Shown here: one piece after another, positions 1 through 64,000 of the stretch
How positions within the stretch are numbered: the first letter of the stretch is position 1
How the letters are laid out: each line of letters opens with the position of its first letter
DNA from: Bacteroidales bacterium
GTDB taxonomy: Bacteria > Bacteroidota > Bacteroidia > Bacteroidales > F082
DNA: 64,000 nt
NCBI GenBank assembly: GCA_024400395.1
Contig: JAKSMW010000001.1
Coordinates: 52,084 to 116,083, forward strand
Direction: 5' to 3'
Position numbers and translations under genes: made by a program
Notes under the pieces: generated by a model
What the model saw: only the letters and a program-made list of their open reading frames with translations
What the model was told of the DNA's origin: nothing
The model's database searches: none

Positions 1-1101
1 CTGTCGAGCCGTGGTTATCAGCTGTTTATGGCACGCGCCGACATATTCCAAAACAAACTCGCCGGCGCTCTGCTGCGTCGCCTGAAGATGCTTCCAATCT
101 ACAGGATGCGCGACGGTTTGGATGCCGTCAGGGACAAAAACGCCGCCGTCATCGACGAGGCCATCGACTCAATATACGACGGCGTGCCGCTGCATATCTT
201 CCCTGAAGCCACACACCGCGCCATGCACTCGCTCAGGCCGCTGTCGAAAGGCATTTTCCATATAGCTTTTCAGGCAAATGAGAAATACGGCGACAAAAAG
301 CCCGTCTATATCGTGCCGGTCGGCATCGAATACGGCGACTATTTCCGTTTCCGCTCGACGGCACTCGTGAGCTTCGGCAAACCGATAAACATCACCGAAT
401 ATCTGAAAAACAACACCGAGAAAACCGAGCCGGAGAAACTGCTCGATCTGAAGAATATCCTTACCGAAAGATTAGCCGAATTGATTTCATATATCCCTGA
501 CAATGAAGACTATGACGCAATCTGGGAGTTGGTGAAAATCAAGGCCGGGCTTCCGCCTGTGTCACTGAAGAGAAGACGCGACAGGAACAAGAGATACATC
601 TCGAAGATGGTCAACTTCTCGAAGAAAGAACCCGAAAAAGCCCAGAATCTTTTCGAAAAAATCAGGACATTCACGAAACACCGCAAGGAGCAAGGCGTGT
701 CGGTGACATCCGTCGCGAAGAAGAGACCTTTCTGGCGCACGCTGTGGAAAACTTTAGCGATCACCGTCGGATTGCCGTTGTTCTTGGTCGCCGCTGTGGT
801 GTCAAGCCCGATATGGGTGACCGCCGTCTCCGTCATCCACGGACTAAAAGACAAGGCTTTCAGCAATTCTGTCAACTTCGTGGTGGAGCTTCTGATGCAT
901 CCGCTCGTGATGGCCGTCGGAATCACCCTGCTGTTCTGCCTCGTGAGATGGCCGATTGCCATCGCCGGAAGTATTTTCCTGTATTACAGCTACATGTTTT
1001 TCTACGACTATTGCCAATATGTCAGGAAATGGATGTCTGATGTCCGCTGGATATTCAGCAAAGAACTCAGAAAGGAATTTAACGACATAAAAATTCCGTA
1101 A
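1..1101 (+). CDS. 1-acyl-glycerol-3-phosphate acyltransferase-like protein (PlsC family), 5' partial
   Basis: The reading frame is open from the first base, so the gene starts upstream; the Met codon at 28 is internal. The visible part carries the PlsC-type substrate motif (FPEATHR followed by LRPLSKG) near 203-250, preceded by the typical Bacteroidota stretch LPIYRMRDG. The catalytic H(X)4D motif lies outside the window. Known family members acylate lysophosphatidic acid or related lipids at the inner face of the membrane. After the acyltransferase region comes a basic linker and two hydrophobic segments (about 765-860 and 890-1010), a long C-terminal extension beyond the minimal family length. 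The exact acyl acceptor cannot be told. A promoter for the polysaccharide locus follows at 1142, so this gene ends an upstream unit. Confidence 0.85.
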   Translation: MSSRGYQLFMARADIFQNKLAGALLRRLKMLPIYRMRDGLDAVRDKNAAVIDEAIDSIYDGVPLHIFPEATHRAMHSLRPLSKGIFHIAFQANEKYGDKKPVYIVPVGIEYGDYFRFRSTALVSFGKPINITEYLKNNTEKTEPEKLLDLKNILTERLAELISYIPDNEDYDAIWELVKIKAGLPPVSLKRRRDRNKRYISKMVNFSKKEPEKAQNLFEKIRTFTKHRKEQGVSVTSVAKKRPFWRTLWKTLAITVGLPLFLVAAVVSSPIWVTAVSVIHGLKDKAFSNSVNFVVELLMHPLVMAVGITLLFCLVRWPIAIAGSIFLYYSYMFFYDYCQYVRKWMSDVRWIFSKELRKEFNDIKIP

Positions 1102-1141
1102 AAACCTTTTTAATATTATTTTTTTATAAAGAAATTTATCC

Positions 1142-1149
1142 TATTTTTG
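1142..1149 (+). promoter_or_regulatory. -7 element TATTTTTG, promoter of the polysaccharide locus
   Basis: TATTTTTG matches the Bacteroidota sigma-ABfr -7 consensus TAnnTTTG. It is the only such element between the acyltransferase stop and the GTG start at 1256, giving a leader of about 100 nt. No clear TTTG is seen at the -33 position. It is the likely main promoter for the whole 1256-20696 run. Confidence 0.6.
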
Positions 1150-1255
1150 CAAAAATTTAGGATAAGTTACGCTTGTACGCCGCTGAAAATGTGGCTGAAA
1201 GGGCGAAGCTGTGTTTATCATTCAGTAATCTTTTTATAATCAATATATTACATCC

Positions 1256-2746
1256 GTGAAAAATCTTTTCGCCAAATTGACACCCTTTCAGAAAGCCGAG
1301 TTTGCTTTGATGTTAATCCTGGCATTTTCAATACCGTTTTACTGGTATGTGGCGCAGATTCTTGAGATAGCACTTGTGACATGCGCCATCCTCAAAATCA
1401 TCATCCAGCAAAAATTCCAGTTCAACAAGGCCCAACTGCGATGGAAATGGGCATATATCATCTTCATGCTGACATGGTTGGCCACCCTTTGCGGGATGAT
1501 TTACACCCAAAACGCCGCGGAAGGCTGGATGGCTGTGATAAAGAAACTCGGATTCTTATTCTTCCCTCTCATTTTCCTTTTGTCGGACATGTCGTATCTC
1601 ACAAAAGACAGGATCCGCGCGGTGTTTTGCAGCCTGACAGCCGGCATCTTGGTTTTCTTCCTGACGAATGTCATCTGGGCGGCCATCGATGTGATTTTCA
1701 ACGGCTACGGCACGTCACGATTCTTCGACAAGGAACTCATGAAACTTTATTACGTCCATCATTCGTACATGTCGATGTATGCAACGTTAGCTTTCGCTTT
1801 CTGTTACATTGAGTTTTTCAATCAGAAGGAGTTGAAAGTCAGAATATCATACGTCATCGCCGAGGTGATGCTGTTCGTTTTCATAATTCTGTGCAACTCC
1901 CGCGCCGGAATAGTCGTCTTGGTTTTAGAGACAATCATCCTTTTGGCGTGGACATTTTTTGCCAAAAAAGAGAAAAAGGCAGGAGTTGTCACATGTGCGA
2001 TAATATTGGCCGCCGCCGGAGGCACGATCAAATTGCTGCCGGAAAGCATCTCAAGAATCACAGAAACGCTGAATATCATCACTTCAAAAAGCACAAACGA
2101 CAGACGACTTGTGCAATTCATCGGTTACAAACAAGTTCTGAAAGAAAACTGGTTGTTTGGCGTAGGCTCGGGCGACAAATACGATGAAATCGTAAAATCA
2201 TACAAATCACACAGAGACAACTTGGTTTCATCAATCGTACCCGTGCAAGGCGTTGACAAACAAACATTTGAACATAACAGAGACATTCTTCTTCAGGAAA
2301 TACTGACATTCACCAAACAGCCTGACGTCAGCAACTGGCATGTGCCTAACGGCTTCACCGAGAATTTCATCATGACAGATGCGGAAAGAAGATGCTGCAC
2401 GCCGGAGTCAGTCGGCAGGATGTATGTAGATTATATTTACACCACCGATGCCATCGCAAACACATTGAACACTCACAATCAATATTTTGAAACAATAATC
2501 AGCCTTGGAGTCATCGGCTTGATACTGTTGTTGGGATATTTCATCGTCCCTATTTTCATCATGATAAAAAACAGAAATTTCTCCATCATATACCTGATTT
2601 TTATTCTGATAATCAGTTTCAACGCATTTTTCGAAGCGATTTTTGAAAGACAATGCGGAATAATTTTCTTCAATTTCTTTAACATGTTGCTGTTCAGTTG
2701 GTTATTGACGAATATAGAACCGGCGGCCAAAGTCATAAAAAAATGA
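1256..2746 (+). CDS. O-antigen ligase / Wzy-type polymerase family membrane protein
   Basis: A 496-residue polytopic membrane protein starting with GTG. It has about ten hydrophobic segments and the family hallmarks: an NSRAG motif near residue 215, a large polar (probably periplasmic) loop near residues 290-390, and a conserved HNQYFE motif near residue 406 just before the last helices. Family members join undecaprenyl-linked glycans to an acceptor or polymerise repeat units at the periplasmic face. The locus also has an EpsG-like polymerase (7889), so this one may be the ligase, but sequence alone does not separate the two roles. The stop overlaps the next ATG (ATGA at 2743). Confidence 0.85.
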   Translation: MKNLFAKLTPFQKAEFALMLILAFSIPFYWYVAQILEIALVTCAILKIIIQQKFQFNKAQLRWKWAYIIFMLTWLATLCGMIYTQNAAEGWMAVIKKLGFLFFPLIFLLSDMSYLTKDRIRAVFCSLTAGILVFFLTNVIWAAIDVIFNGYGTSRFFDKELMKLYYVHHSYMSMYATLAFAFCYIEFFNQKELKVRISYVIAEVMLFVFIILCNSRAGIVVLVLETIILLAWTFFAKKEKKAGVVTCAIILAAAGGTIKLLPESISRITETLNIITSKSTNDRRLVQFIGYKQVLKENWLFGVGSGDKYDEIVKSYKSHRDNLVSSIVPVQGVDKQTFEHNRDILLQEILTFTKQPDVSNWHVPNGFTENFIMTDAERRCCTPESVGRMYVDYIYTTDAIANTLNTHNQYFETIISLGVIGLILLLGYFIVPIFIMIKNRNFSIIYLIFILIISFNAFFEAIFERQCGIIFFNFFNMLLFSWLLTNIEPAAKVIKK

Positions 2747-4422
2747 AAAATAGGACATTTGTCATCGTATTTATATTTCTGGCATGTTTCACGGCCAAGG
2801 CTCAGGAGCTTCAGATCCCGTTGAACGACGATTACGAGATTGACGTTCAGGCGGCGGCTTACAACTCCGGCTACATCTTCCACACCGCATTGCGTTCCTG
2901 GTCGGAATATCAGTTTAAAGACATCACGGATCTTGACAGCCTTGAAAATCAATACCGTTTCGACATCACGACAAAAAACAAATTCTGGAATTATGTCTGG
3001 AATTCGTTTTTGAATGATGATTTTTTTAGAGTCAAAGGGAAAGAAGATGACTTTTACATCGCCGCCAACCCGCTGATGGATTTCGAGGTCGGCGGTGACG
3101 GCACACGCACCACATGGGTGAACACACGCGGCCTTGAAATCAAGGGGACGATTGGGAAAAACTTCGCTTTCTACACCAATGTCCATGAAAATCAAGCGGT
3201 TTTCCCTGAATACATCACAAACTACATCAAAGACAAGAAAGTCATACCGGGTCAAGGCTGGGCGAGGAAATTCAAAGAGACCGGCTTCGACTACACCAAC
3301 ACACAGGCTTACATCGCATTCCGTCCCGTGAGATGGCTCGACGCCACCTTGGGCTACGGAAAGAACTTCATCGGCGACGGATACCGCTCGATGATGTTGT
3401 CTGACAACGCTTTGAGCTATCCGTATCTGAAACTCACCGCCGACTTCTGGCGGATCCAATACACCTGTCTTTACAGTCAGATGACCGACAGAAACAGGGT
3501 CTTGGCCGACAACACCTATGCGAGAAAGTTCACGGTGATACATTATCTCGACTTTGCTATTTCACGACGCCTGAACATAGGGTTTTTCGACGCTCTCGTG
3601 GCCAAGAACCAAGACTCGCTCGGAATACGCCGCGGCTTTGATTTCCAATACATCAACCCCATAATCTTCCTGCGTCCGGCGGAATATTACACCGGGACGT
3701 CGCCCGACAACTCGCTCCTTGGCATCACCGCAAGCGTCATCGTAGGAAAACACACCACCATTTACGGACAGTTCGTCCTCGACGAGATGACATTCAAGGA
3801 GTTCATCGGCGGCAAGGGTTACTATGCGAACAAACAGTCGTACCAGTTCGGAGTGAAGAGTTACAACTGCTTCAACGTCAACGGGTTGTTCCTGCAACTC
3901 GAAGGTAACATCGTGATGCCGTACATGTATTCGCACACATCACAGGGTTCGGGATGCGGTGTCGGAGAGGACAACTACGCACATTACAACGAGCCGCTCG
4001 CGCATCCGTGGGGCGCAAACCTCTGGGAATGCATCGGACGCGCACAATACAACTGGAAACGTCTTTATTTCCAGTACAAAATCAATTTCGGACAGTACGG
4101 CGACGACATCAAGAACGCCGACGGTACCATCGACAACTACGGACACAACGTCTATCTCGACTATCACGACCACGTACACATCCTCGACCCGGAAGAAGAC
4201 CCGAACGGATTCTACGGACATTATCTCCTCACGGGAAGGAAAACGACATTGATAATGAATGACTTCACGGTTTCTTATTTGATAAACCCGGCGTACAACC
4301 TCAACGTTTTCGTTGACCTGACGCAACGTCATCTCGCCCCGGAAGGACTTGACAATCAAGACAATTTCATCTTCAGCTTCGGTTTGAGGACAAGTATCGG
4401 CAGAAAATACTACGACTTTTAA
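2743..4422 (+). CDS. Outer-membrane beta-barrel protein, RemB/Wzi-like
   Basis: Starts at the ATG overlapping the previous stop; this gives a clean signal peptide (MKNRTFVIVFIFLACFTAKAQ, cut after AQA-like small residues), whereas an in-frame start at 2698 would not. The mature part is rich in alternating aromatic/polar stretches and contains the pattern GKNFIGDGYRSMMLSDNA near residues 203-220, which resembles RemB of gliding bacteroidetes and Wzi-type capsule-assembly barrels. It ends in aromatic Phe, as many outer-membrane barrels do. In this locus it probably helps anchor or surface-assemble the polysaccharide. The assignment to RemB versus Wzi is by recall of motif, not by search. Confidence 0.65.
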   Translation: MKNRTFVIVFIFLACFTAKAQELQIPLNDDYEIDVQAAAYNSGYIFHTALRSWSEYQFKDITDLDSLENQYRFDITTKNKFWNYVWNSFLNDDFFRVKGKEDDFYIAANPLMDFEVGGDGTRTTWVNTRGLEIKGTIGKNFAFYTNVHENQAVFPEYITNYIKDKKVIPGQGWARKFKETGFDYTNTQAYIAFRPVRWLDATLGYGKNFIGDGYRSMMLSDNALSYPYLKLTADFWRIQYTCLYSQMTDRNRVLADNTYARKFTVIHYLDFAISRRLNIGFFDALVAKNQDSLGIRRGFDFQYINPIIFLRPAEYYTGTSPDNSLLGITASVIVGKHTTIYGQFVLDEMTFKEFIGGKGYYANKQSYQFGVKSYNCFNVNGLFLQLEGNIVMPYMYSHTSQGSGCGVGEDNYAHYNEPLAHPWGANLWECIGRAQYNWKRLYFQYKINFGQYGDDIKNADGTIDNYGHNVYLDYHDHVHILDPEEDPNGFYGHYLLTGRKTTLIMNDFTVSYLINPAYNLNVFVDLTQRHLAPEGLDNQDNFIFSFGLRTSIGRKYYDF

Positions 4423-4494
4423 CCTACTTGCACAGATTCCGCAAATCAACGCAGAAGAAAGATGAAATCCGCATAATCCGCAGGACAAACAAAA

Positions 4495-5808
4495 ATGAAA
4501 CTCTCTGACAACGCCATAAAAATCACGAAAAACGTCGGCTGGGCGGTCGCCGGAAAGACGGTGAGTCTTCTCGGAAGCCTTCTCGTCGGCATTCTCGTGG
4601 CGCGTTACCTCGGCCCGGAGCAATACGGCCTGATGAACTATGTCATCAGCTATGTCTGTATCTTTCAAGTGTTTGCGACATTCGGTCTCGACAGCATCGA
4701 GATCCGCGAGGAGTCAAGGCATCCCGAAGAAAGAGACGTGATCATCGGGACGGCGTTCATGATAAAAATCGTTTTTGCCGTCATCACTATGGCAGCCGTG
4801 GCGGTCTCGGTGATGATAACCGAAACAGATTCGTTCACGAGATGGATGATAATGCTGTATTCGCTCTCCATTGTGCTTAACAGCTTGAATGTCATCAGGA
4901 ATCATTTCACGTCGTTGGTGTGGAACGAATACGTCGTGAAGACTGAAATCTCCAGGACGGTCATCGGTGCGCTTATCAAGATCGGGCTGCTGTTTGCGAA
5001 GGCGGGTCTCGGCTGGTTCATCGCCGTTTACACCTTCGATTTCGTCCTGCTCGCCAGCGGCTATTGCACGTCATACCGGCTGAAAATCGACAGGATGAAG
5101 CTGTGGCGGTTTGATGTCAAATGGGCGAAGTACCTTGTGGCGCAGTCGTTTCCGTTGATGCTGACGGGCGCGGCGGTGATGATTTACCAGCGCATCGACC
5201 AGGTGATGATCGGGAAGATGATCGACTCGGCTTCGGTCGGGCAGTTCTCGGTGGCGAGCAAATTTGTCGAGGTGCTTATCTTCGTCCCGACAATCATAGC
5301 GCAGACCGTCGCCCCGATTCTGATACGGACAAGAGAGAAAGACGATTACGAATACAGGAAGAAATCGCAGGTTTTCATGAACGTCACCATCTGGGGAAGT
5401 TTCTTCATGGCGGCGGTCACGAGCCTGATTTCATATTATCTCGTCATCTGGACCTTCGGGAAGGCGTATCTTCCGGCGGTCTTGATCTTGCAGATTCTTT
5501 CGTTCAAAGTCGTGAGCGTCGCCCTGTCGAACACCGCCGGGCAGCTGCTCGTCATCGAAGGTTTGCAGAAATACGCCATTCTTCGTGACGCATTCGGCTG
5601 TGTTATCTGTGTGATTTTCAACTTGTTGTTGATTCCACGATTCGGCACCGCCGGAGCCGCCGCCGTCGCAATACTTTCAAATCTCTCGGCAGGTTACATC
5701 GCCGACCTCTTCATCCCGCAATACCGTCATCTTTTCAGGATGCAGTCGAAGGCGTTGCTGCTTGGGTGGAAAGACATCTTCAAGATAAAATCATTGTTAA
5801 AATCTTGA
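4495..5808 (+). CDS. Polysaccharide flippase, Wzx/MurJ-like (MOP superfamily)
   Basis: A 437-residue protein with about 12-14 hydrophobic helices. The N-terminus (NVGWAVAGKTVSLLGSLLVG followed by RYLGPEQYGLMNY) is the classical Polysacc_synt signature of O-unit flippases. The substrate would be the undecaprenyl-diphosphate-linked repeat unit assembled by the glycosyltransferases downstream. Internal YQRIDQVMIGKM near residue 230 is also typical of the family. There is a 72-bp gap after the barrel gene and only 6 bp before the next glycosyltransferase, consistent with one operon. Confidence 0.92.
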   Translation: MKLSDNAIKITKNVGWAVAGKTVSLLGSLLVGILVARYLGPEQYGLMNYVISYVCIFQVFATFGLDSIEIREESRHPEERDVIIGTAFMIKIVFAVITMAAVAVSVMITETDSFTRWMIMLYSLSIVLNSLNVIRNHFTSLVWNEYVVKTEISRTVIGALIKIGLLFAKAGLGWFIAVYTFDFVLLASGYCTSYRLKIDRMKLWRFDVKWAKYLVAQSFPLMLTGAAVMIYQRIDQVMIGKMIDSASVGQFSVASKFVEVLIFVPTIIAQTVAPILIRTREKDDYEYRKKSQVFMNVTIWGSFFMAAVTSLISYYLVIWTFGKAYLPAVLILQILSFKVVSVALSNTAGQLLVIEGLQKYAILRDAFGCVICVIFNLLLIPRFGTAGAAAVAILSNLSAGYIADLFIPQYRHLFRMQSKALLLGWKDIFKIKSLLKS

Positions 5809-5814
5809 TTTTCA

Positions 5815-6705
5815 ATGAAAAGACTTTCAATAATCATTGTCACATACAACTCGGAGAAAGACATTTTCGACTGCCTGAAAGCCGTTTTCAAGCACAACGA
5901 CCTCGGTGATGAACTGGAGGTTATAGTCGTTGACAATGCAAGCGCGGGTTTCGAGACGATGCGGAAGGAGATTGAAGACGTTTACGACGAAAAAATTGTT
6001 GTTGTCAGTAACAGCAAAAACGGCGGCTACGGGCAAGGTAACAACGTCGGAATAAGACTTTCTTCATCGGATAAGTTCTTGATAATGAATCCGGATGTGA
6101 GAATCATCATGCCGATGTTCTCTAAAATCGTTGAAACTTTAAATGACGGAAACGTCGCACTCTGCGGATTTACGTCGATGGAAAACGAGAGTCTAAGAAA
6201 CAGCTCGTTTTATTACACCCGTACGACGAGTGCGTTCCGAAAAGTGTTTTTCCGCAAGAAACTGCAAACCGATGATTTTCAATATAAAAGAATGTTTTTA
6301 TCGGGAGCGTGCTTTGCGATGAACAAAGACGTTTTCGAAAAAATCGGGATGTTTGACGAGAACATTTTCCTTTATGGCGAGGAAAATGACATTCATTTCC
6401 GTCTGAGAAAAATGTTCCCGGAGAAAAAAATGGTTTTCCTCAAGGAGTTGAGATACGTTCACCCGACCGCCAACGAGCGCGACAAGGGGAAGGAATACCG
6501 GCATTCGATGAAGTCGGCGGCTTATTTCTACAAGAAGAACCAGATGCCGATGAAGTCGCTGTACAGGAACGAGATGAATCAGATGATTTTCAAGGCCTTG
6601 GCGTTGTGCATCGGGCATCCGTCGAGGATTAGAGAGGCGATTGAAAGATTCCGCGAGCAGAAAAATTTAGTCGAGATGACGTTCAACGAAATAAACGGCC
6701 GTTAG
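5815..6705 (+). CDS. Glycosyltransferase family 2 (rhamnosyltransferase-like)
   Basis: A 296-residue GT-A fold enzyme. Visible are the nucleotide-binding start SIIIVTYNSEKD, VVDNAS near residue 40, the metal-binding region with MNPDVRI near residue 90, and the acceptor-side block with GMFDENIFLYGEENDIHFR near residues 178-196. This layout matches the Bacteroidota GT2 group often annotated as rhamnosyl- or galactofuranosyltransferase. It acts at the cytoplasmic face of the inner membrane on the growing lipid-linked unit. Donor and linkage cannot be read from sequence. It starts 6 bp after the flippase stop. Confidence 0.88.
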   Translation: MKRLSIIIVTYNSEKDIFDCLKAVFKHNDLGDELEVIVVDNASAGFETMRKEIEDVYDEKIVVVSNSKNGGYGQGNNVGIRLSSSDKFLIMNPDVRIIMPMFSKIVETLNDGNVALCGFTSMENESLRNSSFYYTRTTSAFRKVFFRKKLQTDDFQYKRMFLSGACFAMNKDVFEKIGMFDENIFLYGEENDIHFRLRKMFPEKKMVFLKELRYVHPTANERDKGKEYRHSMKSAAYFYKKNQMPMKSLYRNEMNQMIFKALALCIGHPSRIREAIERFREQKNLVEMTFNEINGR

Positions 6706-6708
6706 GTT

Positions 6709-7878
6709 ATGAAAGTCGTATATGTACTGCATTGCACAACAAGTGCGAGTGGAGCCACAAAATCATTCCGCAACATGCTTAATGGGTTGATGGCCAGCGA
6801 TATAGAACCTTTAGTCGTTGTACCCGACGGCTATGATTTCTGCAAGACATTGCAAGATGAAAGAATAAGAACCCTGATTCTCAAATATCGTTGGGCCACG
6901 TATCCGCCATTGAGGAATCTCAAGGAAATCATATTTTTCATTCCGAAACTCATCGCAAGAATCTGTGTCAACAACATAGCTGCACGGAAACTTCGCAAGG
7001 AGGCCGAAGATTTCGGTGCTGACTTGATACACACAAACGTCAGCGTGATTAGTATCGGGATGAAAGCCGCAAGAAAACTCGGCATTCCGCACGTCACGCA
7101 CATCAGGGAATACGGCGACAAGGACTTCAACATGCACGTTCTCCCGTCAAAAAGTGTCTATTTTAAAAATTTCGGTGCGGAAAAATCATATACAATTTGT
7201 ATAACAAAAGACATAGCGAAATATTATCATCTTGATAATCAGAGAAATTCGAGGGTCATTTATAACGGAATACTTCATTCTTCCGATGTGATTCTTGAGT
7301 CGCGGAAGGAAGATTATTTCCTTTTTGCAGGCCGGCTTGAGGAATCCAAAGGCATCACTGACCTCATTGAGACATACGGGGAATTATGCCGCTGTAGGAA
7401 AGATGCGTTCCCGTTGCTGGTTGCGGGAGCCGCAAATAAAAAAGAGTACTTGGACTATCTGAACGGTGTTGTCGCATCACTTGACATCGCCAGCAAGGTG
7501 AAATTCCTCGGAAACCGTGATGACGTGTTTGAGTTGATGTCGAAGGCGGCGGCGTTGATAGTTCCGTCACGCTCGGAAGCCTTCGGCAGAATCACAGCCG
7601 AGGCCATGTTTGCCGGCTGTTTAGTAATCGGGAAAGACATCGCCGGCACAAAAGAGCAATTCGACAACGGCTTGTATTTCACACATGACGAAATCGGGCT
7701 GCGTTATTACGACAGCACACAGCTCATCAACCTGATGTGTGAGGTAATGGACAACGGACCCGAAGCCTATCTCCCGATGATAAAAAGGGCACAAGAAACC
7801 GTGACCTCGCTTTATACCATCAATCAGAACACAGCACGCATAATTGATTTTTACAAAGAAATAGAACACAAGAATTAG
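6709..7878 (+). CDS. Glycosyltransferase family 4 (GT-B fold)
   Basis: A 389-residue retaining glycosyltransferase. The N-terminal domain begins VVYVLHCTTSASGATKS, a DxD-free GT-B start. The C-terminal Glycos_transf_1 domain shows FAGRLEESKGI near residue 206 and the donor-binding EX7E motif within SEAFGRITAEAMFAG near residues 287-301. Only 3 bp separate it from the preceding GT2, and 10 bp from the fused polymerase that follows. It probably adds one sugar to the repeat unit; which sugar is unknown. Confidence 0.9.
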   Translation: MKVVYVLHCTTSASGATKSFRNMLNGLMASDIEPLVVVPDGYDFCKTLQDERIRTLILKYRWATYPPLRNLKEIIFFIPKLIARICVNNIAARKLRKEAEDFGADLIHTNVSVISIGMKAARKLGIPHVTHIREYGDKDFNMHVLPSKSVYFKNFGAEKSYTICITKDIAKYYHLDNQRNSRVIYNGILHSSDVILESRKEDYFLFAGRLEESKGITDLIETYGELCRCRKDAFPLLVAGAANKKEYLDYLNGVVASLDIASKVKFLGNRDDVFELMSKAAALIVPSRSEAFGRITAEAMFAGCLVIGKDIAGTKEQFDNGLYFTHDEIGLRYYDSTQLINLMCEVMDNGPEAYLPMIKRAQETVTSLYTINQNTARIIDFYKEIEHKN

Positions 7879-7888
7879 GAGTAACATT

Positions 7889-10741
7889 ATGGTTTATTTA
7901 GTAGCATTAGTCCTTATTTTAATCCCATTCATCAGATTTGACATTTTGAAAAAAGGCGGGAAGGAGCGACTCTGGTATTACATCTGCCTGTCGGCGTTGA
8001 CTCTCATCGCCGGCCTGCGTTACAGGGTCGGCGGCGACACTCTCGGCTATATGGTTCATTTCGAGACATATCCAGACATCGCTGGAATTTTCAGATTCAA
8101 CTTTGAAGCAGCTTATTACATGCCATTGTGGTATGTATATAATTCAATCTTCAAATCTTTGGGTGACAGCTTCTACGTCTTCCAGATTGTGCAGGCATTC
8201 CTCGTGAACGCGGCGTTTTTCAGGTTTTTCAAGCGTTATTCCAAACATTTCTTTGCGGTTCTGCTTGTATATTTCGTCGGCTATTATCTTTTCTACAACA
8301 CCGAAATTTTGCGCTCCGCGTTATGCGTCGCCTTGTTCCTCGAAGCCTATCCTTTCCTCGAAAAGAAAAAATATCACTGGTATTTCCTGCTTTCGCTGGT
8401 GGCGGTGGGATTCCACATCTCCGCTGTATTCATTTTCATAGTTCCTCTTTTCAGACTTATAAAAAAAGAAAATTTCATCTTCTGCATTGTGTCGGGCGTT
8501 GTCATCTTGCTGATGGCCAGCCTCATCAATGTTAAGTCGATAATAGAATCAGTTGACATACAGGCAAACACAGGTTTCAAGTTTTACATAGTGTCGAGGC
8601 TTGACTCTTACGCCAAAAGTATTGCGCCGATAACCAAATACGTTCTTTTCGACAAGCTGACCATCTGCATCCCGATTTTGGGTGTGATGCTTTTGAGGCG
8701 CATCTTCGGGTATGACAACGACCGTCGTTTCGGCGTCGCCGCAATGGTAATGGTCATCATACAGTTCGCGACTCTTTTCCACAACGTGATAGGACGTTTA
8801 AACGACTACCTGATTCCTTTCATGCTCGTTTACCTTGTAAACACATTGCTCGACAACAGGGACGACATCGCAAAAAACAAATACAGCATAACGTTAGCTG
8901 CATTGTCGGCTATCTCATTCTTTGGTGTTGTGACGGTAAAATATTGCAGAAGCCAGACGGCGGTGTGTGTAGGGTCACACATCTACGACAGATACATTCC
9001 GTACAGTTCTGTTTTCAACGAACAGAAACACATCAAACGAGAGATTATCGTTGACACGCAGTATAACAACACGCCGGAGACAACCAAAGACGAACGTGAA
9101 CAGGTCTTTTTTGAAGATTATGAAATCAAAGCGGAGAAGGTCTGGACAAATGACACCATAATTTCCGACTCGTGTATAGTTGAAAAAGGGAACAGATTGA
9201 TTATCAAGGACTGCACCGTGCGTGTCAAGCCCGACTGTCGGATAATAGTACATCGTGGCGGTGTGCTCATCATCGACAACGCCATCATCGACGCCGACTT
9301 CTCCGACGGAGTCAGGCAATGGCAGGGCATTCAGGTTCACGGCAGCAACTCCCTTAATCAGTTCAATGTCAACGGCATATACAAGCAGGGTTACGTCGAA
9401 CTGCATAACGCAGTCATCAAGAACGCCATCATCGGCGTTGACCTCGGTGACACGGAAGACTGGTTCAAGAAAGGCGGCATCATACACGCCGAAAACTCGT
9501 CATTCATCAACAACACAAGAGCCATACACGCCGAAAACTACAGGAATGTCAACCCGAACACATTCCAAACCGCCGACTACAATGCATGGTTCGACAACTG
9601 CGTCTTCGAGATCAACGAAGACTACATCGGAACGGAAATGTTCTACAAGCACGTTGACCTCTACGAGACGCGCGGCTTGAAATTCAACGACTGCAGATTC
9701 GTGCAGACAGTCAAGAATGAGAAGATCTCCAACTTCTCCGTCGGCATAGAAGCCAATGACGGCGACTTCGTGCTGAGAAACGGCTACTTCAGCGGATTCC
9801 ACCGTGCAATAGCAGCCATCTGCGTCAACAACAATATCATAAGCGAACCGAAAATATTCAATTCCGTCTTCAAAGAAAACAACATCTGCATTGAGCTTAA
9901 AAATTGTCAGAAAGCAGTGGTGATATCATCGGAATTCCATATCGACAAGAGTGTTTATCAAAACAGCGGCATCAGCATCATCGGACTCACCGATCTCATC
10001 GTTGAAAACAACACATTCAACGCGCTCAACAGGGAATATGACAATGAATGCTTCGCCATTTACTCTACACATATCAGCGAAAAAGTCAATTTCAAGAACA
10101 ATATCTTCAACGGCATTCCTGACTTCAACCAAGCGAACCATGTCGATGTCGGTGACGTGTCGCTCATCGGCACTATAAAGAGATTCGACGACGGCAGCGA
10201 GGGCGTTGTCTTCTACGATGACGGTAACGGCCACGGTCTCGTGGTGAGCATGACGGAGACGACAGCTTACTGGAGCAAGTCGGCGACGGATATCACCGAA
10301 TTGGAAAACGACCCCGGTGATGAAGTTAAGGTCCCGGATGAGACGACAGAGGACGGTTTCGTCATCGAGTTCGACAACACCATCGTCGCGCGAGGCCTTG
10401 ATTTCAGACGGGGCGCGCACGAGACCGACATCATCATGTCGCGTTTGTGCGATGAAGCGACGGCGGCGGCCATATCCAGAGAACTTGGTGATGAATGGTA
10501 TCTACCAAGCATAGGTGAAATGGCGAGACTGCTCACCACGGCAAACAAAGGCCTTGGCAAAATCGGTCCCATAAGCGAGGCCCTGTTCAAAAACGGCGGT
10601 ACCGTCATCTCAAGCAACAAATATTGGACAAGCACCGAAAGAAACGCCGAAGAAGCCTGGTTCATAGAGACAAAGACAAAAGGTATCATGGCGCAGGAAA
10701 AATTCTATATCGCAAAAGTCAGGGCAATCAGGGCATTTTAA
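7889..10741 (+). CDS. EpsG-like polysaccharide polymerase fused to a right-handed beta-helix and a DUF1566-like domain
   Basis: A single 950-residue frame with three parts. Residues 1 to about 375 are a complete EpsG/Wzy-type membrane protein: about ten helices, the diagnostic RYRVGGDTLGY near residue 50, and the usual family end YIPYSSVF near 372. Residues about 400-755 are a repetitive, Asn/Ile/Val-rich region of short strands with recurrent N-N-x-F and WQGIQV-type rungs, as in right-handed parallel beta-helices of secreted Bacteroidota proteins. Residues about 756-950 match the DUF1566-like C-terminal module: DDGSEGVVFYDD, EWYLPSIGEM, SSNKYWTSTE and the terminal KVRAIRAF. EpsG proteins normally stop after the membrane part. 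I infer that the helix sits in the periplasm and handles the polymer (modifying, cutting or measuring it), but no catalytic site is evident. Genes on both sides are glycosyltransferases, so the protein belongs to the locus. Confidence 0.8.
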   Translation: MVYLVALVLILIPFIRFDILKKGGKERLWYYICLSALTLIAGLRYRVGGDTLGYMVHFETYPDIAGIFRFNFEAAYYMPLWYVYNSIFKSLGDSFYVFQIVQAFLVNAAFFRFFKRYSKHFFAVLLVYFVGYYLFYNTEILRSALCVALFLEAYPFLEKKKYHWYFLLSLVAVGFHISAVFIFIVPLFRLIKKENFIFCIVSGVVILLMASLINVKSIIESVDIQANTGFKFYIVSRLDSYAKSIAPITKYVLFDKLTICIPILGVMLLRRIFGYDNDRRFGVAAMVMVIIQFATLFHNVIGRLNDYLIPFMLVYLVNTLLDNRDDIAKNKYSITLAALSAISFFGVVTVKYCRSQTAVCVGSHIYDRYIPYSSVFNEQKHIKREIIVDTQYNNTPETTKDEREQVFFEDYEIKAEKVWTNDTIISDSCIVEKGNRLIIKDCTVRVKPDCRIIVHRGGVLIIDNAIIDADFSDGVRQWQGIQVHGSNSLNQFNVNGIYKQGYVELHNAVIKNAIIGVDLGDTEDWFKKGGIIHAENSSFINNTRAIHAENYRNVNPNTFQTADYNAWFDNCVFEINEDYIGTEMFYKHVDLYETRGLKFNDCRFVQTVKNEKISNFSVGIEANDGDFVLRNGYFSGFHRAIAAICVNNNIISEPKIFNSVFKENNICIELKNCQKAVVISSEFHIDKSVYQNSGISIIGLTDLIVENNTFNALNREYDNECFAIYSTHISEKVNFKNNIFNGIPDFNQANHVDVGDVSLIGTIKRFDDGSEGVVFYDDGNGHGLVVSMTETTAYWSKSATDITELENDPGDEVKVPDETTEDGFVIEFDNTIVARGLDFRRGAHETDIIMSRLCDEATAAAISRELGDEWYLPSIGEMARLLTTANKGLGKIGPISEALFKNGGTVISSNKYWTSTERNAEEAWFIETKTKGIMAQEKFYIAKVRAIRAF

Positions 10742-10748
10742 CATTATT

Positions 10749-11921
10749 ATGAGCAACAGCACAAAAGCGCGGGTGATTGCATATTATCTCCCGCAGTTCT
10801 ACCCGATTCCAGAAAACGACAAGTTCTGGGGAAAAGGTTTCACCGAATGGACCAACGTGGCGAAAGCGAAACCGCTTTTCAGAAACCACAACCAGCCGAG
10901 AGTGCCGGCAGACCTCGGTTTCTACGACCTCCGTCTCCCGGAAGTGCGCGAGGCGCAGGCGGAATTGGCGAGAGAGGCGGGCATCGAAGGCTTCTGCTAC
11001 TGGCATTACTGGTTCGGCAACGGCAAACGTCTCCTTGACCGACCCTTCGACGAAGTGCTGAACAGCGGCAACCCCGACTTCCCGTTCTGCCTCTGCTGGG
11101 CGAACCACGACTGGACAACGAAAACATGGCAGCAGGCCGACAGAAAAACGACAGTCACCATGATAGCCGAACAGACATACCCCGGCGACGAAGATTACAT
11201 CAATCATTTCAACTATGTGCTGAAAGCATTCAAAGACAGACGTTACATCACCGTTGACGGCAAGCCGGTCTTCGCCATCTTCGACCCGTACAAATTCCAG
11301 GACGTGAAACATTTCATCGAACTGTGGAGAAAACTCGCTGAAGAAAACGGACTGAAAGGCATTTATTTCATCGCTCTCGCCAACAACACCAGCACCATAC
11401 GCCGGAAAGAAGACGGCACGCTCGAAAAGAACATCATGCCCGACCTCAAAAGCAGCAAGAACGTATATGAAAACATCCTTTCCATCGGATTTGACGCCAT
11501 AAACTCCTTCGGCAAACTGCGTTCGGAGATGATATACAGCGGGAAATACCGTCGTCTGGCACAGAAAAAACTCAGGGAGTTCTTCCCTTTCATGAAACCT
11601 AATGTCTTCAAATACGAGAAAAGCATAAAATATTTCTTCGCCCCGGAAGACAAATGGGAGAACATCTTCCCCACAGTCCTGCCGCAATGGGACAAAAGCC
11701 CGCGTGTCGGGACATGCGACGACGTTTACATCAACGCCACGCCGGAAAACTTCCGCAAACATCTCGTTGACGCCTTGAATATCGTATCAGAAAAGCAAGA
11801 CGAACACAAAATCATTTTCCTCCGTTCATGGAACGAATGGGGCGAAGGCAACTACATCGAACCGGACCTCAAGTACGGTCACGGATTTCTTGACGTTTTG
11901 CACGACGAACTGCTTGGATGA
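10749..11921 (+). CDS. WbsX-family polysaccharide biosynthesis protein (GH99-like)
   Basis: A 390-residue protein with the WbsX/GH99-like signature from its first residues: AYYLPQFYPIPENDKFWGKG, then FTEWTNV, then FCYWHYWF near residue 82 and LCWANHDWT near residue 115; the C-terminus has RSWNEWGEGNYIEPD. Such proteins occur in O-antigen and capsule loci and are treated as glycosyltransferases or glycan-acting enzymes with a TIM-barrel fold related to endo-mannosidases; the reaction is not established. It starts 7 bp after the fused polymerase and ends 1 bp before the next start codon. Confidence 0.85.
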   Translation: MSNSTKARVIAYYLPQFYPIPENDKFWGKGFTEWTNVAKAKPLFRNHNQPRVPADLGFYDLRLPEVREAQAELAREAGIEGFCYWHYWFGNGKRLLDRPFDEVLNSGNPDFPFCLCWANHDWTTKTWQQADRKTTVTMIAEQTYPGDEDYINHFNYVLKAFKDRRYITVDGKPVFAIFDPYKFQDVKHFIELWRKLAEENGLKGIYFIALANNTSTIRRKEDGTLEKNIMPDLKSSKNVYENILSIGFDAINSFGKLRSEMIYSGKYRRLAQKKLREFFPFMKPNVFKYEKSIKYFFAPEDKWENIFPTVLPQWDKSPRVGTCDDVYINATPENFRKHLVDALNIVSEKQDEHKIIFLRSWNEWGEGNYIEPDLKYGHGFLDVLHDELLG

Positions 11922-11922
11922 A

Positions 11923-12735
11923 ATGAAAGAAAACGAAATCGACATATCAGTAATCATACCTTCATATAAACCCAAAAGTTATATCTGGCAGTGCCTGGAT
12001 TCTTTGAAAAACCAGACTTTTGAGAAAGAAAGATTTGAAATCATCTTGATTCTCAACGGATGCAAAGAGCCTTTTTATTCTGATACTGTCAATTTTGTAA
12101 ATGAAAATTTTGAAGGTTATGCAGTAAAAGTGTTGCAGACCGACACCCCAGGTGTTTCAAACGCCCGCAACATCGGCATCGACAACGCAAGAGGACGTTA
12201 CATCACTTTCCTCGATGACGACGATTATCTTTCGGAGTGTTTTTTGGAAAAGATGTTTCCGATTGCCGAAAAAGGCATCATCCCGATGAGCAACATGACT
12301 TCGTTTTCGGACAACGACAACAGTGTGCAGCCGTATTATGTTACGGAGGCGTTCAGACATCTATATAAAAAAGGTGTGGTTTCGCCTTTGAACGCACGTT
12401 CTTATCTTTCGGTATGCGTCGCAAAACTGCTGCCAGCAGACCTCATCAGAACGAATAGATTCAACACAAGTTTCAAAATCGCCGAAGACTGCGTGTTCAT
12501 GTTCACCTTGTCGAAAGACATCAAGGCGATGCAATGCTCTGACGAAGACGCAATATACTACAGAAGAATAAGGGAAAGCTCCGCCCTGACATCGCATCGT
12601 TCACGTAAGACAAAGATTGTCAGCGGCTTGAAGTTGATTTTGCAATACAACAAAATTTATTTCGGGCATCCTTTCAGATACAATTTCATATTGTTCCTGA
12701 CGCGCATCGCCGGGACGATAAAGAACATTTTTTGA
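11923..12735 (+). CDS. Glycosyltransferase family 2
   Basis: GT-A enzyme of 270 residues. The ATG at 11923 is preferred over an in-frame ATG at 11890 because it places the start just after the WbsX stop and directly before the conserved first strand (DISVIIPSYKPKSY). The donor motif is clear: GVSNARNIGIDNARGRYITF followed by LDDDDYL near residue 95. The C-terminal third ends in a short hydrophobic stretch before the stop. It probably adds a sugar to the lipid-linked unit; the donor is unknown. Confidence 0.88.
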   Translation: MKENEIDISVIIPSYKPKSYIWQCLDSLKNQTFEKERFEIILILNGCKEPFYSDTVNFVNENFEGYAVKVLQTDTPGVSNARNIGIDNARGRYITFLDDDDYLSECFLEKMFPIAEKGIIPMSNMTSFSDNDNSVQPYYVTEAFRHLYKKGVVSPLNARSYLSVCVAKLLPADLIRTNRFNTSFKIAEDCVFMFTLSKDIKAMQCSDEDAIYYRRIRESSALTSHRSRKTKIVSGLKLILQYNKIYFGHPFRYNFILFLTRIAGTIKNIF

Positions 12736-12738
12736 TTC

Positions 12739-13932
12739 ATGAAAACACTTATTGTTTCATTTTATTACATGCCTGAAGTCGGAGCCGCACCGTCGCGTAT
12801 CACAAACTTGGCCCGCGGTCTCAAAGACAGCGGAATCGACGTTGATGTGCTGACATGTATGCCTAATTACCCGAAAGGCAGGATTTTTGAAGGATACAGA
12901 CACAGATTCTCAATGAAGGAAAACATTGACGGGATTGACGTATATCGTTACTGGACTTACGCCTGCAACAGCAAAAACCCGATAAAGAGAGCGATTGCGA
13001 TGCTTTCTTTCGCCTTCACGATGTGGTTTTTCGCTTTCAAGTTCCGCCTCGTAAAAAGCTACGACAGAATCATAATACAGTCGCCGCCGCTTCTTGTGGC
13101 TTCGTCGGCAATGTTTCTTTTCAAGAAGATAAAAAGGAAAAACGTCATACTCAACGTCTCCGACCTGTGGCCTATTTCGGCGGTCGAACTCGGTGTGATG
13201 AAAGAAGGCGGCAGGTCGCACCGTTTCATGCTCAGGCACGAGCGTTTCATCTACAAAAACGCCGACGCGGTGATGGGACAGTCGCAGGAAATCCTCAACC
13301 ACGTGCTTGAGATGTTCCCGGAGAAGAAGACGTTCCTTTACAGAAACCTCCAGAAAAACGGCGATTCGGCACAGCAGGATTTCGGCGGCAGAAGAAAAAA
13401 CGGACTTAAAATCGTTTACGCCGGTCTGTTCGGCGTGGCGCAAGATTTGTTATCGTTAATCAAAAACATTGACTTCAAACAACTTAACGTGGAGTTTCAT
13501 CTTTACGGCGGTGGCAACCAACTTGATGAAATCCTGAAATACATCGGCGACGGCGAGAAAAATATTTTCTATCACGGTTATCTTCAGAAGAACGAACTCG
13601 CCGCCGAACTGAAGAAATATGACGTGTCTATAATCCCGCTGATGACCTCAATCAAAGGCGCGGTGCCGTCAAAGATTTTTGACATTTTGCCGCACGGTAT
13701 CCCGGTGCTGTTCAGCGGCGACAGAGAAGGCGCCGACATCGTGAATGATTTCGGAATCGGACTGTCATCAAAACCCGCCGACTACAAAACACTTGAACAA
13801 AATATTCGGACATTCGCAGAAATGCCTGATAATGAATATAATAAATATGTCGAAAACTGCATTTCCGCTTCAAACGACGCTTTCTCCTTCAAAAAGCAAA
13901 TGATGCGTTTCGCAAACTTTATAAAAGAATAA
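12739..13932 (+). CDS. Glycosyltransferase family 4, WbuB-like
   Basis: A 397-residue GT-B protein. The start FYYMPEVGAAPSRITNLA followed by VLTCMPNYPKGRIF is the signature of the WbuB group, which in enterobacterial loci transfers N-acetyl-L-fucosamine. Here the locus encodes L-fucose activation (Fkp), so a fucose-type donor is a reasonable but unproven idea. The C-terminal domain has VYAGLFGVAQDL near residue 227 and PSKIFDILPHGIPVLFSG near residue 310, where the family's donor-binding Glu is replaced by the D/G-rich variant usual for this group. It starts 3 bp after the preceding gene. Confidence 0.85.
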   Translation: MKTLIVSFYYMPEVGAAPSRITNLARGLKDSGIDVDVLTCMPNYPKGRIFEGYRHRFSMKENIDGIDVYRYWTYACNSKNPIKRAIAMLSFAFTMWFFAFKFRLVKSYDRIIIQSPPLLVASSAMFLFKKIKRKNVILNVSDLWPISAVELGVMKEGGRSHRFMLRHERFIYKNADAVMGQSQEILNHVLEMFPEKKTFLYRNLQKNGDSAQQDFGGRRKNGLKIVYAGLFGVAQDLLSLIKNIDFKQLNVEFHLYGGGNQLDEILKYIGDGEKNIFYHGYLQKNELAAELKKYDVSIIPLMTSIKGAVPSKIFDILPHGIPVLFSGDREGADIVNDFGIGLSSKPADYKTLEQNIRTFAEMPDNEYNKYVENCISASNDAFSFKKQMMRFANFIKE

Positions 13933-13953
13933 TCTAAAGGAAGTTTATTTGTC

Positions 13954-15324
13954 ATGTCAAAACCAGCAAAAAAATCACTGAAATATCCGTTCCGCAGTGT
14001 ATGTAACATCATCACGACATTGTTTGTGATGCTTTCTTTTGCATACATTTGGTACAACAACCTTAACCCGTTACAGCTCAAGAGCTTCCTTATGAAAGGC
14101 AACTTCCTCGTGATAGGCATCTATATGTTTTTCTTCCTTCTTTTCATGAGTGTCTTCGGCGGCTTCAAACTCGGTATTTACACCAAGACGAACATCATCA
14201 TATCGCAGACAATCGCACTTTTTTGCGCATCATTCATGCAAATCCTGTTTGTGATCATGCTCGTCGGCAAAGTGGGTCATATTCCGGCTATCTTATTGAG
14301 TTTCTTAAAGATGTATGTCGTGCAGATCGTATTTGTCTTTTTCTTCACAATGGTCGCGATGACCATCTATCACAAATTTTTCAATCCCTATGAGCTGCTT
14401 CACATCTATGCAGATGAGAATGACAACATTTCAAAACGCTTTATGAATCAGCATCTTAACTATGTGATAAAGGACAAGGTCAGCTGTTTTGACACTATGG
14501 AGAACATCATCAGTCACATCGACAACTTCGACCTCGTGATGATTGACGACATCCCGACCGACAAGCGGGAGATCATCCAGAACATTTGTTATTCAAAGGA
14601 GAAGAAGGTTTATTTCGTGCCATCGATAACTGACATTATAAACAAAAACTCGAAATATTCGCATCTGCTTGACACGCCTTTGTATTTTTACAAGAGCAAT
14701 GCCATGTCTGTTTTTGAAAAAATAGTGAAACGAATCGGCGACATTTTCATTTCTACTATTGGAATCATCATCACCTCGCCGATAATGATTGCCATTGCCG
14801 CCGCCATATTCTCTTACGACAAAGGGCCTGTTTTTTACAAACAAACGCGTTACACCAAAGGCGGCAAGATATTCAAAATCATCAAGTTCCGCAGCATGAT
14901 TCAAAATGCCGAAAACGACGGCAAGGCGCGTCTCGCCTCTGAAAACGACGACCGCATCACACCTGTGGGACGTTTCATCCGCGCTTGCAGAATCGATGAG
15001 CTACCGCAGTTTTTCAACATACTGAAAGGCGACATGAGCATTGTCGGCCCGCGCCCGGAACGCCCGGAAATCGCCGATGAATACTGCAAACAACTGCCTG
15101 AATTCAAATACAGACTCTATGTGAAAGCAGGGTTGACAGGCTACGCCCAAGTTTACGGGAAATACAACACCACTTTCGTTGACAAACTGAAGCTCGACAT
15201 GATTTATGTCGGAAATGCATCCATTCTCCTTGATATTCAATTGATTCTTCTCACCTTGAAAGTGATTTTCCAGAAAGAAAGCACCGAAGGCCTCGAAGAA
15301 GGCAAGACAATCGCAACAAAATAA
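13954..15324 (+). CDS. Polyprenyl glycosylphosphotransferase (large, multi-helix priming enzyme)
   Basis: A 456-residue membrane protein: four or five N-terminal helices (residues about 15-140), a soluble middle domain, one helix near 262-290, and the C-terminal bacterial sugar transferase domain. That domain shows KIIKFRSM, RIDELPQFFNILKGDMSIVG and PRPERPE near residues 305-370, then GLTGYAQVYGKY. Family members transfer a hexose- or HexNAc-1-phosphate to undecaprenyl phosphate, the first step of repeat-unit assembly. A second, minimal priming transferase lies at 20109. This one sits 21 bp after the WbuB-like gene and 13 bp before fkp. Confidence 0.92.
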   Translation: MSKPAKKSLKYPFRSVCNIITTLFVMLSFAYIWYNNLNPLQLKSFLMKGNFLVIGIYMFFFLLFMSVFGGFKLGIYTKTNIIISQTIALFCASFMQILFVIMLVGKVGHIPAILLSFLKMYVVQIVFVFFFTMVAMTIYHKFFNPYELLHIYADENDNISKRFMNQHLNYVIKDKVSCFDTMENIISHIDNFDLVMIDDIPTDKREIIQNICYSKEKKVYFVPSITDIINKNSKYSHLLDTPLYFYKSNAMSVFEKIVKRIGDIFISTIGIIITSPIMIAIAAAIFSYDKGPVFYKQTRYTKGGKIFKIIKFRSMIQNAENDGKARLASENDDRITPVGRFIRACRIDELPQFFNILKGDMSIVGPRPERPEIADEYCKQLPEFKYRLYVKAGLTGYAQVYGKYNTTFVDKLKLDMIYVGNASILLDIQLILLTLKVIFQKESTEGLEEGKTIATK

Positions 15325-15337
15325 TAATTTTCTGATT

Positions 15338-18070
15338 ATGAAGATTTTACTCTCACTTCCACCGAATTTAGTCAATTCTTTCCATGATATAACGGGATTG
15401 CCGGAAGACGAATATTTCTGCACCTCCGACCCGACAGGCCACCGCATCGGGTCCGGCGGCGGCTCCACGTGGATTTTGGAAAAATTTAACATCTCCGGCA
15501 AGAAAATCCTCATCCACGCCGGCGGCGAGTCACGGCGGCTGCCTTCATATTCCACTTCAGGCAAGATCCTCACCCCTATTCCGGTGTTCAGATGGGCACG
15601 CGGACAGAAAATCGGGCAGGATTTGTTGTCACTGCAACTGCCTCTGTACAAGAAGATTATGGAGAAAACGCCATCGACCGTCAACACTCTGATCGCCAGC
15701 GGCGACGTGTTCATCCGCACCGACGAACAGCTGCGCGAAATCCCGGAAGCCGACGTGATTTGCTACGGAGTCTGGGTGAATCCGTCGATAGCAAAGAACC
15801 ACGGAGTGTTCGCGATGCGACGTGACAACCCCGCCGAACTCGACAAGATGCTCCAGAAACCCACTCTCGAACAAATCGACGAACTCGTCAAGACACACGT
15901 CTATATGATGGACATCGGACTGTGGCTGTTGAGCGACAAAGCTGTGGAGATGCTCGAAAAACGCTCTAAAGACGAGAACGGAGACATCAAATATTACGAC
16001 CTTTACTCCGACTTCGGACGTTGCCTCGGAAACAATCCTGAACTCGAAGATGCAGAACTCAACGAATTGACAGTCAAGATTATGCCATTGGACGGCGGCG
16101 AGTTCTACCATTACGGCACGAGCCGCGAACTCGTCTCTTCGACACTCGCCGTACAGAACCTCGTCAACGACCAAAACAAAATCTTCCATCATAAAGTGAA
16201 GCCGCATCCCGCGATCTTCACGCAAAACAGCGTCACGGAAATAAATTTCACCCCGGAGAACTCCGAAATCTGGATTGAAAACAGCCATGTCGGGAAAAAG
16301 TGGAACATCACGAGACAAAACATCATCACCGGCGTGCCTGAAAATCAATGGGATGTGACGTTAAACCCCGGCGACTGCCTCGACATCACCCCTGTCGGTG
16401 AGAAGTCGTTCGTGGCTCGCCCCTACGATTTCAACGCGCCTTTCAAATTCGTCAACGTGGCTGAAGGCACCGACCCGTTCAAGGCGGCGACATTTCCGGT
16501 TTTTGACGACATCGAGAAAATGGGTGAATACGTGAAAAGCATCTTTGACATCGAAAACTCAAAACTTCACTCTTCACTCTCAAAACTTCACACTGAATAT
16601 ATTTCAGCTGAAGAAATCTTGAACAAGGCCAACCTGAAACGCCTTTTCGCACAACGCGAGACGTTCATGCAGAAGAACCTTCCGCTTCTCGAAGCGAATC
16701 ACAGCAGAAGCGTTTTTTATAATGTGGATTTAGATGACATCGCTTCAAAATATGTGAGATTCGGCATCGAGTCACCCGCCGAACTCGCTGAAAACGATGC
16801 TGTTATGAAAAGAATTCATAACAGCAGTCTTCGTGCCAGAATCAAGCAGTATAACGGTGTGGATTTCAAGGCGGAGGAATCTAAGGCTTTTCGTCTTCTT
16901 CAGGAAGGCTTGACCGCTTCGGCTTACAATGACCTTCAGATGCCGCGGTGCGATGTCTATTCCGACCAGATTGTGTGGAGTCGCTCGCCGGTGCGCATCG
17001 ACCTCGCCGGCGGCTGGACCGACACGCCCCCGTATTGCCTCATGGAAGGCGGCTCCGTGGTGAACATCGCCATCGAACTCAACGGCCAGCAACCAATCCA
17101 GGTTTACGTAAAACCAACAACCGAATTTCATATAATATTGAGATCCATCGATTTAGGTGCTTATGAAGAGGTCACGACATTTGAAGATGTTTGTGATTTC
17201 AAGAAAGTCGGCTCGCCTTTCAGCATACCTAAAGCGGCGTTGGCATTGGCCGGTTTCGTGCCGCGTTTCTGCCAGAAAAAATACGAAACGCTTGAGCAAC
17301 AACTCAAAGACTTCGGCTGCGGAATGGAGATCACGTTGCTGTCGGCAATCCCCGCCGGAAGCGGTCTCGGCACCTCGTCAGTGCTCTCGTCAACAGTACT
17401 CGCCGCCATATCCGATTTCTGCAAACTCGGATGGGACAAAACCGTCATCTGCAACAAGACCTTGATTTTAGAGCAGTTACTGACGACAGGCGGCGGCTGG
17501 CAAGACCAATACGGCGGCGTTTTTCACGGAGTGAAACTGTTGGAAACCAAGACCGGTTTCGAACAGACACCTATTATTAAATGGCTGCCCGACTACCTTT
17601 TCACAAAACCCGAATACAAACCGTGCCATCTCTTATATTATACGGGAATCACCCGCACTGCAAAAAACATACTCTCAGAAATCGTCAGGAAAATGTTCCT
17701 CAACGAAACCGAGCATTTGGCACTTCTCGCCGACATGAAACATCACGCCGATGAGATGTTTGAAACCGTTCAACGTAATGATTATCAAAACTATGGCAAG
17801 ATGGTCGCCAAAACTTGGGAACAAAACAAACGCCTCGACAGCGGCACGAACCCGGCCGAAGTGGAAGCCATCTTGAAGAAAATCGACGATTTCTGCCTCG
17901 GTTACAAACTCCCCGGAGCCGGCGGCGGCGGCTTCATCTACATGGTGGCGAAAGACCACTTCGCGGCGGCGCAAATCAAGAAGATTTTGACGGAAAACCC
18001 CGCAAACAACAAGGCACGGTTTGTCGAAATGTCGCTCTCCGAAACAGGTCTGCAAACCACAAGAAGCTAA
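15338..18070 (+). CDS. fkp: Bifunctional L-fucokinase / GDP-L-fucose pyrophosphorylase
   Basis: At 910 residues it has the size and layout of Bacteroides Fkp. The start LLSLPPNLVNSFHDI and the nucleotide-binding FCTSDPTGHRIGSGGGST (near residue 27-44) belong to the guanylyltransferase part, followed by HAGGESRRLPSYS. The C-terminal GHMP kinase begins WSRSPVRIDLAGGWTDTPP near residue 548, has its ATP loop IPAGSGLGTSS near 671, and KLPGAGGGGF near 857. Fkp phosphorylates free L-fucose and converts it to GDP-L-fucose, so the cell can put host-derived fucose on its capsule and glycoproteins. No Gmd/Fcl de novo genes are present, so fucose in this locus would come from salvage. It is followed by short repeats and a mutarotase gene. 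Confidence 0.95.
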   Translation: MKILLSLPPNLVNSFHDITGLPEDEYFCTSDPTGHRIGSGGGSTWILEKFNISGKKILIHAGGESRRLPSYSTSGKILTPIPVFRWARGQKIGQDLLSLQLPLYKKIMEKTPSTVNTLIASGDVFIRTDEQLREIPEADVICYGVWVNPSIAKNHGVFAMRRDNPAELDKMLQKPTLEQIDELVKTHVYMMDIGLWLLSDKAVEMLEKRSKDENGDIKYYDLYSDFGRCLGNNPELEDAELNELTVKIMPLDGGEFYHYGTSRELVSSTLAVQNLVNDQNKIFHHKVKPHPAIFTQNSVTEINFTPENSEIWIENSHVGKKWNITRQNIITGVPENQWDVTLNPGDCLDITPVGEKSFVARPYDFNAPFKFVNVAEGTDPFKAATFPVFDDIEKMGEYVKSIFDIENSKLHSSLSKLHTEYISAEEILNKANLKRLFAQRETFMQKNLPLLEANHSRSVFYNVDLDDIASKYVRFGIESPAELAENDAVMKRIHNSSLRARIKQYNGVDFKAEESKAFRLLQEGLTASAYNDLQMPRCDVYSDQIVWSRSPVRIDLAGGWTDTPPYCLMEGGSVVNIAIELNGQQPIQVYVKPTTEFHIILRSIDLGAYEEVTTFEDVCDFKKVGSPFSIPKAALALAGFVPRFCQKKYETLEQQLKDFGCGMEITLLSAIPAGSGLGTSSVLSSTVLAAISDFCKLGWDKTVICNKTLILEQLLTTGGGWQDQYGGVFHGVKLLETKTGFEQTPIIKWLPDYLFTKPEYKPCHLLYYTGITRTAKNILSEIVRKMFLNETEHLALLADMKHHADEMFETVQRNDYQNYGKMVAKTWEQNKRLDSGTNPAEVEAILKKIDDFCLGYKLPGAGGGGFIYMVAKDHFAAAQIKKILTENPANNKARFVEMSLSETGLQTTRS

Positions 18071-18071
18071 A

Positions 18072-18190
18072 CAGGTAAGTAGGTAAGTAGGTGAACAGGT
18101 GAGTAGATAAATAAGAAAAAACTTGTGAAACTCGTGTCACCAACTTGTGAAACTCGTGTTAAAATTAAACTCGTGAAACTCATGTTAAAA
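18072..18190 (+). repeat. Two adjoining families of short direct repeats between fkp and the mutarotase gene
   Basis: Directly after the fkp stop comes a run of 8-9 bp units of the form aggtaagt / aggtgaac (18072-18110). It is followed by three copies of a unit close to aacttgtgaaactcgtgttaa (18119-18190), the last ending 2 bp before the next ATG. The second unit recurs upstream of glnS and of the gene at 39990. Confidence 0.8.
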
Positions 18191-18192
18191 TT

Positions 18193-18567
18193 ATGACAGG
18201 TTATAAATCAAAGCATTACGATTTCCCTACAGTGCATTACTGCCGCACTTTGGAATTGCGAAACAATCCTGAGTTGATAAAAGAATACCGTCGTCGTCAT
18301 GAAAAAGGCAACGTCTGGCAGGAAATCATCGACGGCATCAAACAGGTCGGAATCCTTGAGATGGAGATTTACATACTCGGAACGCGTCTTTTCATGATTG
18401 TCGAGACGCCCGCCGACCTCGACCTTGACGCCGCAATGAACAAGCTCGCCACCCTGCCGCGCCAGGCCGAATGGGAAGCCTATATGTCTGAATTACAAGA
18501 CACTTCCGCCGACGCCACATCCGACGAGAAATGGCAGATGATGGAAAGGATGTTTTATCTTTATTGA
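18193..18567 (+). CDS. Sugar mutarotase, RhaM family (L-rhamnose/L-fucose mutarotase-like)
   Basis: A 124-residue single-domain protein of the RhaM/DUF718 family size. The pattern RTLELRNNPELIKEYRRRH, the following W, and the C-terminal KWQMMERMFYLY match the dimeric alpha/beta-barrel mutarotases that interconvert anomers of 6-deoxy sugars. Its position right after fkp suggests it supplies the fucose anomer that Fkp phosphorylates; this is inference from context. Substrate identity (fucose versus rhamnose) cannot be settled from sequence. Confidence 0.85.
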   Translation: MTGYKSKHYDFPTVHYCRTLELRNNPELIKEYRRRHEKGNVWQEIIDGIKQVGILEMEIYILGTRLFMIVETPADLDLDAAMNKLATLPRQAEWEAYMSELQDTSADATSDEKWQMMERMFYLY

Positions 18568-18580
18568 ATAAAATCCTTGC

Positions 18581-18835
18581 ATGCAACCGCTCGTATCCAT
18601 AATAATGCCGTGCTATAATGCCGAACACTTTATTTCGCAAAGCATCGAATCGGTTATTTCCCAAACATACCAAAACTGGGAATTGATTGTTACAGATGAT
18701 TTTTCTTTCGATTTCTCCTTACATTAATATTCTCCTCTTGACACCAAAGTTAAATTCATAAGAAAAACCAAGGACTTGAAAAAGCATATACCACAGATGC
18801 ATAAAATTAATACAGAAACAAAAAGATGCGCATAA
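18581..18835 (+). pseudogene. Broken glycosyltransferase family 2 gene (N-terminal remnant)
   Basis: An ATG at 18581 opens a perfect GT2 beginning: PLVSIIMPCYNAEHFISQSI, then SVISQTYQNWELIVTDD. The frame then becomes FSFDFSLH and meets TAA at 18725. In the same frame beyond the stop, 18740-18780 reads DTKVKFIRKTKDL, which resembles the next conserved GT2 block (D-x-R/K-V-K-x-I-R). All of the DxD and acceptor parts are missing; the frame ends at 18835, inside the next gene. This marks the edge of a replaced segment, since the DNA downstream is AT-richer. Confidence 0.8.
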
Positions 18836-19269
18836 TAAACCTATTTTTTCTGACATTACAACATTTTCCGATGCCTTCGTTGGGATGGAGGTCGAGAATT
18901 TGTAAATGGGGTGGAGTGAATATATTAAAACCATCAAAAACCGAAATCGGGACGCAGGTGGTGTTTGACACAATGGCCCCTGAACGAATAACAATTGAAG
19001 GAGGAGTGATAATTTCAACGGGAAGCAAAATAATCAGTCATTATCTTGACACACATAAAATGACACCAGAAGATCGGCTTGCAAATAGATACCCTGTAGG
19101 CAATGTATTAATAAAAGAGAATGCTTATATTGGAATGAATGTATTGATAATCAAGCCTGTAACTATTGGCAGGAATTCAATCATTGGTGCTGGTGCTGTA
19201 GTAATATGTGACATTCCTGATAATGAAATATGGGCGGGTAATCCAGCTATATGTATAGGAAGACTTTGA
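18826..19269 (+). CDS. Hexapeptide-repeat (LbH) acyltransferase
   Basis: A 147-residue protein of the left-handed beta-helix type: I/V-rich hexapeptide rungs run from about residue 35 to the end, with GMNVLIIKPVTIGRNSIIGAG and the family end GNPAICIGRL. The loop SHYLDTHKMTPEDR contains the His expected for general base catalysis. Such WbbJ/NodL/VatD-like enzymes O- or N-acetylate sugars from acetyl-CoA. Its role here would be acetylation of a repeat-unit sugar or a lipid-linked precursor. The gene is AT-rich compared with fkp. Confidence 0.85.
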   Translation: MRIINLFFLTLQHFPMPSLGWRSRICKWGGVNILKPSKTEIGTQVVFDTMAPERITIEGGVIISTGSKIISHYLDTHKMTPEDRLANRYPVGNVLIKENAYIGMNVLIIKPVTIGRNSIIGAGAVVICDIPDNEIWAGNPAICIGRL

Positions 19270-19270
19270 T

Positions 19271-20080
19271 ATGTTTGATTATGTAAAATATCGAAATGCT
19301 TGGAGATATAATTTGGCTCCAGATTGTGAGACCGAACTTTCGAAAGCTCAGTGCAAAACATTGCTTAAAGATGGGTGTTGGTTTGTCAGAAACACCTACG
19401 ATTTCGACCAAAAGGAAGAATCAGATTTCTGGTACATAATCAAAGATTCTTTTGGAGGAATGGAAGAACATTCACAGAACGTAAGAAAAAAATTGCGACA
19501 TTCTTTAAGAAATTTTGACTATAAACTTGTTGATATTGAATTAGTTAAACAAAAGGCATACCCAATTGTCAAAGCCACTTTTGCCGATTACAATGTTACT
19601 GACCGAAAAATGAACGAAACTGTTTTCAATGATTACCTTTCGCATTGCGAAAGTAATGATTATGACTATTGGGCGGCTTTTAACAAAGAAACATTGGAAC
19701 TGGTGGGCTTTTGTGCTGTTCATGTTTTTGAAAACTCTTGTGAGTACGGACTCATCGGGTTTTTGCCAAAATATAAACACAACGCAACCTATCCATACTA
19801 CGGTTTTTTCTATAAATTGAACGAATATTATCTCGGCGAAAAAAAGTTCAAATACGTATCAGACGGCTCGCGGAGCATTACGGAACACTCTAATATTCAA
19901 CCGTTTCTGATACAAAACTTCAAATTCCGCAAGGCTTATTGCAAACTGAAAATCCATTATAAATGGTGGTTCGGAATAATAGTGAAAATTCTGTTTCCTT
20001 TCAGAAAGCTCATTCCGAACAAAAGCGTGAAAGCCGTTCTGAAAATGCACGAGATTTTTCTGAACAACCAAAACAATTGA
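19271..20080 (+). CDS. GNAT/FemAB-like acyltransferase-type protein of unknown function
   Basis: A 269-residue soluble protein that starts 1 bp after the acyltransferase stop. I do not recognise a precise family. The middle (EHSQNVRKKLRHSLRNFDYK, then WAAFNKETLELVGFCAVHVF, then KFKYVSDGSRSITEHSN) has the look of a GNAT/FemX-like fold seen in capsule loci, where such proteins attach amino acids or acyl groups to sugars. The C-terminus carries a short hydrophobic WWFGIIVKILFPF segment. The codon use is AT-rich like its neighbours on both sides, so it probably arrived with them. Confidence 0.6.
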   Translation: MFDYVKYRNAWRYNLAPDCETELSKAQCKTLLKDGCWFVRNTYDFDQKEESDFWYIIKDSFGGMEEHSQNVRKKLRHSLRNFDYKLVDIELVKQKAYPIVKATFADYNVTDRKMNETVFNDYLSHCESNDYDYWAAFNKETLELVGFCAVHVFENSCEYGLIGFLPKYKHNATYPYYGFFYKLNEYYLGEKKFKYVSDGSRSITEHSNIQPFLIQNFKFRKAYCKLKIHYKWWFGIIVKILFPFRKLIPNKSVKAVLKMHEIFLNNQNN

Positions 20081-20108
20081 AATCTATATTTCATAATTGA
20101 TTGATTTA

Positions 20109-20696
20109 ATGATAGTTAAATATATTTTCGACAGAATCTTCTCATTTCTCGCCCTGATTTTTTTGTCACCGTTTTTACTTGTAATTTTCATTCTGCATAA
20201 GATTAAAATGGACAAAGGACCTTTCCTTTTTCTTCAGACAAGAATCGGAAAAGATGCCAAACCATTCAGAATCATCAAAATACGGACAATGAAAGCTGGT
20301 TCAGAAAGAGAAGGCTCTGTATCAACTTTTGATGACACAAGGATTTTACCTTTCGGGAAATGGCTTCGTGAAACGAAAATTGACACGCTTTTTGAACTCA
20401 TTAATATATTAATAGGTGACATGAGTTTTGTCGGGCCGCGGCCTGACGTGCCGGGTTATGCCGACAGACTTGAAGGTGACGACCGGAGGATTTTGTGTCT
20501 GAGGCCAGGCATCACTGGTCCGGCATCGTTAAAATATCGTCACGAAGACAGGATTTTATCTCAACAAAAAGATCCGAAACGTTATAACGACGAAGTTATT
20601 TATCCTGACAAAGTGAAAATTAACCTGCAATATTTGGATAATTGGAGCATTTTTTTGGATGTTAAGATACTCTGGAAGACGTTTTTTGACAGATAA
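20109..20696 (+). CDS. Minimal phosphoglycosyltransferase (PglC/WcaJ C-domain type priming enzyme)
   Basis: A protein of 195 residues from the ATG at 20109; a TTG at 20097 would add four residues and is less likely. One N-terminal re-entrant helix (FDRIFSFLALIFLSPFLLVI) precedes the catalytic domain with IIKIRTM, TKIDTLFELINILIGDMSFVG, PRPDVPG and RPGITGPASLKY. This is the small single-domain form of monotopic phosphoglycosyltransferases that start glycan assembly on undecaprenyl phosphate. It is the second priming enzyme in the locus; together with the acyltransferase-type genes before it, it forms an AT-rich block that may start a different glycan. Confidence 0.9.
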   Translation: MIVKYIFDRIFSFLALIFLSPFLLVIFILHKIKMDKGPFLFLQTRIGKDAKPFRIIKIRTMKAGSEREGSVSTFDDTRILPFGKWLRETKIDTLFELINILIGDMSFVGPRPDVPGYADRLEGDDRRILCLRPGITGPASLKYRHEDRILSQQKDPKRYNDEVIYPDKVKINLQYLDNWSIFLDVKILWKTFFDR

Positions 20697-20792
20697 TATT
20701 ATAGTTTTTTATAATAAATTATTGATTGTCAATAGCTAAAAAATAATTTCAAAAAAATGCAAATTTTTTGTTACACGTATTGAAAAACATTG

Positions 20793-20800
20793 TACTTTTG
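20793..20800 (+). promoter_or_regulatory. -7 element TACTTTTG upstream of tRNA-Asn
   Basis: TACTTTTG fits TAnnTTTG and lies 35 bp before the tRNA; a TTTG at 20767-20770 is 22 bp upstream and may be the -33 element. Confidence 0.55.
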
Positions 20801-20834
20801 CACTCGCAAACGGAGAAATAAAATCTGTTGAAAC

Positions 20835-20908
20835 GCCTCCTTAGCTCAGTTGGTTAGAGCATCTGACTGTTAATCAGGGGGTCTCAGGTTCAAGTCCTGA
20901 AGGGGGCG
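20835..20908 (+). tRNA. tRNA-Asn (anticodon GTT)
   Basis: A full cloverleaf can be folded: acceptor GCCTCCT pairs with AGGGGGC, D arm AGCTCAGTTGGTTAGAGC, anticodon loop CTGTTAA with GTT at 20869-20871, and T arm TCAGG-TTCAAGT-CCTGA. CCA is not encoded. It lies right after the polysaccharide locus; no integrase or duplicated tRNA end is seen, so there is no sign that it served as an attachment site. Confidence 0.97.
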
Positions 20909-20995
20909 CGATAGAGATTACAGAGTGTAATTTTTTATGTTTCATGTTATTAATTGAAGGAATGGATACACATCGTATTCATTCTTTTGTTTTTG

Positions 20996-21003
20996 TATCT
21001 TTG
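20996..21003 (+). promoter_or_regulatory. -7 element TATCTTTG upstream of the adenosine kinase gene
   Basis: TATCTTTG matches the consensus exactly and lies 19 bp before the ATG at 21023, leaving a very short leader. Confidence 0.6.
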
Positions 21004-21022
21004 CAACCCAAATTAACGATAA

Positions 21023-22012
21023 ATGAAAAAATCAGTTTTAGGCATAGGAAATGCCCTCGTTGACATTCTGACACGGATTGATAACGACAACATTCTCAAA
21101 GAGTTAAATTTGCCAAAAGGTTCCATGCAGCACGTTGATGCCGCCGCATCGGCGAATGTCGGGCAGACCGTCGGGCAATACGAAAGCACGATGGCGCCAG
21201 GCGGCTCGTCGGCGAACACCATCCACGGACTCGCGAAATGCGGCATCCCGACAGGCTTCATCTTCTCGACAGGCAACGACGAGATGGGGCGTTTCTTTGA
21301 AGACGCGATGAAAGAAGTCGGGGTGAAACCCATTGTGTATCACCGTAATGCGCATACCGGCACGGCACGCGCCATCATTTCGCCCGACGGCGAACGCACC
21401 TTCGCCACACACCTCGGCGCCGCCGTCGAACTGACCGCCGACCTGCTGAGAAAAGAAATCTTTGAAGGCTGGGATTATTGCTATATCGAAGGTTATCTTA
21501 TTATGAACCAAGACCTTGTGAGAAAAACCATCGAGCTTTCAAAACAAGCGGGCTGCAAAGTCGCCATCGATCTGGCATCATACAACGTGGTCGAGGCGAA
21601 CCGCGACTTCCTGCTTGAGATACTGCCGCAGATCGACATCGTGTTCGCCAACGAGGAGGAGGCCAAGAGCCTGACAGGCAGCACGCCGGAGGAGTCACTC
21701 GAATTCATCGCGGAGCATTGTGAGATCGCTGTCGTGAAGATAGGGAAACGCGGCTCGCTCATCAAACGCGGCGGCGAAAAGGTACAGATCGGCTGCAACA
21801 AAGTCAATGTCATCGACACCACGGGCGCCGGCGACATGTATGCCGCGGGCTTCATGGCGGGTCTCATCAACGGACTGAGCCTCGGACAGTGCGGCGAACT
21901 CGGCAACTGCCTCGCCGAAAGCATCATACAGGTCGTCGGCGCCAAGATGGACGAAGGCAGATGGAACGCGATTTATGAGAAGTTTCCCATGTTGAAAAAT
22001 AATAGCAAATAA
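21023..22012 (+). CDS. PfkB-family carbohydrate/nucleoside kinase (adenosine kinase-like)
   Basis: A 329-residue ribokinase-fold kinase. The first PfkB signature is seen as GGSSANTIHGLAKCG near residues 59-73, and the second as DTTGAGDMYAAGFMAG near residues 264-279, with the catalytic Asp in GAGD. In Bacteroidota this subfamily (start GIGNALVDILTRID) is usually annotated as adenosine kinase, phosphorylating adenosine to AMP with ATP; ribose- or fructose-type substrates are possible. It is transcribed alone from its own promoter, with the EF-G2 promoter directly after its stop. Confidence 0.85.
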   Translation: MKKSVLGIGNALVDILTRIDNDNILKELNLPKGSMQHVDAAASANVGQTVGQYESTMAPGGSSANTIHGLAKCGIPTGFIFSTGNDEMGRFFEDAMKEVGVKPIVYHRNAHTGTARAIISPDGERTFATHLGAAVELTADLLRKEIFEGWDYCYIEGYLIMNQDLVRKTIELSKQAGCKVAIDLASYNVVEANRDFLLEILPQIDIVFANEEEAKSLTGSTPEESLEFIAEHCEIAVVKIGKRGSLIKRGGEKVQIGCNKVNVIDTTGAGDMYAAGFMAGLINGLSLGQCGELGNCLAESIIQVVGAKMDEGRWNAIYEKFPMLKNNSK

Positions 22013-22037
22013 TTGAAAAACTTTGGATTATTTTTCG

Positions 22038-22045
22038 TACTTTTG
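22038..22045 (+). promoter_or_regulatory. -7 element TACTTTTG upstream of the EF-G2 gene
   Basis: TACTTTTG fits TAnnTTTG, 45 bp before the ATG at 22091. A TTG at 22013-22015 is 22 bp upstream. Confidence 0.6.
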
Positions 22046-22090
22046 CCCCCAAATTTCAAAAATAATAATAATCAGACAATAAAATAAAAA

Positions 22091-24226
22091 ATGAAGGTAT
22101 TCCAGACAGACGAAATTCGGAACGTCGCTCTCATAGGAGCTGCTAAATCCGGAAAGACCACGCTCGCCGAAAACATGGTTTTCGAAGGCAAGCTCATCAA
22201 CAGAAAAGGCGCTACTGAAAGCAAAAACACAGTGTCAGACTACCGTCCAATCGAAATGGAACGCGGTATCTCTGTAAACGCCAGCTTGTTATATACTATC
22301 TATAATGACAAGAAAATCAATATTTTAGACACACCTGGCTTTAGCGATTTCTCCGGCGACATCGTCGCATGTCTGAGTGCCGCCGACACAGCGGTCTTCA
22401 CCGTCAACGCGCAGTCGGGTGTTGAAGCCACATCAGAGAACGCATGGAAACACGCCGCGAACACAAACAAGCCTGTCGTGTTCTTCATGAACCAGCTCGA
22501 CCACAACAACGCCAACTTCGACGATGCCATCCATCAGCTGAAGGAATATTTCGGCGAAAAAGTCGCCCCGGTGCAGTTCCCGGTGAACACGGGCGAGGGC
22601 TTCAACGCAGTCATCGACCTCATCATGAAGAAGATGCTCGTCTTCAAGAACGGCAACGGCGCTCCTGAAATCCAGGACATCCCTGCAAACCTTGCTGACA
22701 AGGCCGAAGAGTTGCACAACGAGCTCATCGAACACGCAGCTGAAGGCGACGACGCCCTCATGGAGAAATTCTTCGACGAAGGCACGCTCTCGGAGGAAGA
22801 CATGGAAGCAGGTATCCGCATGGGCATCGCCAAGCGCGAACTCTTCCCGGTCATCTGCGGCGCGGCAAAAGGCGGTGTCGGCGTGACACGTCTCCTCGAA
22901 TTCATCATCAACGCCTGCCCGTCACCGGCACACGTCTCTCCGGCAGTCGCTGAGAACGGCACGGAATTCCACAACAGCGTCGAGGAACCGGCGGTGATGT
23001 TCTTCTTCAAGATTTCAAACGAACAGAACGTCGGCGATGTCGCTATGGCACGTATCTACGGCGGCTCGGTCGTCGAGGCACAGGACTTCGTCAACCCACG
23101 CACCGGCAACAAGGAACGTATCTCGCAGATCCTCGTCTCAAACGGCAAGACACGCGAGCGCGTCGAGAAAGCCTGCGCCGGCGACATCATCTCGACAATC
23201 AAGTTGAAAGATGTCCGCGTCAGCGACACACTCGTCGATGCAAAGGCGGCAGACGCGGCATTCCCGGCCATCAAGTTCCCGACACCGATATTCTCAATAG
23301 CAATCAAGGCTGTCAACTCACAGGAAGATGAAAAGCTCGGCGGCATCCTCAACGACATGCACAAGACCGACCCAACCATCCTCACATCAATGTCACGTGA
23401 GCTGAAACAGAACATACTCCAGTGCCAGGGCGAATATCACCTCAACACAATCAAATGGTATCTCGACAACGTCCACAAGATCGCCGTCGAGTTCGCATCA
23501 CCAAAGATCCCGTACCGTGAGACAATCACCAAGTCAGCCAACGCCGACTACCGTCACAAGAAACAATCGGGCGGTTCAGGTCAGTTCGGTGAGGTGCATT
23601 TGAGACTTGCTCCATATTATGAAGGCTACACCGACCCGACAGACCTCCAGGTCCGTGACACTCAGGAGTATGACCTCCAGTGGGGCGGCAAGCTCATCTT
23701 CAAGAACTGCGTCGTCGGTGGCGCCATCGATGCACGCTTCATGCCGGCCATCCTCAAAGGTATCAACGAGCGTCTCGAAGAAGGCCCGCTCACAGGCTCA
23801 TACGCCCGCGACATCATCGTCTATGTCTATGATGGTAAGATGCACCCGGTCGATTCAAACGAAATGGCATTCAAGATCGCAGGCCGCATGGCATTCTCGG
23901 CGGCGTTCAAGAACGCAGGCCCGAAGATCATGGAACCTATCTATGACCTCACAGTCCGTATGCCGGAAGACATGATGGGCGCTGTGAACACCGACCTTCA
24001 GGGCCGCCGCGCCATCATCATGGGCATGGATTCAGACCGTCACTACCAGATCATCAAGGCAAGAGTTCCGCTCGCGGAAATGGACCGTTACTCAACATCA
24101 TTGAGTTCACTCACCTCTGGTCGTGGTTCATTCACAATGGAATATGCAGAATACGCACAGGTTCCGGCCGATGTCCAGACCAAGCTCCTCAAGGCTTACG
24201 AGGAATCAAAGAAAGACGAAGATTAA
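22091..24226 (+). CDS. Elongation factor G paralogue EF-G2
   Basis: At 711 residues it has all five EF-G domains: P-loop GAAKSGKTT (16-24), DTPG (80-83), domain IV with YRHKKQSGGSGQFGEVHL near 488, and the domain V end. It is not the canonical factor: the catalytic His of DTPGHVDF is Phe (DTPGFSDF, F84) and the guanine-specificity motif NKxD is NQLD (134-137). Its start, MKVFQTDEIRNVALIG, and overall plan match Bacteroides EF-G2, which is reported to drive translocation with little or no GTP hydrolysis and to matter for growth in starvation and in the gut. The same role is inferred here. It has its own promoter and shares a two-way terminator with convergent ruvC. Confidence 0.9.
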   Translation: MKVFQTDEIRNVALIGAAKSGKTTLAENMVFEGKLINRKGATESKNTVSDYRPIEMERGISVNASLLYTIYNDKKINILDTPGFSDFSGDIVACLSAADTAVFTVNAQSGVEATSENAWKHAANTNKPVVFFMNQLDHNNANFDDAIHQLKEYFGEKVAPVQFPVNTGEGFNAVIDLIMKKMLVFKNGNGAPEIQDIPANLADKAEELHNELIEHAAEGDDALMEKFFDEGTLSEEDMEAGIRMGIAKRELFPVICGAAKGGVGVTRLLEFIINACPSPAHVSPAVAENGTEFHNSVEEPAVMFFFKISNEQNVGDVAMARIYGGSVVEAQDFVNPRTGNKERISQILVSNGKTRERVEKACAGDIISTIKLKDVRVSDTLVDAKAADAAFPAIKFPTPIFSIAIKAVNSQEDEKLGGILNDMHKTDPTILTSMSRELKQNILQCQGEYHLNTIKWYLDNVHKIAVEFASPKIPYRETITKSANADYRHKKQSGGSGQFGEVHLRLAPYYEGYTDPTDLQVRDTQEYDLQWGGKLIFKNCVVGGAIDARFMPAILKGINERLEEGPLTGSYARDIIVYVYDGKMHPVDSNEMAFKIAGRMAFSAAFKNAGPKIMEPIYDLTVRMPEDMMGAVNTDLQGRRAIIMGMDSDRHYQIIKARVPLAEMDRYSTSLSSLTSGRGSFTMEYAEYAQVPADVQTKLLKAYEESKKDED

Positions 24227-24248
24227 TGATAATTTTTTATAAAAACGG

Positions 24249-24276
24249 AAAAGGCAGTCATTTTTGGCTGCCTTTT
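24249..24276. terminator. Bidirectional terminator between the EF-G2 gene and ruvC
   Basis: A 9-bp stem, AAAAGGCAG / CTGCCTTTT, with a 10-nt loop. It has A and T runs at the two stem ends, so it can act on both strands; it lies between two convergent stops. Confidence 0.85.
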
Positions 24277-24277
24277 C

Positions 24278-24880
24278 TTATTTCTGCGTGACGTTTTTCT
24301 CAGGGTTCTTCGCCAAAAAGTCGGCCCAGCCGCTCACCGATTTCTTCCCTTTCGGGATCTTCGGCAGATTCGACTCGCTTTGCCCGTCAACAATATTCAG
24401 TTTGTTTTGGAAGCAATGGCAGACAGCCGCTGCCATGGCATCCGTAGCGTCGAGATAATCAGGATGTTCGGTGAAGTTGCACAGTTTCTGCACCATCGCG
24501 GCGACCTGTTCTTTTGAGGCGGCTCCGTTGCCGGTTATCGACTGTTTTATCTTCCTCGGAGAATACTCGAAAATCGGGATGTCGCGGTACAACGCCGCCG
24601 CCATCGCCACACCTTGGGCGCGACCGAGTTTCAGCATCGACTGAACATTTTTCCCAAAAAAAGGCGCCTCAATCGCCAACTCATCGGGATGATATTCATC
24701 GACCAGTTCAAGCACGCGCTCGAAGATTTTTTTCAACTTAAGTGCCTGATTGTCAAACTTTTTAAGTTTGATGACACCCATGCAAATCATGTTAAGCTCC
24801 TTCCCTTTCTGAAGAACCAAACCATAACCCATCAGCATAGTGCCGGGGTCGATGCCTAATATTATTTTCTCCGTCTTCAA
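24278..24880 (-). CDS. ruvC: Crossover junction endodeoxyribonuclease RuvC
   Basis: A Holliday-junction resolvase of the RNase H fold. The four acidic catalytic positions are seen in GIDPGT near the N-terminus, the Glu in LAIEAPFF, and the two Asp in [11 protein letters not shown] near the C-terminus; [20 protein letters not shown] is also diagnostic. The frame is open further upstream to 25000, but that part would reach into the divergent gene. The best start is the TTG at 24880, just before [12 protein letters not shown]; no ATG exists at a suitable place. The C-terminus has a lysine-rich tail of about 35 residues beyond the core. It pairs with RuvAB to resolve recombination intermediates. 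Confidence 0.93.
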
Positions 24881-24888
24881 AATTTTCC

Positions 24889-24896
24889 TATTTTTG
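24889..24896 (+). promoter_or_regulatory. -7 element TATTTTTG for the flippase-like gene
   Basis: TATTTTTG lies only 6 bp before the ATG at 24903. If this promoter is used, the mRNA is leaderless or translation starts at the second ATG at 24921. It sits within the divergent ruvC leader. Confidence 0.6.
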
Positions 24897-24902
24897 CAAA
24901 TT

Positions 24903-25904
24903 ATGAGTACAAAATTCGACATGGCAAAATTACTTAAAATTGCTGAAACGGCAATCAAAATTATCATTGTGATTGTCGGGTGTTGGATTTTGTACATCAA
25001 AATTATTGAGAATCAAGATCTTGCGGAGATGTGGGGCGGAATCAAAGATTCACTTTCGTCGTTGAAAGGGATTTCCCTGATGACGGTCGCCCTGCTTCTG
25101 CTTCCGGTCAACGTTGCGTTTGAAGCCTTGAAATGGAAGAGATCCGTCCAACCTGTTGAAAACGTGCCGTTCAGGAAAGCGTTCACGGCGATTTTCACCG
25201 GCATCACCGCAGGCATGTTCTTCCCGAACAGAACCGGCGACTTCCTCGGACGCATCTTCATCTTGGAGAAAGGAAGCCGTGTCAAGGCGGCGATGCTCAC
25301 CTTCGCCGGCAACATCGCGCAAATGATTGTCACCGTGAGCCTCGGATGTTTCGCCTGCGTTTTTTTCGTCGAAAAACTCAAATGGCTCGTCTTTCTCGGC
25401 GCAATTGCGATGACGGCATTTCTGCTGTTTTTGTTTTTCAACATCAAGATATTCAAATACCTTCAAGTTTTCATCCCCAAAAAATGGCGCGAAAAAACAG
25501 AAGGTTATATGTATGTCTTTGAAAGATTCTCACGTAAAGAGTTGTTTATCATACTGTTGCTTGCCATTGCAAAATATTTGGTGTATTCGTTCCAATTCGT
25601 AATACTCATCTGGGCATTCGGCGTGCCGCTGTCGTATCCCGACACGATGATTCCTATCATGATGACGTACATTCTGATGACAGTGATTCCATTCATCACA
25701 ATCACCGAAATTGCGGTGAGAGGCTCGGTTTGCGTCGTCGTCTTTGAGAAATGGCTGGCAATCAATGCAATAAGCAGTTCGTGGAGCATGATGGTCTTCT
25801 CGGCAAGCACGATTTTATGGCTTTATAACCTTGCCATCCCCGCCATTATCGGATTGTTTTTCATCAACAAACTGAAGTTTTTGAGAAGAAGCTATAATTC
25901 GTAA
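24903..25904 (+). CDS. Lysylphosphatidylglycerol synthase-TM / UPF0104 family membrane protein
   Basis: Polytopic protein of about 333 residues with seven or eight helices. The block [23 protein letters not shown] near residues 98-120 is the core signature of the AglD/LPG_synthase_TM (UPF0104) family, thought to flip lipid-linked molecules. The later [14 protein letters not shown] near residues 265-278 is also family-typical. The start at 24903 is chosen because it fits the promoter; the upstream frame to 24840 overlaps ruvC, and 24921 is the alternative. It is divergent from ruvC. The substrate is unknown. It is not next to an MprF-like synthetase domain, so it is not a lysyl-PG synthase itself. 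Confidence 0.8.
24925..24932 (-). promoter_or_regulatory. -7 element TAATTTTG for ruvC
   Basis: On the minus strand, TAATTTTG fits TAnnTTTG about 45 bp upstream of the TTG start of ruvC. It lies inside the first codons of the divergent gene, so the two promoters overlap face to face. Confidence 0.5.
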
Positions 25905-25907
25905 AGC

Positions 25908-25939
25908 AAAAAAGCGCAGGACACTTCCGAATCCTGCGC
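25908..25939 (-). terminator. Rho-independent terminator of the lipoprotein gene
   Basis: Stem GCGCAGGA / TCCTGCGC with a 10-nt loop, followed on the minus strand by a run of six T. It lies 30 bp beyond the lipoprotein stop and just after the convergent stop at 25904. Confidence 0.88.
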
Positions 25940-25968
25940 TCAATCCTGATTTACAATTAGTTATGCCT

Positions 25969-26493
25969 TTATTTCTTTATAAAATTCGGAGTAAGGTCCA
26001 AAGTCAGATTGACCTTTGCCAGACCTCCAAGGAACGTTGACTCCGCCGTAACGACTGCCTTTCCGCTGCCGGTAACAACGCCGTTGTCATAATTAAGGAC
26101 AATCTTGCTGAATTTGATGCCGTTTATGTTGCATACCATACCGCCGACAACAATCGGAATGTCAATGGTCGGAATAAGCTCATAATCATCAAGATTGGCC
26201 GTGTTACCGTTGATGACCGCATTGAACGGAATCGGCACCAAGCCGTATTTCATCGTTACAAGAGCTCTTTGAGATGACAACTTCCTGACTGTCATTGGCA
26301 CATCGATTGTCTTGTCAAAAAGCGTGTCTGAGATGAAACTGATAGGTTCGCTGGTGATGGTACCTTTTACATTAACAAGACCGTCATAACTGCCGACCCA
26401 ATTGTCGATTGGCTGCGGGTTGTTGTCAGAATCCTTTTTACACGACACAATCGCCAACGCAATGCCGAGAATGATAAATAAATACTTTTTCAT
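25969..26493 (-). CDS. Putative lipoprotein of unknown function
   Basis: A 174-residue protein with a clear lipoprotein signal: a Lys-Lys start, a hydrophobic core and the lipobox IVSC with Cys18, followed by KKDSDNNPQ. The mature part is made of short beta strands, with a repeated theme of Asn/Asp-Gly turns, and looks like a small beta-sandwich of the kind seen in DUF4840- or lipocalin-like Bacteroidota lipoproteins. I do not recognise the family. It would be attached to the outer or inner membrane. It is transcribed alone, with its own promoter and a strong terminator. Confidence 0.75.
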   Translation of the reverse strand: MKKYLFIILGIALAIVSCKKDSDNNPQPIDNWVGSYDGLVNVKGTITSEPISFISDTLFDKTIDVPMTVRKLSSQRALVTMKYGLVPIPFNAVINGNTANLDDYELIPTIDIPIVVGGMVCNINGIKFSKIVLNYDNGVVTGSGKAVVTAESTFLGGLAKVNLTLDLTPNFIKK

Positions 26494-26544
26494 TTTTTAA
26501 AATTTTATTTTGTTGTTAATTATTTCAAAAACTCAAATTACCCG

Positions 26545-26552
26545 CAAAATTA
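26545..26552 (-). promoter_or_regulatory. -7 element TAATTTTG for the lipoprotein gene
   Basis: TAATTTTG on the minus strand, 52 bp upstream of the lipoprotein start. Confidence 0.5.
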
Positions 26553-26604
26553 ACATTCTTTTTTTGATGTTCGTCAAATTTTTTATCTATTTTTGAAAAT
26601 TTCA

Positions 26605-26612
26605 TATTTTTG
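26605..26612 (+). promoter_or_regulatory. -7 element TATTTTTG for the membrane glycosyltransferase gene
   Basis: TATTTTTG, 22 bp before the ATG at 26634; divergent from the lipoprotein promoter. Confidence 0.55.
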
Positions 26613-26633
26613 CAAAATAAATTCTGAAAAATA

Positions 26634-27764
26634 ATGAATCCTGAGACATTAAACATTCTGATGAACATCATTTTGGTGTTTTCCGGCCTGTACATCCTGT
26701 GTATCGGCACGTTCACTTTCGGGATTTACAATATTTTTTCAAACGGAAACATCCGAAATGATAAAACCAACAACAAAGTTTCGGTTCTGATTGCCGCCAA
26801 AAACGAAGAGCGAAATATTTTAAAACCGCTTCAATCGCTTGCAAATCAATCGTTTGACAAAAACAATCTTGAAATAATAATCGTTGACGACAATTCAACA
26901 GACCTTACTTCTGATGTCGTTTTGGAGTTCATAAAACGCAATCCCAATCTGAACGTCCGGCTTGTGAAAGCCGGAGGCTGCGGCAAGAAACAGGCGGTCT
27001 CGCAGGCGTTGCATCTCGCTGGAAACGACATCATCATGGTGACTGACGCCGACTGCGAGCTTCCGCCGAGATGGATTGAAAAAACCGTCGGCTTCATGGT
27101 CGCAAATGATTTGAAGATGGTTCTGGGTCCGGTGCTTCTCTCGCCATGCGACACGTTTTTTGAAAAGATACAAGTGCTTGAACATCTGAGTCTTATCGCC
27201 TCGACAGCGGGTGCGGCTTCAATCAAGATGCCGGTGATGTGCAACGGCGCGAACATGGCTTACGACAGGCTCGCCGCGCTCGAAGTGGAGAGATACAGAA
27301 CCGACATGGACATCGCTTCCGGCGACGACATCTTCCTGATGGAACAGTTTTCAAAACATTACGGCAGTCGTTCCATAAATTTCCTGATGGACGAAGACGC
27401 CATCGTGAAAACGCAGTCGATGCCCGACCTGAAATCGTTTTTCCGCCAGCGGAGACGTTGGGTGTCAAAGACAAAGGCCTATACGAGCTGGAAAATCATC
27501 GTCACCGCGCTCATCGTCTTGATGTTCAACTTGAGCGTTGCCGGGCTTTTCGTCGGAGGTTTCTTCCATCCGGCGTTCTTCCTCGTCTTCGCACTTTTCA
27601 CGCTGATGAAGTTCATGGTCGATTTCCCGATTTTAAGGAAAATCACGGGGTTCATGAACCAACGGGAACTCATGAAATGGGCGTTCCCGTTAGAGTTCGT
27701 CTATCCGTTTTATGTGGTTTTCACCACCTTTTCGGGGATTTTCTCGAAAGTAAGGTGGAAGTAG
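26634..27764 (+). CDS. Membrane-bound glycosyltransferase family 2 (poly-GlcNAc synthase-like)
   Basis: A 376-residue processive-type GT2. One N-terminal helix (residues 5-30) leads into the GT-A domain: VSVLIAAKNEERNI, IIVDDNSTDLTSD near residue 82, TDADCELPPRW near residue 137, the acceptor block ASGDDIFLMEQF near residue 228, and QRRRWVSK near residue 269, which is the QxxRW motif of processive enzymes. Two or three C-terminal helices follow. Relatives make poly-beta-1,6-GlcNAc, hyaluronan-like polymers or glycolipids. It stands alone outside the main polysaccharide locus, so its product is not known. Confidence 0.87.
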   Translation: MNPETLNILMNIILVFSGLYILCIGTFTFGIYNIFSNGNIRNDKTNNKVSVLIAAKNEERNILKPLQSLANQSFDKNNLEIIIVDDNSTDLTSDVVLEFIKRNPNLNVRLVKAGGCGKKQAVSQALHLAGNDIIMVTDADCELPPRWIEKTVGFMVANDLKMVLGPVLLSPCDTFFEKIQVLEHLSLIASTAGAASIKMPVMCNGANMAYDRLAALEVERYRTDMDIASGDDIFLMEQFSKHYGSRSINFLMDEDAIVKTQSMPDLKSFFRQRRRWVSKTKAYTSWKIIVTALIVLMFNLSVAGLFVGGFFHPAFFLVFALFTLMKFMVDFPILRKITGFMNQRELMKWAFPLEFVYPFYVVFTTFSGIFSKVRWK

Positions 27765-27789
27765 AAATTTCTCTTTGCAATAGGAGCAA

Positions 27790-28440
27790 CTAACACTCCG
27801 CGCTGACGGCCTCGACGAGGTTCCAGGCATCCTGGTAGATGTCTTTCAGCGTAGCATCGAGCATGAAGCACGGCGTGGTGAAGACCTTGTTCTTAATGTC
27901 GCCGACAACGCCACCGTTCTCGGTCTCAACGTGTTGTGCGCCCATCGCGTTGATTTGTTTCGCCTGTTCGCAGCTGTCATCGCCCATCGTCACCATCACG
28001 TTGCCGAGCACTTTCGCTATCATCAACGGGGTGATGCACATCGAGCCGATCGGTTTTCCTTGCGCGTGGATGTCTCTGATTGCCTTCTCGACATGTTTGT
28101 TCACGACAAAATTCATGCCGTCGATGGCGTAGGTGAAGATGTTTTTCGCTGCGCCGAAGCCGCCGGGGAAGAACAAGGCGTCGAACTCGTCGGCGTTGAA
28201 CTGCTCAATCGGGAGGATATCGCCGCGCACGATACGGGCCGATTCCACCATGACGTTGCGTTTCTCATTCATCGACTGCCCGGTGATGTGATTCACAACG
28301 TGATACTGGTTTTCGTCCGGTGCAAAACATTGAAATTTAATGTCATGTTGGTCGAGGGCCAACAATAATGTCACGGTCTCTGTGATTTCCGAACCGTCTT
28401 TTGCGCCGCATCCGGCGAGAATTACTGCTACTTTTTTCAT
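27790..28440 (-). CDS. elbB: Glyoxalase-like DJ-1/PfpI superfamily protein ElbB
   Basis: A 216-residue protein from the ATG at 28440; the open frame upstream (to 28509) lacks the family start. VAVILAGCGAKDGSEITE opens the protein as in ElbB (formerly sigma cross-reacting protein 27A), and FPGGFGAAKN near residue 96 and CITPLMIAKVLG near 140 carry the nucleophile-elbow region with the Cys of the DJ-1 fold. Reported activities include glyoxalase; a link to isoprenoid biosynthesis has been proposed. The gene is convergent to the glycosyltransferase before it, with only 25 bp between stops. Confidence 0.9.
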   Translation of the reverse strand: MKKVAVILAGCGAKDGSEITETVTLLLALDQHDIKFQCFAPDENQYHVVNHITGQSMNEKRNVMVESARIVRGDILPIEQFNADEFDALFFPGGFGAAKNIFTYAIDGMNFVVNKHVEKAIRDIHAQGKPIGSMCITPLMIAKVLGNVMVTMGDDSCEQAKQINAMGAQHVETENGGVVGDIKNKVFTTPCFMLDATLKDIYQDAWNLVEAVSAEC

Positions 28441-28526
28441 GTTGTTATTGTGTGTTTGTATTGTTGTTACGTAGTTATATGTTTTTCCCAGAGCCGAAGT
28501 TATTAACACTTGCTGGTTTTACATTG

Positions 28527-28534
28527 CAAAAATA
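28527..28534 (-). promoter_or_regulatory. -7 element TATTTTTG for elbB
   Basis: On the minus strand, 87 bp upstream of the elbB start. The rest of the roughly 300-bp gap to the tRNA-Cys gene is AT-rich and holds nothing else I can support. Confidence 0.55.
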
Positions 28535-28738
28535 CACTTTTATTTCATTCTTTTCATTGTTTTGTTCCATCTTTTAATTTATTGGTACACAACATCTAAA
28601 ATTCCACGCAGCGACAATATTTCATCATGAGAGATTTTTTGATGCTGTTTGCCAAACAATTTTATTATCTTCAATTCACAAAACAAATAAAAAACGCCAA
28701 CCATTTAATTTACAATGATTAGCGTCTCTGAAATTTTG

Positions 28739-28809
28739 AGGTACCAGACGGAATCGAACCGCCGTAAAAGGTTTTGCAGACCTTCGCCTAGCCACTCGGC
28801 CATGATACC
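28739..28809 (-). tRNA. tRNA-Cys (anticodon GCA)
   Basis: The minus strand folds into a cloverleaf: acceptor GGTATCA / TGGTACC, anticodon loop CTGCAAA with GCA, T arm CGG-TTCGATT-CCG, and discriminator base U, which is the known identity base of tRNA-Cys. CCA is not encoded. Confidence 0.96.
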
Positions 28810-28824
28810 TTCGATTTGCGGGTG

Positions 28825-28832
28825 CAAAGATA
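28825..28832 (-). promoter_or_regulatory. -7 element TATCTTTG for tRNA-Cys
   Basis: TATCTTTG on the minus strand, 15 bp upstream of the tRNA 5' end, an expected distance for a short-leader tRNA. Confidence 0.6.
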
Positions 28833-28867
28833 CAACTTTTTTTGATACGCAGCCGCTTTTTGAAAAA

Positions 28868-29158
28868 TTATTTTTCCGTCCTGTTTTCAATCTTGTTCCA
28901 AAGCCAAAACATCAATGCGCCCCAGATGAAAAACAACACGAAATGAATCCATCTTGGAACTCTCGAGACAAAACATCCGTCAGCGTCAACCTTCTCATAA
29001 TCAGGGATGTCGGCGTAGAAATACGCCCCCGCCCCGAAGTCGAGACCGTCAACCAAACCGAGTCCGTTGGCCATAATGTAAACAGCAAGCAAAACGGTGG
29101 CAACCACCAAAATAATGGTCGCCACCTTGAAAAATCTATGATTTTTCTTCGAGTTCAT
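28868..29158 (-). CDS. Small two-helix membrane protein of unknown function
   Basis: A 96-residue protein with two hydrophobic segments, residues about 10-33 (VATIILVVATVLLAVYIMA) and 70-88 (WIHFVLFFIWGALMFWLW), separated by an acidic, aromatic loop (FGAGAYFYADIPDYEKVDADG). I do not recognise it. It starts 6 bp after the stop of the YeiH-type transporter and is probably translated with it, so a helper or regulatory subunit is possible but unsupported by any motif. Confidence 0.7.
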   Translation of the reverse strand: MNSKKNHRFFKVATIILVVATVLLAVYIMANGLGLVDGLDFGAGAYFYADIPDYEKVDADGCFVSRVPRWIHFVLFFIWGALMFWLWNKIENRTEK

Positions 29159-29164
29159 GGTGAA

Positions 29165-30541
29165 TTAATCGAGGACGGGTATCGGAAAAATAACGCCTGA
29201 AAGCAGGATCCAGACGGCGAACAGCGTCAGGGCGATGTTGAAAGTCTGCCCGATGACGTAAAGCCAAAGCACCTTGCCGCCGTGCATCTGCTTGGCGATC
29301 TCCCTGAAATTCGTGTCGAGGCCGATGCTGGTGAACGCCAGCACGAAAGCCCAGTTTTTGTATTGGTCGAGAACCTTGTTGATTGCGCCCACGGCGTTGA
29401 AATCAGTCGTGTTGAACATCGGCTGTATGATGAACGAGGCGACCAACGAAGCCACGAAGAAACCGATGATGAACTTCGGGAAACGATACCAGATCTCCTT
29501 CGCGCCGATTTTCTCCGAAGGGTTCTTATCGACTTTCGTCGCGAAGAATATAGCCACAAAAAACGCTATGAAACCGATAAGTATGTTTTGTATCGACTTC
29601 ACGAGGACGGCGGCCTTCTGCGCCTCTTCGCCGAGTGCGGTGCCGGCCACGACAACGGCTCCGGTGCTGTCAACGGTGCCGCCAATCAACGCGCCGCCCA
29701 TGAGCTGACTCATGCCGCACGCCTTGATGATCATCGGCTCAAAAACCATCATCAATATCGTGAAGATGATTGAGATTGAAACCGCCATCGAGAGGTCGCT
29801 CTTCTTCGCTTTCGCCGCCGCGCCCGTGGCAATGGCAGCACTCGTGCCGCAAACACTCGTCGCACTCGCCAACGTGATGACCAACGGCTTGTTGTCGATC
29901 TTCAACACCTTCGTGCCGAGCCACCACATGAAAATGATGACTATCGGCGTCACGATCCATGCGATACCGAGACCGTAAAGCCCGAACTTCGCGATGTTCG
30001 AGAACAGAACCGAAAATCCCATTATCACCAAGCCCGTCTTGATGTAAAACTCCGTCATCACCGCCGGTTTCAGCCATTCTGGTGTGCCGACGGTGTTCGA
30101 GATTATTAGGCCGATGAGCAACGCCCAGAAAGCCCATTCGAGGTAACGGTTCAAGGTGAATTCCGCGCTTATCCATCTCACCAACAAGGCGATGACGAAC
30201 AGACCGATGAATGCCGGGATGTACTTTTTCAGACTTTTGCCCATCATTTTCGCGCCAAGCGTGAAAAGAACGCCCAACACGATGAAGGTGCGGAGAAGTT
30301 TCCAAACGAAACCGATGTTGAGCTGTTTGCCCATCGATTCGGCGAACGTGCCTTTATCTTCCCAGAGATACCATGTCGAGAATTTCAGTGCGGAGAAGTC
30401 GAATCCGCCGCAAAGAACTGATACACAGCCGATTGCGATGACGATAAAACCAATCCAGCAGGCAAGCCAGTCTTCTTTTTTCCAAAGGTCAGAGAGCGTA
30501 GTACCCCCTGCCGTAACAATTTCATTATTAGTGTTTTGCAT
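29165..30541 (-). CDS. YeiH-family putative sulfate exporter
   Basis: A 458-residue transporter of the UPF0324/YeiH family with about 11-12 helices. Diagnostic are the repeated helix pairs with CGTSAAIATGAAAKA near residue 228 and GGALIGGTVDSTGAVVVAG near residue 283. The start is the ATG at 30541; a longer frame from 30568 is less likely. In other bacteria YeiH-like genes are linked to sulfur metabolism and the CysB-like regulator YeiE, and some relatives export sulfate or other small anions. Substrate is not proven. The upstream region has a striking 13-bp inverted repeat and ATGGTGTT repeats that may control it. Confidence 0.85.
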   Translation of the reverse strand: MQNTNNEIVTAGGTTLSDLWKKEDWLACWIGFIVIAIGCVSVLCGGFDFSALKFSTWYLWEDKGTFAESMGKQLNIGFVWKLLRTFIVLGVLFTLGAKMMGKSLKKYIPAFIGLFVIALLVRWISAEFTLNRYLEWAFWALLIGLIISNTVGTPEWLKPAVMTEFYIKTGLVIMGFSVLFSNIAKFGLYGLGIAWIVTPIVIIFMWWLGTKVLKIDNKPLVITLASATSVCGTSAAIATGAAAKAKKSDLSMAVSISIIFTILMMVFEPMIIKACGMSQLMGGALIGGTVDSTGAVVVAGTALGEEAQKAAVLVKSIQNILIGFIAFFVAIFFATKVDKNPSEKIGAKEIWYRFPKFIIGFFVASLVASFIIQPMFNTTDFNAVGAINKVLDQYKNWAFVLAFTSIGLDTNFREIAKQMHGGKVLWLYVIGQTFNIALTLFAVWILLSGVIFPIPVLD

Positions 30542-30548
30542 GATTTTT

Positions 30549-30635
30549 ATGGTGTTTGAAAACGACAAGATGATTTGGTGTCAGGAAATCATCTTGTCAA
30601 AAAAAATATGGTGTTAATAATTTCAATATGGTGTT
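30549..30635 (-). promoter_or_regulatory. Likely operator or attenuator upstream of the YeiH-type gene
   Basis: A perfect 13-bp inverted repeat, GACAAGATGATTT / AAATCATCTTGTC (30564-30576 and 30586-30598) with a 9-nt spacer, starts 23 bp upstream of the start codon. It is flanked by three copies of ATGGTGTT (30549, 30608, 30628). On the minus strand there is no T run after the stem, so it is not an ordinary terminator. A dimeric regulator site or an mRNA hairpin would both fit. Confidence 0.6.
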
Positions 30636-30698
30636 TGTAAAATATTGATTTCCAATCAAATGCTTTCAATAAACAAAGAACCGCAGGTTTTTGTGCAA

Positions 30699-31823
30699 CT
30701 AAAAGTTGACCGAAACCAAAGCCGCGACCATGTGGCCGTTGTTGTCGTTGGCCTGGGCTGTCTTAAGGGTGTAGTCGAGTTGCAGACGAAGGTGTTTCAT
30801 CGGGTAATAGTTCACGCCGACCATGTAATACGTCGAGCGTTGGTTGTCGAGGTTGATGTCGTTGTTCATGTAGTCATAACGGAGCACCGGCGCGATTTTC
30901 TGCACCTGTGCGCCTTCTTTCTTGCCTTTCACCGTGAAATAATAAGTCGCCATCACATAGATACCATCGCTTTTCTGTGTCGTTATCCAGCCTGGCTGTG
31001 TCATGTCGAGTATGTCGGTGATGCCGTAGATGTATTCCGAGCGGACGGTGAGTTTTTCGTTTTTATACTGTGCGCCGAAAGTGTAACGTTGTCTGTCGCC
31101 GTCAAGACTATCATTAATAAGGGAGTATGCGCCGACGTAAGCCGCGCCCGTGATCATGAGGTCTTTCATGAATGGGTGGAAGTCGAGGCGTGCCGCGAAA
31201 TCTTTGAACTCGTTGTTGTCTTTCTTGTTGATACCGTTGCCGTTGTAGAAACCGACGGTGTAGCCCAAGATGTCGTATTTCTTGCCGTTTTCCTCGCGGT
31301 TGAAGAGGCTTCCGTAGGCGATGAGACCGACGTCACGGCCGCCGCCGTAGCTGCTCACGCCCGAAATGTCGCTGAAGCCCGAAAGCTTGTTCACGACCTG
31401 CGCGTATTCGATGACTTCCAAGTCGTTGAGTGAATAAGGGTTCTCAATCGTGAACGGGAGTTTCTGCTGGCCAATCTTGAAGTTGAGCCACGGTTTGATT
31501 TTCACCGCGACGTAGGCGTCAAGAAGTTTCGGCGAACTCGCGAACTCGGCCTGGACACGGAATTCCAAGTGCTTGTTGATGTTCCCCTTCATGTCGAGAC
31601 GCGCACGCCTGACGTTGAATGTGTTGGAAATCTCCTCGACATCCATGTTGTCCTTGAAATAATCATAGGTGTACTGTGCGTCGATACGGCCGCCGATTGA
31701 CAGATAATCGCCGATAAGCGACTTCCTCTTTTCAACCCTTGTTTCGGGTTTCTGTGCATAAACTGCTGTGAATGAAGTTGATAGCAACAGTAATGCTGCA
31801 ACTAAAATTTTTTTTGCTTTCAT
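30699..31823 (-). CDS. Phosphate-selective porin O/P-like outer-membrane porin
   Basis: A 374-residue beta-barrel. The ATG at 31823 gives a normal signal peptide (MKAKKILVAALLLLSTSFTAVYAQ). The mature part alternates hydrophobic and polar residues, contains YLSIGGRIDAQYTYDYF, LEFRVQAEFASSPKLLDAYV and KIGQQKLPFTIENPYS, the pattern of OprO/OprP porins, and ends with the aromatic Phe needed for barrel assembly. It probably lets phosphate, polyphosphate or other anions through the outer membrane. Pairing with a neighbouring anion exporter-like gene is suggestive, but each has its own upstream region. Confidence 0.85.
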   Translation of the reverse strand: MKAKKILVAALLLLSTSFTAVYAQKPETRVEKRKSLIGDYLSIGGRIDAQYTYDYFKDNMDVEEISNTFNVRRARLDMKGNINKHLEFRVQAEFASSPKLLDAYVAVKIKPWLNFKIGQQKLPFTIENPYSLNDLEVIEYAQVVNKLSGFSDISGVSSYGGGRDVGLIAYGSLFNREENGKKYDILGYTVGFYNGNGINKKDNNEFKDFAARLDFHPFMKDLMITGAAYVGAYSLINDSLDGDRQRYTFGAQYKNEKLTVRSEYIYGITDILDMTQPGWITTQKSDGIYVMATYYFTVKGKKEGAQVQKIAPVLRYDYMNNDINLDNQRSTYYMVGVNYYPMKHLRLQLDYTLKTAQANDNNGHMVAALVSVNF

Positions 31824-31865
31824 AATGTTATTAAATTTACCTTTTTTTGCTTTTGAAAAACGCTG

Positions 31866-31873
31866 CAAAAATA
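31866..31873 (-). promoter_or_regulatory. -7 element TATTTTTG for the porin gene
   Basis: On the minus strand, 43 bp upstream of the porin start, in an AT-rich region. Confidence 0.6.
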
Positions 31874-31948
31874 CATAAAAAGTAAATACGTTTACTATTT
31901 TTTGAAAAAAATTAGTAAAATATTTTACTATTTTTCGGATAAAGAATT

Positions 31949-31976
31949 AAAAACCACCGCCGGCTGGCCGGCGGTG
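31949..31976 (-). terminator. Rho-independent terminator after the adhesin-like gene
   Basis: Ten-base stem CACCGCCGGC / GCCGGCGGTG with a 2-nt loop, followed on the minus strand by GGTTTTT. It lies 29 bp beyond the stop at 32005. Confidence 0.88.
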
Positions 31977-32004
31977 ATTTTCGATTATCGTTAAAACCTG
32001 GACA

Positions 32005-33117
32005 TTATAATTTCACAATCTTTTGCGTCATGCTGCCTTTTGCGGTTTCTATTCTGACGAAATAAACGCCGGCGTTCAAGCCTGTGATGACGTAATTGTC
32101 GGCATCGATGATAGCGTCCATGATTGTCTCGCCGCGCACGCCACAGACTGTGATCTTGGTCATGCCCTGGCAGTTGATGTTGAACGCGCCGTTTGACGGG
32201 TTAGGGAAGAGACATGCGCCGATGCTGTTTTCAGTGACGCCGAGGTCGCCGACTTCAAACATGATGAAGTCTTCGCCGTCAGCGGTCATGGCCGAAACCG
32301 ATTCGCAGCCATCGGCATAGACGGCTGTCACCTGATAATAATAGGTGCTGTTTTCAGTGGCATCCTCTTCATAATTGTTTTCAGTGACATTGGCGATTAT
32401 TTCGTAGTCGTCGCCGGTGTTGCTGCGATAGACATTGTAGCTTACGGCGTCTTCGGCTGCATCCCAGTTGAGCGAGATGCTCGATCCATTTAAAATGCCA
32501 TTGAAGTTGGCCGGGGCGTCGCATCCGCCTTCTTCCGTAGTGACGGAGATGTCATCGATGTCGATGCGGTAGATGTTTGTGCAGTAGAAATGACGGATTG
32601 CGATGTAGATGTTCTGTCCGGCGTAAGGGCTCAGGTCGATGTTGTGTTCATGCCACGGGCCCTGGTCGTCGTCGCGAGTGCCTTTGTCCTCAAGGGTCCA
32701 TTCCGCGATGGTGACGAAGTCGTTGGGGTTGGTGTTGCCAGCTGTGGAAATGGCCACGCCGTAATGTTCGCCGACATATTGGAACCAGTCAGAGCAGACG
32801 AAGAAATTAAACATTGATGTTTCCGTGACGGTGATCTGAGGCGTGACGATGAAATTGTCAGGATTGAGCGGCGGGCGCAAGGATCCCCAGCTTTCCGAAT
32901 AGGCGTAGCGCAGACTTTCGTTGTGTCCGTCTCCCTGTGCCTGAAGGGTCGAGGAATTCATCCAATTATGACCGTCACCATCCGCATCGATGGTTGTCAT
33001 GACACCGATGGTGCCGTCTTCAAAGCCTTCGAAAAAGGTTGTGACAGGAGTTTGAGCTTTTACTACTCCTATCGTGCCAAATATGGCCATAGCCAAAATA
33101 AGTAGTTTTTTTCTCAT
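32005..33117 (-). CDS. Secreted adhesin-like protein with T9SS sorting domain
   Basis: A 370-residue protein in four parts: signal peptide (MRKKLLILAMAIFGTIGVVKAQ); a cleaved-adhesin/choice-of-anchor-J type jelly-roll domain (FFEGFEDG at the start, WMNSSTLQAQGDGH, NFIVTPQITV, up to IDIDDISV near 190), as found in gingipain adhesin regions; a fibronectin type III domain (residues about 195-285, SISLNWDAAEDAVSYNVYR); and a C-terminal type IX sorting domain (FPNPSNGAFNI to MTQKIVKL). It should be exported through T9SS and attached to the cell surface or released. It has its own promoter and terminator, and two metallopeptidase genes lie directly upstream. Confidence 0.88.
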   Translation of the reverse strand: MRKKLLILAMAIFGTIGVVKAQTPVTTFFEGFEDGTIGVMTTIDADGDGHNWMNSSTLQAQGDGHNESLRYAYSESWGSLRPPLNPDNFIVTPQITVTETSMFNFFVCSDWFQYVGEHYGVAISTAGNTNPNDFVTIAEWTLEDKGTRDDDQGPWHEHNIDLSPYAGQNIYIAIRHFYCTNIYRIDIDDISVTTEEGGCDAPANFNGILNGSSISLNWDAAEDAVSYNVYRSNTGDDYEIIANVTENNYEEDATENSTYYYQVTAVYADGCESVSAMTADGEDFIMFEVGDLGVTENSIGACLFPNPSNGAFNINCQGMTKITVCGVRGETIMDAIIDADNYVITGLNAGVYFVRIETAKGSMTQKIVKL

Positions 33118-33173
33118 TTTTGAAAGATTTATTAGACGTTTGTATTAATAAGTTATGCAAAAAATCAGATTTG

Positions 33174-33181
33174 CAAAGATA
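33174..33181 (-). promoter_or_regulatory. -7 element TATCTTTG for the adhesin-like gene
   Basis: On the minus strand, 56 bp upstream of the start at 33117. Confidence 0.55.
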
Positions 33182-33292
33182 TGAAAATTATTGATGCAAA
33201 AAATTATTTCAAATTTTATATATCACAACTCCCAAAATCACACAAAAGATATATGTTTGTGCAAAATCAAAATGCCGAGCTGATGTAAAATC

Positions 33293-34564
33293 CTATTCCG
33301 TGTAAATCTTTATCATCCTTTCGATGGCGCGTTCGCACACTTCGCAGAATCTGTCACCTTTGAAGGTGTTCATCAGGCAGTCGATTTTCGGACGGTAAAC
33401 GCCTTTGAGCTGGTAGCCGGCCCCTTCATACACGCCGACGGTTTTTTCGTATTTCGCCTCCACAGGCGTGGGTACCGGCGTTTTCTTTTCAATCATGTCT
33501 TTCCATTTTGCGTCGAAATCAACCAAAGTGGTGATGTTCGGCTCCCACGGCTCGACATCGAGAAGGTAGTTGCAGGTGCCGTCGTAGGCGTATTCGTCGG
33601 CCAGTCCTGCGAAACCGTGCCCGAACTCGTGTATTATAACGTCGGAGGAATATGAGTTGCCCGTCGAGCTGACGCAATACGAGTTGAAGATTCCGCCGCC
33701 GCCGTATTTCGGACTGTTGGCGAGGATGTAAATCTGGTCGTAAGGCACCTGTCCGGCGAGTTCCTTCATCGTGCGGTTGTCGAACGTCATGCAGTAGCGT
33801 TCGCTTCCGAAAGTCCAGTATTGACAATGCAAAGCGGTGTTTTTATAGATGCCTTCGCCCGGTTTAGAGATGTCGGAGTCCTGCGACGGAATCATTATCG
33901 CGCGGATGTTGAACCTGTCGCGGTACAAGTCGTAAGGCGCATAACCGAAGAGGCTCTCCATGAAGAAGTTGCAGTCGCTCACGAATTTTCCCATCTCCTG
34001 TTCGGTATATCCGTCGGGGAGCAGCACGATGTCAACGGCCTTGTCGGACGGGTAGCCGCCATAGACGTTGTAAACCGCGTAGGGCAGCTTCGGCGCCGGC
34101 ATGATGTACGGGTCTTTCGGGTCAACGGTGACGCTCATCATCTCGTGGAGTTCGAGGTGGTCATCTTTGGCGTAGAACGTCACCTCGACGGGTTCTTTCG
34201 GGAACGGCATTATCACCGACTCATGGAAGCCTTTGTTGACATTCACGGCCTCGTCAGTGGTCTGCCACTCGCCGAAAAGCAGGCAATAGCCATGCGAATA
34301 AAGCACGAGGTCGGAGTCTGGCAGCGTGACTTCAAAGTAATACATCCCGTAGCCGGTGTCGTCGATGAGATGGACGCGCGGCCCGCCCCATTCGGGTTCT
34401 TTCACAAAACGGTCAACGGCGTATGAGACGGTGTCGGAGTTTCCGAAAAGATAATAGTCAATGCGTAACTGGTTGTCAGTGAAGTATCTGTCGTATTCCA
34501 CCTGTGCGTCGGCAAACGTGCCGAGTACAAAAAGGAGATATAATAATGTTGAGATTTTTTTCAT
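33293..34564 (-). CDS. Secreted M64-family (IgA protease-type) zinc metallopeptidase
   Basis: A 423-residue protein from the ATG at 34564, which gives a good signal peptide (ending GTFADAQ). The N-terminal half (to about residue 170) is an M64N-type beta domain. The peptidase part has the zinc site HEFGHGFAGLADEY with H312, E313 and H316 and an Asp at 323, the hallmark of family M64, whose founding member is the IgA peptidase of Clostridium ramosum. Unlike its neighbours it has no T9SS sorting domain; it ends in a short helix after a CEVC pair. Actual cleavage of IgA is not implied by the family alone. It follows the M6 gene by 63 bp and may share its transcript. Confidence 0.9.
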   Translation of the reverse strand: MKKISTLLYLLFVLGTFADAQVEYDRYFTDNQLRIDYYLFGNSDTVSYAVDRFVKEPEWGGPRVHLIDDTGYGMYYFEVTLPDSDLVLYSHGYCLLFGEWQTTDEAVNVNKGFHESVIMPFPKEPVEVTFYAKDDHLELHEMMSVTVDPKDPYIMPAPKLPYAVYNVYGGYPSDKAVDIVLLPDGYTEQEMGKFVSDCNFFMESLFGYAPYDLYRDRFNIRAIMIPSQDSDISKPGEGIYKNTALHCQYWTFGSERYCMTFDNRTMKELAGQVPYDQIYILANSPKYGGGGIFNSYCVSSTGNSYSSDVIIHEFGHGFAGLADEYAYDGTCNYLLDVEPWEPNITTLVDFDAKWKDMIEKKTPVPTPVEAKYEKTVGVYEGAGYQLKGVYRPKIDCLMNTFKGDRFCEVCERAIERMIKIYTE

Positions 34565-34627
34565 GTTTCTGCGAATTTTCAGCTTGCCCGACTCCATGCG
34601 GGAGAAGCCGGGCAACCTTTTTAAATG

Positions 34628-37600
34628 TTATCGTTTAACAATTTTTTGCGTCAAGACATTGCCGTTTTTCATAAAGAGTTTCATAGTATAAACTCCTGAT
34701 TTCCATTCTTTTACAGAAATCGTTTCATCGTTTGCCGAGATGATTTTCCTGCCGGTGACATCGTATATTTCGTAATAGTCAAACTCGCCGGAGATGTTCA
34801 AGGCCTCTTCAGCCGGATTCGGATAGACGAAACCTGCGTTTTCGGTTATTTCGTTGATGTCGGTGTTGCCGCAGACTTCGTTTGACATTATGTATTCTTT
34901 GCCGTTCAAAACCAAAGCAACGGTGTAGCAATATCTGTTATTTTCCAGATTCTCATCGACATAACTCGTTGATTTCACATCTGTTGCTATGATTTCCTCA
35001 TTGCGGTAAATGTTATACGACTCATTTTCGGGCATTTCGGTATAGGCGCGGAGCATCCAGGAATAATCCATATTGAAGTCGGTCAGCGGACGCCATGAAG
35101 AACCGGATTTTATCAGCGCACTGTTTTCGTTTCCGATGTACTGACATACCGGACCGGAGTTCTGCGCACCTTTCGACTTCACCGTAATCCAAAGCGGCTT
35201 TTCGACTGAAAAATCAACGTTTTCCGAAAGGTTGAACTTCACCCATTGGTTGCTGCCTGTCATCTCGACTTCTTCTGTGTGAATAAGGAACTCAGTTGCC
35301 GTAGCATCGCCGTTGTAAATCTTGAAAGTATAAGTCGCCACTTCCGCATCGTACATCTCTAATGCTGTAAGTTTGTTGTTTTCAAACAGTTGCATCGCTT
35401 CAGGCATGAATCTCACAGCCCAGTTAGCGGTGCTCGACCCGATGTTTGAGATGTAGTCTTCGTTCACGTAGCTGAGTTCGCCGCCGAAAGCCGGGGCGTT
35501 CCATGTCAGGTCAACATTGTCGAAGCCGTAAACGCCTTCAAGTTTTGGCTCTTCGGCGAAATAACTCATAACGAAAGCGTCAACGGAAGCCGGATTGACA
35601 AAGGCGTTTCCGGAAGCCACCTCGTAATGTTTTCTGCCTGAACCCAAGACGTTCTCGTCAACGAAACTCGAGACGGCTGTTTCGGCTATCACTTCGCCGT
35701 CGCGCTTGACCACGAAACCTTTCGGCTCGACGAAAGATGTCCAGTCCAAGATCACGTTGTTTCCGTCAACGGTAGCCGTGAGATTTTGAGGTTCGGCGCA
35801 GACCTCGCTTTCACCGGCGACGAAGGTCCTGACGTTCTCGCCGTTCTTGAAGTCGTTGTCAGTCAATGAAGTATGCGTGTCGCTCAACGAGAAGTGGCAT
35901 TTCTCCTCCTCCCAGCCGCCGTACCATGTCACGGTGACTTCAGTGCCGGCGGGGACTATAATTTTCCCAGCTTTTTCCAAATCTTCACCATTGTAAATCG
36001 TGAAATGTTTGGTCGGCATACCGTTGTCAAACGAAATCTCGACTTCCGCGCCGCGCCATCCTTCTTCCATCTCGGCGGTCATCTGAAGATCTATCTCGGC
36101 CAAAGCACCAAGAATAACATGTTGTTTTTCAGAGTTATAAGATTCTTCATTGCCAGTAATTGAGGTCACGTAATATTCATGATAGCCATCGCCGATGTCG
36201 CCGGTTTCAGAATAGGAAGTCTCCGTGATGTCACTCGCGACAAGTTGCTCATCGCGATAGACTTTGTAATAGCTTGCGCCTTCGACAGCGTTCCATTTCA
36301 GGTCAACCTGCGAATCATTCACAACGTTGACTGTCAGGTTTTCGGGGATAATCTGATGATTTACAGGGCAATAGGTGAACTGCATCTGATGACCGACAGT
36401 TTTTATGTTGCAGATGTTGAATTCATCATCGAATGTGCCGCCGGTGAGCCAAGGCTTTGCCGGAGTGTTTTTGTTGAACTCGGTGCGTCCGGCTTCTTCG
36501 CTGAAGTGCGCACTGCTCAAACTGCCTTGGGTGTATTGACTTCCATTGGGTTGGAAGACATAGACTTCATCGAATTCATCGTGTCCGTTGAAGCTGGCAC
36601 CGCCGTTGTAACGTTTGTCGATTCTCGAAATCGTGATGCCTTTCCCGGGGACTCCGTGGTCGTAGAAGTTGTCTTTGTCGCGGAACTGAACGAGATAATA
36701 CTGTTTCGAGTGCGGGGTTTCAAACAGCAACCCGTTGCGGCGACCTCCTTCCCAGGTGTTTGCCTCGATGGTGTAAGTGCCGTAATCAGAGATGATTGGT
36801 AGTTCGTCAATCCAGTTTCCGTATCTGTATTTGAGCCACACGCACGAGCTTTGAGGCGGGTTCGATGTTCCGCACATCAGGTCCCACGAACCGGCCGGGT
36901 CGAGGTTGTACGGGTCATCATAATGATAAAGGTCAGGCGCGCCGAGCGAATGGAACATCTCATGGCAGAAAGTCGAGACGGTGAAATATGTCGATGCCGA
37001 CTCGAGCTGGAAGTTGAAATTCATCACCTGCACGCCGTGGATGTAAACATTACGTTCATAGAACCACCACTGATGAGGCCAGAGCAGATCGGCCCAGTCG
37101 CCGACATTGCCTTTCACCACGAAAACCATGTTGTCAACGACGCCGTCGTCGTTGCAGTCGATGTTCAAGTCATTGGGAATCATCGGTTCCACATATTTTA
37201 TTGCGCGTTCAAGAAGGTCGAACTCACGTTGTGCGCGGTCTTCCTGACCTTGATAACCCGTCGGGTTGGTGGCGGCGTTGTACGGACGGTAAAAATTACG
37301 CGGATGAATGTCCTCATACGACAGAACCTGCTCGCCGTCAAACTCCGGATAGAAATACGAGTTTATGAACAACTGATTGTAAGTGAATTGTTTATAGAAC
37401 TTACGCATCGACTCTTCCTCGTCGTCGTTTCCGTTGAACATGGCATTGATCGTACTTGCAGGAGTCGTTATTTCAGCGTCACCATTGAAGCGGATGAAAA
37501 CCGTCAGGTTGCTGAAAACGCCGTGGTTTGTCTCGCCGTCGCGATGATTTTGCTTCCACGTGCGGAACTCATCCACGTGCATCGCCTTGACCTTGCTCTG

Positions 37601-37921
37601 ATATTCCTCATGCGAAATCCTGATACTGGGCTGGAGACCGACCGATGCCGGGTCAACCTTGCCGGCGATATATTCTGTCGCAACAATTTGATTGTCAGCG
37701 TTTTTATCAGCATAAACGAAATAACCCTCTTCATTTTGTACTATCGTGAAGCCGTTAATATCATGAAGACGGTTGTAAAATTCGTCGCCGGAAGCGTAAC
37801 ACACGAGCGTGTCGCCATTCGGTTGAACCATAATCCTTTCAACATTTTTCAAAGGAGCTGAAATAACGTTTAAAGTATTGAATATCAATACAAAAAGTGC
37901 AATTAATGATAATTTCTTCAT
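34628..37921 (-). CDS. Secreted M6-family metallopeptidase with fibronectin-type and T9SS sorting domains
   Basis: A 1097-residue protein. After the signal peptide (cleavage near SAPLKN) comes a propeptide-like part, then the M6 domain with HEMFHSLGAPD: H320, E321 and H324 with Asp330 (HExxHxxGxxD). Downstream are several beta-sandwich units: fibronectin-type at about 528-600 and 695-760, a choice-of-anchor-like unit at about 790-950, another short fibronectin unit near 955-1010, and the T9SS sorting domain (FVYPNPAEEALNI to QKIVKR) at the end. M6 peptidases include immune inhibitor A of Bacillus. It is probably a surface or secreted protease for host or dietary protein. Its promoter lies back to back with that of glnS. 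Confidence 0.9.
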   Translation of the reverse strand: MKKLSLIALFVLIFNTLNVISAPLKNVERIMVQPNGDTLVCYASGDEFYNRLHDINGFTIVQNEEGYFVYADKNADNQIVATEYIAGKVDPASVGLQPSIRISHEEYQSKVKAMHVDEFRTWKQNHRDGETNHGVFSNLTVFIRFNGDAEITTPASTINAMFNGNDDEEESMRKFYKQFTYNQLFINSYFYPEFDGEQVLSYEDIHPRNFYRPYNAATNPTGYQGQEDRAQREFDLLERAIKYVEPMIPNDLNIDCNDDGVVDNMVFVVKGNVGDWADLLWPHQWWFYERNVYIHGVQVMNFNFQLESASTYFTVSTFCHEMFHSLGAPDLYHYDDPYNLDPAGSWDLMCGTSNPPQSSCVWLKYRYGNWIDELPIISDYGTYTIEANTWEGGRRNGLLFETPHSKQYYLVQFRDKDNFYDHGVPGKGITISRIDKRYNGGASFNGHDEFDEVYVFQPNGSQYTQGSLSSAHFSEEAGRTEFNKNTPAKPWLTGGTFDDEFNICNIKTVGHQMQFTYCPVNHQIIPENLTVNVVNDSQVDLKWNAVEGASYYKVYRDEQLVASDITETSYSETGDIGDGYHEYYVTSITGNEESYNSEKQHVILGALAEIDLQMTAEMEEGWRGAEVEISFDNGMPTKHFTIYNGEDLEKAGKIIVPAGTEVTVTWYGGWEEEKCHFSLSDTHTSLTDNDFKNGENVRTFVAGESEVCAEPQNLTATVDGNNVILDWTSFVEPKGFVVKRDGEVIAETAVSSFVDENVLGSGRKHYEVASGNAFVNPASVDAFVMSYFAEEPKLEGVYGFDNVDLTWNAPAFGGELSYVNEDYISNIGSSTANWAVRFMPEAMQLFENNKLTALEMYDAEVATYTFKIYNGDATATEFLIHTEEVEMTGSNQWVKFNLSENVDFSVEKPLWITVKSKGAQNSGPVCQYIGNENSALIKSGSSWRPLTDFNMDYSWMLRAYTEMPENESYNIYRNEEIIATDVKSTSYVDENLENNRYCYTVALVLNGKEYIMSNEVCGNTDINEITENAGFVYPNPAEEALNISGEFDYYEIYDVTGRKIISANDETISVKEWKSGVYTMKLFMKNGNVLTQKIVKR

Positions 37922-37973
37922 AAAAATTCAAATTTTGAGGGCGTAAAATTACAAATTTTTAAAAAAATACACG

Positions 37974-37981
37974 CAAAAATA
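37974..37981 (-). promoter_or_regulatory. -7 element TATTTTTG for the M6 peptidase gene
   Basis: On the minus strand, 52 bp upstream of the start at 37921; only 13 bp from the divergent -7 element of glnS. Confidence 0.6.
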
Positions 37982-37994
37982 TTTAATTTTGTGT

Positions 37995-38002
37995 TATTTT
38001 TG
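37995..38002 (+). promoter_or_regulatory. -7 element TATTTTTG for glnS
   Basis: TATTTTTG about 97 bp upstream of the glnS ATG at 38099; the leader in between contains the dispersed CTTGTGCAACTTGTGTTAAA-type repeat (38069-38090). Confidence 0.6.
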
Positions 38003-38098
38003 CGATTTGATTAGTTGAACATAAAGTTTATTTGTAACTTCAAACTTGCAAAGTTAAAACACGATAATCTTGTGCAACTTGTGTTAAAAAAATTAGGA

Positions 38099-39829
38099 AT
38101 GGAAAATCTCGAATCTGAAAAAGAAGAAAAGAAATCGCTGAATTTCATTGAGGCGAAAGTTGAAGAAGATTTACGAAACGGCAAGAACGACGGTCGCATC
38201 CAGACACGTTTCCCACCGGAGCCGAACGGATACCTGCACATCGGGCACGCCAAGGCCATCTGCCTTGACTTCGGACTGGCACAGAGATACGGCGGCGTCT
38301 GCAACCTGCGTTTCGACGACACTAACCCGACCAAGGAGAACATGGAATATGTCGATGCTATCAAAGAAGACATCCAATGGCTTGGTTATCAGTGGGGCAA
38401 TGAATATTACGCTTCCGACTACTTCCAGCAGCTCTGGGATTTCGCGATAAGACTGATAAAGGAAGGCAAGGCATATATCGACGAGCAGAGTTCGGAGGAG
38501 ATCGCCGCGCAGAAAGGCACGCCGACGCAGCCCGGCACCGAAAGCCCGTACAGAAACCGCCCCGCCGAAGAGTCGCTTGAGCTTTTCAACAAGATGAATT
38601 CCGGCGAGGTCGAGGAGGGCAGGATGGTGCTCCGCGCGAAAATCGATATGGCGAACCCGAACATGCACTTCCGCGACCCCATCATCTACCGCGTCGTGAA
38701 GACCCCGCACCACCGCACCGGCACGAAATGGAACGCCTACCCGATGTACGACTTCGCACACGGACAGAGCGACTACTTCGAAGGCGTGACGCATTCGTTA
38801 TGCACGCTTGAGTTCGTGGTCCACCGCCCGCTTTACGACTATTTCATCGACGAGGTGAAAGAAGGCAACGACCTCGAAGACCACCGTCCGCGCCAGACCG
38901 AGTTCAACAAACTGAACCTCAACTACACCTTAATGAGCAAGCGTAACCTCCTCGTCTTGGTGAAAGAAGGCGTCGTGAGCGGCTGGGACGACCCGCGGAT
39001 GCCTACGCTGTGCGGTTTCCGCCGCCGCGGATACACGCCGGAGTCGATACATAAATTCATTGATAAAATCGGTTACACGACATACGACGCGCTCAACGAC
39101 TTCGCACTGCTCGAAAGCTCGATCCGCGAAGACCTCAACGCCCGCGCCACACGCGTCTCGGCAGTCATCAACCCGGTTAAGTTGGTGATTACCAACTATC
39201 CGGAAGGCCAGACAGAAGAACTCGAAGCTATCAACAACCCTGAGGACGAGAACGCCGGAAGCCATAACATCACCTTCAGCCGCGAGCTGTGGATCGAGAA
39301 GGAGGACTTCATGGAATGCCCGCCGAACAAATATTTCCGCCTCACCCCCGGCAAGGAGGTGCGCCTCAAGAACGCTTACATCGTGAAATGCACCGGCTGC
39401 AAGAAAGACGAAGACGGCAACATCGTGGAAGTCTATGCCGAATACGACCCGCTGACACGCAGCGGGATGCCCGACGCAAACAGAAAGGTGAAAGGCACCA
39501 TCCACTGGGTGAGCCAGAGCCATTGCATCAAGGCGGAGGTGCGTCTCTACGACAGACTCTGGAACGTGGAGAACCCGCGCGACGAACTCGCCAAGCTGCA
39601 AGACGAAGGCAATACTCCTATCGAAGCGATGCGTAAGATGATGAACCCGAACTCACTGGAAATCAGACAGAACTGCTACGTCGAGCAATTCCTTGCCGAC
39701 GCCAAGCCGCTCGACCATTTCCAGTTCCAGAGAATCGGCTACTTCACCATCGACAAAGACAGCACGCCGGAACATCTCGTCTTCAACAGAACCGTCGGAC
39801 TGAAAGACACTTGGACGAAGAACAGTTAA
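38099..39829 (+). CDS. glnS: Glutaminyl-tRNA synthetase
   Basis: A class I synthetase of 576 residues. The ATG at 38099 is chosen; the frame is open to 38015, but the extra part comes from the repeat-bearing leader. It shows the HIGH motif in PPEPNGYLHIGHAKA near residue 45, LRFDDTNPTKE, and the KMSKR equivalent YTLMSKRNLL near residue 280. The C-terminal anticodon-binding beta barrels run from about residue 345. It charges tRNA-Gln, so this organism does not rely only on the amidotransferase route. The stop codon is embedded in a GTTAAGAGAGGAGAG repeat. Confidence 0.96.
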   Translation: MENLESEKEEKKSLNFIEAKVEEDLRNGKNDGRIQTRFPPEPNGYLHIGHAKAICLDFGLAQRYGGVCNLRFDDTNPTKENMEYVDAIKEDIQWLGYQWGNEYYASDYFQQLWDFAIRLIKEGKAYIDEQSSEEIAAQKGTPTQPGTESPYRNRPAEESLELFNKMNSGEVEEGRMVLRAKIDMANPNMHFRDPIIYRVVKTPHHRTGTKWNAYPMYDFAHGQSDYFEGVTHSLCTLEFVVHRPLYDYFIDEVKEGNDLEDHRPRQTEFNKLNLNYTLMSKRNLLVLVKEGVVSGWDDPRMPTLCGFRRRGYTPESIHKFIDKIGYTTYDALNDFALLESSIREDLNARATRVSAVINPVKLVITNYPEGQTEELEAINNPEDENAGSHNITFSRELWIEKEDFMECPPNKYFRLTPGKEVRLKNAYIVKCTGCKKDEDGNIVEVYAEYDPLTRSGMPDANRKVKGTIHWVSQSHCIKAEVRLYDRLWNVENPRDELAKLQDEGNTPIEAMRKMMNPNSLEIRQNCYVEQFLADAKPLDHFQFQRIGYFTIDKDSTPEHLVFNRTVGLKDTWTKNS

Positions 39830-39976
39830 GAGAGGAGAGTTAAGAGAGTAAAGAGGAGAGTTAAGAGAGTAAAGAGGAAAGTTAAGAGAGCGCAAAGCGA
39901 CAAAAAACTTGTGAAACTCGTGTTAAAAAACTTGTGCAACTCGTGTTAAAAAACTCGTGTAACTTGTGTTTAAAAA
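39827..39976 (+). repeat. Two tandem repeat families between glnS and the 39990 gene
   Basis: From the glnS stop, 39827-39891 holds about three copies of a roughly 22-bp unit (gttaagagagtaaagaggaga). From 39904 to 39976 there are three copies of aacttgtgaaactcgtgttaaaa with single-base variants. The last one nearly reaches the downstream ATG. Both units recur elsewhere in the window. Confidence 0.85.
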
Positions 39977-39989
39977 TATCAGTAACATC

Positions 39990-41192
39990 ATGATAGACAG
40001 CAATTTTATAGAAAACCTATACACCAATCTCCCGGAGGAGACGCGTCGTTATCTTGACATCGCCATTGAGAAGGTTGTGGAGGCGAAACGAAACGGCGGC
40101 AAGGTCGTCGTCGTGACGGGCAGCGGACCCAACATTCACGAAGGTGTCACCACGCTCATCGCGGAGTTCATCAACAAAGGCCTCGTTGACGGCGTGACGA
40201 CGAGTTCGGCGGTCGTCTCTCACGAGATGGGCGGTGTGCTCGACAAGGTGAAACGCATCAACATCCACGAAATCGGCGAAGAGTTCTTAGACTTTGAGAA
40301 AATGCCGCGCGGCGACATCTTTGAGCTCACCGAACTCACTGACGCACAATGGGATGAGCTTAAAAGAGAAATGATAATCGATGACGCTCTTGTTGAGCGG
40401 TGCAACGAAAAAGAAGGCACCGTCATCATCAAGGCGGCGGGCAACATGGCGTATCCGATGGGGCTTCGCAACGAGACCCTCGCCCCCGTCATCATGGAGA
40501 TGGCGCACACAAGGCACGTGCCGTTTGAGGAGGTTGCCGGCTGGGGTTGCGACGAACACACCATGCTCGGAGCGGGAGCCCGCAAAGGCGTGCCGGTGCT
40601 CGTCAGCGTGCCGCAGCTCATCGGCGGCGGACAGGTCGGGATAAGCATCGCCGACAGCATCCCCGTCGCGGAACGCTGCTACAGGATCTCACGCATGCTC
40701 GGCGACGCTGACGTCATAATCGAGTCGGCAGTGGCATTGACACAGGAAATACACGACGGTCCGTTTGAGACTTACACCGGACACGGCATCTGGGCATCGT
40801 GGAACGGATTCAAGACTTACAGCCTGAAAGACAAGACGCTCATCCGCTTCGACCTCGACGAGAACCTCAAGAAAGCCTGGGACTTGGACAAGAAGTCGGG
40901 CGAGGTGCAGGCCGCGATAGACAAAGGTCTGCCCAAGACGAAGATGTCGAAGATTCCGTTCAGAATGGAGATGTCGGCGTTCTCGCGTCTCGAGAAGTCG
41001 ATTCCTGTCATCGGCGACATCGGAGTGCTTTGGTCTGTGATGGGTTACAAAGTCGCGAAGGCACTCGGCGTGGAACTCGGATACATCAGCTATCCGCAGC
41101 AGACCGAGCCGGGCAAGGCGATGCGACAGTGGATCGTCGATAACGTCGATTACATGAAAATGGACAAAATAAGAGAATGGCTCAATAAGTAG
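39990..41192 (+). CDS. Conserved protein, possibly deoxyhypusine synthase-like
   Basis: A soluble protein of 400 residues from the ATG at 39990; a GTG at 39966 lies in repeat DNA and is less likely. The middle contains several glycine-rich segments that could bind a nucleotide: VTGSGPNIHEGVTTL near residue 40, DGVTTSSAVVSHEMGG near 64, and VPQLIGGGQVGISIADS near 206. The overall pattern recalls the Rossmann-like deoxyhypusine synthase group, but the catalytic Lys context cannot be confirmed by eye. Bacterial members of that group often act on polyamines or agmatine. The next genes are an ECF S-component-like protein and, beyond an inserted restriction cassette, a DUF1893 protein; I infer that the three once formed one operon. 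Confidence 0.5.
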   Translation: MIDSNFIENLYTNLPEETRRYLDIAIEKVVEAKRNGGKVVVVTGSGPNIHEGVTTLIAEFINKGLVDGVTTSSAVVSHEMGGVLDKVKRINIHEIGEEFLDFEKMPRGDIFELTELTDAQWDELKREMIIDDALVERCNEKEGTVIIKAAGNMAYPMGLRNETLAPVIMEMAHTRHVPFEEVAGWGCDEHTMLGAGARKGVPVLVSVPQLIGGGQVGISIADSIPVAERCYRISRMLGDADVIIESAVALTQEIHDGPFETYTGHGIWASWNGFKTYSLKDKTLIRFDLDENLKKAWDLDKKSGEVQAAIDKGLPKTKMSKIPFRMEMSAFSRLEKSIPVIGDIGVLWSVMGYKVAKALGVELGYISYPQQTEPGKAMRQWIVDNVDYMKMDKIREWLNK

Positions 41193-41222
41193 AAAGTTAT
41201 AAAGTTTTTAAAGTTAAAAGTT

Positions 41223-41726
41223 ATGGAAAAGCAAATCAGATTATACAACCTCGGATTCAGTGAGATTAAGACGTATTTATTCGCGGCTTTGTTCGTTGCG
41301 GGCAACATCCTTCTGCCGCAGCTCTGCCACTTGGTTCCAGACGGCGGTCACATCTTCCTGCCGATTTATTTCTTCACGCTCATCGCGTCTTACAAATACG
41401 GCATGAAGGTCGGCCTGCTGACAGCGGTGTTGTCGCCGGCGGTCAACAGTCTCCTTTTCGGGATGCCAGCCGCCGCTGCCGTTTCGGGCATCATGATAAA
41501 GTCCATTTTCCTCGCCGTGTCAGCCGCCTGGGTTGCAGAGAAGACGAACAAGGTGTCGCTTTGGACAATCCTCGCAGTCGTTTTGGCATATCAGTTTTTC
41601 GGCACGATGGCCGAATGGCTCATGGAAGGCTCGCTCCTCGCAGCAGCCGTTGACTTCCGCCTCGGCGTTCCCGGAATGCTCATCCAGTGGATTGGAGGAT
41701 ATTTCTTAATCAGAAAAATGAGATAA
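41223..41726 (+). CDS. ECF transporter S component-like membrane protein
   Basis: A 167-residue protein with five or six helices, matching the size and layout of the substrate-binding S components of energy-coupling factor importers (FLPIYFFTLIASYKYGMKVGLLTAVLSP, then PAAAAVSGIMIKSIFLAVSAAWVAEK). Such proteins bind a vitamin, metal or small metabolite and share a common ATPase module elsewhere in the genome. The substrate is unknown. It follows the 39990 gene by 30 bp, across a short AAAGTTA-type repeat, and ends 4 bp before the inserted methyltransferase gene. Confidence 0.75.
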   Translation: MEKQIRLYNLGFSEIKTYLFAALFVAGNILLPQLCHLVPDGGHIFLPIYFFTLIASYKYGMKVGLLTAVLSPAVNSLLFGMPAAAAVSGIMIKSIFLAVSAAWVAEKTNKVSLWTILAVVLAYQFFGTMAEWLMEGSLLAAAVDFRLGVPGMLIQWIGGYFLIRKMR

Positions 41727-41730
41727 TATC

Positions 41731-42930
41731 ATGTACAACACAATTGATCTTTTTTCTGGATGCGGAGGTTTGACGTTAGGGTTTGAGTGGGCAGGATTCA
41801 AGTCAATATTGGCATCAGATATTGATGAAAATTGTGAAAAAACATTCACGAGAAATTTTCCTGACACACCATTCTTGTGCGGAGACTTGTCAACATTCAG
41901 CAAGGAGGATTTTGACAAAATAATAAAAGACAAGCCTGTGGATTTAATAATTGGAGGGCCGCCTTGCCAGGGTTTCAGTTTGGCAAACAAAAGAAGAAAC
42001 AAGGTTTCGGAAGATCCGAGAAACAGGCTTTTTTATGAATTTGTCAAAACTATCAATTGGTACAATCCGAAAGCCTTTGTAATGGAGAACGTCAAAGGGC
42101 TTCTTTCAATGCATGGTGGGGAAGTGATAAAACTTATCCAACATGAATTTGAAAATGCTGGTAATTGTGGTTATGAAGTTAGAATTAAAGTATTGAAAGC
42201 GAGTGACTTTGGTGTACCACAAGCAAGGGAGAGAGTTATAATTATTGGTTTCAGAAACGATCTGAACCTTATACCAGTTCATCCCCAACCAAATTGTGAA
42301 ACGCCTGTCACTGTCGGTGAAGCCATTTCAGATTTACCAATAATAAATGCCGGTGAGGGTTCCGAATTTTCAGAATATTGTTCGAAGCCAAAAAACGAAT
42401 ACCAAAAATTTATGAGGAAGAATTCCAAGGGCGTTTATAATCATGTAGCCATGAAACACACACAACGTCTGGTTGAAAGATTTAAGGCAATAAAACCCGG
42501 TCAGAATCTTCTTGACGTGTGGGAAACACATGGCGCGGTAAAACGTGGCGACCCAACTCAAAAATCAGAAGTTAAATTTAACCAGAATAATCAACGGTTG
42601 TTTGCCGACAAACCGGCACCGACAATTGCGGCTTCTTTCCAGAGCAACTTCATCCATCCAACACTTGACAGAAACTTTACGGCACGTGAAGGCGCACGTT
42701 TACAATCTTTTCCGGATGATTTTGTTTTTGAAGGAATGCGCACAAAAATGAGCTGGGAAAAAGGGTTGAGTCAATATCAACAAATAGGAAACGCTGTCCC
42801 GCCGTTGTTGGCATTTGAAATTGCCAAATCAATAAAAAATGTTTTGGAAAATGGCAATTCAGACTATCCAATGCAAGATAATCAATATTTAATTTTCCAA
42901 GAACAACAAGCTGAATATAAACATGAATAA
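41731..42930 (+). CDS. DNA (cytosine-5) methyltransferase, type II restriction-modification
   Basis: A 399-residue C5 methyltransferase. In order: AdoMet motif I IDLFSGCGGLTLGFEWAGF at the N-terminus, the catalytic PPCQGFSLANK with Cys79, ENVKG near residue 119, the QARERV motif near residue 166, and the C-terminal QIGNAVPP. The target-recognition region lies between about 230 and 320. The gene is visibly AT-richer than the genes on both sides, which suggests transfer. It overlaps the endonuclease gene by 8 bp, so the two are coupled. Confidence 0.93.
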   Translation: MYNTIDLFSGCGGLTLGFEWAGFKSILASDIDENCEKTFTRNFPDTPFLCGDLSTFSKEDFDKIIKDKPVDLIIGGPPCQGFSLANKRRNKVSEDPRNRLFYEFVKTINWYNPKAFVMENVKGLLSMHGGEVIKLIQHEFENAGNCGYEVRIKVLKASDFGVPQARERVIIIGFRNDLNLIPVHPQPNCETPVTVGEAISDLPIINAGEGSEFSEYCSKPKNEYQKFMRKNSKGVYNHVAMKHTQRLVERFKAIKPGQNLLDVWETHGAVKRGDPTQKSEVKFNQNNQRLFADKPAPTIAASFQSNFIHPTLDRNFTAREGARLQSFPDDFVFEGMRTKMSWEKGLSQYQQIGNAVPPLLAFEIAKSIKNVLENGNSDYPMQDNQYLIFQEQQAEYKHE

Positions 42931-43801
42931 AGACGAGTTAAAAAAATTCATAGAAAGCAGAGACGATTTGCAATATCTAAAACATGCTTCAAATATTTTG
43001 GCGAAAATTGGTGGTTGGAATAAATTAACCAGCCAACAAAAAGAAGCTTTATTGATAATAGGTGATGAATATGAAAAATATTTGAAAGAAAACGACAAGC
43101 TGGTTGGTTATACAAAAGGTGTTGTGAATGAAAGAGTCAAAATACTCAACAAATATTATGATTTCTTTGACAACAATGACTATTATAACATATTTTCATC
43201 CCAAGGGAAATTCAGGTCAACAATTCTTGAAGAATTCACATATTTGCTGATAAAAGATATAATTGCCGACAAACAAAAATCGTTAAAAGATGAAATAAAA
43301 GAATTTTTACAAATCGGTAGTTCAAGAGCATATACAAATTTATATTTTCTTGGTGCGAACCTTGTTGATTTTATAGAATCTCCACAAATTGGTGTAAATC
43401 AGAAAGACCAGGATTTCGCTATTTTCAGACCTATTACTTTGTCGGTCGGAAACGGCAAAGAAACAAAAACAAATTTACCAATTGTCTCTATTGAAAACAA
43501 AACATACATTGACAAGACAATGCTTGAAGGCGCGATTGCCACGGCGGAAAAAATAAAGTCAGGGAATCCATATTCTCTTTATTTGATTGTAACTGAAAAT
43601 TATGATGTTGATTTACAAATAGATCCGATATATTCGAGAATTGACCAGATTTATGTTTTGCGAAAATCAAAAAGAAAAGGAGAGCTAAAGCCTATTGATG
43701 CAAATGTTGTATATGGTTTGGTTTGCGATATAAAAAATCATCTTGACAGGGGTTGGAGCAATGTCAAGAAAAAAATGGAAGAAACAGGCAAAATTCTTTG
43801 A
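42923..43801 (+). CDS. Type II restriction endonuclease, Bpu10I-family-like
   Basis: A 292-residue, AT-rich gene overlapping the methyltransferase end. Near residue 190 it has LPIVSIENKTYIDKTMLEGAIATAEKIKSGNPYSLYLIVTEN; the S-I-E-N-K part fits the E-x-K half of a PD-(D/E)xK site, with a candidate Asp in KDQDFAIF near residue 155. The pattern DPIYSRIDQIYVLRK also recalls Bpu10I-type enzymes, which cut around CTNAG-containing sites. Bpu10I works with two different subunits; here a single endonuclease and a single methyltransferase would fit a palindromic site. Family by recall of motif; the site is a guess. Confidence 0.65.
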   Translation: MNKDELKKFIESRDDLQYLKHASNILAKIGGWNKLTSQQKEALLIIGDEYEKYLKENDKLVGYTKGVVNERVKILNKYYDFFDNNDYYNIFSSQGKFRSTILEEFTYLLIKDIIADKQKSLKDEIKEFLQIGSSRAYTNLYFLGANLVDFIESPQIGVNQKDQDFAIFRPITLSVGNGKETKTNLPIVSIENKTYIDKTMLEGAIATAEKIKSGNPYSLYLIVTENYDVDLQIDPIYSRIDQIYVLRKSKRKGELKPIDANVVYGLVCDIKNHLDRGWSNVKKKMEETGKIL

Positions 43802-43802
43802 C

Positions 43803-44225
43803 ATGACTGATTTGCAAAAAGCCCAAAATTTCTTATCAGAGAAAAACTTCACTTTAGTGGTAGTCTCTTCCGATAAAGGGGTCTTCACCTCTTCCGACCG
43901 CGGCGTGAAGCCGTTGCTTTACCTTTTGGAAAACGAGAAAGGATTCCTTGATGGCGCTTCGGTGGCTGACAAGGTCATCGGGAAGGCGGCGGCGCTGCTC
44001 ATGGTTCTGGGCGGGATAAAGGAAGTCCACACCAACGTCATCTCGAACCCGGCGGTAGAAGTCTTTGAAAAGCATCACATTCCTTATTATTACGAAGAAA
44101 AGGTGAAGCGCATCATCAACAGGAAAGGCGACGGTCTCTGCCCGATGGAGACGCTGTGCATTGATGTCGAAGAGCCGGCGGAGGCGTTCGAAAAGATAAA
44201 GGAGTGGTTGGAAAAACACAAATAG
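43803..44225 (+). CDS. DUF1893 protein (TM1506-like, deaminase-type fold)
   Basis: A protein of 140 residues from the ATG at 43803, 1 bp after the endonuclease stop; the frame is open into that gene but the upstream part is not conserved-looking. It has LVVVSSDKGVFTSSDRGVKPLLYLL at the start and VADKVIGKAAALLMVLGGIKEVHTNVISNPAVEVF in the middle, the DUF1893 pattern. The structure of Thermotoga TM1506 from this family resembles cytidine deaminases, but its activity is not known. The codon use returns to that of the genes before the restriction cassette. Confidence 0.8.
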   Translation: MTDLQKAQNFLSEKNFTLVVVSSDKGVFTSSDRGVKPLLYLLENEKGFLDGASVADKVIGKAAALLMVLGGIKEVHTNVISNPAVEVFEKHHIPYYYEEKVKRIINRKGDGLCPMETLCIDVEEPAEAFEKIKEWLEKHK

Positions 44226-44228
44226 AAA

Positions 44229-44255
44229 GAGGAGGTCAAAAATTTTGACCTCCTC
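44229..44255. terminator. Hairpin after the DUF1893 gene, probable terminator
   Basis: Stem GAGGAGGTC / GACCTCCTC with a 9-nt A/T loop, starting 4 bp after the stop. There is no strong T run on the plus side, so efficiency is uncertain. Confidence 0.6.
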
Positions 44256-44361
44256 CGAAATATCAAATTTTCAAACACAAATTCCTAAAACTTTCACTGA
44301 AAAAGGGCTTTACATGCTCGCCGCAATCTTGAAAAGCGGAACGAAATAAATGCGAATGAGA

Positions 44362-45066
44362 TTATTTGTTCCCTTTCGCGCGGTTGTGCGACTTGCAGAG
44401 CATCTGGCAGTTGCTGATGTCTGTCGCTCCTCCCCGACTCCATGCCGTCACATGGTCGGCGTCCATGTCTTTCAAATCCCAGATTTTCGTGCGTTTGTTT
44501 TCATGACCGAGAGCGCAAAGCGGACAATTAGACGTGCCATTTAATTGGGCTTCTTTGGTTTGACGGGCATAAACCGACTTTTTTGTTGGGTCGTCAAAAA
44601 CACGGACTTCCAAAAGTTCCGGATGCTGTTCGTTGCCGAGAAGATACTCGTAAATGCCTTTTCTGTTTTTCACGTACGAATCACCGTAAAGCTCCAGAAA
44701 ACGTTGATTTACATAATGATGGTCGTATGGATTGTTATGAAAATCATCATAAAGCCGCCCCCACGGAAGTCCGCACATCTCGTGTTCGGTGCTGTCGAAA
44801 ATGCTGTCAACCCACGAGATGACACTGTTGAAATGAAGTTCGAGTTCGGTTATCGAATTGTCTTGACGATGCCGCGCCATATAATTCTCAATTTTTCTGT
44901 CGTCGCCTTCATCGTGCGAAACCCACGCCAAAGCGGTGTGCAGAATCGCCTGCCGTTTCACGTCACCTTTGATGTAAGTCTGCCATTTTTGCAAATGCGA
45001 ACTGCTTGAATTACTGAATGTTGCCTTTGCAAGCGTGACAAACGGACCAGAATAGACGGCATTGAG
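44362..45066 (-). pseudogene. DUF262-HNH endonuclease, C-terminal remnant
   Basis: The minus frame is open without an ATG from about 45066: it reads LNAVYSGPFVTLAKATFSNS, continues through KWQTYIKGDVKRQAILHTAL and ends with the HNH site DADHVTAWSRGGATDISNCQ followed by LCKSHNRAKGN. This is the C-terminal part of DUF262/GmrSD-like HNH proteins, including a CPLC and LCKSHN cysteine pair. The N-terminal DUF262 half is missing; a TTG at 44994 could start a 210-residue piece, but I consider the gene cut. The cut lies a few bases from the stop of the restriction endonuclease gene at 45069, which implies that the second restriction cassette replaced the missing half. Confidence 0.75.
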
Positions 45067-45068
45067 AA

Positions 45069-45671
45069 TTACTTAACAATTTGGGTACTTTCAATAATAT
45101 CAACAGATCCAGCCAATGATAATTTTATCGAATGCAACTTTGATATCAAATCATCAATATCACTTAATGAGCATATTACGACATCATCTATTCCAATAAC
45201 ATCACCTGTTTTTATCTTATCTTTAACACTTTTTCCTTCCCTTTCTTCCATGGTGAGCAAATATGATTTAGCCTTTCTATGAACATATTTCAAAGCTATA
45301 GCTTCAAGGTCAGCTTGTTTATATCTTTCCCTTAAACTTGTTTTTAGTGAAAGGCTTATTGGACCGCATTCTAAACTATATAAAATAATATCAAAATAAA
45401 CATTAGGTACAAAAGCAACTTTTGCTTGTATATAAAAAGGCAATAAATTTTCTCTATACAATAATGTACTGATTATTATTTCAAAAATTTGTCCGTTTAA
45501 ACCACCATCTATTCTTTTGGAGGTATATTCTTTCCAATATTTATTAACGTAGTCTGATGGCTTACTGTATTCAATGTCTTTGAAAGTTTGTCCTGAAAAC
45601 AAATTCTCGAACATTGAACCAGCTTTTGTCGTTTTACCAACAATAATGTTTAAATCTTTTAATATTCCCAT
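45069..45671 (-). CDS. Putative type II restriction endonuclease partner of the 45672 methyltransferase
   Basis: A 200-residue AT-rich gene whose ATG follows the methyltransferase stop without a gap. I do not recognise the family. The segment VYFDIILYSLECGPISLSLKTSL near residues 91-113 has an Asp followed by a strand ending in S-L-K, a possible variant of the PD-(D/E)xK core, and the protein size is normal for a type II endonuclease. The function is inferred mainly from coupling to a C5 methyltransferase. Confidence 0.6.
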   Translation of the reverse strand: MGILKDLNIIVGKTTKAGSMFENLFSGQTFKDIEYSKPSDYVNKYWKEYTSKRIDGGLNGQIFEIIISTLLYRENLLPFYIQAKVAFVPNVYFDIILYSLECGPISLSLKTSLRERYKQADLEAIALKYVHRKAKSYLLTMEEREGKSVKDKIKTGDVIGIDDVVICSLSDIDDLISKLHSIKLSLAGSVDIIESTQIVK

Positions 45672-46883
45672 CTAATTCAATTTTAATAGTTTCAATAATT
45701 CCTTGGCGGTTGCTTGTATGGCAGGTACTGCAACTGAATTTCCAAATTGCTTATATGCTGAAGCATCTGCAACCACAATTCTAAAATCATCAGGAAATCC
45801 TTGAAGTCTTGCCCATTCCCTTGGTGTCATTCTTCGCCAGCCATCTCTATTGATTTCACCTTTAATATTTGTAACAGGAGTAAAATCTGTCAATCTATCA
45901 TCTATAACGATATTCCTTTCACGTCCCATTCCTCCAACAACAATTGCATTTGCAACTCCATTATCAGGAATGATTTCATATCCAAAACCATTTCCTTTGC
46001 TTTCGTGACGTTTTTTATGGGCTATTAATGTTTGCTGATAGGTGGTTGACAAATAATATTTAGAAGAAACAACATTTTCTTCACGAATGTCAATAAAATG
46101 TTTTGTTGAATCGGTTGGAATTGGATAACTGTTTTGTATTGTTTCTTTAGTTATTCCAAACTTATCTGCAATATCTTTTCTTATACCAATTATATATACT
46201 CTTTCGCGATGTTGTGGAACTCCAAAATTCATCGCATTAACAACCTTGGGATCGTTAGCAATAACGTAACCAACCTCATCTAATGTCTGTTTTATCACTT
46301 CAAAAGTCCTACCCTTATCATGAATTTTTAATCCCTTAACGTTTTCAAGAAATATTCCCTTTGGCTGTTTTCTTCTTAATATTTCAGCAACATCAAAAAA
46401 TAAAGTTCCTCGTGTTTCTTCAAATCCACGTTTTTTCCCAGCTAAAGAAAACGCTTGACACGGAAATCCCGCGCATAAAACATCAAAACCATCTGGTATA
46501 TAACTCTTTATACGCTCTTTTGTAATATCACCAAATGGAACTTCGCCAAAATTTTCGTAATACGTCTTTTTTGCCTGCTCATCCCATTCCGACGAATAAA
46601 CGCATTTGCCGCCTTGATTTTGCATCGCAATACGAAAACCACCAATTCCAGCAAATAAATCTATAAATGTAAATTTAGGGTTTTCTGGCGCAGGAAACGG
46701 AACGTCTTGTTGAAATAAAGAATAATACTCGGCCTGTGGTTCTTCTACATAATTTTTTCTCACCGGCGTTTGATTATGAGTTACCAACGACATAAGTTCA
46801 TCTAATGGAAGGTTATCTTCATTAGGCATATACTCAACTTTTCTCAAAAGCCTATTCCAAGCTGACAAATTATCTTTTTTCAT
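45672..46883 (-). CDS. DNA (cytosine-5) methyltransferase, second restriction-modification system
   Basis: A 403-residue C5 methyltransferase from the ATG at 46883; a TTG at 46892 would add three residues. An N-terminal extension of about 70 residues (with EPQAEYYSLFQQDVPFP) precedes motif I FIDLFAGIGGFRIAM. Then come AGFPCQAFSLAGKKRGF with the catalytic Cys, FLENVKGL, PQHRERVYIIG, and KQFGNSVAVP near the end. The recognition region is around residues 260-350. It differs clearly from the methyltransferase at 41731, so the two systems were acquired separately. Confidence 0.93.
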   Translation of the reverse strand: MKKDNLSAWNRLLRKVEYMPNEDNLPLDELMSLVTHNQTPVRKNYVEEPQAEYYSLFQQDVPFPAPENPKFTFIDLFAGIGGFRIAMQNQGGKCVYSSEWDEQAKKTYYENFGEVPFGDITKERIKSYIPDGFDVLCAGFPCQAFSLAGKKRGFEETRGTLFFDVAEILRRKQPKGIFLENVKGLKIHDKGRTFEVIKQTLDEVGYVIANDPKVVNAMNFGVPQHRERVYIIGIRKDIADKFGITKETIQNSYPIPTDSTKHFIDIREENVVSSKYYLSTTYQQTLIAHKKRHESKGNGFGYEIIPDNGVANAIVVGGMGRERNIVIDDRLTDFTPVTNIKGEINRDGWRRMTPREWARLQGFPDDFRIVVADASAYKQFGNSVAVPAIQATAKELLKLLKLN

Positions 46884-47000
46884 ACAAATCAAATATAAGA
46901 TTTCATATTTTTTCGGGTGAACGTGAAACGATAGCGAATGCTATGTTTTACAATATGTTATGTATAAATATTTCTATTTCTTTTCTGAATGTTTAGGTTG

Positions 47001-47008
47001 CAAAAATA
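47001..47008 (-). promoter_or_regulatory. -7 element TATTTTTG for the second methyltransferase gene
   Basis: On the minus strand, 117 bp upstream of the methyltransferase ATG; the leader is AT-rich. Confidence 0.5.
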
Positions 47009-47064
47009 AGGAAAAAACTGCTTAATGTGAGTTTTTTTCAAAATTTATCCAAAAAATGACGCAA

Positions 47065-48168
47065 TCACTCGGCCAATTCGTAACTTGAACTTCTGCCGCC
47101 ACTGTCGGTTTTGGTCAAAAGACCTTTTTCAACCAAATCTTGAATGTCGCGGAGTGCCGTTGCCTGCGAATTATGTGTGATTTTTGCGTATTTCGATGTA
47201 GTGAGTTTGCCTTCAAAACCTTCAAAAAGACGGTTCAGGATTTTTATCTGACGCTCGTTTAGAGCAAGTCCATTGTTTTTTTGCCAAAAAACCGCTTTCT
47301 TTTTCACCCTATCAACAACCTCATACGAACCGTCAATAGCCGCTTCCATTGTTTCTAAAAACCATGACAACCAATCGGTTATGCAGAGATTTCCAGTATT
47401 TGTCCGCTGCAACGCATCGTAATATGAGTTTCTGCGTCGCATTATTTCGGCTGACATACTGTAAAAACGCGTTTTCTGACCGTCGGCACGCGAAAGAAGC
47501 ATGTCGGTGATTGTGCGAGTAAGCCTACCATTTCCATCATCAAACGGATGAATCGCCACAAACCACAGATGCGCCACGGCAGCTTTCAACACAGAATCAA
47601 TATTTGACTCCTCATTAACCCAGCCGAGGAATTTTTCCATCTCGGCGGGAACAACAGCACTTGCAGGAGCTTCATAATGAACACGTTCGTGACCGAAAGC
47701 ACCAGAGACAATCTGCATCGGAGTTTCTCCTTTACGGTAATCAGCTACAGTTATCTGATACATTCCGCTTCTTCCTGTTGGAAACAAAGACGCATGCCAA
47801 CCGCAAAGACGCTCTTTCGTGAGCGGTTCATTTGCATTGTAAACTGCATCAAGCATCGCTTCCACAATGCCTTCGGTATAATGGTCAGGAGTCGGAAGTC
47901 CTTGTGTTTCAAGACCTAAACGAGATGCCACCGATGAACGTACACGCGCCGGATCAAGGAATACGCCTTCAATCTCCGATGAACGTATCACATCTTCGGT
48001 GATTGCCTCCAACGAAGCATTCCTTTGAATCTCAAAACCAAGTCCGTTCAGTTCGCCAAGAAGCATTCCTTGCTTCATTCTCACACGCGAAAGTTTTGAA
48101 ATTATCTCGCTGTCGTCCCAATAAAAATGCGGCCAGTCAGCCTGTTGCCAAATCCAAATTGCTCTCAT
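47065..48168 (-). CDS. Fic-family protein (class II, with own inhibitory helix)
   Basis: A 367-residue protein; the ATG at 48168 (MRAIWIWQQADWP) fits the known N-terminus of DUF4172-Fic proteins, while the open frame upstream does not. The Fic site is HPFDDGNGRLTR, starting at His207. An inhibitory motif SSEIEG (residues 63-68, S/T-x3-E-G) lies N-terminal to it, the hallmark of class II Fic enzymes that are held inactive in cis. The C-terminus is a winged-helix-like segment (LTTSKYAKITHNSQATALRDI). Such proteins usually AMPylate a target protein. The target here is unknown. Its place beside restriction genes is compatible with a defence or toxin role. Confidence 0.9.
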   Translation of the reverse strand: MRAIWIWQQADWPHFYWDDSEIISKLSRVRMKQGMLLGELNGLGFEIQRNASLEAITEDVIRSSEIEGVFLDPARVRSSVASRLGLETQGLPTPDHYTEGIVEAMLDAVYNANEPLTKERLCGWHASLFPTGRSGMYQITVADYRKGETPMQIVSGAFGHERVHYEAPASAVVPAEMEKFLGWVNEESNIDSVLKAAVAHLWFVAIHPFDDGNGRLTRTITDMLLSRADGQKTRFYSMSAEIMRRRNSYYDALQRTNTGNLCITDWLSWFLETMEAAIDGSYEVVDRVKKKAVFWQKNNGLALNERQIKILNRLFEGFEGKLTTSKYAKITHNSQATALRDIQDLVEKGLLTKTDSGGRSSSYELAE

Positions 48169-48254
48169 ACATTTACTCGTTATTTTTTTGATACGCAACC
48201 GTATGACGCGATTAACCTCTTTATTCGCGTCATTTTTTGATGTGATTATGGCTG

Positions 48255-48262
48255 CAAAAATA
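48255..48262 (-). promoter_or_regulatory. -7 element TATTTTTG for the Fic gene
   Basis: On the minus strand, 86 bp upstream of the Fic ATG. Confidence 0.55.
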
Positions 48263-48302
48263 ATACTTTTTCTTAAAAGCATTAAATTTTTTCAAAAATC
48301 CA

Positions 48303-48340
48303 CAAAAAAATTGCGCGAGACGACCATCGTCGCCTCGCGC
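48303..48340 (-). terminator. Rho-independent terminator of topA
   Basis: Long stem GCGCGAG-x-CGAC / GTCG-x-CTCGCGC (one mismatch, 4-nt loop), followed on the minus strand by AATTTTTTT. Between it and the topA stop lies a purine-rich repeat (48341-48369). Confidence 0.9.
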
Positions 48341-48369
48341 CCTCTTAACTTCCCTCTCTCCTCTCTTAA
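48341..48369 (-). repeat. Post-stop GTTAAGAGAGGAGAG repeat after topA
   Basis: Read on the minus strand, the bases right after the topA stop are TTAAGAGAGGAGAGAGGGAA then GTTAAGAGG, the same unit that follows the glnS stop at 39827. Confidence 0.8.
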
Positions 48370-50688
48370 CTATTTCTTCGCCCCGCGTTTCTTCGATGCG
48401 TTGGCCGGGTCGGCGATGATGTCCATGCAGTCCTGATAACTCAGGTTGTTCGGGTCGTAAGTGCGCGGAATCTTGTAATTCGCCTTCTTGTACGTGATGT
48501 AAATTCCGAATCTCCCCTTCAAGACTTTGAGGTCTGCGTCTTCGGGATATGTCGAGACCACGTTGTCGAGGTCGGCCTTGCGCTTCGTCTCTATGATTTC
48601 AATGGCGCGTTGGAATGTCACCGTTGACGGGTCATCGAGCTTTGAAAGGCTGTAAAATGCGCTCTTGTGCTTCACATAAGGGCCGAAACGTCCGATTGCG
48701 ACTTGAATCTCAGCGTCTTCGTATTCGCCGAGTGAGCGCGGGAACGCGAACAGGTCCAAAACCTCGTCCAAGGTGATGGTCTCTATGCTCTGGTCTTTGT
48801 GCAGCCCCGCGAACTTCGGTTTCTCATCGGCATCCGTCTCGCCAATCTGAGCCACAGGTCCGAAACGTCCTATCTTCACGAAGACTTTCTTTCCGGAAGT
48901 AGGGTCGGTGCCGAGGAACTTCTCGCCGCTGAACTTGCCCGAATTGCCCGATGTCGATTCGATGTCTTTGTGGAAATCCTTGTAAAAATCCTTGATCATG
49001 GCGTTCCACTCGCAGCGGCCTTCGGCGATTTTGTCGAATTCCTTTTCAACATTCGCGGTGAAATTATAGTCGATGATTTTTTCGAAATAGTTCATCAGGA
49101 ACTTGTTGACGAGGATGCCGATGTCGGTCGGGACGAGTTTGGCCTTCTCGAAGCCGATGTTTTCCTTGCCGGTCTTCTCGGTGATTTTATTTTTCTTCAG
49201 TGTGAAAATCTTGTAGTTGCGTGTCTCGCCGGTGATATCTTTCTTCTCGACATATTCTCTTTTCTGAATTGTGGAGATTGTCGGGGCATACGTTGAAGGG
49301 CGGCCTATTCCGAGTTCTTCCATCTTCTTGACGAGGCTGGCTTCGGTGTAACGGAACGGCTTGCGGGCGTAACGTTGCTGCGCTTCCATCTTGTCAAGTT
49401 CAAGCACCAGTCCTTTTTTCATCGGCGGCAGCATGCTGTTGGCGTTCTCGCCGGTCTCGTCATCGACGCTCTCAATATAGACTTTCAGGAATCCGTCGAA
49501 GAGGACGACCTCGCCTGATGCCACGAAATCCTTGTCGGAATTGCTCACGTCGATGTTCACGACTGTCTTTTCTATCTGAGCATCAGCCATTTGTGAAGCG
49601 ATGGTACGTTTCCAGATCAGGTCATAGAGACGGCGTTCGTCGGCGGTGCCTTTGATGGTCTGCTGGTCGAGATATGTCGGGCGGATAGCTTCGTGGGCTT
49701 CCTGTGCGCCTTTGCTCTTTGTGGTGAACTGGCGCGGTTTCACGTATTGTGCGCCGTAGAGGTTCTCGATTTCCTTCTTGGCCTGTCCCATGGCGAAGGT
49801 CGAGAGGTTCACGGAGTCGGTACGCATGTAAGTGATCTTACCTGACTCGTAGAGCTGCTGTGCGATGCGCATGGTGTTACTCACCGAGAGACCGAGCTTA
49901 CGGCCGGCCTCCTGCTGCAACGTTGACGTGGTGAACGGCGGCGCCGGACATTTCGACAACGGCTTCTTCTCCACCGCTTTTATCGTATAACCCGCTGTTT
50001 TGCAGTCTTCAAGGAACTTGACGGCTTCTTCTTCCTTCTCGAAACGTGACGGAAGCTCGGCGAACAGCTGATATTCATGGTTGTCGATGGTGAACGAGAA
50101 ATTCGCCGTGACACGGTATGCGCTGCTGTTCTGGAAGTTCTTTATCTCGTCTTCGCGTTCCACGATGAGACGCACCGCCACGCTCTGCACACGGCCCGCC
50201 GAAAGTGCCGGCTTCACCTTCTTCCAGAGAAGCGGCGAAAGCTCGTAGCCGACAAGGCGGTCGAGGACACGTCGCGCCTGCTGTGCCGCCACGAGGTCGA
50301 TGTCGATCTTGCGCGGGTTGTCGATGGCGTGAAGCAACGCCGGCTTCGTGATCTCATGGAACACGATGCGGCGGTATTTGTCCTCCGAAAGACCGAGCGT
50401 CTCCAACAAATGCCACGAAATAGCCTCTCCCTCGCGGTCCTCATCGGACGCCAGCCACACCATCTCCGCGGCGTTCGCAAGTTTCTTCAGTTCGGCTACA
50501 ATGGCCTTCTTGTCATCCGGAATCTCATACACCGGCTGGAAACTATTCTCCACATCCAGACTCAAATTTGACTTGTTCAAATCCCTGACATGACCTATAC
50601 TCGCTTTAACTGTAAACTCTTTTCCCAGAAATCCCTCGATTGTCTTTGCCTTCGACGGAGACTCAACGATAACAAGATTTTTTACCAT
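48370..50688 (-). CDS. topA: DNA topoisomerase I (type IA)
   Basis: A protein of 772 residues starting MVKNLVIVESPSKAKTIEGF; the ATG at 50688 is preferred over the one at 50697. The Toprim part has ASDEDREGEA near residue 82, and the catalytic Tyr is Y287 in ITYMRTDS. The C-terminal part has three of the TopoI_C-type repeats (VKIGRFGPVAQIGE, VAIGRFGPYVKHKS, LKGRFGIYITYKK) instead of the zinc ribbons of E. coli, as is usual in Bacteroidota. It relaxes negative supercoils. The gene is followed by a strong terminator. Confidence 0.96.
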   Translation of the reverse strand: MVKNLVIVESPSKAKTIEGFLGKEFTVKASIGHVRDLNKSNLSLDVENSFQPVYEIPDDKKAIVAELKKLANAAEMVWLASDEDREGEAISWHLLETLGLSEDKYRRIVFHEITKPALLHAIDNPRKIDIDLVAAQQARRVLDRLVGYELSPLLWKKVKPALSAGRVQSVAVRLIVEREDEIKNFQNSSAYRVTANFSFTIDNHEYQLFAELPSRFEKEEEAVKFLEDCKTAGYTIKAVEKKPLSKCPAPPFTTSTLQQEAGRKLGLSVSNTMRIAQQLYESGKITYMRTDSVNLSTFAMGQAKKEIENLYGAQYVKPRQFTTKSKGAQEAHEAIRPTYLDQQTIKGTADERRLYDLIWKRTIASQMADAQIEKTVVNIDVSNSDKDFVASGEVVLFDGFLKVYIESVDDETGENANSMLPPMKKGLVLELDKMEAQQRYARKPFRYTEASLVKKMEELGIGRPSTYAPTISTIQKREYVEKKDITGETRNYKIFTLKKNKITEKTGKENIGFEKAKLVPTDIGILVNKFLMNYFEKIIDYNFTANVEKEFDKIAEGRCEWNAMIKDFYKDFHKDIESTSGNSGKFSGEKFLGTDPTSGKKVFVKIGRFGPVAQIGETDADEKPKFAGLHKDQSIETITLDEVLDLFAFPRSLGEYEDAEIQVAIGRFGPYVKHKSAFYSLSKLDDPSTVTFQRAIEIIETKRKADLDNVVSTYPEDADLKVLKGRFGIYITYKKANYKIPRTYDPNNLSYQDCMDIIADPANASKKRGAKK

Positions 50689-50787
50689 AATATTCAATTT
50701 ATAATGTTAATGCGTAGGCCGGTAAAAGCCTTACACCTTTATAATAATGAGTCGCAAACAAGCTTCCCGTACGATTTTTTTCGCGTG

Positions 50788-50795
50788 CAAAATTA
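50788..50795 (-). promoter_or_regulatory. -7 element TAATTTTG for topA
   Basis: On the minus strand, about 100 bp upstream of the topA ATG. Confidence 0.5.
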
Positions 50796-51030
50796 CTACA
50801 ATAAAATTTTAAGTTCGACAAAAATTTTAAAAAAAATTTAAAGTTTATTGATTATCAATGATTTAAAAAATAATTATTACTTAATTTTTAATATTTTAAC
50901 CTTAAAAACCTTTCCGATTCACCCGAAAATTGTCTGTCGGATTTACTTTTCACGTACAATAATTCAAACATCCGTGTGATTGTGAAATTCGTCTTTTGCA
51001 GTTACTTTACAAACTTTTGAACTTTTTTAC

Positions 51031-51038
51031 TATTTTTG
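51031..51038 (+). promoter_or_regulatory. -7 element TATTTTTG for the ABC importer operon
   Basis: TATTTTTG, 32 bp before the ATG at 51071. Confidence 0.6.
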
Positions 51039-51070
51039 CAGTTTCAAAATAAAGATTTGTGTATCAACGA

Positions 51071-52033
51071 ATGATGAAACATTCAATTTTATTATCGTTT
51101 CTGCTGCTTCTGACGGCGTGCATTTCCTGCGGAAACAAGGATTCCGCCGGAGAAAAATCGCATTATGTCATCGCTTCGTTACGCGGGCCGTCGTCGCTCG
51201 GAATGCTTTATCTCATTGACAGTCTTGATAATACAGAAAACGCCACTTTTGAAATCGAGATTCTCAACGAGCCTCTTCAGGTGCGTAAGATGATGCTCGA
51301 CGGCAGTGCTGACTTCGCTGTCCTGCCCACCACGATGGCTGCGCTTCTGTATAACAAAGGTGTTGACTACCGGCTTGAGGCCGTCTCGACCTGGGGGACG
51401 CTTTACCTTTGCGGGAACGACACGACGCTTCGTTCATGGAACGACTTGAAAGACAACAAGATATACCTGATGGCGAAAAACATGACACCCGATGTCCTCT
51501 TCCGTCATCTCTTGGAAAGAAACGGACTCGAACCTTACAGCGATGTCGATCTCGACTACCGTTTCCCGAATCACATCGACCTCGCCACTGCCACCGCCGC
51601 CGGACTCACGACGATGAGCGTGCTTTCAGAGCCGTATCTCAGTTACGCCCTGCTGAAAAACCCGAATCTCCATATCATGATGAGCCTTCACGACGAATGG
51701 TTGAAAATCCACGGCTTCGAGATGCCCGAAACGGCTTTCATCTGTAAGGGCGAAATCTCTGAAAATGACAGACAACTCGTTGATAATGTTGTAAATATAT
51801 ATAAGAAATCTGTCGATAAGGTTAATGAAGACATCGACGAGGCCGCCGCTCTCGCCGTGAAATATCAAATCATCGCCGACACCGTGGCGGCAAAGAACTC
51901 CATCCCGCGCTCAAACCTGAAAGTGGTGCGTGCTGATGAAGCCAAAGACTTGGTTGTCAATTATTTGGATGTTTTTTATAAGATGGATTCGTTGATAATA
52001 GGAGGAAAGATGCCGGATGAGAAGTTCTACTAA
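51071..52033 (+). CDS. ABC importer substrate-binding lipoprotein (SsuA/NMT1-like)
   Basis: A 320-residue lipoprotein with lipobox LTAC (Cys17). The mature protein has the type II periplasmic-binding-protein fold pattern: EIEILNEPLQVRKMMLDGSADFAVLPTTMAALLYNKG near residue 60, then MPDEKFY at the end. Relatives bind sulfonates, nitrate or thiamine precursors. The permease gene overlaps its end by 17 bp and the ATPase follows, so all three form one unit. No riboswitch is visible upstream, so the ligand stays open. Confidence 0.85.
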   Translation: MMKHSILLSFLLLLTACISCGNKDSAGEKSHYVIASLRGPSSLGMLYLIDSLDNTENATFEIEILNEPLQVRKMMLDGSADFAVLPTTMAALLYNKGVDYRLEAVSTWGTLYLCGNDTTLRSWNDLKDNKIYLMAKNMTPDVLFRHLLERNGLEPYSDVDLDYRFPNHIDLATATAAGLTTMSVLSEPYLSYALLKNPNLHIMMSLHDEWLKIHGFEMPETAFICKGEISENDRQLVDNVVNIYKKSVDKVNEDIDEAAALAVKYQIIADTVAAKNSIPRSNLKVVRADEAKDLVVNYLDVFYKMDSLIIGGKMPDEKFY

Positions 52034-52763
52034 AAACATTATCGTTATCGCCTCCGTCGCGGTGCTGCTGGTTCTTTGGGAAGTCGCAGCGTTGTGCATC
52101 GGGTCCGAAAATGTCATGCCGGGTCCGTGGGCGACATTGGTGGCGACGATTAAGTTGTTCGGGCAGAAAGACTTCGTTCTCGTTGTTTTCTCGACGATAT
52201 TACGCGGCATCGTCAGTTTCGTGATCGCCGTTGTCTTGGGTGTCGCGCTCGGCATCGTCGCCGGGCTTCACGAGGGTTTCGATGCGTTCATGAAGCCGTG
52301 GGTCGTGGTGATGCGCTCAACGCCCGTCGTGGCATTCGTGCTGCTCGCATTGATTTGGTTTTCAAGGTCAACGGCGGTTTTCATCGGGGTGCTGACGATG
52401 TTCCCGATTATTTTCACAAACATCGTCGCCGGCATCCGCAACGTTGACGTGAAACTCATCGAGATGGCGAGGTTTTACAAGGTACGGCGGCGGAGTGTCA
52501 TAAGAAACGTTTACGTCCCGTCCATCGCGCCGTTCATGGTGAGCGGCATATCGAGCGCGGTCGGGATCGGCTGGCGCGCCATCATCGTGGGTGAGGTCTT
52601 GAGCCAGCCGCGTTACGGCATCGGAGGCAGCCTGCAACTCGCACAGATGCAGATGAACGTCGAAGTGCTCATCGCCTGGACCATCATCGCCGTGTTGCTC
52701 GGCGCACTTTTTGAAAAAATCATCAGACTCATTGAAAATGTTACAGTTAAACGACATATATAA
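52017..52763 (+). CDS. ABC importer permease (SsuC-like)
   Basis: A 248-residue membrane protein with six helices. The EAA-type loop is seen in ARFYKVRRRSVIRNVYVPSIAPFMVSG near residues 152-178, and IGWRAIIVGEVLSQPRYGIGGSLQ follows, as in the taurine/nitrate permeases. It overlaps the binding protein upstream and the ATPase downstream (26 bp), a sign of coupled translation. Confidence 0.93.
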   Translation: MRSSTKNIIVIASVAVLLVLWEVAALCIGSENVMPGPWATLVATIKLFGQKDFVLVVFSTILRGIVSFVIAVVLGVALGIVAGLHEGFDAFMKPWVVVMRSTPVVAFVLLALIWFSRSTAVFIGVLTMFPIIFTNIVAGIRNVDVKLIEMARFYKVRRRSVIRNVYVPSIAPFMVSGISSAVGIGWRAIIVGEVLSQPRYGIGGSLQLAQMQMNVEVLIAWTIIAVLLGALFEKIIRLIENVTVKRHI

Positions 52764-53424
52764 AAACTTCGACGGCAACGTCGTCTATTCGGGTTTCAGC
52801 CTTGAAATCCGCGAAGGCGTCACGACAGGAATACTCGGCCCGTCGGGCTGCGGGAAGACAACGTTGCTCAACATGCTCGGCGGCGTGCTGAAACCCGACA
52901 AAGGCGAAATCAGCGGCGTTGACGGAAAGACGTTCTCGTATATTTTTCAGGAGCCGCGGCTTCTGCCGTGGAAAACGGTCAGACAAAATATCGAATTTGT
53001 CCTTGAAAAATATTACGCCAAAGATTCAAGAGACCGCATCGCCGAGATTTGTGATTTCTATCTGCAACTTGTTGACCTTCATGGCTTTGCAGATTATTAT
53101 CCATCACAGTTGAGCGGCGGAATGAGTCAGCGTGTTTCGGTGGCGAGAGCATTCGCGGTGCCTTCCGACATCATACTGATGGACGAGCCTTTCGGCGGAA
53201 TTGACATCAATCTGAAGAAAAATATCATTGAAAAATTTCTCAAAATATGCGAGAACGACAGAAGAACCGTTGTCCATGTCACCCATGATGTTGACGAGGC
53301 TCTCGCAATGAGCGACGATATTTTCGTCCTTAGCAAGTCGCCGGTGAAGGTTGTTTTTGAGAAAAAAAACATAAAAAAGGAGAATCTCACGACATTGAAA
53401 GACGCTGTCATCGGCAACCTTTAA
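52738..53424 (+). CDS. ABC importer ATPase (SsuB-like)
   Basis: A protein of 228 residues from the ATG at 52738; an in-frame start at 52711 is less likely. Walker A is GPSGCGKTT near residue 36, the signature is LSGGMSQRVSVARAFA near residue 124, Walker B is IILMDEPFGGID near residue 145, and the H-loop is VTHDVDEAL. It energises the importer encoded by the two genes before it. Confidence 0.95.
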   Translation: MLQLNDIYKNFDGNVVYSGFSLEIREGVTTGILGPSGCGKTTLLNMLGGVLKPDKGEISGVDGKTFSYIFQEPRLLPWKTVRQNIEFVLEKYYAKDSRDRIAEICDFYLQLVDLHGFADYYPSQLSGGMSQRVSVARAFAVPSDIILMDEPFGGIDINLKKNIIEKFLKICENDRRTVVHVTHDVDEALAMSDDIFVLSKSPVKVVFEKKNIKKENLTTLKDAVIGNL

Positions 53425-53479
53425 ATTTCTTTAAAAAAGTTTCCGTTTTATTCAAAAAAAATGCTTAATTTTGTATGCT

Positions 53480-53487
53480 TATTTTTG
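53480..53487 (+). promoter_or_regulatory. -7 element TATTTTTG for the glycogen synthase-like gene
   Basis: TATTTTTG, 22 bp before the ATG at 53510. Confidence 0.6.
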
Positions 53488-53509
53488 ACTACAAAAAAAT
53501 ACAAATAAA

Positions 53510-54322
53510 ATGGACAAAACGAAGGTATTATTTATCCACCAAGAAATCACGCCTTATCTGAAAGAGACACCGATGTCATTGATTGGCAGATACTTACCGC
53601 AGGGGATTCAGGAGAGAGGAAAAGAGATACGCATTTTCATGCCACGTTTCGGCAACGTCAACGAACGCCGCAACCAGCTGCACGAGGTCATCAGACTTTC
53701 CGGCATGAACATGATCATTAACGACACTGACCATCCTTTGATTATCAAAGTCGCGTCGATTCAGAAGGCAAGGATTCAGATATATTTCATCGACAATGAT
53801 GACTTCTTCACAAGGAGGAAATTCACCATCGCCGACAGGAACGAGGATTTCTATGAGGATAATGATGACCGTACCATTTTCTTCTCGCGCGGAGTCATCG
53901 AGACCGTGAAGAAGCTGAATTGGCCGCCCGACATCATACACTGCCACGGCTGGATCACTTCGCTTGTCCCGCTTTACATCAAACGCGCCTTCAAAGACAA
54001 CCCGCTGTTCAGCGATTCAAAGATTGTTTATTCGGTATATGATGATGATTTTGAAAGTGTTTTCCGCAAAGGATACGACAAGAAACTCAAGATGCCCGGA
54101 ATCATAGCGAAAGAGATAAAATTCCTGAAGAACCCGACTTACGCCAACATCCAGAAATCGGCGCTCGACTTCGCCGACGGCATCGTTTTCGCAAGCCCGA
54201 AAATCAACCCGGATGTCGAAACATACGCCAGAATGTTAAATAAACCGATTCTTGAATACCAAGGCGAGGAAAATTACGTTGATGCGTATAACGAATTTTA
54301 TGATAAGATAAAGGAACTATGA
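53510..54322 (+). CDS. Short glycogen/starch synthase-like protein (N-terminal GT5 domain only)
   Basis: A 270-residue protein similar to the N-terminal catalytic domain of glycogen synthase: LFIHQEITPY and ETPMSLIGRYLPQGIQERG at the start, RIFMPRFG, and DIIHCHGWITSLVPLYIK near residues 143-160. The C-terminal GT-B half, with the ADP-glucose-binding motif, is absent. This short form is usual in Bacteroidota beside DUF4270 genes, so it is not a truncation here. Whether it has transferase activity is unclear; the missing half argues against a normal synthase. Its stop overlaps the next start (ATGA). Confidence 0.8.
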   Translation: MDKTKVLFIHQEITPYLKETPMSLIGRYLPQGIQERGKEIRIFMPRFGNVNERRNQLHEVIRLSGMNMIINDTDHPLIIKVASIQKARIQIYFIDNDDFFTRRKFTIADRNEDFYEDNDDRTIFFSRGVIETVKKLNWPPDIIHCHGWITSLVPLYIKRAFKDNPLFSDSKIVYSVYDDDFESVFRKGYDKKLKMPGIIAKEIKFLKNPTYANIQKSALDFADGIVFASPKINPDVETYARMLNKPILEYQGEENYVDAYNEFYDKIKEL

Positions 54323-55644
54323 CAAAACTTCGCACATTAGCATTAACATTGGTTATTGCTTTGGTCGGCTTTACATCATGCAAGAAAACCACGACGGAGA
54401 TAGGCTCTAACCTTCAGCCGAACTCCAGCTACATCAAGGTTTTCTCGTCAAACAACCGCGACATCATCGCCAACACGCAACATGTTGATTCCCTTCTCAC
54501 AAGCACCTCGACGTCATTGCTCGTAGGCAATATGTATGACCAGATATTCGGAAGCACGAACCTTCAGACATACACACAGTTCTCGCCATCCGTCACAGGG
54601 CAGGAATGGGGCACCGCCGCCGTCGCCGACTCCATCGTCCTTCAGCTGTGCTACAACGGCTATTATGGCGACACGACGACAACACAGAGGTTCGTTGTCA
54701 GGGAACTGAACGAAGGCTTCAACGACTCGACGAGTTATTATTCAAACACCGTGCTTCAAACAAAGGACGAAATCCTTGCAGACTACACCTTCCAGCCGCA
54801 TCCTATGACGTTCAGCAACATCGACGATGACTCGCTCTCAAAGGCGGTTCTCCGCATACCGCTCGCCACAAGCCTCGGACAGTCATTCATTGACAATCAA
54901 GACAAGTTCCTTTCCAATGATGCGTTCCTTGAATTCTTCAAAGGCGTGAACATCGTGGCGGAGGACATGCCCGGAAAAGGCTCCGTGTGTTTCTTTGAAG
55001 CGACAAACAGCTACACTTACATCAGGCTTTATTATCACAACGCGACCGACACCCTGACGTACGACTTCACCATCACTTCGGCGAATTATCACTTCGGCAA
55101 TTTCACGCACGATTACGATGCTGCCGTCGCCCCGATAAAATTCAACGACTCGGTTGACAACAGGTATCTTTATGTCCAGGGCGTCGCCGGTGTCATGAGC
55201 TGGATCAAGTTCCCGAACATCGCCGAATGGGCGAAGTCGTTGAACACCAATGTCTTGGTGAATGAGGCGAAGCTCGTGCTGACAGGTGCGCCGGCAGCGG
55301 TCTTCGGTGCTGTCAACGACACGGCGGTCTTCACGCCTCCGGTACAGCTCATCATCGCCAAGAGAACCGGCGACGGAACATACCAAATCCTTGATGACCA
55401 ATATGTCAGCGCAGGTTATTTCGGAGGACAATACAACGAAAACGGAACGGTCTCGTTCAGGCTGAACAGATACGTGCAAGACCTCATCCTCGCCGGCCCG
55501 GAGAAGGAAAACCTCGGCCTTTACATCTTCGTGAACACCGGCGCATACGTCCCGCGCCGCTGGGTCTTCAACGGCCCCGACTACGCCGACACCACACGCT
55601 CTATACGACTGGAACTCACATATTCCACAATAACAACAGATTAA
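54319..55644 (+). CDS. DUF4270 lipoprotein
   Basis: A 441-residue lipoprotein with the lipobox FTSC (Cys21) followed by KKTTTEIGSNLQPNSSYIKVF, a typical DUF4270 start. The rest is a long beta-rich protein with many D-T/D-S turns, and ends TTRSIRLELTYSTI. The function of the family is unknown. It is translationally coupled (4-bp overlap) to the short glycogen synthase-like gene, an arrangement conserved in many Bacteroidota, which suggests a joint role at the envelope or in surface glycan handling. Confidence 0.88.
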   Translation: MTKLRTLALTLVIALVGFTSCKKTTTEIGSNLQPNSSYIKVFSSNNRDIIANTQHVDSLLTSTSTSLLVGNMYDQIFGSTNLQTYTQFSPSVTGQEWGTAAVADSIVLQLCYNGYYGDTTTTQRFVVRELNEGFNDSTSYYSNTVLQTKDEILADYTFQPHPMTFSNIDDDSLSKAVLRIPLATSLGQSFIDNQDKFLSNDAFLEFFKGVNIVAEDMPGKGSVCFFEATNSYTYIRLYYHNATDTLTYDFTITSANYHFGNFTHDYDAAVAPIKFNDSVDNRYLYVQGVAGVMSWIKFPNIAEWAKSLNTNVLVNEAKLVLTGAPAAVFGAVNDTAVFTPPVQLIIAKRTGDGTYQILDDQYVSAGYFGGQYNENGTVSFRLNRYVQDLILAGPEKENLGLYIFVNTGAYVPRRWVFNGPDYADTTRSIRLELTYSTITTD

Positions 55645-55663
55645 CAACAAACACCGAAACATC

Positions 55664-56290
55664 ATGAAAAAATTATTTTTAATACTTTGCGTTTTATTAG
55701 GTATGACAGCACAAGCACAAAAAGAAACAAAAGTCTTGATCAAGACTAACTATGGCGACATCACGGTGAAACTTTATGACGACACGCCGTTGCATCGCGA
55801 CAATTTCATCAAATTGGTCAACGAAGGATGGTTCACTGGCTCGCCGTTCCACCGCGTTATCAAAGATTTCATGATTCAGGGCGGCCAGAATGCCGACGGA
55901 CGCGTTGACCCGGGATACACGATTCCGGCTGAAATCAAGTCAAACCACTATCATTTCAAAGGCGCTCTTGCGGCGGCTCGCATGGGCGACCAGGTGAATC
56001 CGAAAAAGAACTCAAGCGGCTCGCAATTCTATATCGTACAGGGCAATGTCTTTACAACCCAGCAACTTGAGAAAGTCAGAGACTACTACGGCAAGACTTT
56101 CACCAAAGCCATGGTTGACGTTTACACGACAAAAGGCGGCACACCTCACCTCGACGGCGACTACACCGTTTTCGGGGAAGTGGTCGAAGGACTTGAAGTC
56201 GTTGACAAAATCGCGGCTGTCAAGACCGGCTACATGGATGTCCCTGTCGAACCGGTGAAAATCATCTCGGCTGAAATCATAAACAAATAA
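55664..56290 (+). CDS. Exported peptidyl-prolyl cis-trans isomerase, cyclophilin type
   Basis: A 208-residue protein with a signal peptide (MKKLFLILCVLLGMTAQAQ). The cyclophilin core is clear: VLIKTNYGDITVKLYDDTP, HRVIKDFMIQGG near residue 64, and GSQFYIVQGN near residue 120; several family residues are kept, but the W of FxxW motifs is not visible. It would fold exported proteins in the periplasm. It follows the DUF4270 gene by 19 bp and could be on the same transcript. Confidence 0.92.
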   Translation: MKKLFLILCVLLGMTAQAQKETKVLIKTNYGDITVKLYDDTPLHRDNFIKLVNEGWFTGSPFHRVIKDFMIQGGQNADGRVDPGYTIPAEIKSNHYHFKGALAAARMGDQVNPKKNSSGSQFYIVQGNVFTTQQLEKVRDYYGKTFTKAMVDVYTTKGGTPHLDGDYTVFGEVVEGLEVVDKIAAVKTGYMDVPVEPVKIISAEIINK

Positions 56291-56300
56291 GCACCTTTAT

Positions 56301-56324
56301 AACCGCGAGCGGTTACATATCAGT
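56301..56324 (+). repeat. Pre-start palindrome element, copy 1 (upstream of pheS)
   Basis: AACCGC-GA-GCGGTT followed by ACATATCAGT, starting 56 bp before the pheS start. A second partial copy, GTTACACATCAGT, runs directly into the ATG at 56357. The same element lies before yraN at 63402. Confidence 0.75.
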
Positions 56325-56356
56325 AACAAAAGAAAGACAATAAGTTACACATCAGT

Positions 56357-57370
56357 ATGAAAGAAAAAATTGAACAGATATTGACGGAAGTGAAATCGTT
56401 CCGCGCCGAAAGCAAGGAGGCGTTGGAGAACTTCCGTATCGCTTATCTCAGCAAAAAAGGCATCATCACGGCTCTTTTCAGCGACTTCAAGCAGGTCGCG
56501 CCGGAGATGCGCAAGGAAGTAGGCATGAAACTGAATGAACTGAAAAACGCGGTTCAGGAAGTTCTTGAAGAACAACAGAAACAATTTGAGACACAGTCGA
56601 ATACGAACAACGACATCGACCTCACACTTCCTGTCGAGATGTTGAATGGTTCGCGCCATCCGCTTTCAATCGTGCGCAACGAGATTAATGACATCTTCAA
56701 ACGCCTCGGTTTCGTCATCGCTGAAGGTCCGGAGATTGAAGACGACTTCCACGTCTTCTCGGCCTTGAACTTCCCGCCCGACCACCCGGCACGCGACATG
56801 CAGGACACGTTTTTCGTGACGAAATCGCCGGATGTCGTCCTCCGCACCCACACATCGAGCGTCCAGGTACGTGTCATGGAACAAGGCAAGTTGCCTATCC
56901 GTATCATCGCACCGGGAAGAGTGTTCAGAAACGAGGCGATTTCGGCACGCGCGCACTGCATCTTCCACCAGATCGAAGGTCTTTACATCGACAAGAACGT
57001 GTCGTTCGCCGACCTGAAGCAGACACTTTACCATTTCGTTCAGGAATACTTCGGTGAAGGCACGAAAGTGCGTTTCCGCCCGTCATATTTTCCGTTTACG
57101 GAGACTTCGGCGGAGATGGACATCTCATGCAACATCTGCGGAGGCGAAGGCTGTAACATCTGCAAACACACAGGCTGGGTTGAAATCCTCGGCTGCGGCA
57201 TCTGTGACCCTAACATCCTGAAAGCCTGCAACATAGATCCGGAAGAATATACCGGCTTCGCATTCGGCATGGGCATCGAACGCATAGCGATGCTCAAATA
57301 TCAAATCAACGACCTCAGAATGTTCTTCGAAAACGACATCAGATTCCTGGAACAGTTCGAGCAAGCCTGA
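56357..57370 (+). CDS. pheS: Phenylalanyl-tRNA synthetase alpha subunit
   Basis: A 337-residue class II synthetase subunit. The N-terminal coiled coil (residues about 1-80) is followed by the catalytic core: GSRHPLSI, the motif region FRNEAISARAHCIFHQIEGLYID near 195, and RPSYFPFTETSAEMD near 238. A four-cysteine knuckle CNICGGEGCNICKHTGW (residues about 257-273) sits where many homologues have a short loop and may hold zinc; it is known in other lineages such as Bacillota. The beta subunit gene is not beside it. Confidence 0.95.
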   Translation: MKEKIEQILTEVKSFRAESKEALENFRIAYLSKKGIITALFSDFKQVAPEMRKEVGMKLNELKNAVQEVLEEQQKQFETQSNTNNDIDLTLPVEMLNGSRHPLSIVRNEINDIFKRLGFVIAEGPEIEDDFHVFSALNFPPDHPARDMQDTFFVTKSPDVVLRTHTSSVQVRVMEQGKLPIRIIAPGRVFRNEAISARAHCIFHQIEGLYIDKNVSFADLKQTLYHFVQEYFGEGTKVRFRPSYFPFTETSAEMDISCNICGGEGCNICKHTGWVEILGCGICDPNILKACNIDPEEYTGFAFGMGIERIAMLKYQINDLRMFFENDIRFLEQFEQA

Positions 57371-57379
57371 ATTTAGTTA

Positions 57380-57486
57380 AAAGTTAAAAGAGTAGAGAGT
57401 AGAGAGGCTGACGCGCGTGAGTTATACCATGTGCTTCAGTCTCTCTAATCTTTACTCTTTAATCTTTACTCTCTAATCTCTACTCT
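57380..57486. repeat. Purine/pyrimidine repeat block between convergent pheS and the IPExxxVDY gene
   Basis: Direct units AAAGTTAAAAGAGTAGAGAGTAGAGAGG after the pheS stop face complementary units TCTCTAATCTTTACTCTTTAATC on the other side. GAGAGGCTGA (57402-57411) and TCAGTCTCTC (57436-57445) can pair, so the block may act as a two-way terminator. The last codons of the minus-strand gene (Lys-Ser-Arg-Asp, stop TAG) are made from this repeat. Confidence 0.8.
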
Positions 57487-57925
57487 TAATGAGTTCGATC
57501 TCGTGCATTTCGATGTCCTCAAGCAGATTGTCGATTTTCTTTGTTTTTTCAGCATCAACGTCATAAATCAAAATAACACCAGGAATCTGCTTTATTTTTG
57601 ACATTACAGACTGATAGTTTTCATCTGTGATGAAATTGCGTATCACAATGAAATAATCTGTCGGCAGCGCCATTTTCATCCACTTTGACTCCCCATTTGA
57701 AAGTGCCACAAGATTGAACGCATTGCTGTTTTCACCGCCATCGTAAAGATAGAACGAAAACTGCTGTCCGTCTTCATTAACAATATCGGAATATTTTACA
57801 AGATTGATTTTCAGTACATTGTTAATGTACCAAGCAAGTTTGTAGTCTTCAAGGTAACTGTTGATGCCGATAATTCTGATGTCATCGAAAGGCTCGACGA
57901 CAATTTTGTTTTTTTTTCTAACCAT
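57473..57925 (-). CDS. IPExxxVDY-family protein
   Basis: A 150-residue soluble protein of a Bacteroidota-specific family of unknown function. Visible are IIGINSYLEDYKLAWYINN near the N-terminus, FSFYLYDGGENSNAFNLVAL in the middle, and the family's C-terminal block IKQIPGVILIYDVDAEK. It follows rnc in the acpP-fabF-rnc row, as in relatives, so it is probably co-transcribed. The C-terminal end reads into intergenic repeat DNA, which suggests that the original stop was lost or moved. Confidence 0.82.
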   Translation of the reverse strand: MVRKKNKIVVEPFDDIRIIGINSYLEDYKLAWYINNVLKINLVKYSDIVNEDGQQFSFYLYDGGENSNAFNLVALSNGESKWMKMALPTDYFIVIRNFITDENYQSVMSKIKQIPGVILIYDVDAEKTKKIDNLLEDIEMHEIELIKSRD

Positions 57926-57967
57926 ATTTATGTTTTTTATGACGGAAAATCCGTCTGTTTTTCAAAA

Positions 57968-58699
57968 TCAATCTTCAAAATCTTCCTCCAGGACGTGCCA
58001 GGTCTTTTCGGAAGCGAGTTGCTCGGCTCCTTTTATCGAGTAATCGGATGCTTTCCCGTAGCCTTTGTCATCAATAAACACTTGAATCACATAGAGTTTG
58101 TCATAGCTTTCGCCTTTTGTCTCAACGATCTTATACTCGATGTGATGTTTGTATTTCTGCGACCATTCGAGGAGTTTGCTCTTGAAATTGACTTCGTTTT
58201 TCTCGATGTCATCGATGTCGAGATGCAGTTTTATTACATTGTCAACTATGATTTTATAAGTGAAATCGTAGCCTTTGTCTAAAAAAACGGCACCGGTGAA
58301 CGCCTCGAAGGTGTTGCCTCCGATGCAGCGGAATTTTCCGTGTGCATCGTGTGACTTTACGTAATAAATCTGTTTTTCAAACCCGAACTTATAGGAGAGT
58401 TTGTTCAGCGAGGCGCGGCTCACGATACGTGAACGCATCTCTGTCAGGAAACCTTCCTGTTTTGTCGGGAATTTCTTGAAAAGATATTCGGCGACAATGG
58501 AGCTGAGCACCGCGTCGCCGAGATATTCCAAACGCTCATTACTCACCGTGATCTTGCCAAACAATTTGGCACTCATTGACTTATGAGTAAAAGCAAGTTT
58601 ATATAACGATATGTTACGGGGGTAGAATCCGAAGATATTATGGATAAAACCGGCCAAATCACGTTCGGCCTTATTATGATATCTTAAAAACCCCAACAT
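57968..58699 (-). CDS. rnc: Ribonuclease III
   Basis: A 243-residue double-strand-specific endoribonuclease. The RNase III signature is NERLEYLGDAVLSSIVAEYL near residue 53 (Glu and Asp metal ligands), with a second acidic site in GNTFEAFTGAVFLDKGYD near 128-145. The dsRNA-binding domain occupies about 165-238. It processes rRNA and structured mRNA. It starts 2 bp after the fabF stop, in the conserved row acpP-fabF-rnc. Confidence 0.95.
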   Translation of the reverse strand: MLGFLRYHNKAERDLAGFIHNIFGFYPRNISLYKLAFTHKSMSAKLFGKITVSNERLEYLGDAVLSSIVAEYLFKKFPTKQEGFLTEMRSRIVSRASLNKLSYKFGFEKQIYYVKSHDAHGKFRCIGGNTFEAFTGAVFLDKGYDFTYKIIVDNVIKLHLDIDDIEKNEVNFKSKLLEWSQKYKHHIEYKIVETKGESYDKLYVIQVFIDDKGYGKASDYSIKGAEQLASEKTWHVLEEDFED

Positions 58700-58701
58700 T
58701 A

Positions 58702-59949
58702 TTAGTATTTCTTGAACACTATGCTTGCGTTATGGCCTCCGAATCCGAAGGCGTTGCTGATAGCGTAGTTGACGACTCTTTTCCTCGGCTTTTCGAATGT
58801 GAAATCAATTGCTGGATCGATGGCGGGGTCATCGGAGAAATGATTTATCGTCGGCGGCACGATGTCGTTCTTACAGGCGAGCACGGTGGAGATTGCCTCT
58901 ATTGCGCCTGCGCCGCCGAGAAGATGACCGGTCATCGACTTGCCGGAGTTGACGGAGATTTTGTATGTGTGTTCTCCGAAAACCTCTTTTATGGCAAGCA
59001 CTTCGGTGACGTCGCCGATTTGTGTTGAGGTGCCGTGCGTGTTGATATGGTCGATCATTTCGGCTGTGATGCCGGCGTCTTTCAGTGCTCTTCTCATGCT
59101 CAGAGCGGCGCCGAAGCCTTCCGGGTGCGGTGCTGTCATGTGATATGCGTCGCCCGACACTCCGCTGCCGGCTATCTCGCCGTATATCGTCGCGCCACGT
59201 GCTATGGCGTGGTTAAGCTCTTCTATGATAAGGCATCCGGCTCCTTCGCCCATCACGAAGCCGTCGCGTCCCACGTCGAAAGGACGCGATGCCGTGGCCG
59301 GGTTGTCGTTGCGTGTGGAGAGTGCCTTCATCGCCTCGAAACCGCCTACACCGACGGGACAGATGGCAGCTTCGGAACCGCCTACAACCATCACGTCAGC
59401 CTTGCCGAAATGAATGAAGTTGAAACCTTCTATCAAGGCGTTGGCCGATGACGCACAAGCGGACACGGTGGCGAAATTGGCGCCGTGCAAACCATATTTT
59501 ATCGAGATATGACCCGCTGCGAGGTCAGGAAGCAGACGCGGTATGATGAAAGGACTCAGGCGCGGCGTGCCGTCACCCAACGCAAAATCCCTCATGTCGT
59601 TGAAGAGACTGTCAATGCCTCCGATACCAGAACCAAAGATAACGCCGACCTCATCGAAATCGGTGTTATCTTTGGTGATACCTGAATCTGCAATCGCCTC
59701 GTCAGCCGCCACAATCGCGAACTGCGCGAAGGAATCTAATTTTCTCGCTTCTTTTTTGTCGAAAAAATCCAAAGGATCAAAGCCCTTCACCTCACATGCA
59801 ATGCGGCATTTGAACTTCGAAGCGTCAAATCGCGTTATCTCGCCGGCCCCGCTCACACCGTTAAGCAAACCGTTCCAATATTCTGGAACATTATTGCCGA
59901 CAGGCGTTATGGCGCCAAGCCCGGTTACAACAACACGCCTTGGTACCAT
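58702..59949 (-). CDS. fabF: Beta-ketoacyl-ACP synthase II
   Basis: A 415-residue condensing enzyme. The Cys-His-His triad is present: VSACASSANALIEGF near residue 164, NTHGTSTQIGD near 303 and SGKSMTGHLLGGAGAIEA near 335. The C-terminus ends NAFGFGGHNASIVF as usual. It elongates acyl-ACP in fatty acid synthesis. It lies 3 bp after acpP, its carrier protein. Confidence 0.97.
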   Translation of the reverse strand: MVPRRVVVTGLGAITPVGNNVPEYWNGLLNGVSGAGEITRFDASKFKCRIACEVKGFDPLDFFDKKEARKLDSFAQFAIVAADEAIADSGITKDNTDFDEVGVIFGSGIGGIDSLFNDMRDFALGDGTPRLSPFIIPRLLPDLAAGHISIKYGLHGANFATVSACASSANALIEGFNFIHFGKADVMVVGGSEAAICPVGVGGFEAMKALSTRNDNPATASRPFDVGRDGFVMGEGAGCLIIEELNHAIARGATIYGEIAGSGVSGDAYHMTAPHPEGFGAALSMRRALKDAGITAEMIDHINTHGTSTQIGDVTEVLAIKEVFGEHTYKISVNSGKSMTGHLLGGAGAIEAISTVLACKNDIVPPTINHFSDDPAIDPAIDFTFEKPRKRVVNYAISNAFGFGGHNASIVFKKY

Positions 59950-59952
59950 TCC

Positions 59953-60198
59953 TTACTTATTTTCGTTGATGCATTTCTCAATGCAGCTAATTGCCTCACC
60001 AACGGTCAAAATTTCAGCAGACTTGTCTTCCGGAATAGTAATGTTGAATTCCTTCTCGAATTCCATAATCATCTCCACTGTATCAAGTGAATCTGCTCCC
60101 AAATCCTGAGTAAAACTCTTTTCCATTGTGATTTCCGACTTATCAACAGCCAACTTGTCAGCTATGATTGATACAACTTTTTCTTGAATTTCTGACAT
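59953..60198 (-). CDS. acpP: Acyl carrier protein
   Basis: An acidic protein of 81 residues from the ATG at 60198; a Met codon two residues upstream is less likely. The phosphopantetheine site is Ser37 in [14 protein letters not shown]. It carries acyl chains for fatty acid and lipid A synthesis. It is first in the operon with fabF and rnc and has its own promoter. Confidence 0.97.
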
Positions 60199-60251
60199 TT
60201 TCAATAATTTTTATTCATTAATATTTTTTTCTGCTCAAAGAAAAATCTCAA

Positions 60252-60259
60252 CAAAGGTA
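60252..60259 (-). promoter_or_regulatory. -7 element TACCTTTG for the acpP operon
   Basis: On the minus strand, 53 bp upstream of acpP. The rest of the 300-bp gap to polA (60199-60498) is very AT-rich; I see no TAnnTTTG on the plus strand there, so the polA promoter is not located. Confidence 0.6.
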
Positions 60260-60498
60260 AACCATTTTTTCACACCACAACAACTTTTTTAAAAAAATTT
60301 TTATCATATTTTTTTAAAATTTTGATTTTCAATATTTTATAAAATCACAAATTTTCAGTTTTTTTTCATAAAAAGTTGAAATTTCAAAAAAATCAAGAAA
60401 AACAGCCACGTTTCAAAAAAAAGCAGTATTTTTACACTCTGTAAAACGTGCAGTTTTTTCAACAAAAAACAGTTTTTTTTCAATAAAACACACATAAA

Positions 60499-63342
60499 AT
60501 GATTACTCCAGACCGACCGAAAATATTTCTAATCGACGCTTATGCATTGATTTACAGAGCTTTTTTTGCATTAAACAAAAATCCGCGGACGACATCAAAA
60601 GGATTAAACACTTCGGCGATAATCGGCTTCCTAAACACGCTTTATGAAGTTATGAAGAACGAAAAACCCTCACACATCGGCGTCGCCTTCGACCTCGGCG
60701 CACCGACGATACGCACTGAAAACTTCAGCGATTACAAGGCAAACCGTGAGGCGATGCCCGATGACCTGCGTGCGTCGATACCTTATATCATTGAGATTAT
60801 CAAAGGTTTCAACATCCCGATTTACGCCGCGGAAGGCTATGAGGCCGACGACGTCATCGGCACGCTCGCCAAGAAAGCCGAGAAGGCCGGACACCTTGTT
60901 TATATGATGACACCCGACAAAGACTTCGGCCAGCTTGTGAGCGATAACGTCTTCATCTACCGTCCGGCGAAATTCGGCGAAGACCCGAAAATACTCGGCC
61001 CGAAGGAGGTCTGCGAGAAATACGGCATCAACGAGCCGACGCAACTCATCGACATCCTCGGTCTCTGGGGCGATGCCGCCGACAACATCCCCGGCATCCC
61101 CGGCGTAGGCGAAAAGACAGCCGCGAAATTCGTGCAGGAATACGGCTCCATGGAAAACCTCTTCGCACACGCCGCCGAACTCAAAGGCAAGATGCGCGAG
61201 AACGTGATGACATACTCCGACCAGGGACTGATGTCGAAAATGCTCGCCACCATTAATATTAATGTGCCGGTGATTTTCAACATCGACGAACTCGCCGTCA
61301 AAGAGCCTGACATGGAGAAACTCACGCGCATCTTCGATGAACTCGAATTCCGCAGCTTCGCCAAGAGAATGCTCGACGACCAACGCAAGCTACGCGCCGA
61401 GAAAGTCAAACTGAAAACGCAGACGGCTACGACACCAAAACCAAAACCGCAGGAATTGGATCTGTTCTCGCAATTTGATGCACAGACGCAGCATGATGCA
61501 TCTCTACAATCGTACGATTTATTTTCGGCAAAACCATCAATAAAAACCGTAAATCATGATTATCAACTGATTACGTCTTCAGAACAAATTGATTCTTTGA
61601 TTGAAAAATTGCAAAAATCCGGCATTTTCGCCTTCGACACCGAGACAACGGGTCTTGACGTGTATTCAGCAGAAATCGTCGGGATGTCGTTTTCCGTCAA
61701 GGCGCACGAGGCGTTTTATGTCGCGATGCCCAACGACTTTGACGAGACAAAACTCATTCTCGAAAGATTCACTCCTTTGTTTTCCGACAAGGAGAAGACA
61801 CTCGTGGGGCATAATATAAAATTTGACATGTCGATGCTCGCACGTTATGGCATCTCGTTGAAAAACAATCTTTTCGACACGATGATTGCGCATTATCTCA
61901 TCGATCCGGAGCAGCGGCACAACATGGATTATCTCGCCGATGTCTATCTGAATTACGAGACGGTTCACATCGAGGAACTCATCGGGAAAGGCAGGTCGCA
62001 GATTTCGATGCGCACGGTGCCGCTCGAGCAAATCAAGAAATACGCCGCCGAGGACGCTGATGTCACCTATCAGTTTTACGAGACATTCAAGCCGCTTCTC
62101 GATGAGAATCAGCTGACGAAACTTTTCAACGACATAGAGATGCCGCTTGTGGAAGTGCTTTCTGCCATGGAACGCAACGGCGTGAAAATTGACAGTGAAA
62201 ACCTGAAACAGATTAGCGAGCAGCAGACCAAGGAGCTTGAAGAACTTGAAAATCAGATACATGAGAATGCCGGGAAGGAATTCAACATCGCCTCGCCGAA
62301 ACAACTCGGCGACGTGCTTTTTGATGACCTGAAGATAAAGGCCCCGTCGAAAAAGACGAAGACCGGGCAATATCCGACAGGTGAGGAGGTGCTTCAGAAA
62401 ATCGCCGCCGCCCATCCTATCGTCCCGCTGATTCTCGACTGGCGCGGGCTGTCGAAACTGAAGTCAACATACGTCGATGCGCTTCCGGAGCTGATAAGTC
62501 GCGTTGACGGTCTCGTACATACCTCTTATAATCAGGCTGTTACAGCCACGGGGCGGTTGAGTTCAACGAACCCGAACCTTCAGAACATCCCGGTGCGCAC
62601 CGACAACGGCAAGGAGATCCGCAAGGCTTTTGTGCCGCGTGACGAGGATCACATCCTGCTCGCCGCCGACTACTCGCAGATAGAGCTTCGCATCATCACG
62701 CACCTCAGCGGCGACACCGCCATGACGGAGGCTTTCCGCGAAGGCCTCGACATCCATGCGGCGACGGCGGCGAAAGTATATAATATTGATATTAAAGATG
62801 TTACGAAAGACATGCGCCGCCGCGCCAAAGCCGTCAACTTCGGGATAATTTACGGGATGTCGGCGTTCGGCTTGGCGGAACGCTTGGGCATAAGCCGCTC
62901 GGAAGCGTCGGAAATCATCAAGAATTATTTCCGCGAATACGTCGGCATCGAGGAATATATTGCAAATAACATCGACTTCGCGAGAAGAAACGGCTACGTA
63001 GAGACGATGTTCGGCCGGCGCCGTTACCTGCGCGACATCAACTCGTCAAACAGCGTAGTGCGGCAGTTCGCCGAACGCAACGCCATCAACGCCCCGATTC
63101 AGGGAAGCTCCGCCGACATGATAAAAATCGCAATGGCGAACATTCATAAAGAACTGAAAAACAGAAATTTAAAATCAAAGATGATTCTTCAGGTACACGA
63201 CGAACTCGTCTTCGACACCTGCCTTGACGAACTCAATGTTGTCAAGGAAATAGTCAAAGACAAGATGGAGAACGCAATAAAACTCAACATACCGGTCATC
63301 GCCGAACTGAACACCGGCGAGAACTGGCTTGAAGCGCATTGA
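60499..63342 (+). CDS. polA: DNA polymerase I
   Basis: A 947-residue enzyme with all three domains. The 5'-3' exonuclease part (1 to about 300) starts IFLIDAYALIYRAFFA and has EADDVIGTLAKKA and GVGEKTAAKFVQEYG. The 3'-5' exonuclease is intact: FDTETTGLDVY near residue 378, NIKFDMSML near 438, and YAAEDADVTYQF near 514. The polymerase has LLAADYSQIELRI near 720, RRAKAVNFGIIYGMSAFGLAERL near 773 and QVHDELVFD near 898. A linker of about 60 residues (KPKPQELDLFSQFDAQTQ) joins the first two parts. It fills gaps and removes RNA primers. Confidence 0.97.
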   Translation: MITPDRPKIFLIDAYALIYRAFFALNKNPRTTSKGLNTSAIIGFLNTLYEVMKNEKPSHIGVAFDLGAPTIRTENFSDYKANREAMPDDLRASIPYIIEIIKGFNIPIYAAEGYEADDVIGTLAKKAEKAGHLVYMMTPDKDFGQLVSDNVFIYRPAKFGEDPKILGPKEVCEKYGINEPTQLIDILGLWGDAADNIPGIPGVGEKTAAKFVQEYGSMENLFAHAAELKGKMRENVMTYSDQGLMSKMLATININVPVIFNIDELAVKEPDMEKLTRIFDELEFRSFAKRMLDDQRKLRAEKVKLKTQTATTPKPKPQELDLFSQFDAQTQHDASLQSYDLFSAKPSIKTVNHDYQLITSSEQIDSLIEKLQKSGIFAFDTETTGLDVYSAEIVGMSFSVKAHEAFYVAMPNDFDETKLILERFTPLFSDKEKTLVGHNIKFDMSMLARYGISLKNNLFDTMIAHYLIDPEQRHNMDYLADVYLNYETVHIEELIGKGRSQISMRTVPLEQIKKYAAEDADVTYQFYETFKPLLDENQLTKLFNDIEMPLVEVLSAMERNGVKIDSENLKQISEQQTKELEELENQIHENAGKEFNIASPKQLGDVLFDDLKIKAPSKKTKTGQYPTGEEVLQKIAAAHPIVPLILDWRGLSKLKSTYVDALPELISRVDGLVHTSYNQAVTATGRLSSTNPNLQNIPVRTDNGKEIRKAFVPRDEDHILLAADYSQIELRIITHLSGDTAMTEAFREGLDIHAATAAKVYNIDIKDVTKDMRRRAKAVNFGIIYGMSAFGLAERLGISRSEASEIIKNYFREYVGIEEYIANNIDFARRNGYVETMFGRRRYLRDINSSNSVVRQFAERNAINAPIQGSSADMIKIAMANIHKELKNRNLKSKMILQVHDELVFDTCLDELNVVKEIVKDKMENAIKLNIPVIAELNTGENWLEAH

Positions 63343-63401
63343 TTAGTTTAAAGTTAAAAGAGTAAAGAAAAAGTGAAGCAAAAACAACAGAAACCTTAAC
63401 G

Positions 63402-63424
63402 ACCGCATAGCGGTTACATATCAT
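63402..63424 (+). repeat. Pre-start palindrome element, copy 2 (upstream of yraN)
   Basis: ACCGC-ATA-GCGGT followed by TACATATCAT and then the ATG of yraN at 63425. It matches the element upstream of pheS at 56301 in stem arms and in the TTACATATCA tail. Confidence 0.75.
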
Positions 63425-63793
63425 ATGGCAGAACACAATGAAACAGGGGCTTTGGGCGAGAAGCTCGCGCGTGACTTCCTCATCGCCAAAGGGTATCAGA
63501 TCTTGGAGCAGAACTGGGTCTGCGGCCACAAGGAAATCGACATCATCGCCAAGGACGGCGACGAGCTTGTAATCGTTGAAGTGAAAACACGGAAAGTGCC
63601 GGTCATCGTTGAGCCGGAGGAGACCATCGACCGTTACAAGCAACAGTTTCTGATTTGGGCGGCCAACGCCTACGTCGAACGCAACAGGCTCGACATCGAC
63701 GTGCGCTTCGACATCGTGGCGGTTGTCATCGACCAGAACAACGAGCACAGAATCGATCACACAGAAGACGCGTTTTATCCGGTAGGGAGATGA
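63425..63793 (+). CDS. yraN: UPF0102/YraN-family protein (putative endonuclease-fold)
   Basis: A 122-residue protein with the family pattern GALGEKLARDFLIAKGYQILEQNW near the start, then the PD-(D/E)xK-like core KEIDIIAKDGDELVIVEVKTRK near residues 36-57 and NAYVERNRLDIDVRFDIVAV. YraN proteins have a Holliday-junction-resolvase-like fold with unknown substrate. It lies 82 bp after polA. A tandem repeat array begins right after its stop. Confidence 0.92.
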   Translation: MAEHNETGALGEKLARDFLIAKGYQILEQNWVCGHKEIDIIAKDGDELVIVEVKTRKVPVIVEPEETIDRYKQQFLIWAANAYVERNRLDIDVRFDIVAVVIDQNNEHRIDHTEDAFYPVGR

Positions 63794-63799
63794 TTCATT

Positions 63800-63881
63800 C
63801 TGAAGCCTCTGAAACCTCTGAAGCCTCTGAAGCCTCTGAAACACTCTGAAACCTCTGAAACCCCTGAAGCCTCTGAAACCC
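63800..63881. repeat. Tandem 9-bp repeat array (CTGAARCCT)
   Basis: About nine near-perfect copies of CTGAAGCCT / CTGAAACCT / CTGAAACCC between the yraN stop and the stop of the convergent partial gene. One unit is 2 bp longer (CTGAAACACT). Too short and without spacers, so not a CRISPR. Confidence 0.9.
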
Positions 63882-64000
63882 CTAATCCCCTATCATCTCA
63901 TGGAACCGCTGCATCCTGCGGTGAACGTTGTTGTAGGCCATGCCCGTGACGGCGGCGATGTGCTTGTCGTCGAGGCCCACGAGGCAGAGGCTCAGCAGCA
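63882..64000 (-). CDS. C-terminal end of a possible helix-turn-helix regulator, 5' part outside the window
   Basis: The minus frame from the window edge reads LLSLCLVGLDDKHIAAVTGM then AYNNVHRRMQRFHEMIGD and a TAG stop at 63882. LDDKHIAAVTGMAYNNVHRRMQRF has the shape of a LuxR/sigma-4-type recognition helix pair (D-x-x-I-A-x-x-x-G-x-x-x-N-x-V-x-x-R), as at the end of TPR-containing regulators of Bacteroidota. Only 39 residues are seen, so the family remains open. Confidence 0.55.
   Translation of the reverse strand, partial: LLSLCLVGLDDKHIAAVTGMAYNNVHRRMQRFHEMIGD

Follow-up and report, generated by a model that had tools for sequence, protein, structure and literature searches.

An EpsG-family polymerase joined in one frame to a predicted beta-helix and an Lcl_C-like module in a glycosyltransferase operon of gut Bacteroidales

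Why does a polysaccharide polymerase continue, within one reading frame, into what appears to be a beta-helix and then into a DUF1566/Lcl_C-like module? This architecture is encoded in the window analysed here, a 64,000-nucleotide stretch of a Bacteroidales genome, and it offers a handle on a step that is poorly understood, i.e., how Wzy grips, measures and hands over the growing chain. According to a 2025 review, no structure of any Wzy orthologue has yet been determined (PMC12004945). The fused gene (Table 1) is a single open frame of 950 codons, with an ATG start and without an internal stop. Its product matches the EpsG family (PF14897) over residues 29-372 (E 4.3e-34, 118.6 bits against a curated cut-off of 30.1), and this match, the kinship of the middle part with beta-helices and the Lcl_C-like match at the end confirm what an initial annotation had read from the letters, namely that polymerase, beta-helix and DUF1566-like module share one frame. 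We regard this architecture as near certain.

Table 1 Features of the fused gene and its operon (positions in the window)
Feature	Position	Strand	Basis
O-antigen ligase-like protein	1256..2746	+	Wzy_C, PF04932
Wzx-type flippase	4495..5808	+	PF01943
Family 2 glycosyltransferase	5815..6705	+	PF00535
Group 1 (family 4-type) glycosyltransferase, directly upstream of the fusion	6709..7878	+	PF00534, PF13439
Fused gene, 950 aa: EpsG polymerase, predicted beta-helix and DUF1566/Lcl_C-like module	7889..10741	+	Single frame, Pfam
EpsG-family polymerase, residues 1-375, 12 hand-set transmembrane helices, predicted N-out/C-out	7889..9013	+	PF14897, hydropathy, positive-inside count
Polymerase tail and linker, residues 376-412	9014..9124	+	Alignment with the stand-alone G045 homologue
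Predicted right-handed beta-helix, residues 413-750, kin of type IX secretion cargo beta-helices	9125..10138	+	
Outward polar ladder on successive coils: Q482 (9332-9334), D518 (9440-9442), H547 (9527-9529), K587-H588-x-D590 (9647-9658)	9332..9658	+	Column counts in 4 fused and 27 cargo-type sequences
DUF1566/Lcl_C-like module, residues 751-950	10139..10738	+	PF07603 match at 865-948
WbsX-like protein, directly downstream of the fusion	10749..11921	+	PF14307, E 3.8e-132
Family 2 glycosyltransferase	11890..12735	+	PF00535
WcaI-like glycosyltransferase	12739..13932	+	
Initiating sugar-phosphate transferase (Bac_transf)	13954..15324	+	PF02397
Fucose kinase/pyrophosphorylase-like protein	15338..18070	+	PF07959, PF00288

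The join had been judged unlikely to be random, and its recurrence bears this out. Counting the window's own genome, 4 of the 99 genomes of the genus carry the full 950-aa architecture; the three relatives, all with intact frames, are 100% (G049, contig L041, JAUNNU010000010.1), 76% (G044, contig L042, JAKSMX010000025.1, horse faeces) and 75% (G002, contig L043, JAGHUX010000023.1, Candidatus Limimorpha caballi) identical to the window protein. One further genome, G043, has polymerase and helix only: its protein matches residues 1-751 of the window protein at 67% and stops at that point, just at the edge of the Lcl_C module, which it lacks. All five copies are open frames. An assembly or binning artefact, for which one could invoke a source that is a draft genome of 61 contigs, was rejected as exceedingly improbable, as four further assemblies share the join (one of them near-identical, the rest at 75-76% over the full length or 67% over polymerase and helix) whose operons are largely syntenic. 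Pairwise dN/dS over the computable pairs of fused copies, leaving out the near-identical L041 and ratios with saturated synonymous sites, was 0.07-0.14 for the EpsG part, 0.14-0.17 for the Lcl_C part and 0.06-0.11 for the helix, where synonymous sites are near saturation and the value is thus rough. The ratios are rough yet far below 1 in every module and, judged by these comparisons, the joined protein is real and maintained by selection.

Outside this small group EpsG proteins are short. The genus yielded 22 EpsG matches in 21 of 99 genomes (E 1e-5), with frames of 761-970 aa in five and of 342-474 aa in the other 17. The samples of the order (69 matches in 57 of 393 genomes) and of the phylum Bacteroidota (68 in 60 of 395), both at E 1e-8 and overlapping in some genomes, gave frames of 307-429 aa, bar the window's and one of 570 aa, and of 192-448 aa, except the window's, respectively; the order sample is poor in members of the genus. 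The 570-aa frame (G508:C271) was considered as a second long EpsG and rejected, its surplus preceding the EpsG start and holding no fused domain, and neither sample contained a fused EpsG besides the window's. As far as searched (genus, order and Bacteroidota samples), the fusion is limited to one genus, and its hosts are a few uncultured gut Bacteroidales. Among the papers listed from literature that takes in few subscription papers, those on Wzy_C with tetratricopeptide included, no title or opening of an abstract reports a fusion of this kind, of Wzy or EpsG with a beta-helix or periplasmic domain; the words fused, fusion and EpsG are absent from the text of PMC10920833.

The initial annotation was right to place the gene inside a glycosyltransferase operon, its neighbours being a ligase, a flippase, glycosyltransferases and an initiating transferase. 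The locus is probably a Wzx/Wzy pathway for an O-antigen-like polymer, and the fused gene probably encodes its Wzy-type polymerase, presumed to join lipid-linked repeat units, with which the operon context agrees. Synteny among the fused genomes has some local exceptions: G002 and G043 have an additional 203-aa gene ahead of the polymerase, and no match to the WcaI-like transferase was found in G002. By eye, an AGGAG-like ribosome site lies directly 5' of the fused gene, and the operon holds a 574-aa protein with a signal peptide and a barrel-like, outer-membrane-like character. Wzz, the periplasmic partner that acts on Wzy chain length, has no Pfam match in the fused protein. A Wzz domain scored over its cut-off in 10 of 10 genomes tested, encoded away from the operon; each of the five fusion genomes has a Wzz-sized frame (312-352 aa), and G045 (62% complete) carries the domain solely in an 837-aa frame, the size of a Wzc. 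The idea that the module simply replaces Wzz is weakened by the persistence of Wzz-domain proteins in the fused genomes.

Where the appended part resides depends on the topology of the polymerase, for which a manual reading of the hydropathy profile gave twelve hydrophobic segments. Its short loops carry 18 K+R on the predicted inner side versus 3 on the outer side, and all 10 sequences of the alignment are biased this way; these totals skip loops of more than 40 residues, and two sequences (L047 and L059) in which the query was not matched at E 1e-3 were dropped. Including the two long outer loops narrows the bias to 18 versus 11. Both counts predict a periplasmic rather than a cytoplasmic C-terminus for the fused protein, in line with the periplasmic helix envisaged at the outset. 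Motifs around R44-G49-D50, R142, H176-x-S178 and R303 align with those of relatives and lie on the outer side in the predicted topology, where a polymerase that acts at the periplasmic face should have them. Past residue 400, hydropathy over 19 residues peaks at residue 461 with 1.07, which is not below some of the segments taken as membrane helices; we read this peak as helix core rather than a membrane segment because it falls in the first coils, which are common to secreted cargo.

The junction can be placed with the help of G045, where the position of the fusion in the operon is taken by a stand-alone EpsG about 403 residues long and 41% identical. The C-terminal end of this protein, ...VPYSSYLNPQKDADRELYRQLEMNCNNASKDEVRY, pairs with ...IPYSSVFNEQKHIKREIIVDTQYNNTPETTKDER in the fused one, and in this alignment the helix starts directly afterwards. 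The polymerase had been said to end at about residue 375; its tail instead runs on to the equivalent of about 403 in the stand-alone homologue (G045, L058), and the join probably falls at about residues 403-412, i.e., about 9095-9124 of the window. Of the four segments compared, 376-412 shows the lowest conservation in the pairs that include the window or G043. Given that the stand-alone EpsG ends where the helix starts, we place the helix at the end of an intact polymerase, which suggests that it was added onto a complete enzyme, most likely by capture from a type IX secretion surface protein. After the stop of the G043 gene follows a short stretch, GCATTTTAA, resembling the end of the Lcl_C-bearing gene, which would rather fit loss of Lcl_C in G043 than a stepwise gain (helix first, Lcl_C later); in the tree, from which repeat fetches of the same cargo locus had been removed, inner branching within the fused group lacks firm support (96/78 and 90/61). 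A phage origin was rejected for both modules: none of 43 stretches on viral contigs with a pattern match was confirmed as a relative of the helix, and 1 of 63 pattern matches was confirmed for the Lcl_C module.

Residues 413-750 are assigned, on the basis of family matches and a structural model, to a right-handed beta-helix fold. At E 0.1, Pfam does not recognise the middle of the window protein, and 7 of 29 aligned members of the helix family match PF13229 (Beta_helix) and five NosD. The low-confidence model of residues 405-756, confident mainly at about 415-475, aligns best with right-handed beta-helices; the full-length AF2 model (mean pLDDT 33.5) was unusable. AlgG heads the structural comparison, in which pectate lyases and phage tailspikes are among the hits that follow and pertactin, a non-enzyme, ranks equally high, and the first Foldseek row is the polysaccharide lyase RbmB in a list with TM near 0.2; no solved relative was found by profile at E 1. 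The kin of the helix otherwise belong to type IX secretion surface proteins, with 30-48% identity over the helix within the genus. Among 11 relatives read out by eye, ten have a signal-peptide-like start and ten a sorting-type tail, and the one scanned (L060, 1161 aa) combines Peptidase_M43, beta-helix and Por_Secre_tail. In the fused protein the type IX sorting domain (PF18962) is not matched at E 0.1, so the secretion signal itself was not captured. The helix is net acidic (32 K+R versus 42 D+E) and, at 58-73% identity and pS 0.68-0.76 in the three non-identical genomes, among the more divergent parts of the locus, where Wzx has 90-93% and 0.27-0.31; one glycosyltransferase and, in G002 and G043, the ligase diverge to a similar extent. 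Exchange or diversification may lie behind this.

What the helix has kept is a ladder of polar residues (Table 1), with a register inferred from the G-I-x-V strand pattern and model strands at 480-484 and 514-518. In beta-helix enzymes acting on glycans, the catalytic residues are outward polar residues on successive coils. The ladder is invariant in the four fused proteins counted (the near-identical L041 excluded), and the 27 cargo relatives have Q or E at 482 in 27, D or E at 518 in 20, H547 in 25, K587 in 24, H588 in 27 and D590 in 24, while the positions of the next coils (621, 642, 669 and 696) are not kept polar in the cargo. Such a patch, confined to four coils, resembles a site for binding or catalysis, and the statement that no catalytic triad was visible proved premature. 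The initial annotation is partly supported: its architecture stands, its polymerase end needed correction and its verdict on the triad came too early. Aromatic residues often stack on sugars, and three that are common in the cargo (W484 in 25, W520 in 20 and Y623 in 25 of 27) are absent from the fused helices, which have invariant acidic residues near the ladder (E549, E621 and E669). Since the aromatics are gone while invariant acidic residues stand nearby, the face appears re-tuned rather than decayed. An excess of fused-specific polar positions on this face (6 of 16, hypergeometric P 0.003) was post hoc and came from a single clade, and was discarded as evidence.

The C-terminal module resembles the Legionella adhesin domain, at family scores under the curated limits. 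PF07603 (Lcl_C) matches at E 4e-6 to 1.6e-7 and 27-32 bits, under a cut-off of 34.9, and NCBIfam adhesin_Lcl far under its own. Within the genus, residues 751-950 share 39-43% identity with the C-terminal portions of four proteins 352-574 aa long, three of which have a signal-peptide-like start; the one scanned matches Lcl_C and CsgG/LpoB, all under cut-off. A profile of seven module members finds 4eps (E 1e-7) and 8q4e (E 1e-4), the latter, with 8qk8, being what we take to be the C-terminal domain of Legionella Lcl. The Lcl study describes a secreted trimeric collagen-like adhesin whose domain is trimeric, with a monomer resembling C-type lectin-like domains but without the expected carbohydrate-binding motifs, and which binds sulphated glycosaminoglycans through a positively charged surface; it assigns DUF1566 no clear general role (PMC11162425). 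The module from the window is net acidic (21 K+R versus 35 D+E), which speaks against the binding of an anionic polymer in the manner of Lcl.

We tentatively favour, at somewhat under an even chance, a role for the periplasmic module in holding on to the nascent O-antigen-like chain where it exits the polymerase. The tethered helix and the lectin-like module would bind the polysaccharide on its way out of the active site, with the conserved helix face as the binding surface, and the bound chain might be kept in register, be extended with higher processivity, or be steered to the ligase or export step; the module would act beside the Wzz-domain proteins still in the genome. Consistent with binding are the polar residues on four successive coils and the SUEL lectin domain matched by one of the 29 helix-family members (E 0.0012). 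Against it count the missing aromatics of the cargo, the acidic character of both module and helix where the ligand surface of Lcl is positive, a charge bias that shrinks once long outer loops count, and G043, which manages without Lcl_C. The same ladder could instead mark an enzyme (epimerase, esterase or lyase) that modifies or cuts the nascent chain with an active site at D518, H547 and D590 plus Q482 and K587-H588. Conservation in most of the cargo, invariance in the four fused proteins and the leading places of AlgG and RbmB argue for such an enzyme; we still consider it rather unlikely, as there is no match to a Pfam beta-helix enzyme family at E 0.1 and no solved relative by profile, the register of the ladder is an inference, and the fold matches come from a low-confidence model, silent on function, at Foldseek TM values that are low and with pertactin as high as AlgG. 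A polymerase with its own tailoring enzyme, in which the helix would modify or cut each repeat during polymerisation while the DUF1566 module holds the chain, is an unlikely combination; if true, polymerisation and modification would be coupled in a single polypeptide.

Two further readings give the module another role or none. It could be a protein adaptor that docks the polymerase on a periplasmic or outer-membrane partner, be it the type IX secretion machinery, an export complex, or the ligase or the outer-membrane-like protein encoded in the operon, and never touches the chain. The kinship of the helix with type IX cargo, the 67 Por_Secre_tail matches in the host, and the presence of ligase and 574-aa protein in the same operon lend themselves to this, but the fused protein lacks a Por_Secre_tail match and in G044, with its full fusion, the 574-aa gene was not seen between ligase and Wzx; docking is, in our judgement, distinctly unlikely. 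More improbable is an accidental, tolerated fusion without a role in polymerisation, or one whose C-terminal part is cut off and works apart. The restriction to one genus in the samples searched, the divergence of the helix and the G043 protein without Lcl_C would fit an accident, but the frames are open in all five copies and dN/dS is well below 1 for each module, even if the synonymous sites of the helix are near saturation.

A polymerase with such a tethered domain lends itself to experiment. The soluble domain at the probable periplasmic end could be expressed separately, purified and used on the cognate glycan, and natural controls exist at one operon position: the stand-alone polymerase (G045), polymerase plus helix (G043) and the full fusion (window, G049, G044 and G002).

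Parts of the fused protein resemble several known systems. Its last module matches 8q4e, taken to be Legionella Lcl, by profile, and Lcl_C and adhesin_Lcl at scores under their cut-offs; Lcl is secreted and presents a positive surface (PMC11162425), whereas the net acidic module from the window forms the end of a polymerase of the inner membrane. Type IX beta-helix cargo such as L060 has the same polar and cysteine positions in the helix, but cargo has a signal peptide and a sorting tail, while the fused form is polymerase-borne and lacks a sorting-tail match as well as W484, W520 and Y623. AlgG, the alginate epimerase, is a right-handed beta-helix in the periplasm, as predicted for the fused helix, and tops the structural comparison of a low-confidence model, yet the profile search detected no sequence relation with the fused helix, and the DPHD motif of AlgG is absent from the fused protein; AlgG is, moreover, a separate soluble protein of a synthase-dependent pathway. 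Wzz, too, is periplasmic and acts on the Wzy chain, but is encoded as separate Wzz-domain proteins in fused and unfused genomes alike. The EpsG family itself is a further parallel: residues 1-375 share profile match, helix pattern and conserved motifs with the stand-alone relatives; where the 17 other frames of the genus span 342-474 aa, the fused protein carries about 550 residues beyond the polymerase.

Synonymous divergence in the beta-helix and Lcl_C parts of the fused gene (window 9125-10738), measured against loci L055, L056 and L057, was clearly higher than in the genes for Wzx, the WbsX-like protein and the initiating transferase of the same operon, which suggests recombination or diversification at the fused polymerase gene. 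In G043, whose product comprises polymerase and helix, the short stretch between the early stop and WbsX retains GCATTTTAA; this resembles the final codons and stop of the window's fused gene and is possibly a scar left when Lcl_C was deleted.

The window lacks a 203-aa gene found in G043 and in G002, which carries the full fusion. The G043 copy contains hexapeptide transferase repeats, so acetylation of the repeat unit may differ. A 574-aa protein has, judged by eye, a signal-peptide-like N-terminus and the overall look of an outer-membrane barrel; neither Pfam nor NCBIfam yielded a hit for it at E 0.1. Its homologues in G002, G043 and G045 (the last with a stand-alone EpsG) share 85-86% identity with it, and none was found at the ligase-Wzx position of G044, another full-fusion genome.

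Coordinates of features in the window and compared loci
Feature	Location	Position or content
574-aa protein	window 2698-4422	between ligase and Wzx genes
203-aa gene, G043	L057:6671-7282	immediately 5' of fused polymerase
203-aa gene, G002	L056:10049-10660	immediately 5' of fused polymerase
Stretch between early stop and WbsX, G043	L057:9583-9641	
Type IX cargo protein	L060:3038-6523	M43-type peptidase match, beta-helix, Por_Secre_tail

The beta-helix of the type IX cargo protein belongs to the same family as that of the fused polymerase, and a conserved polar patch marks this helix family.
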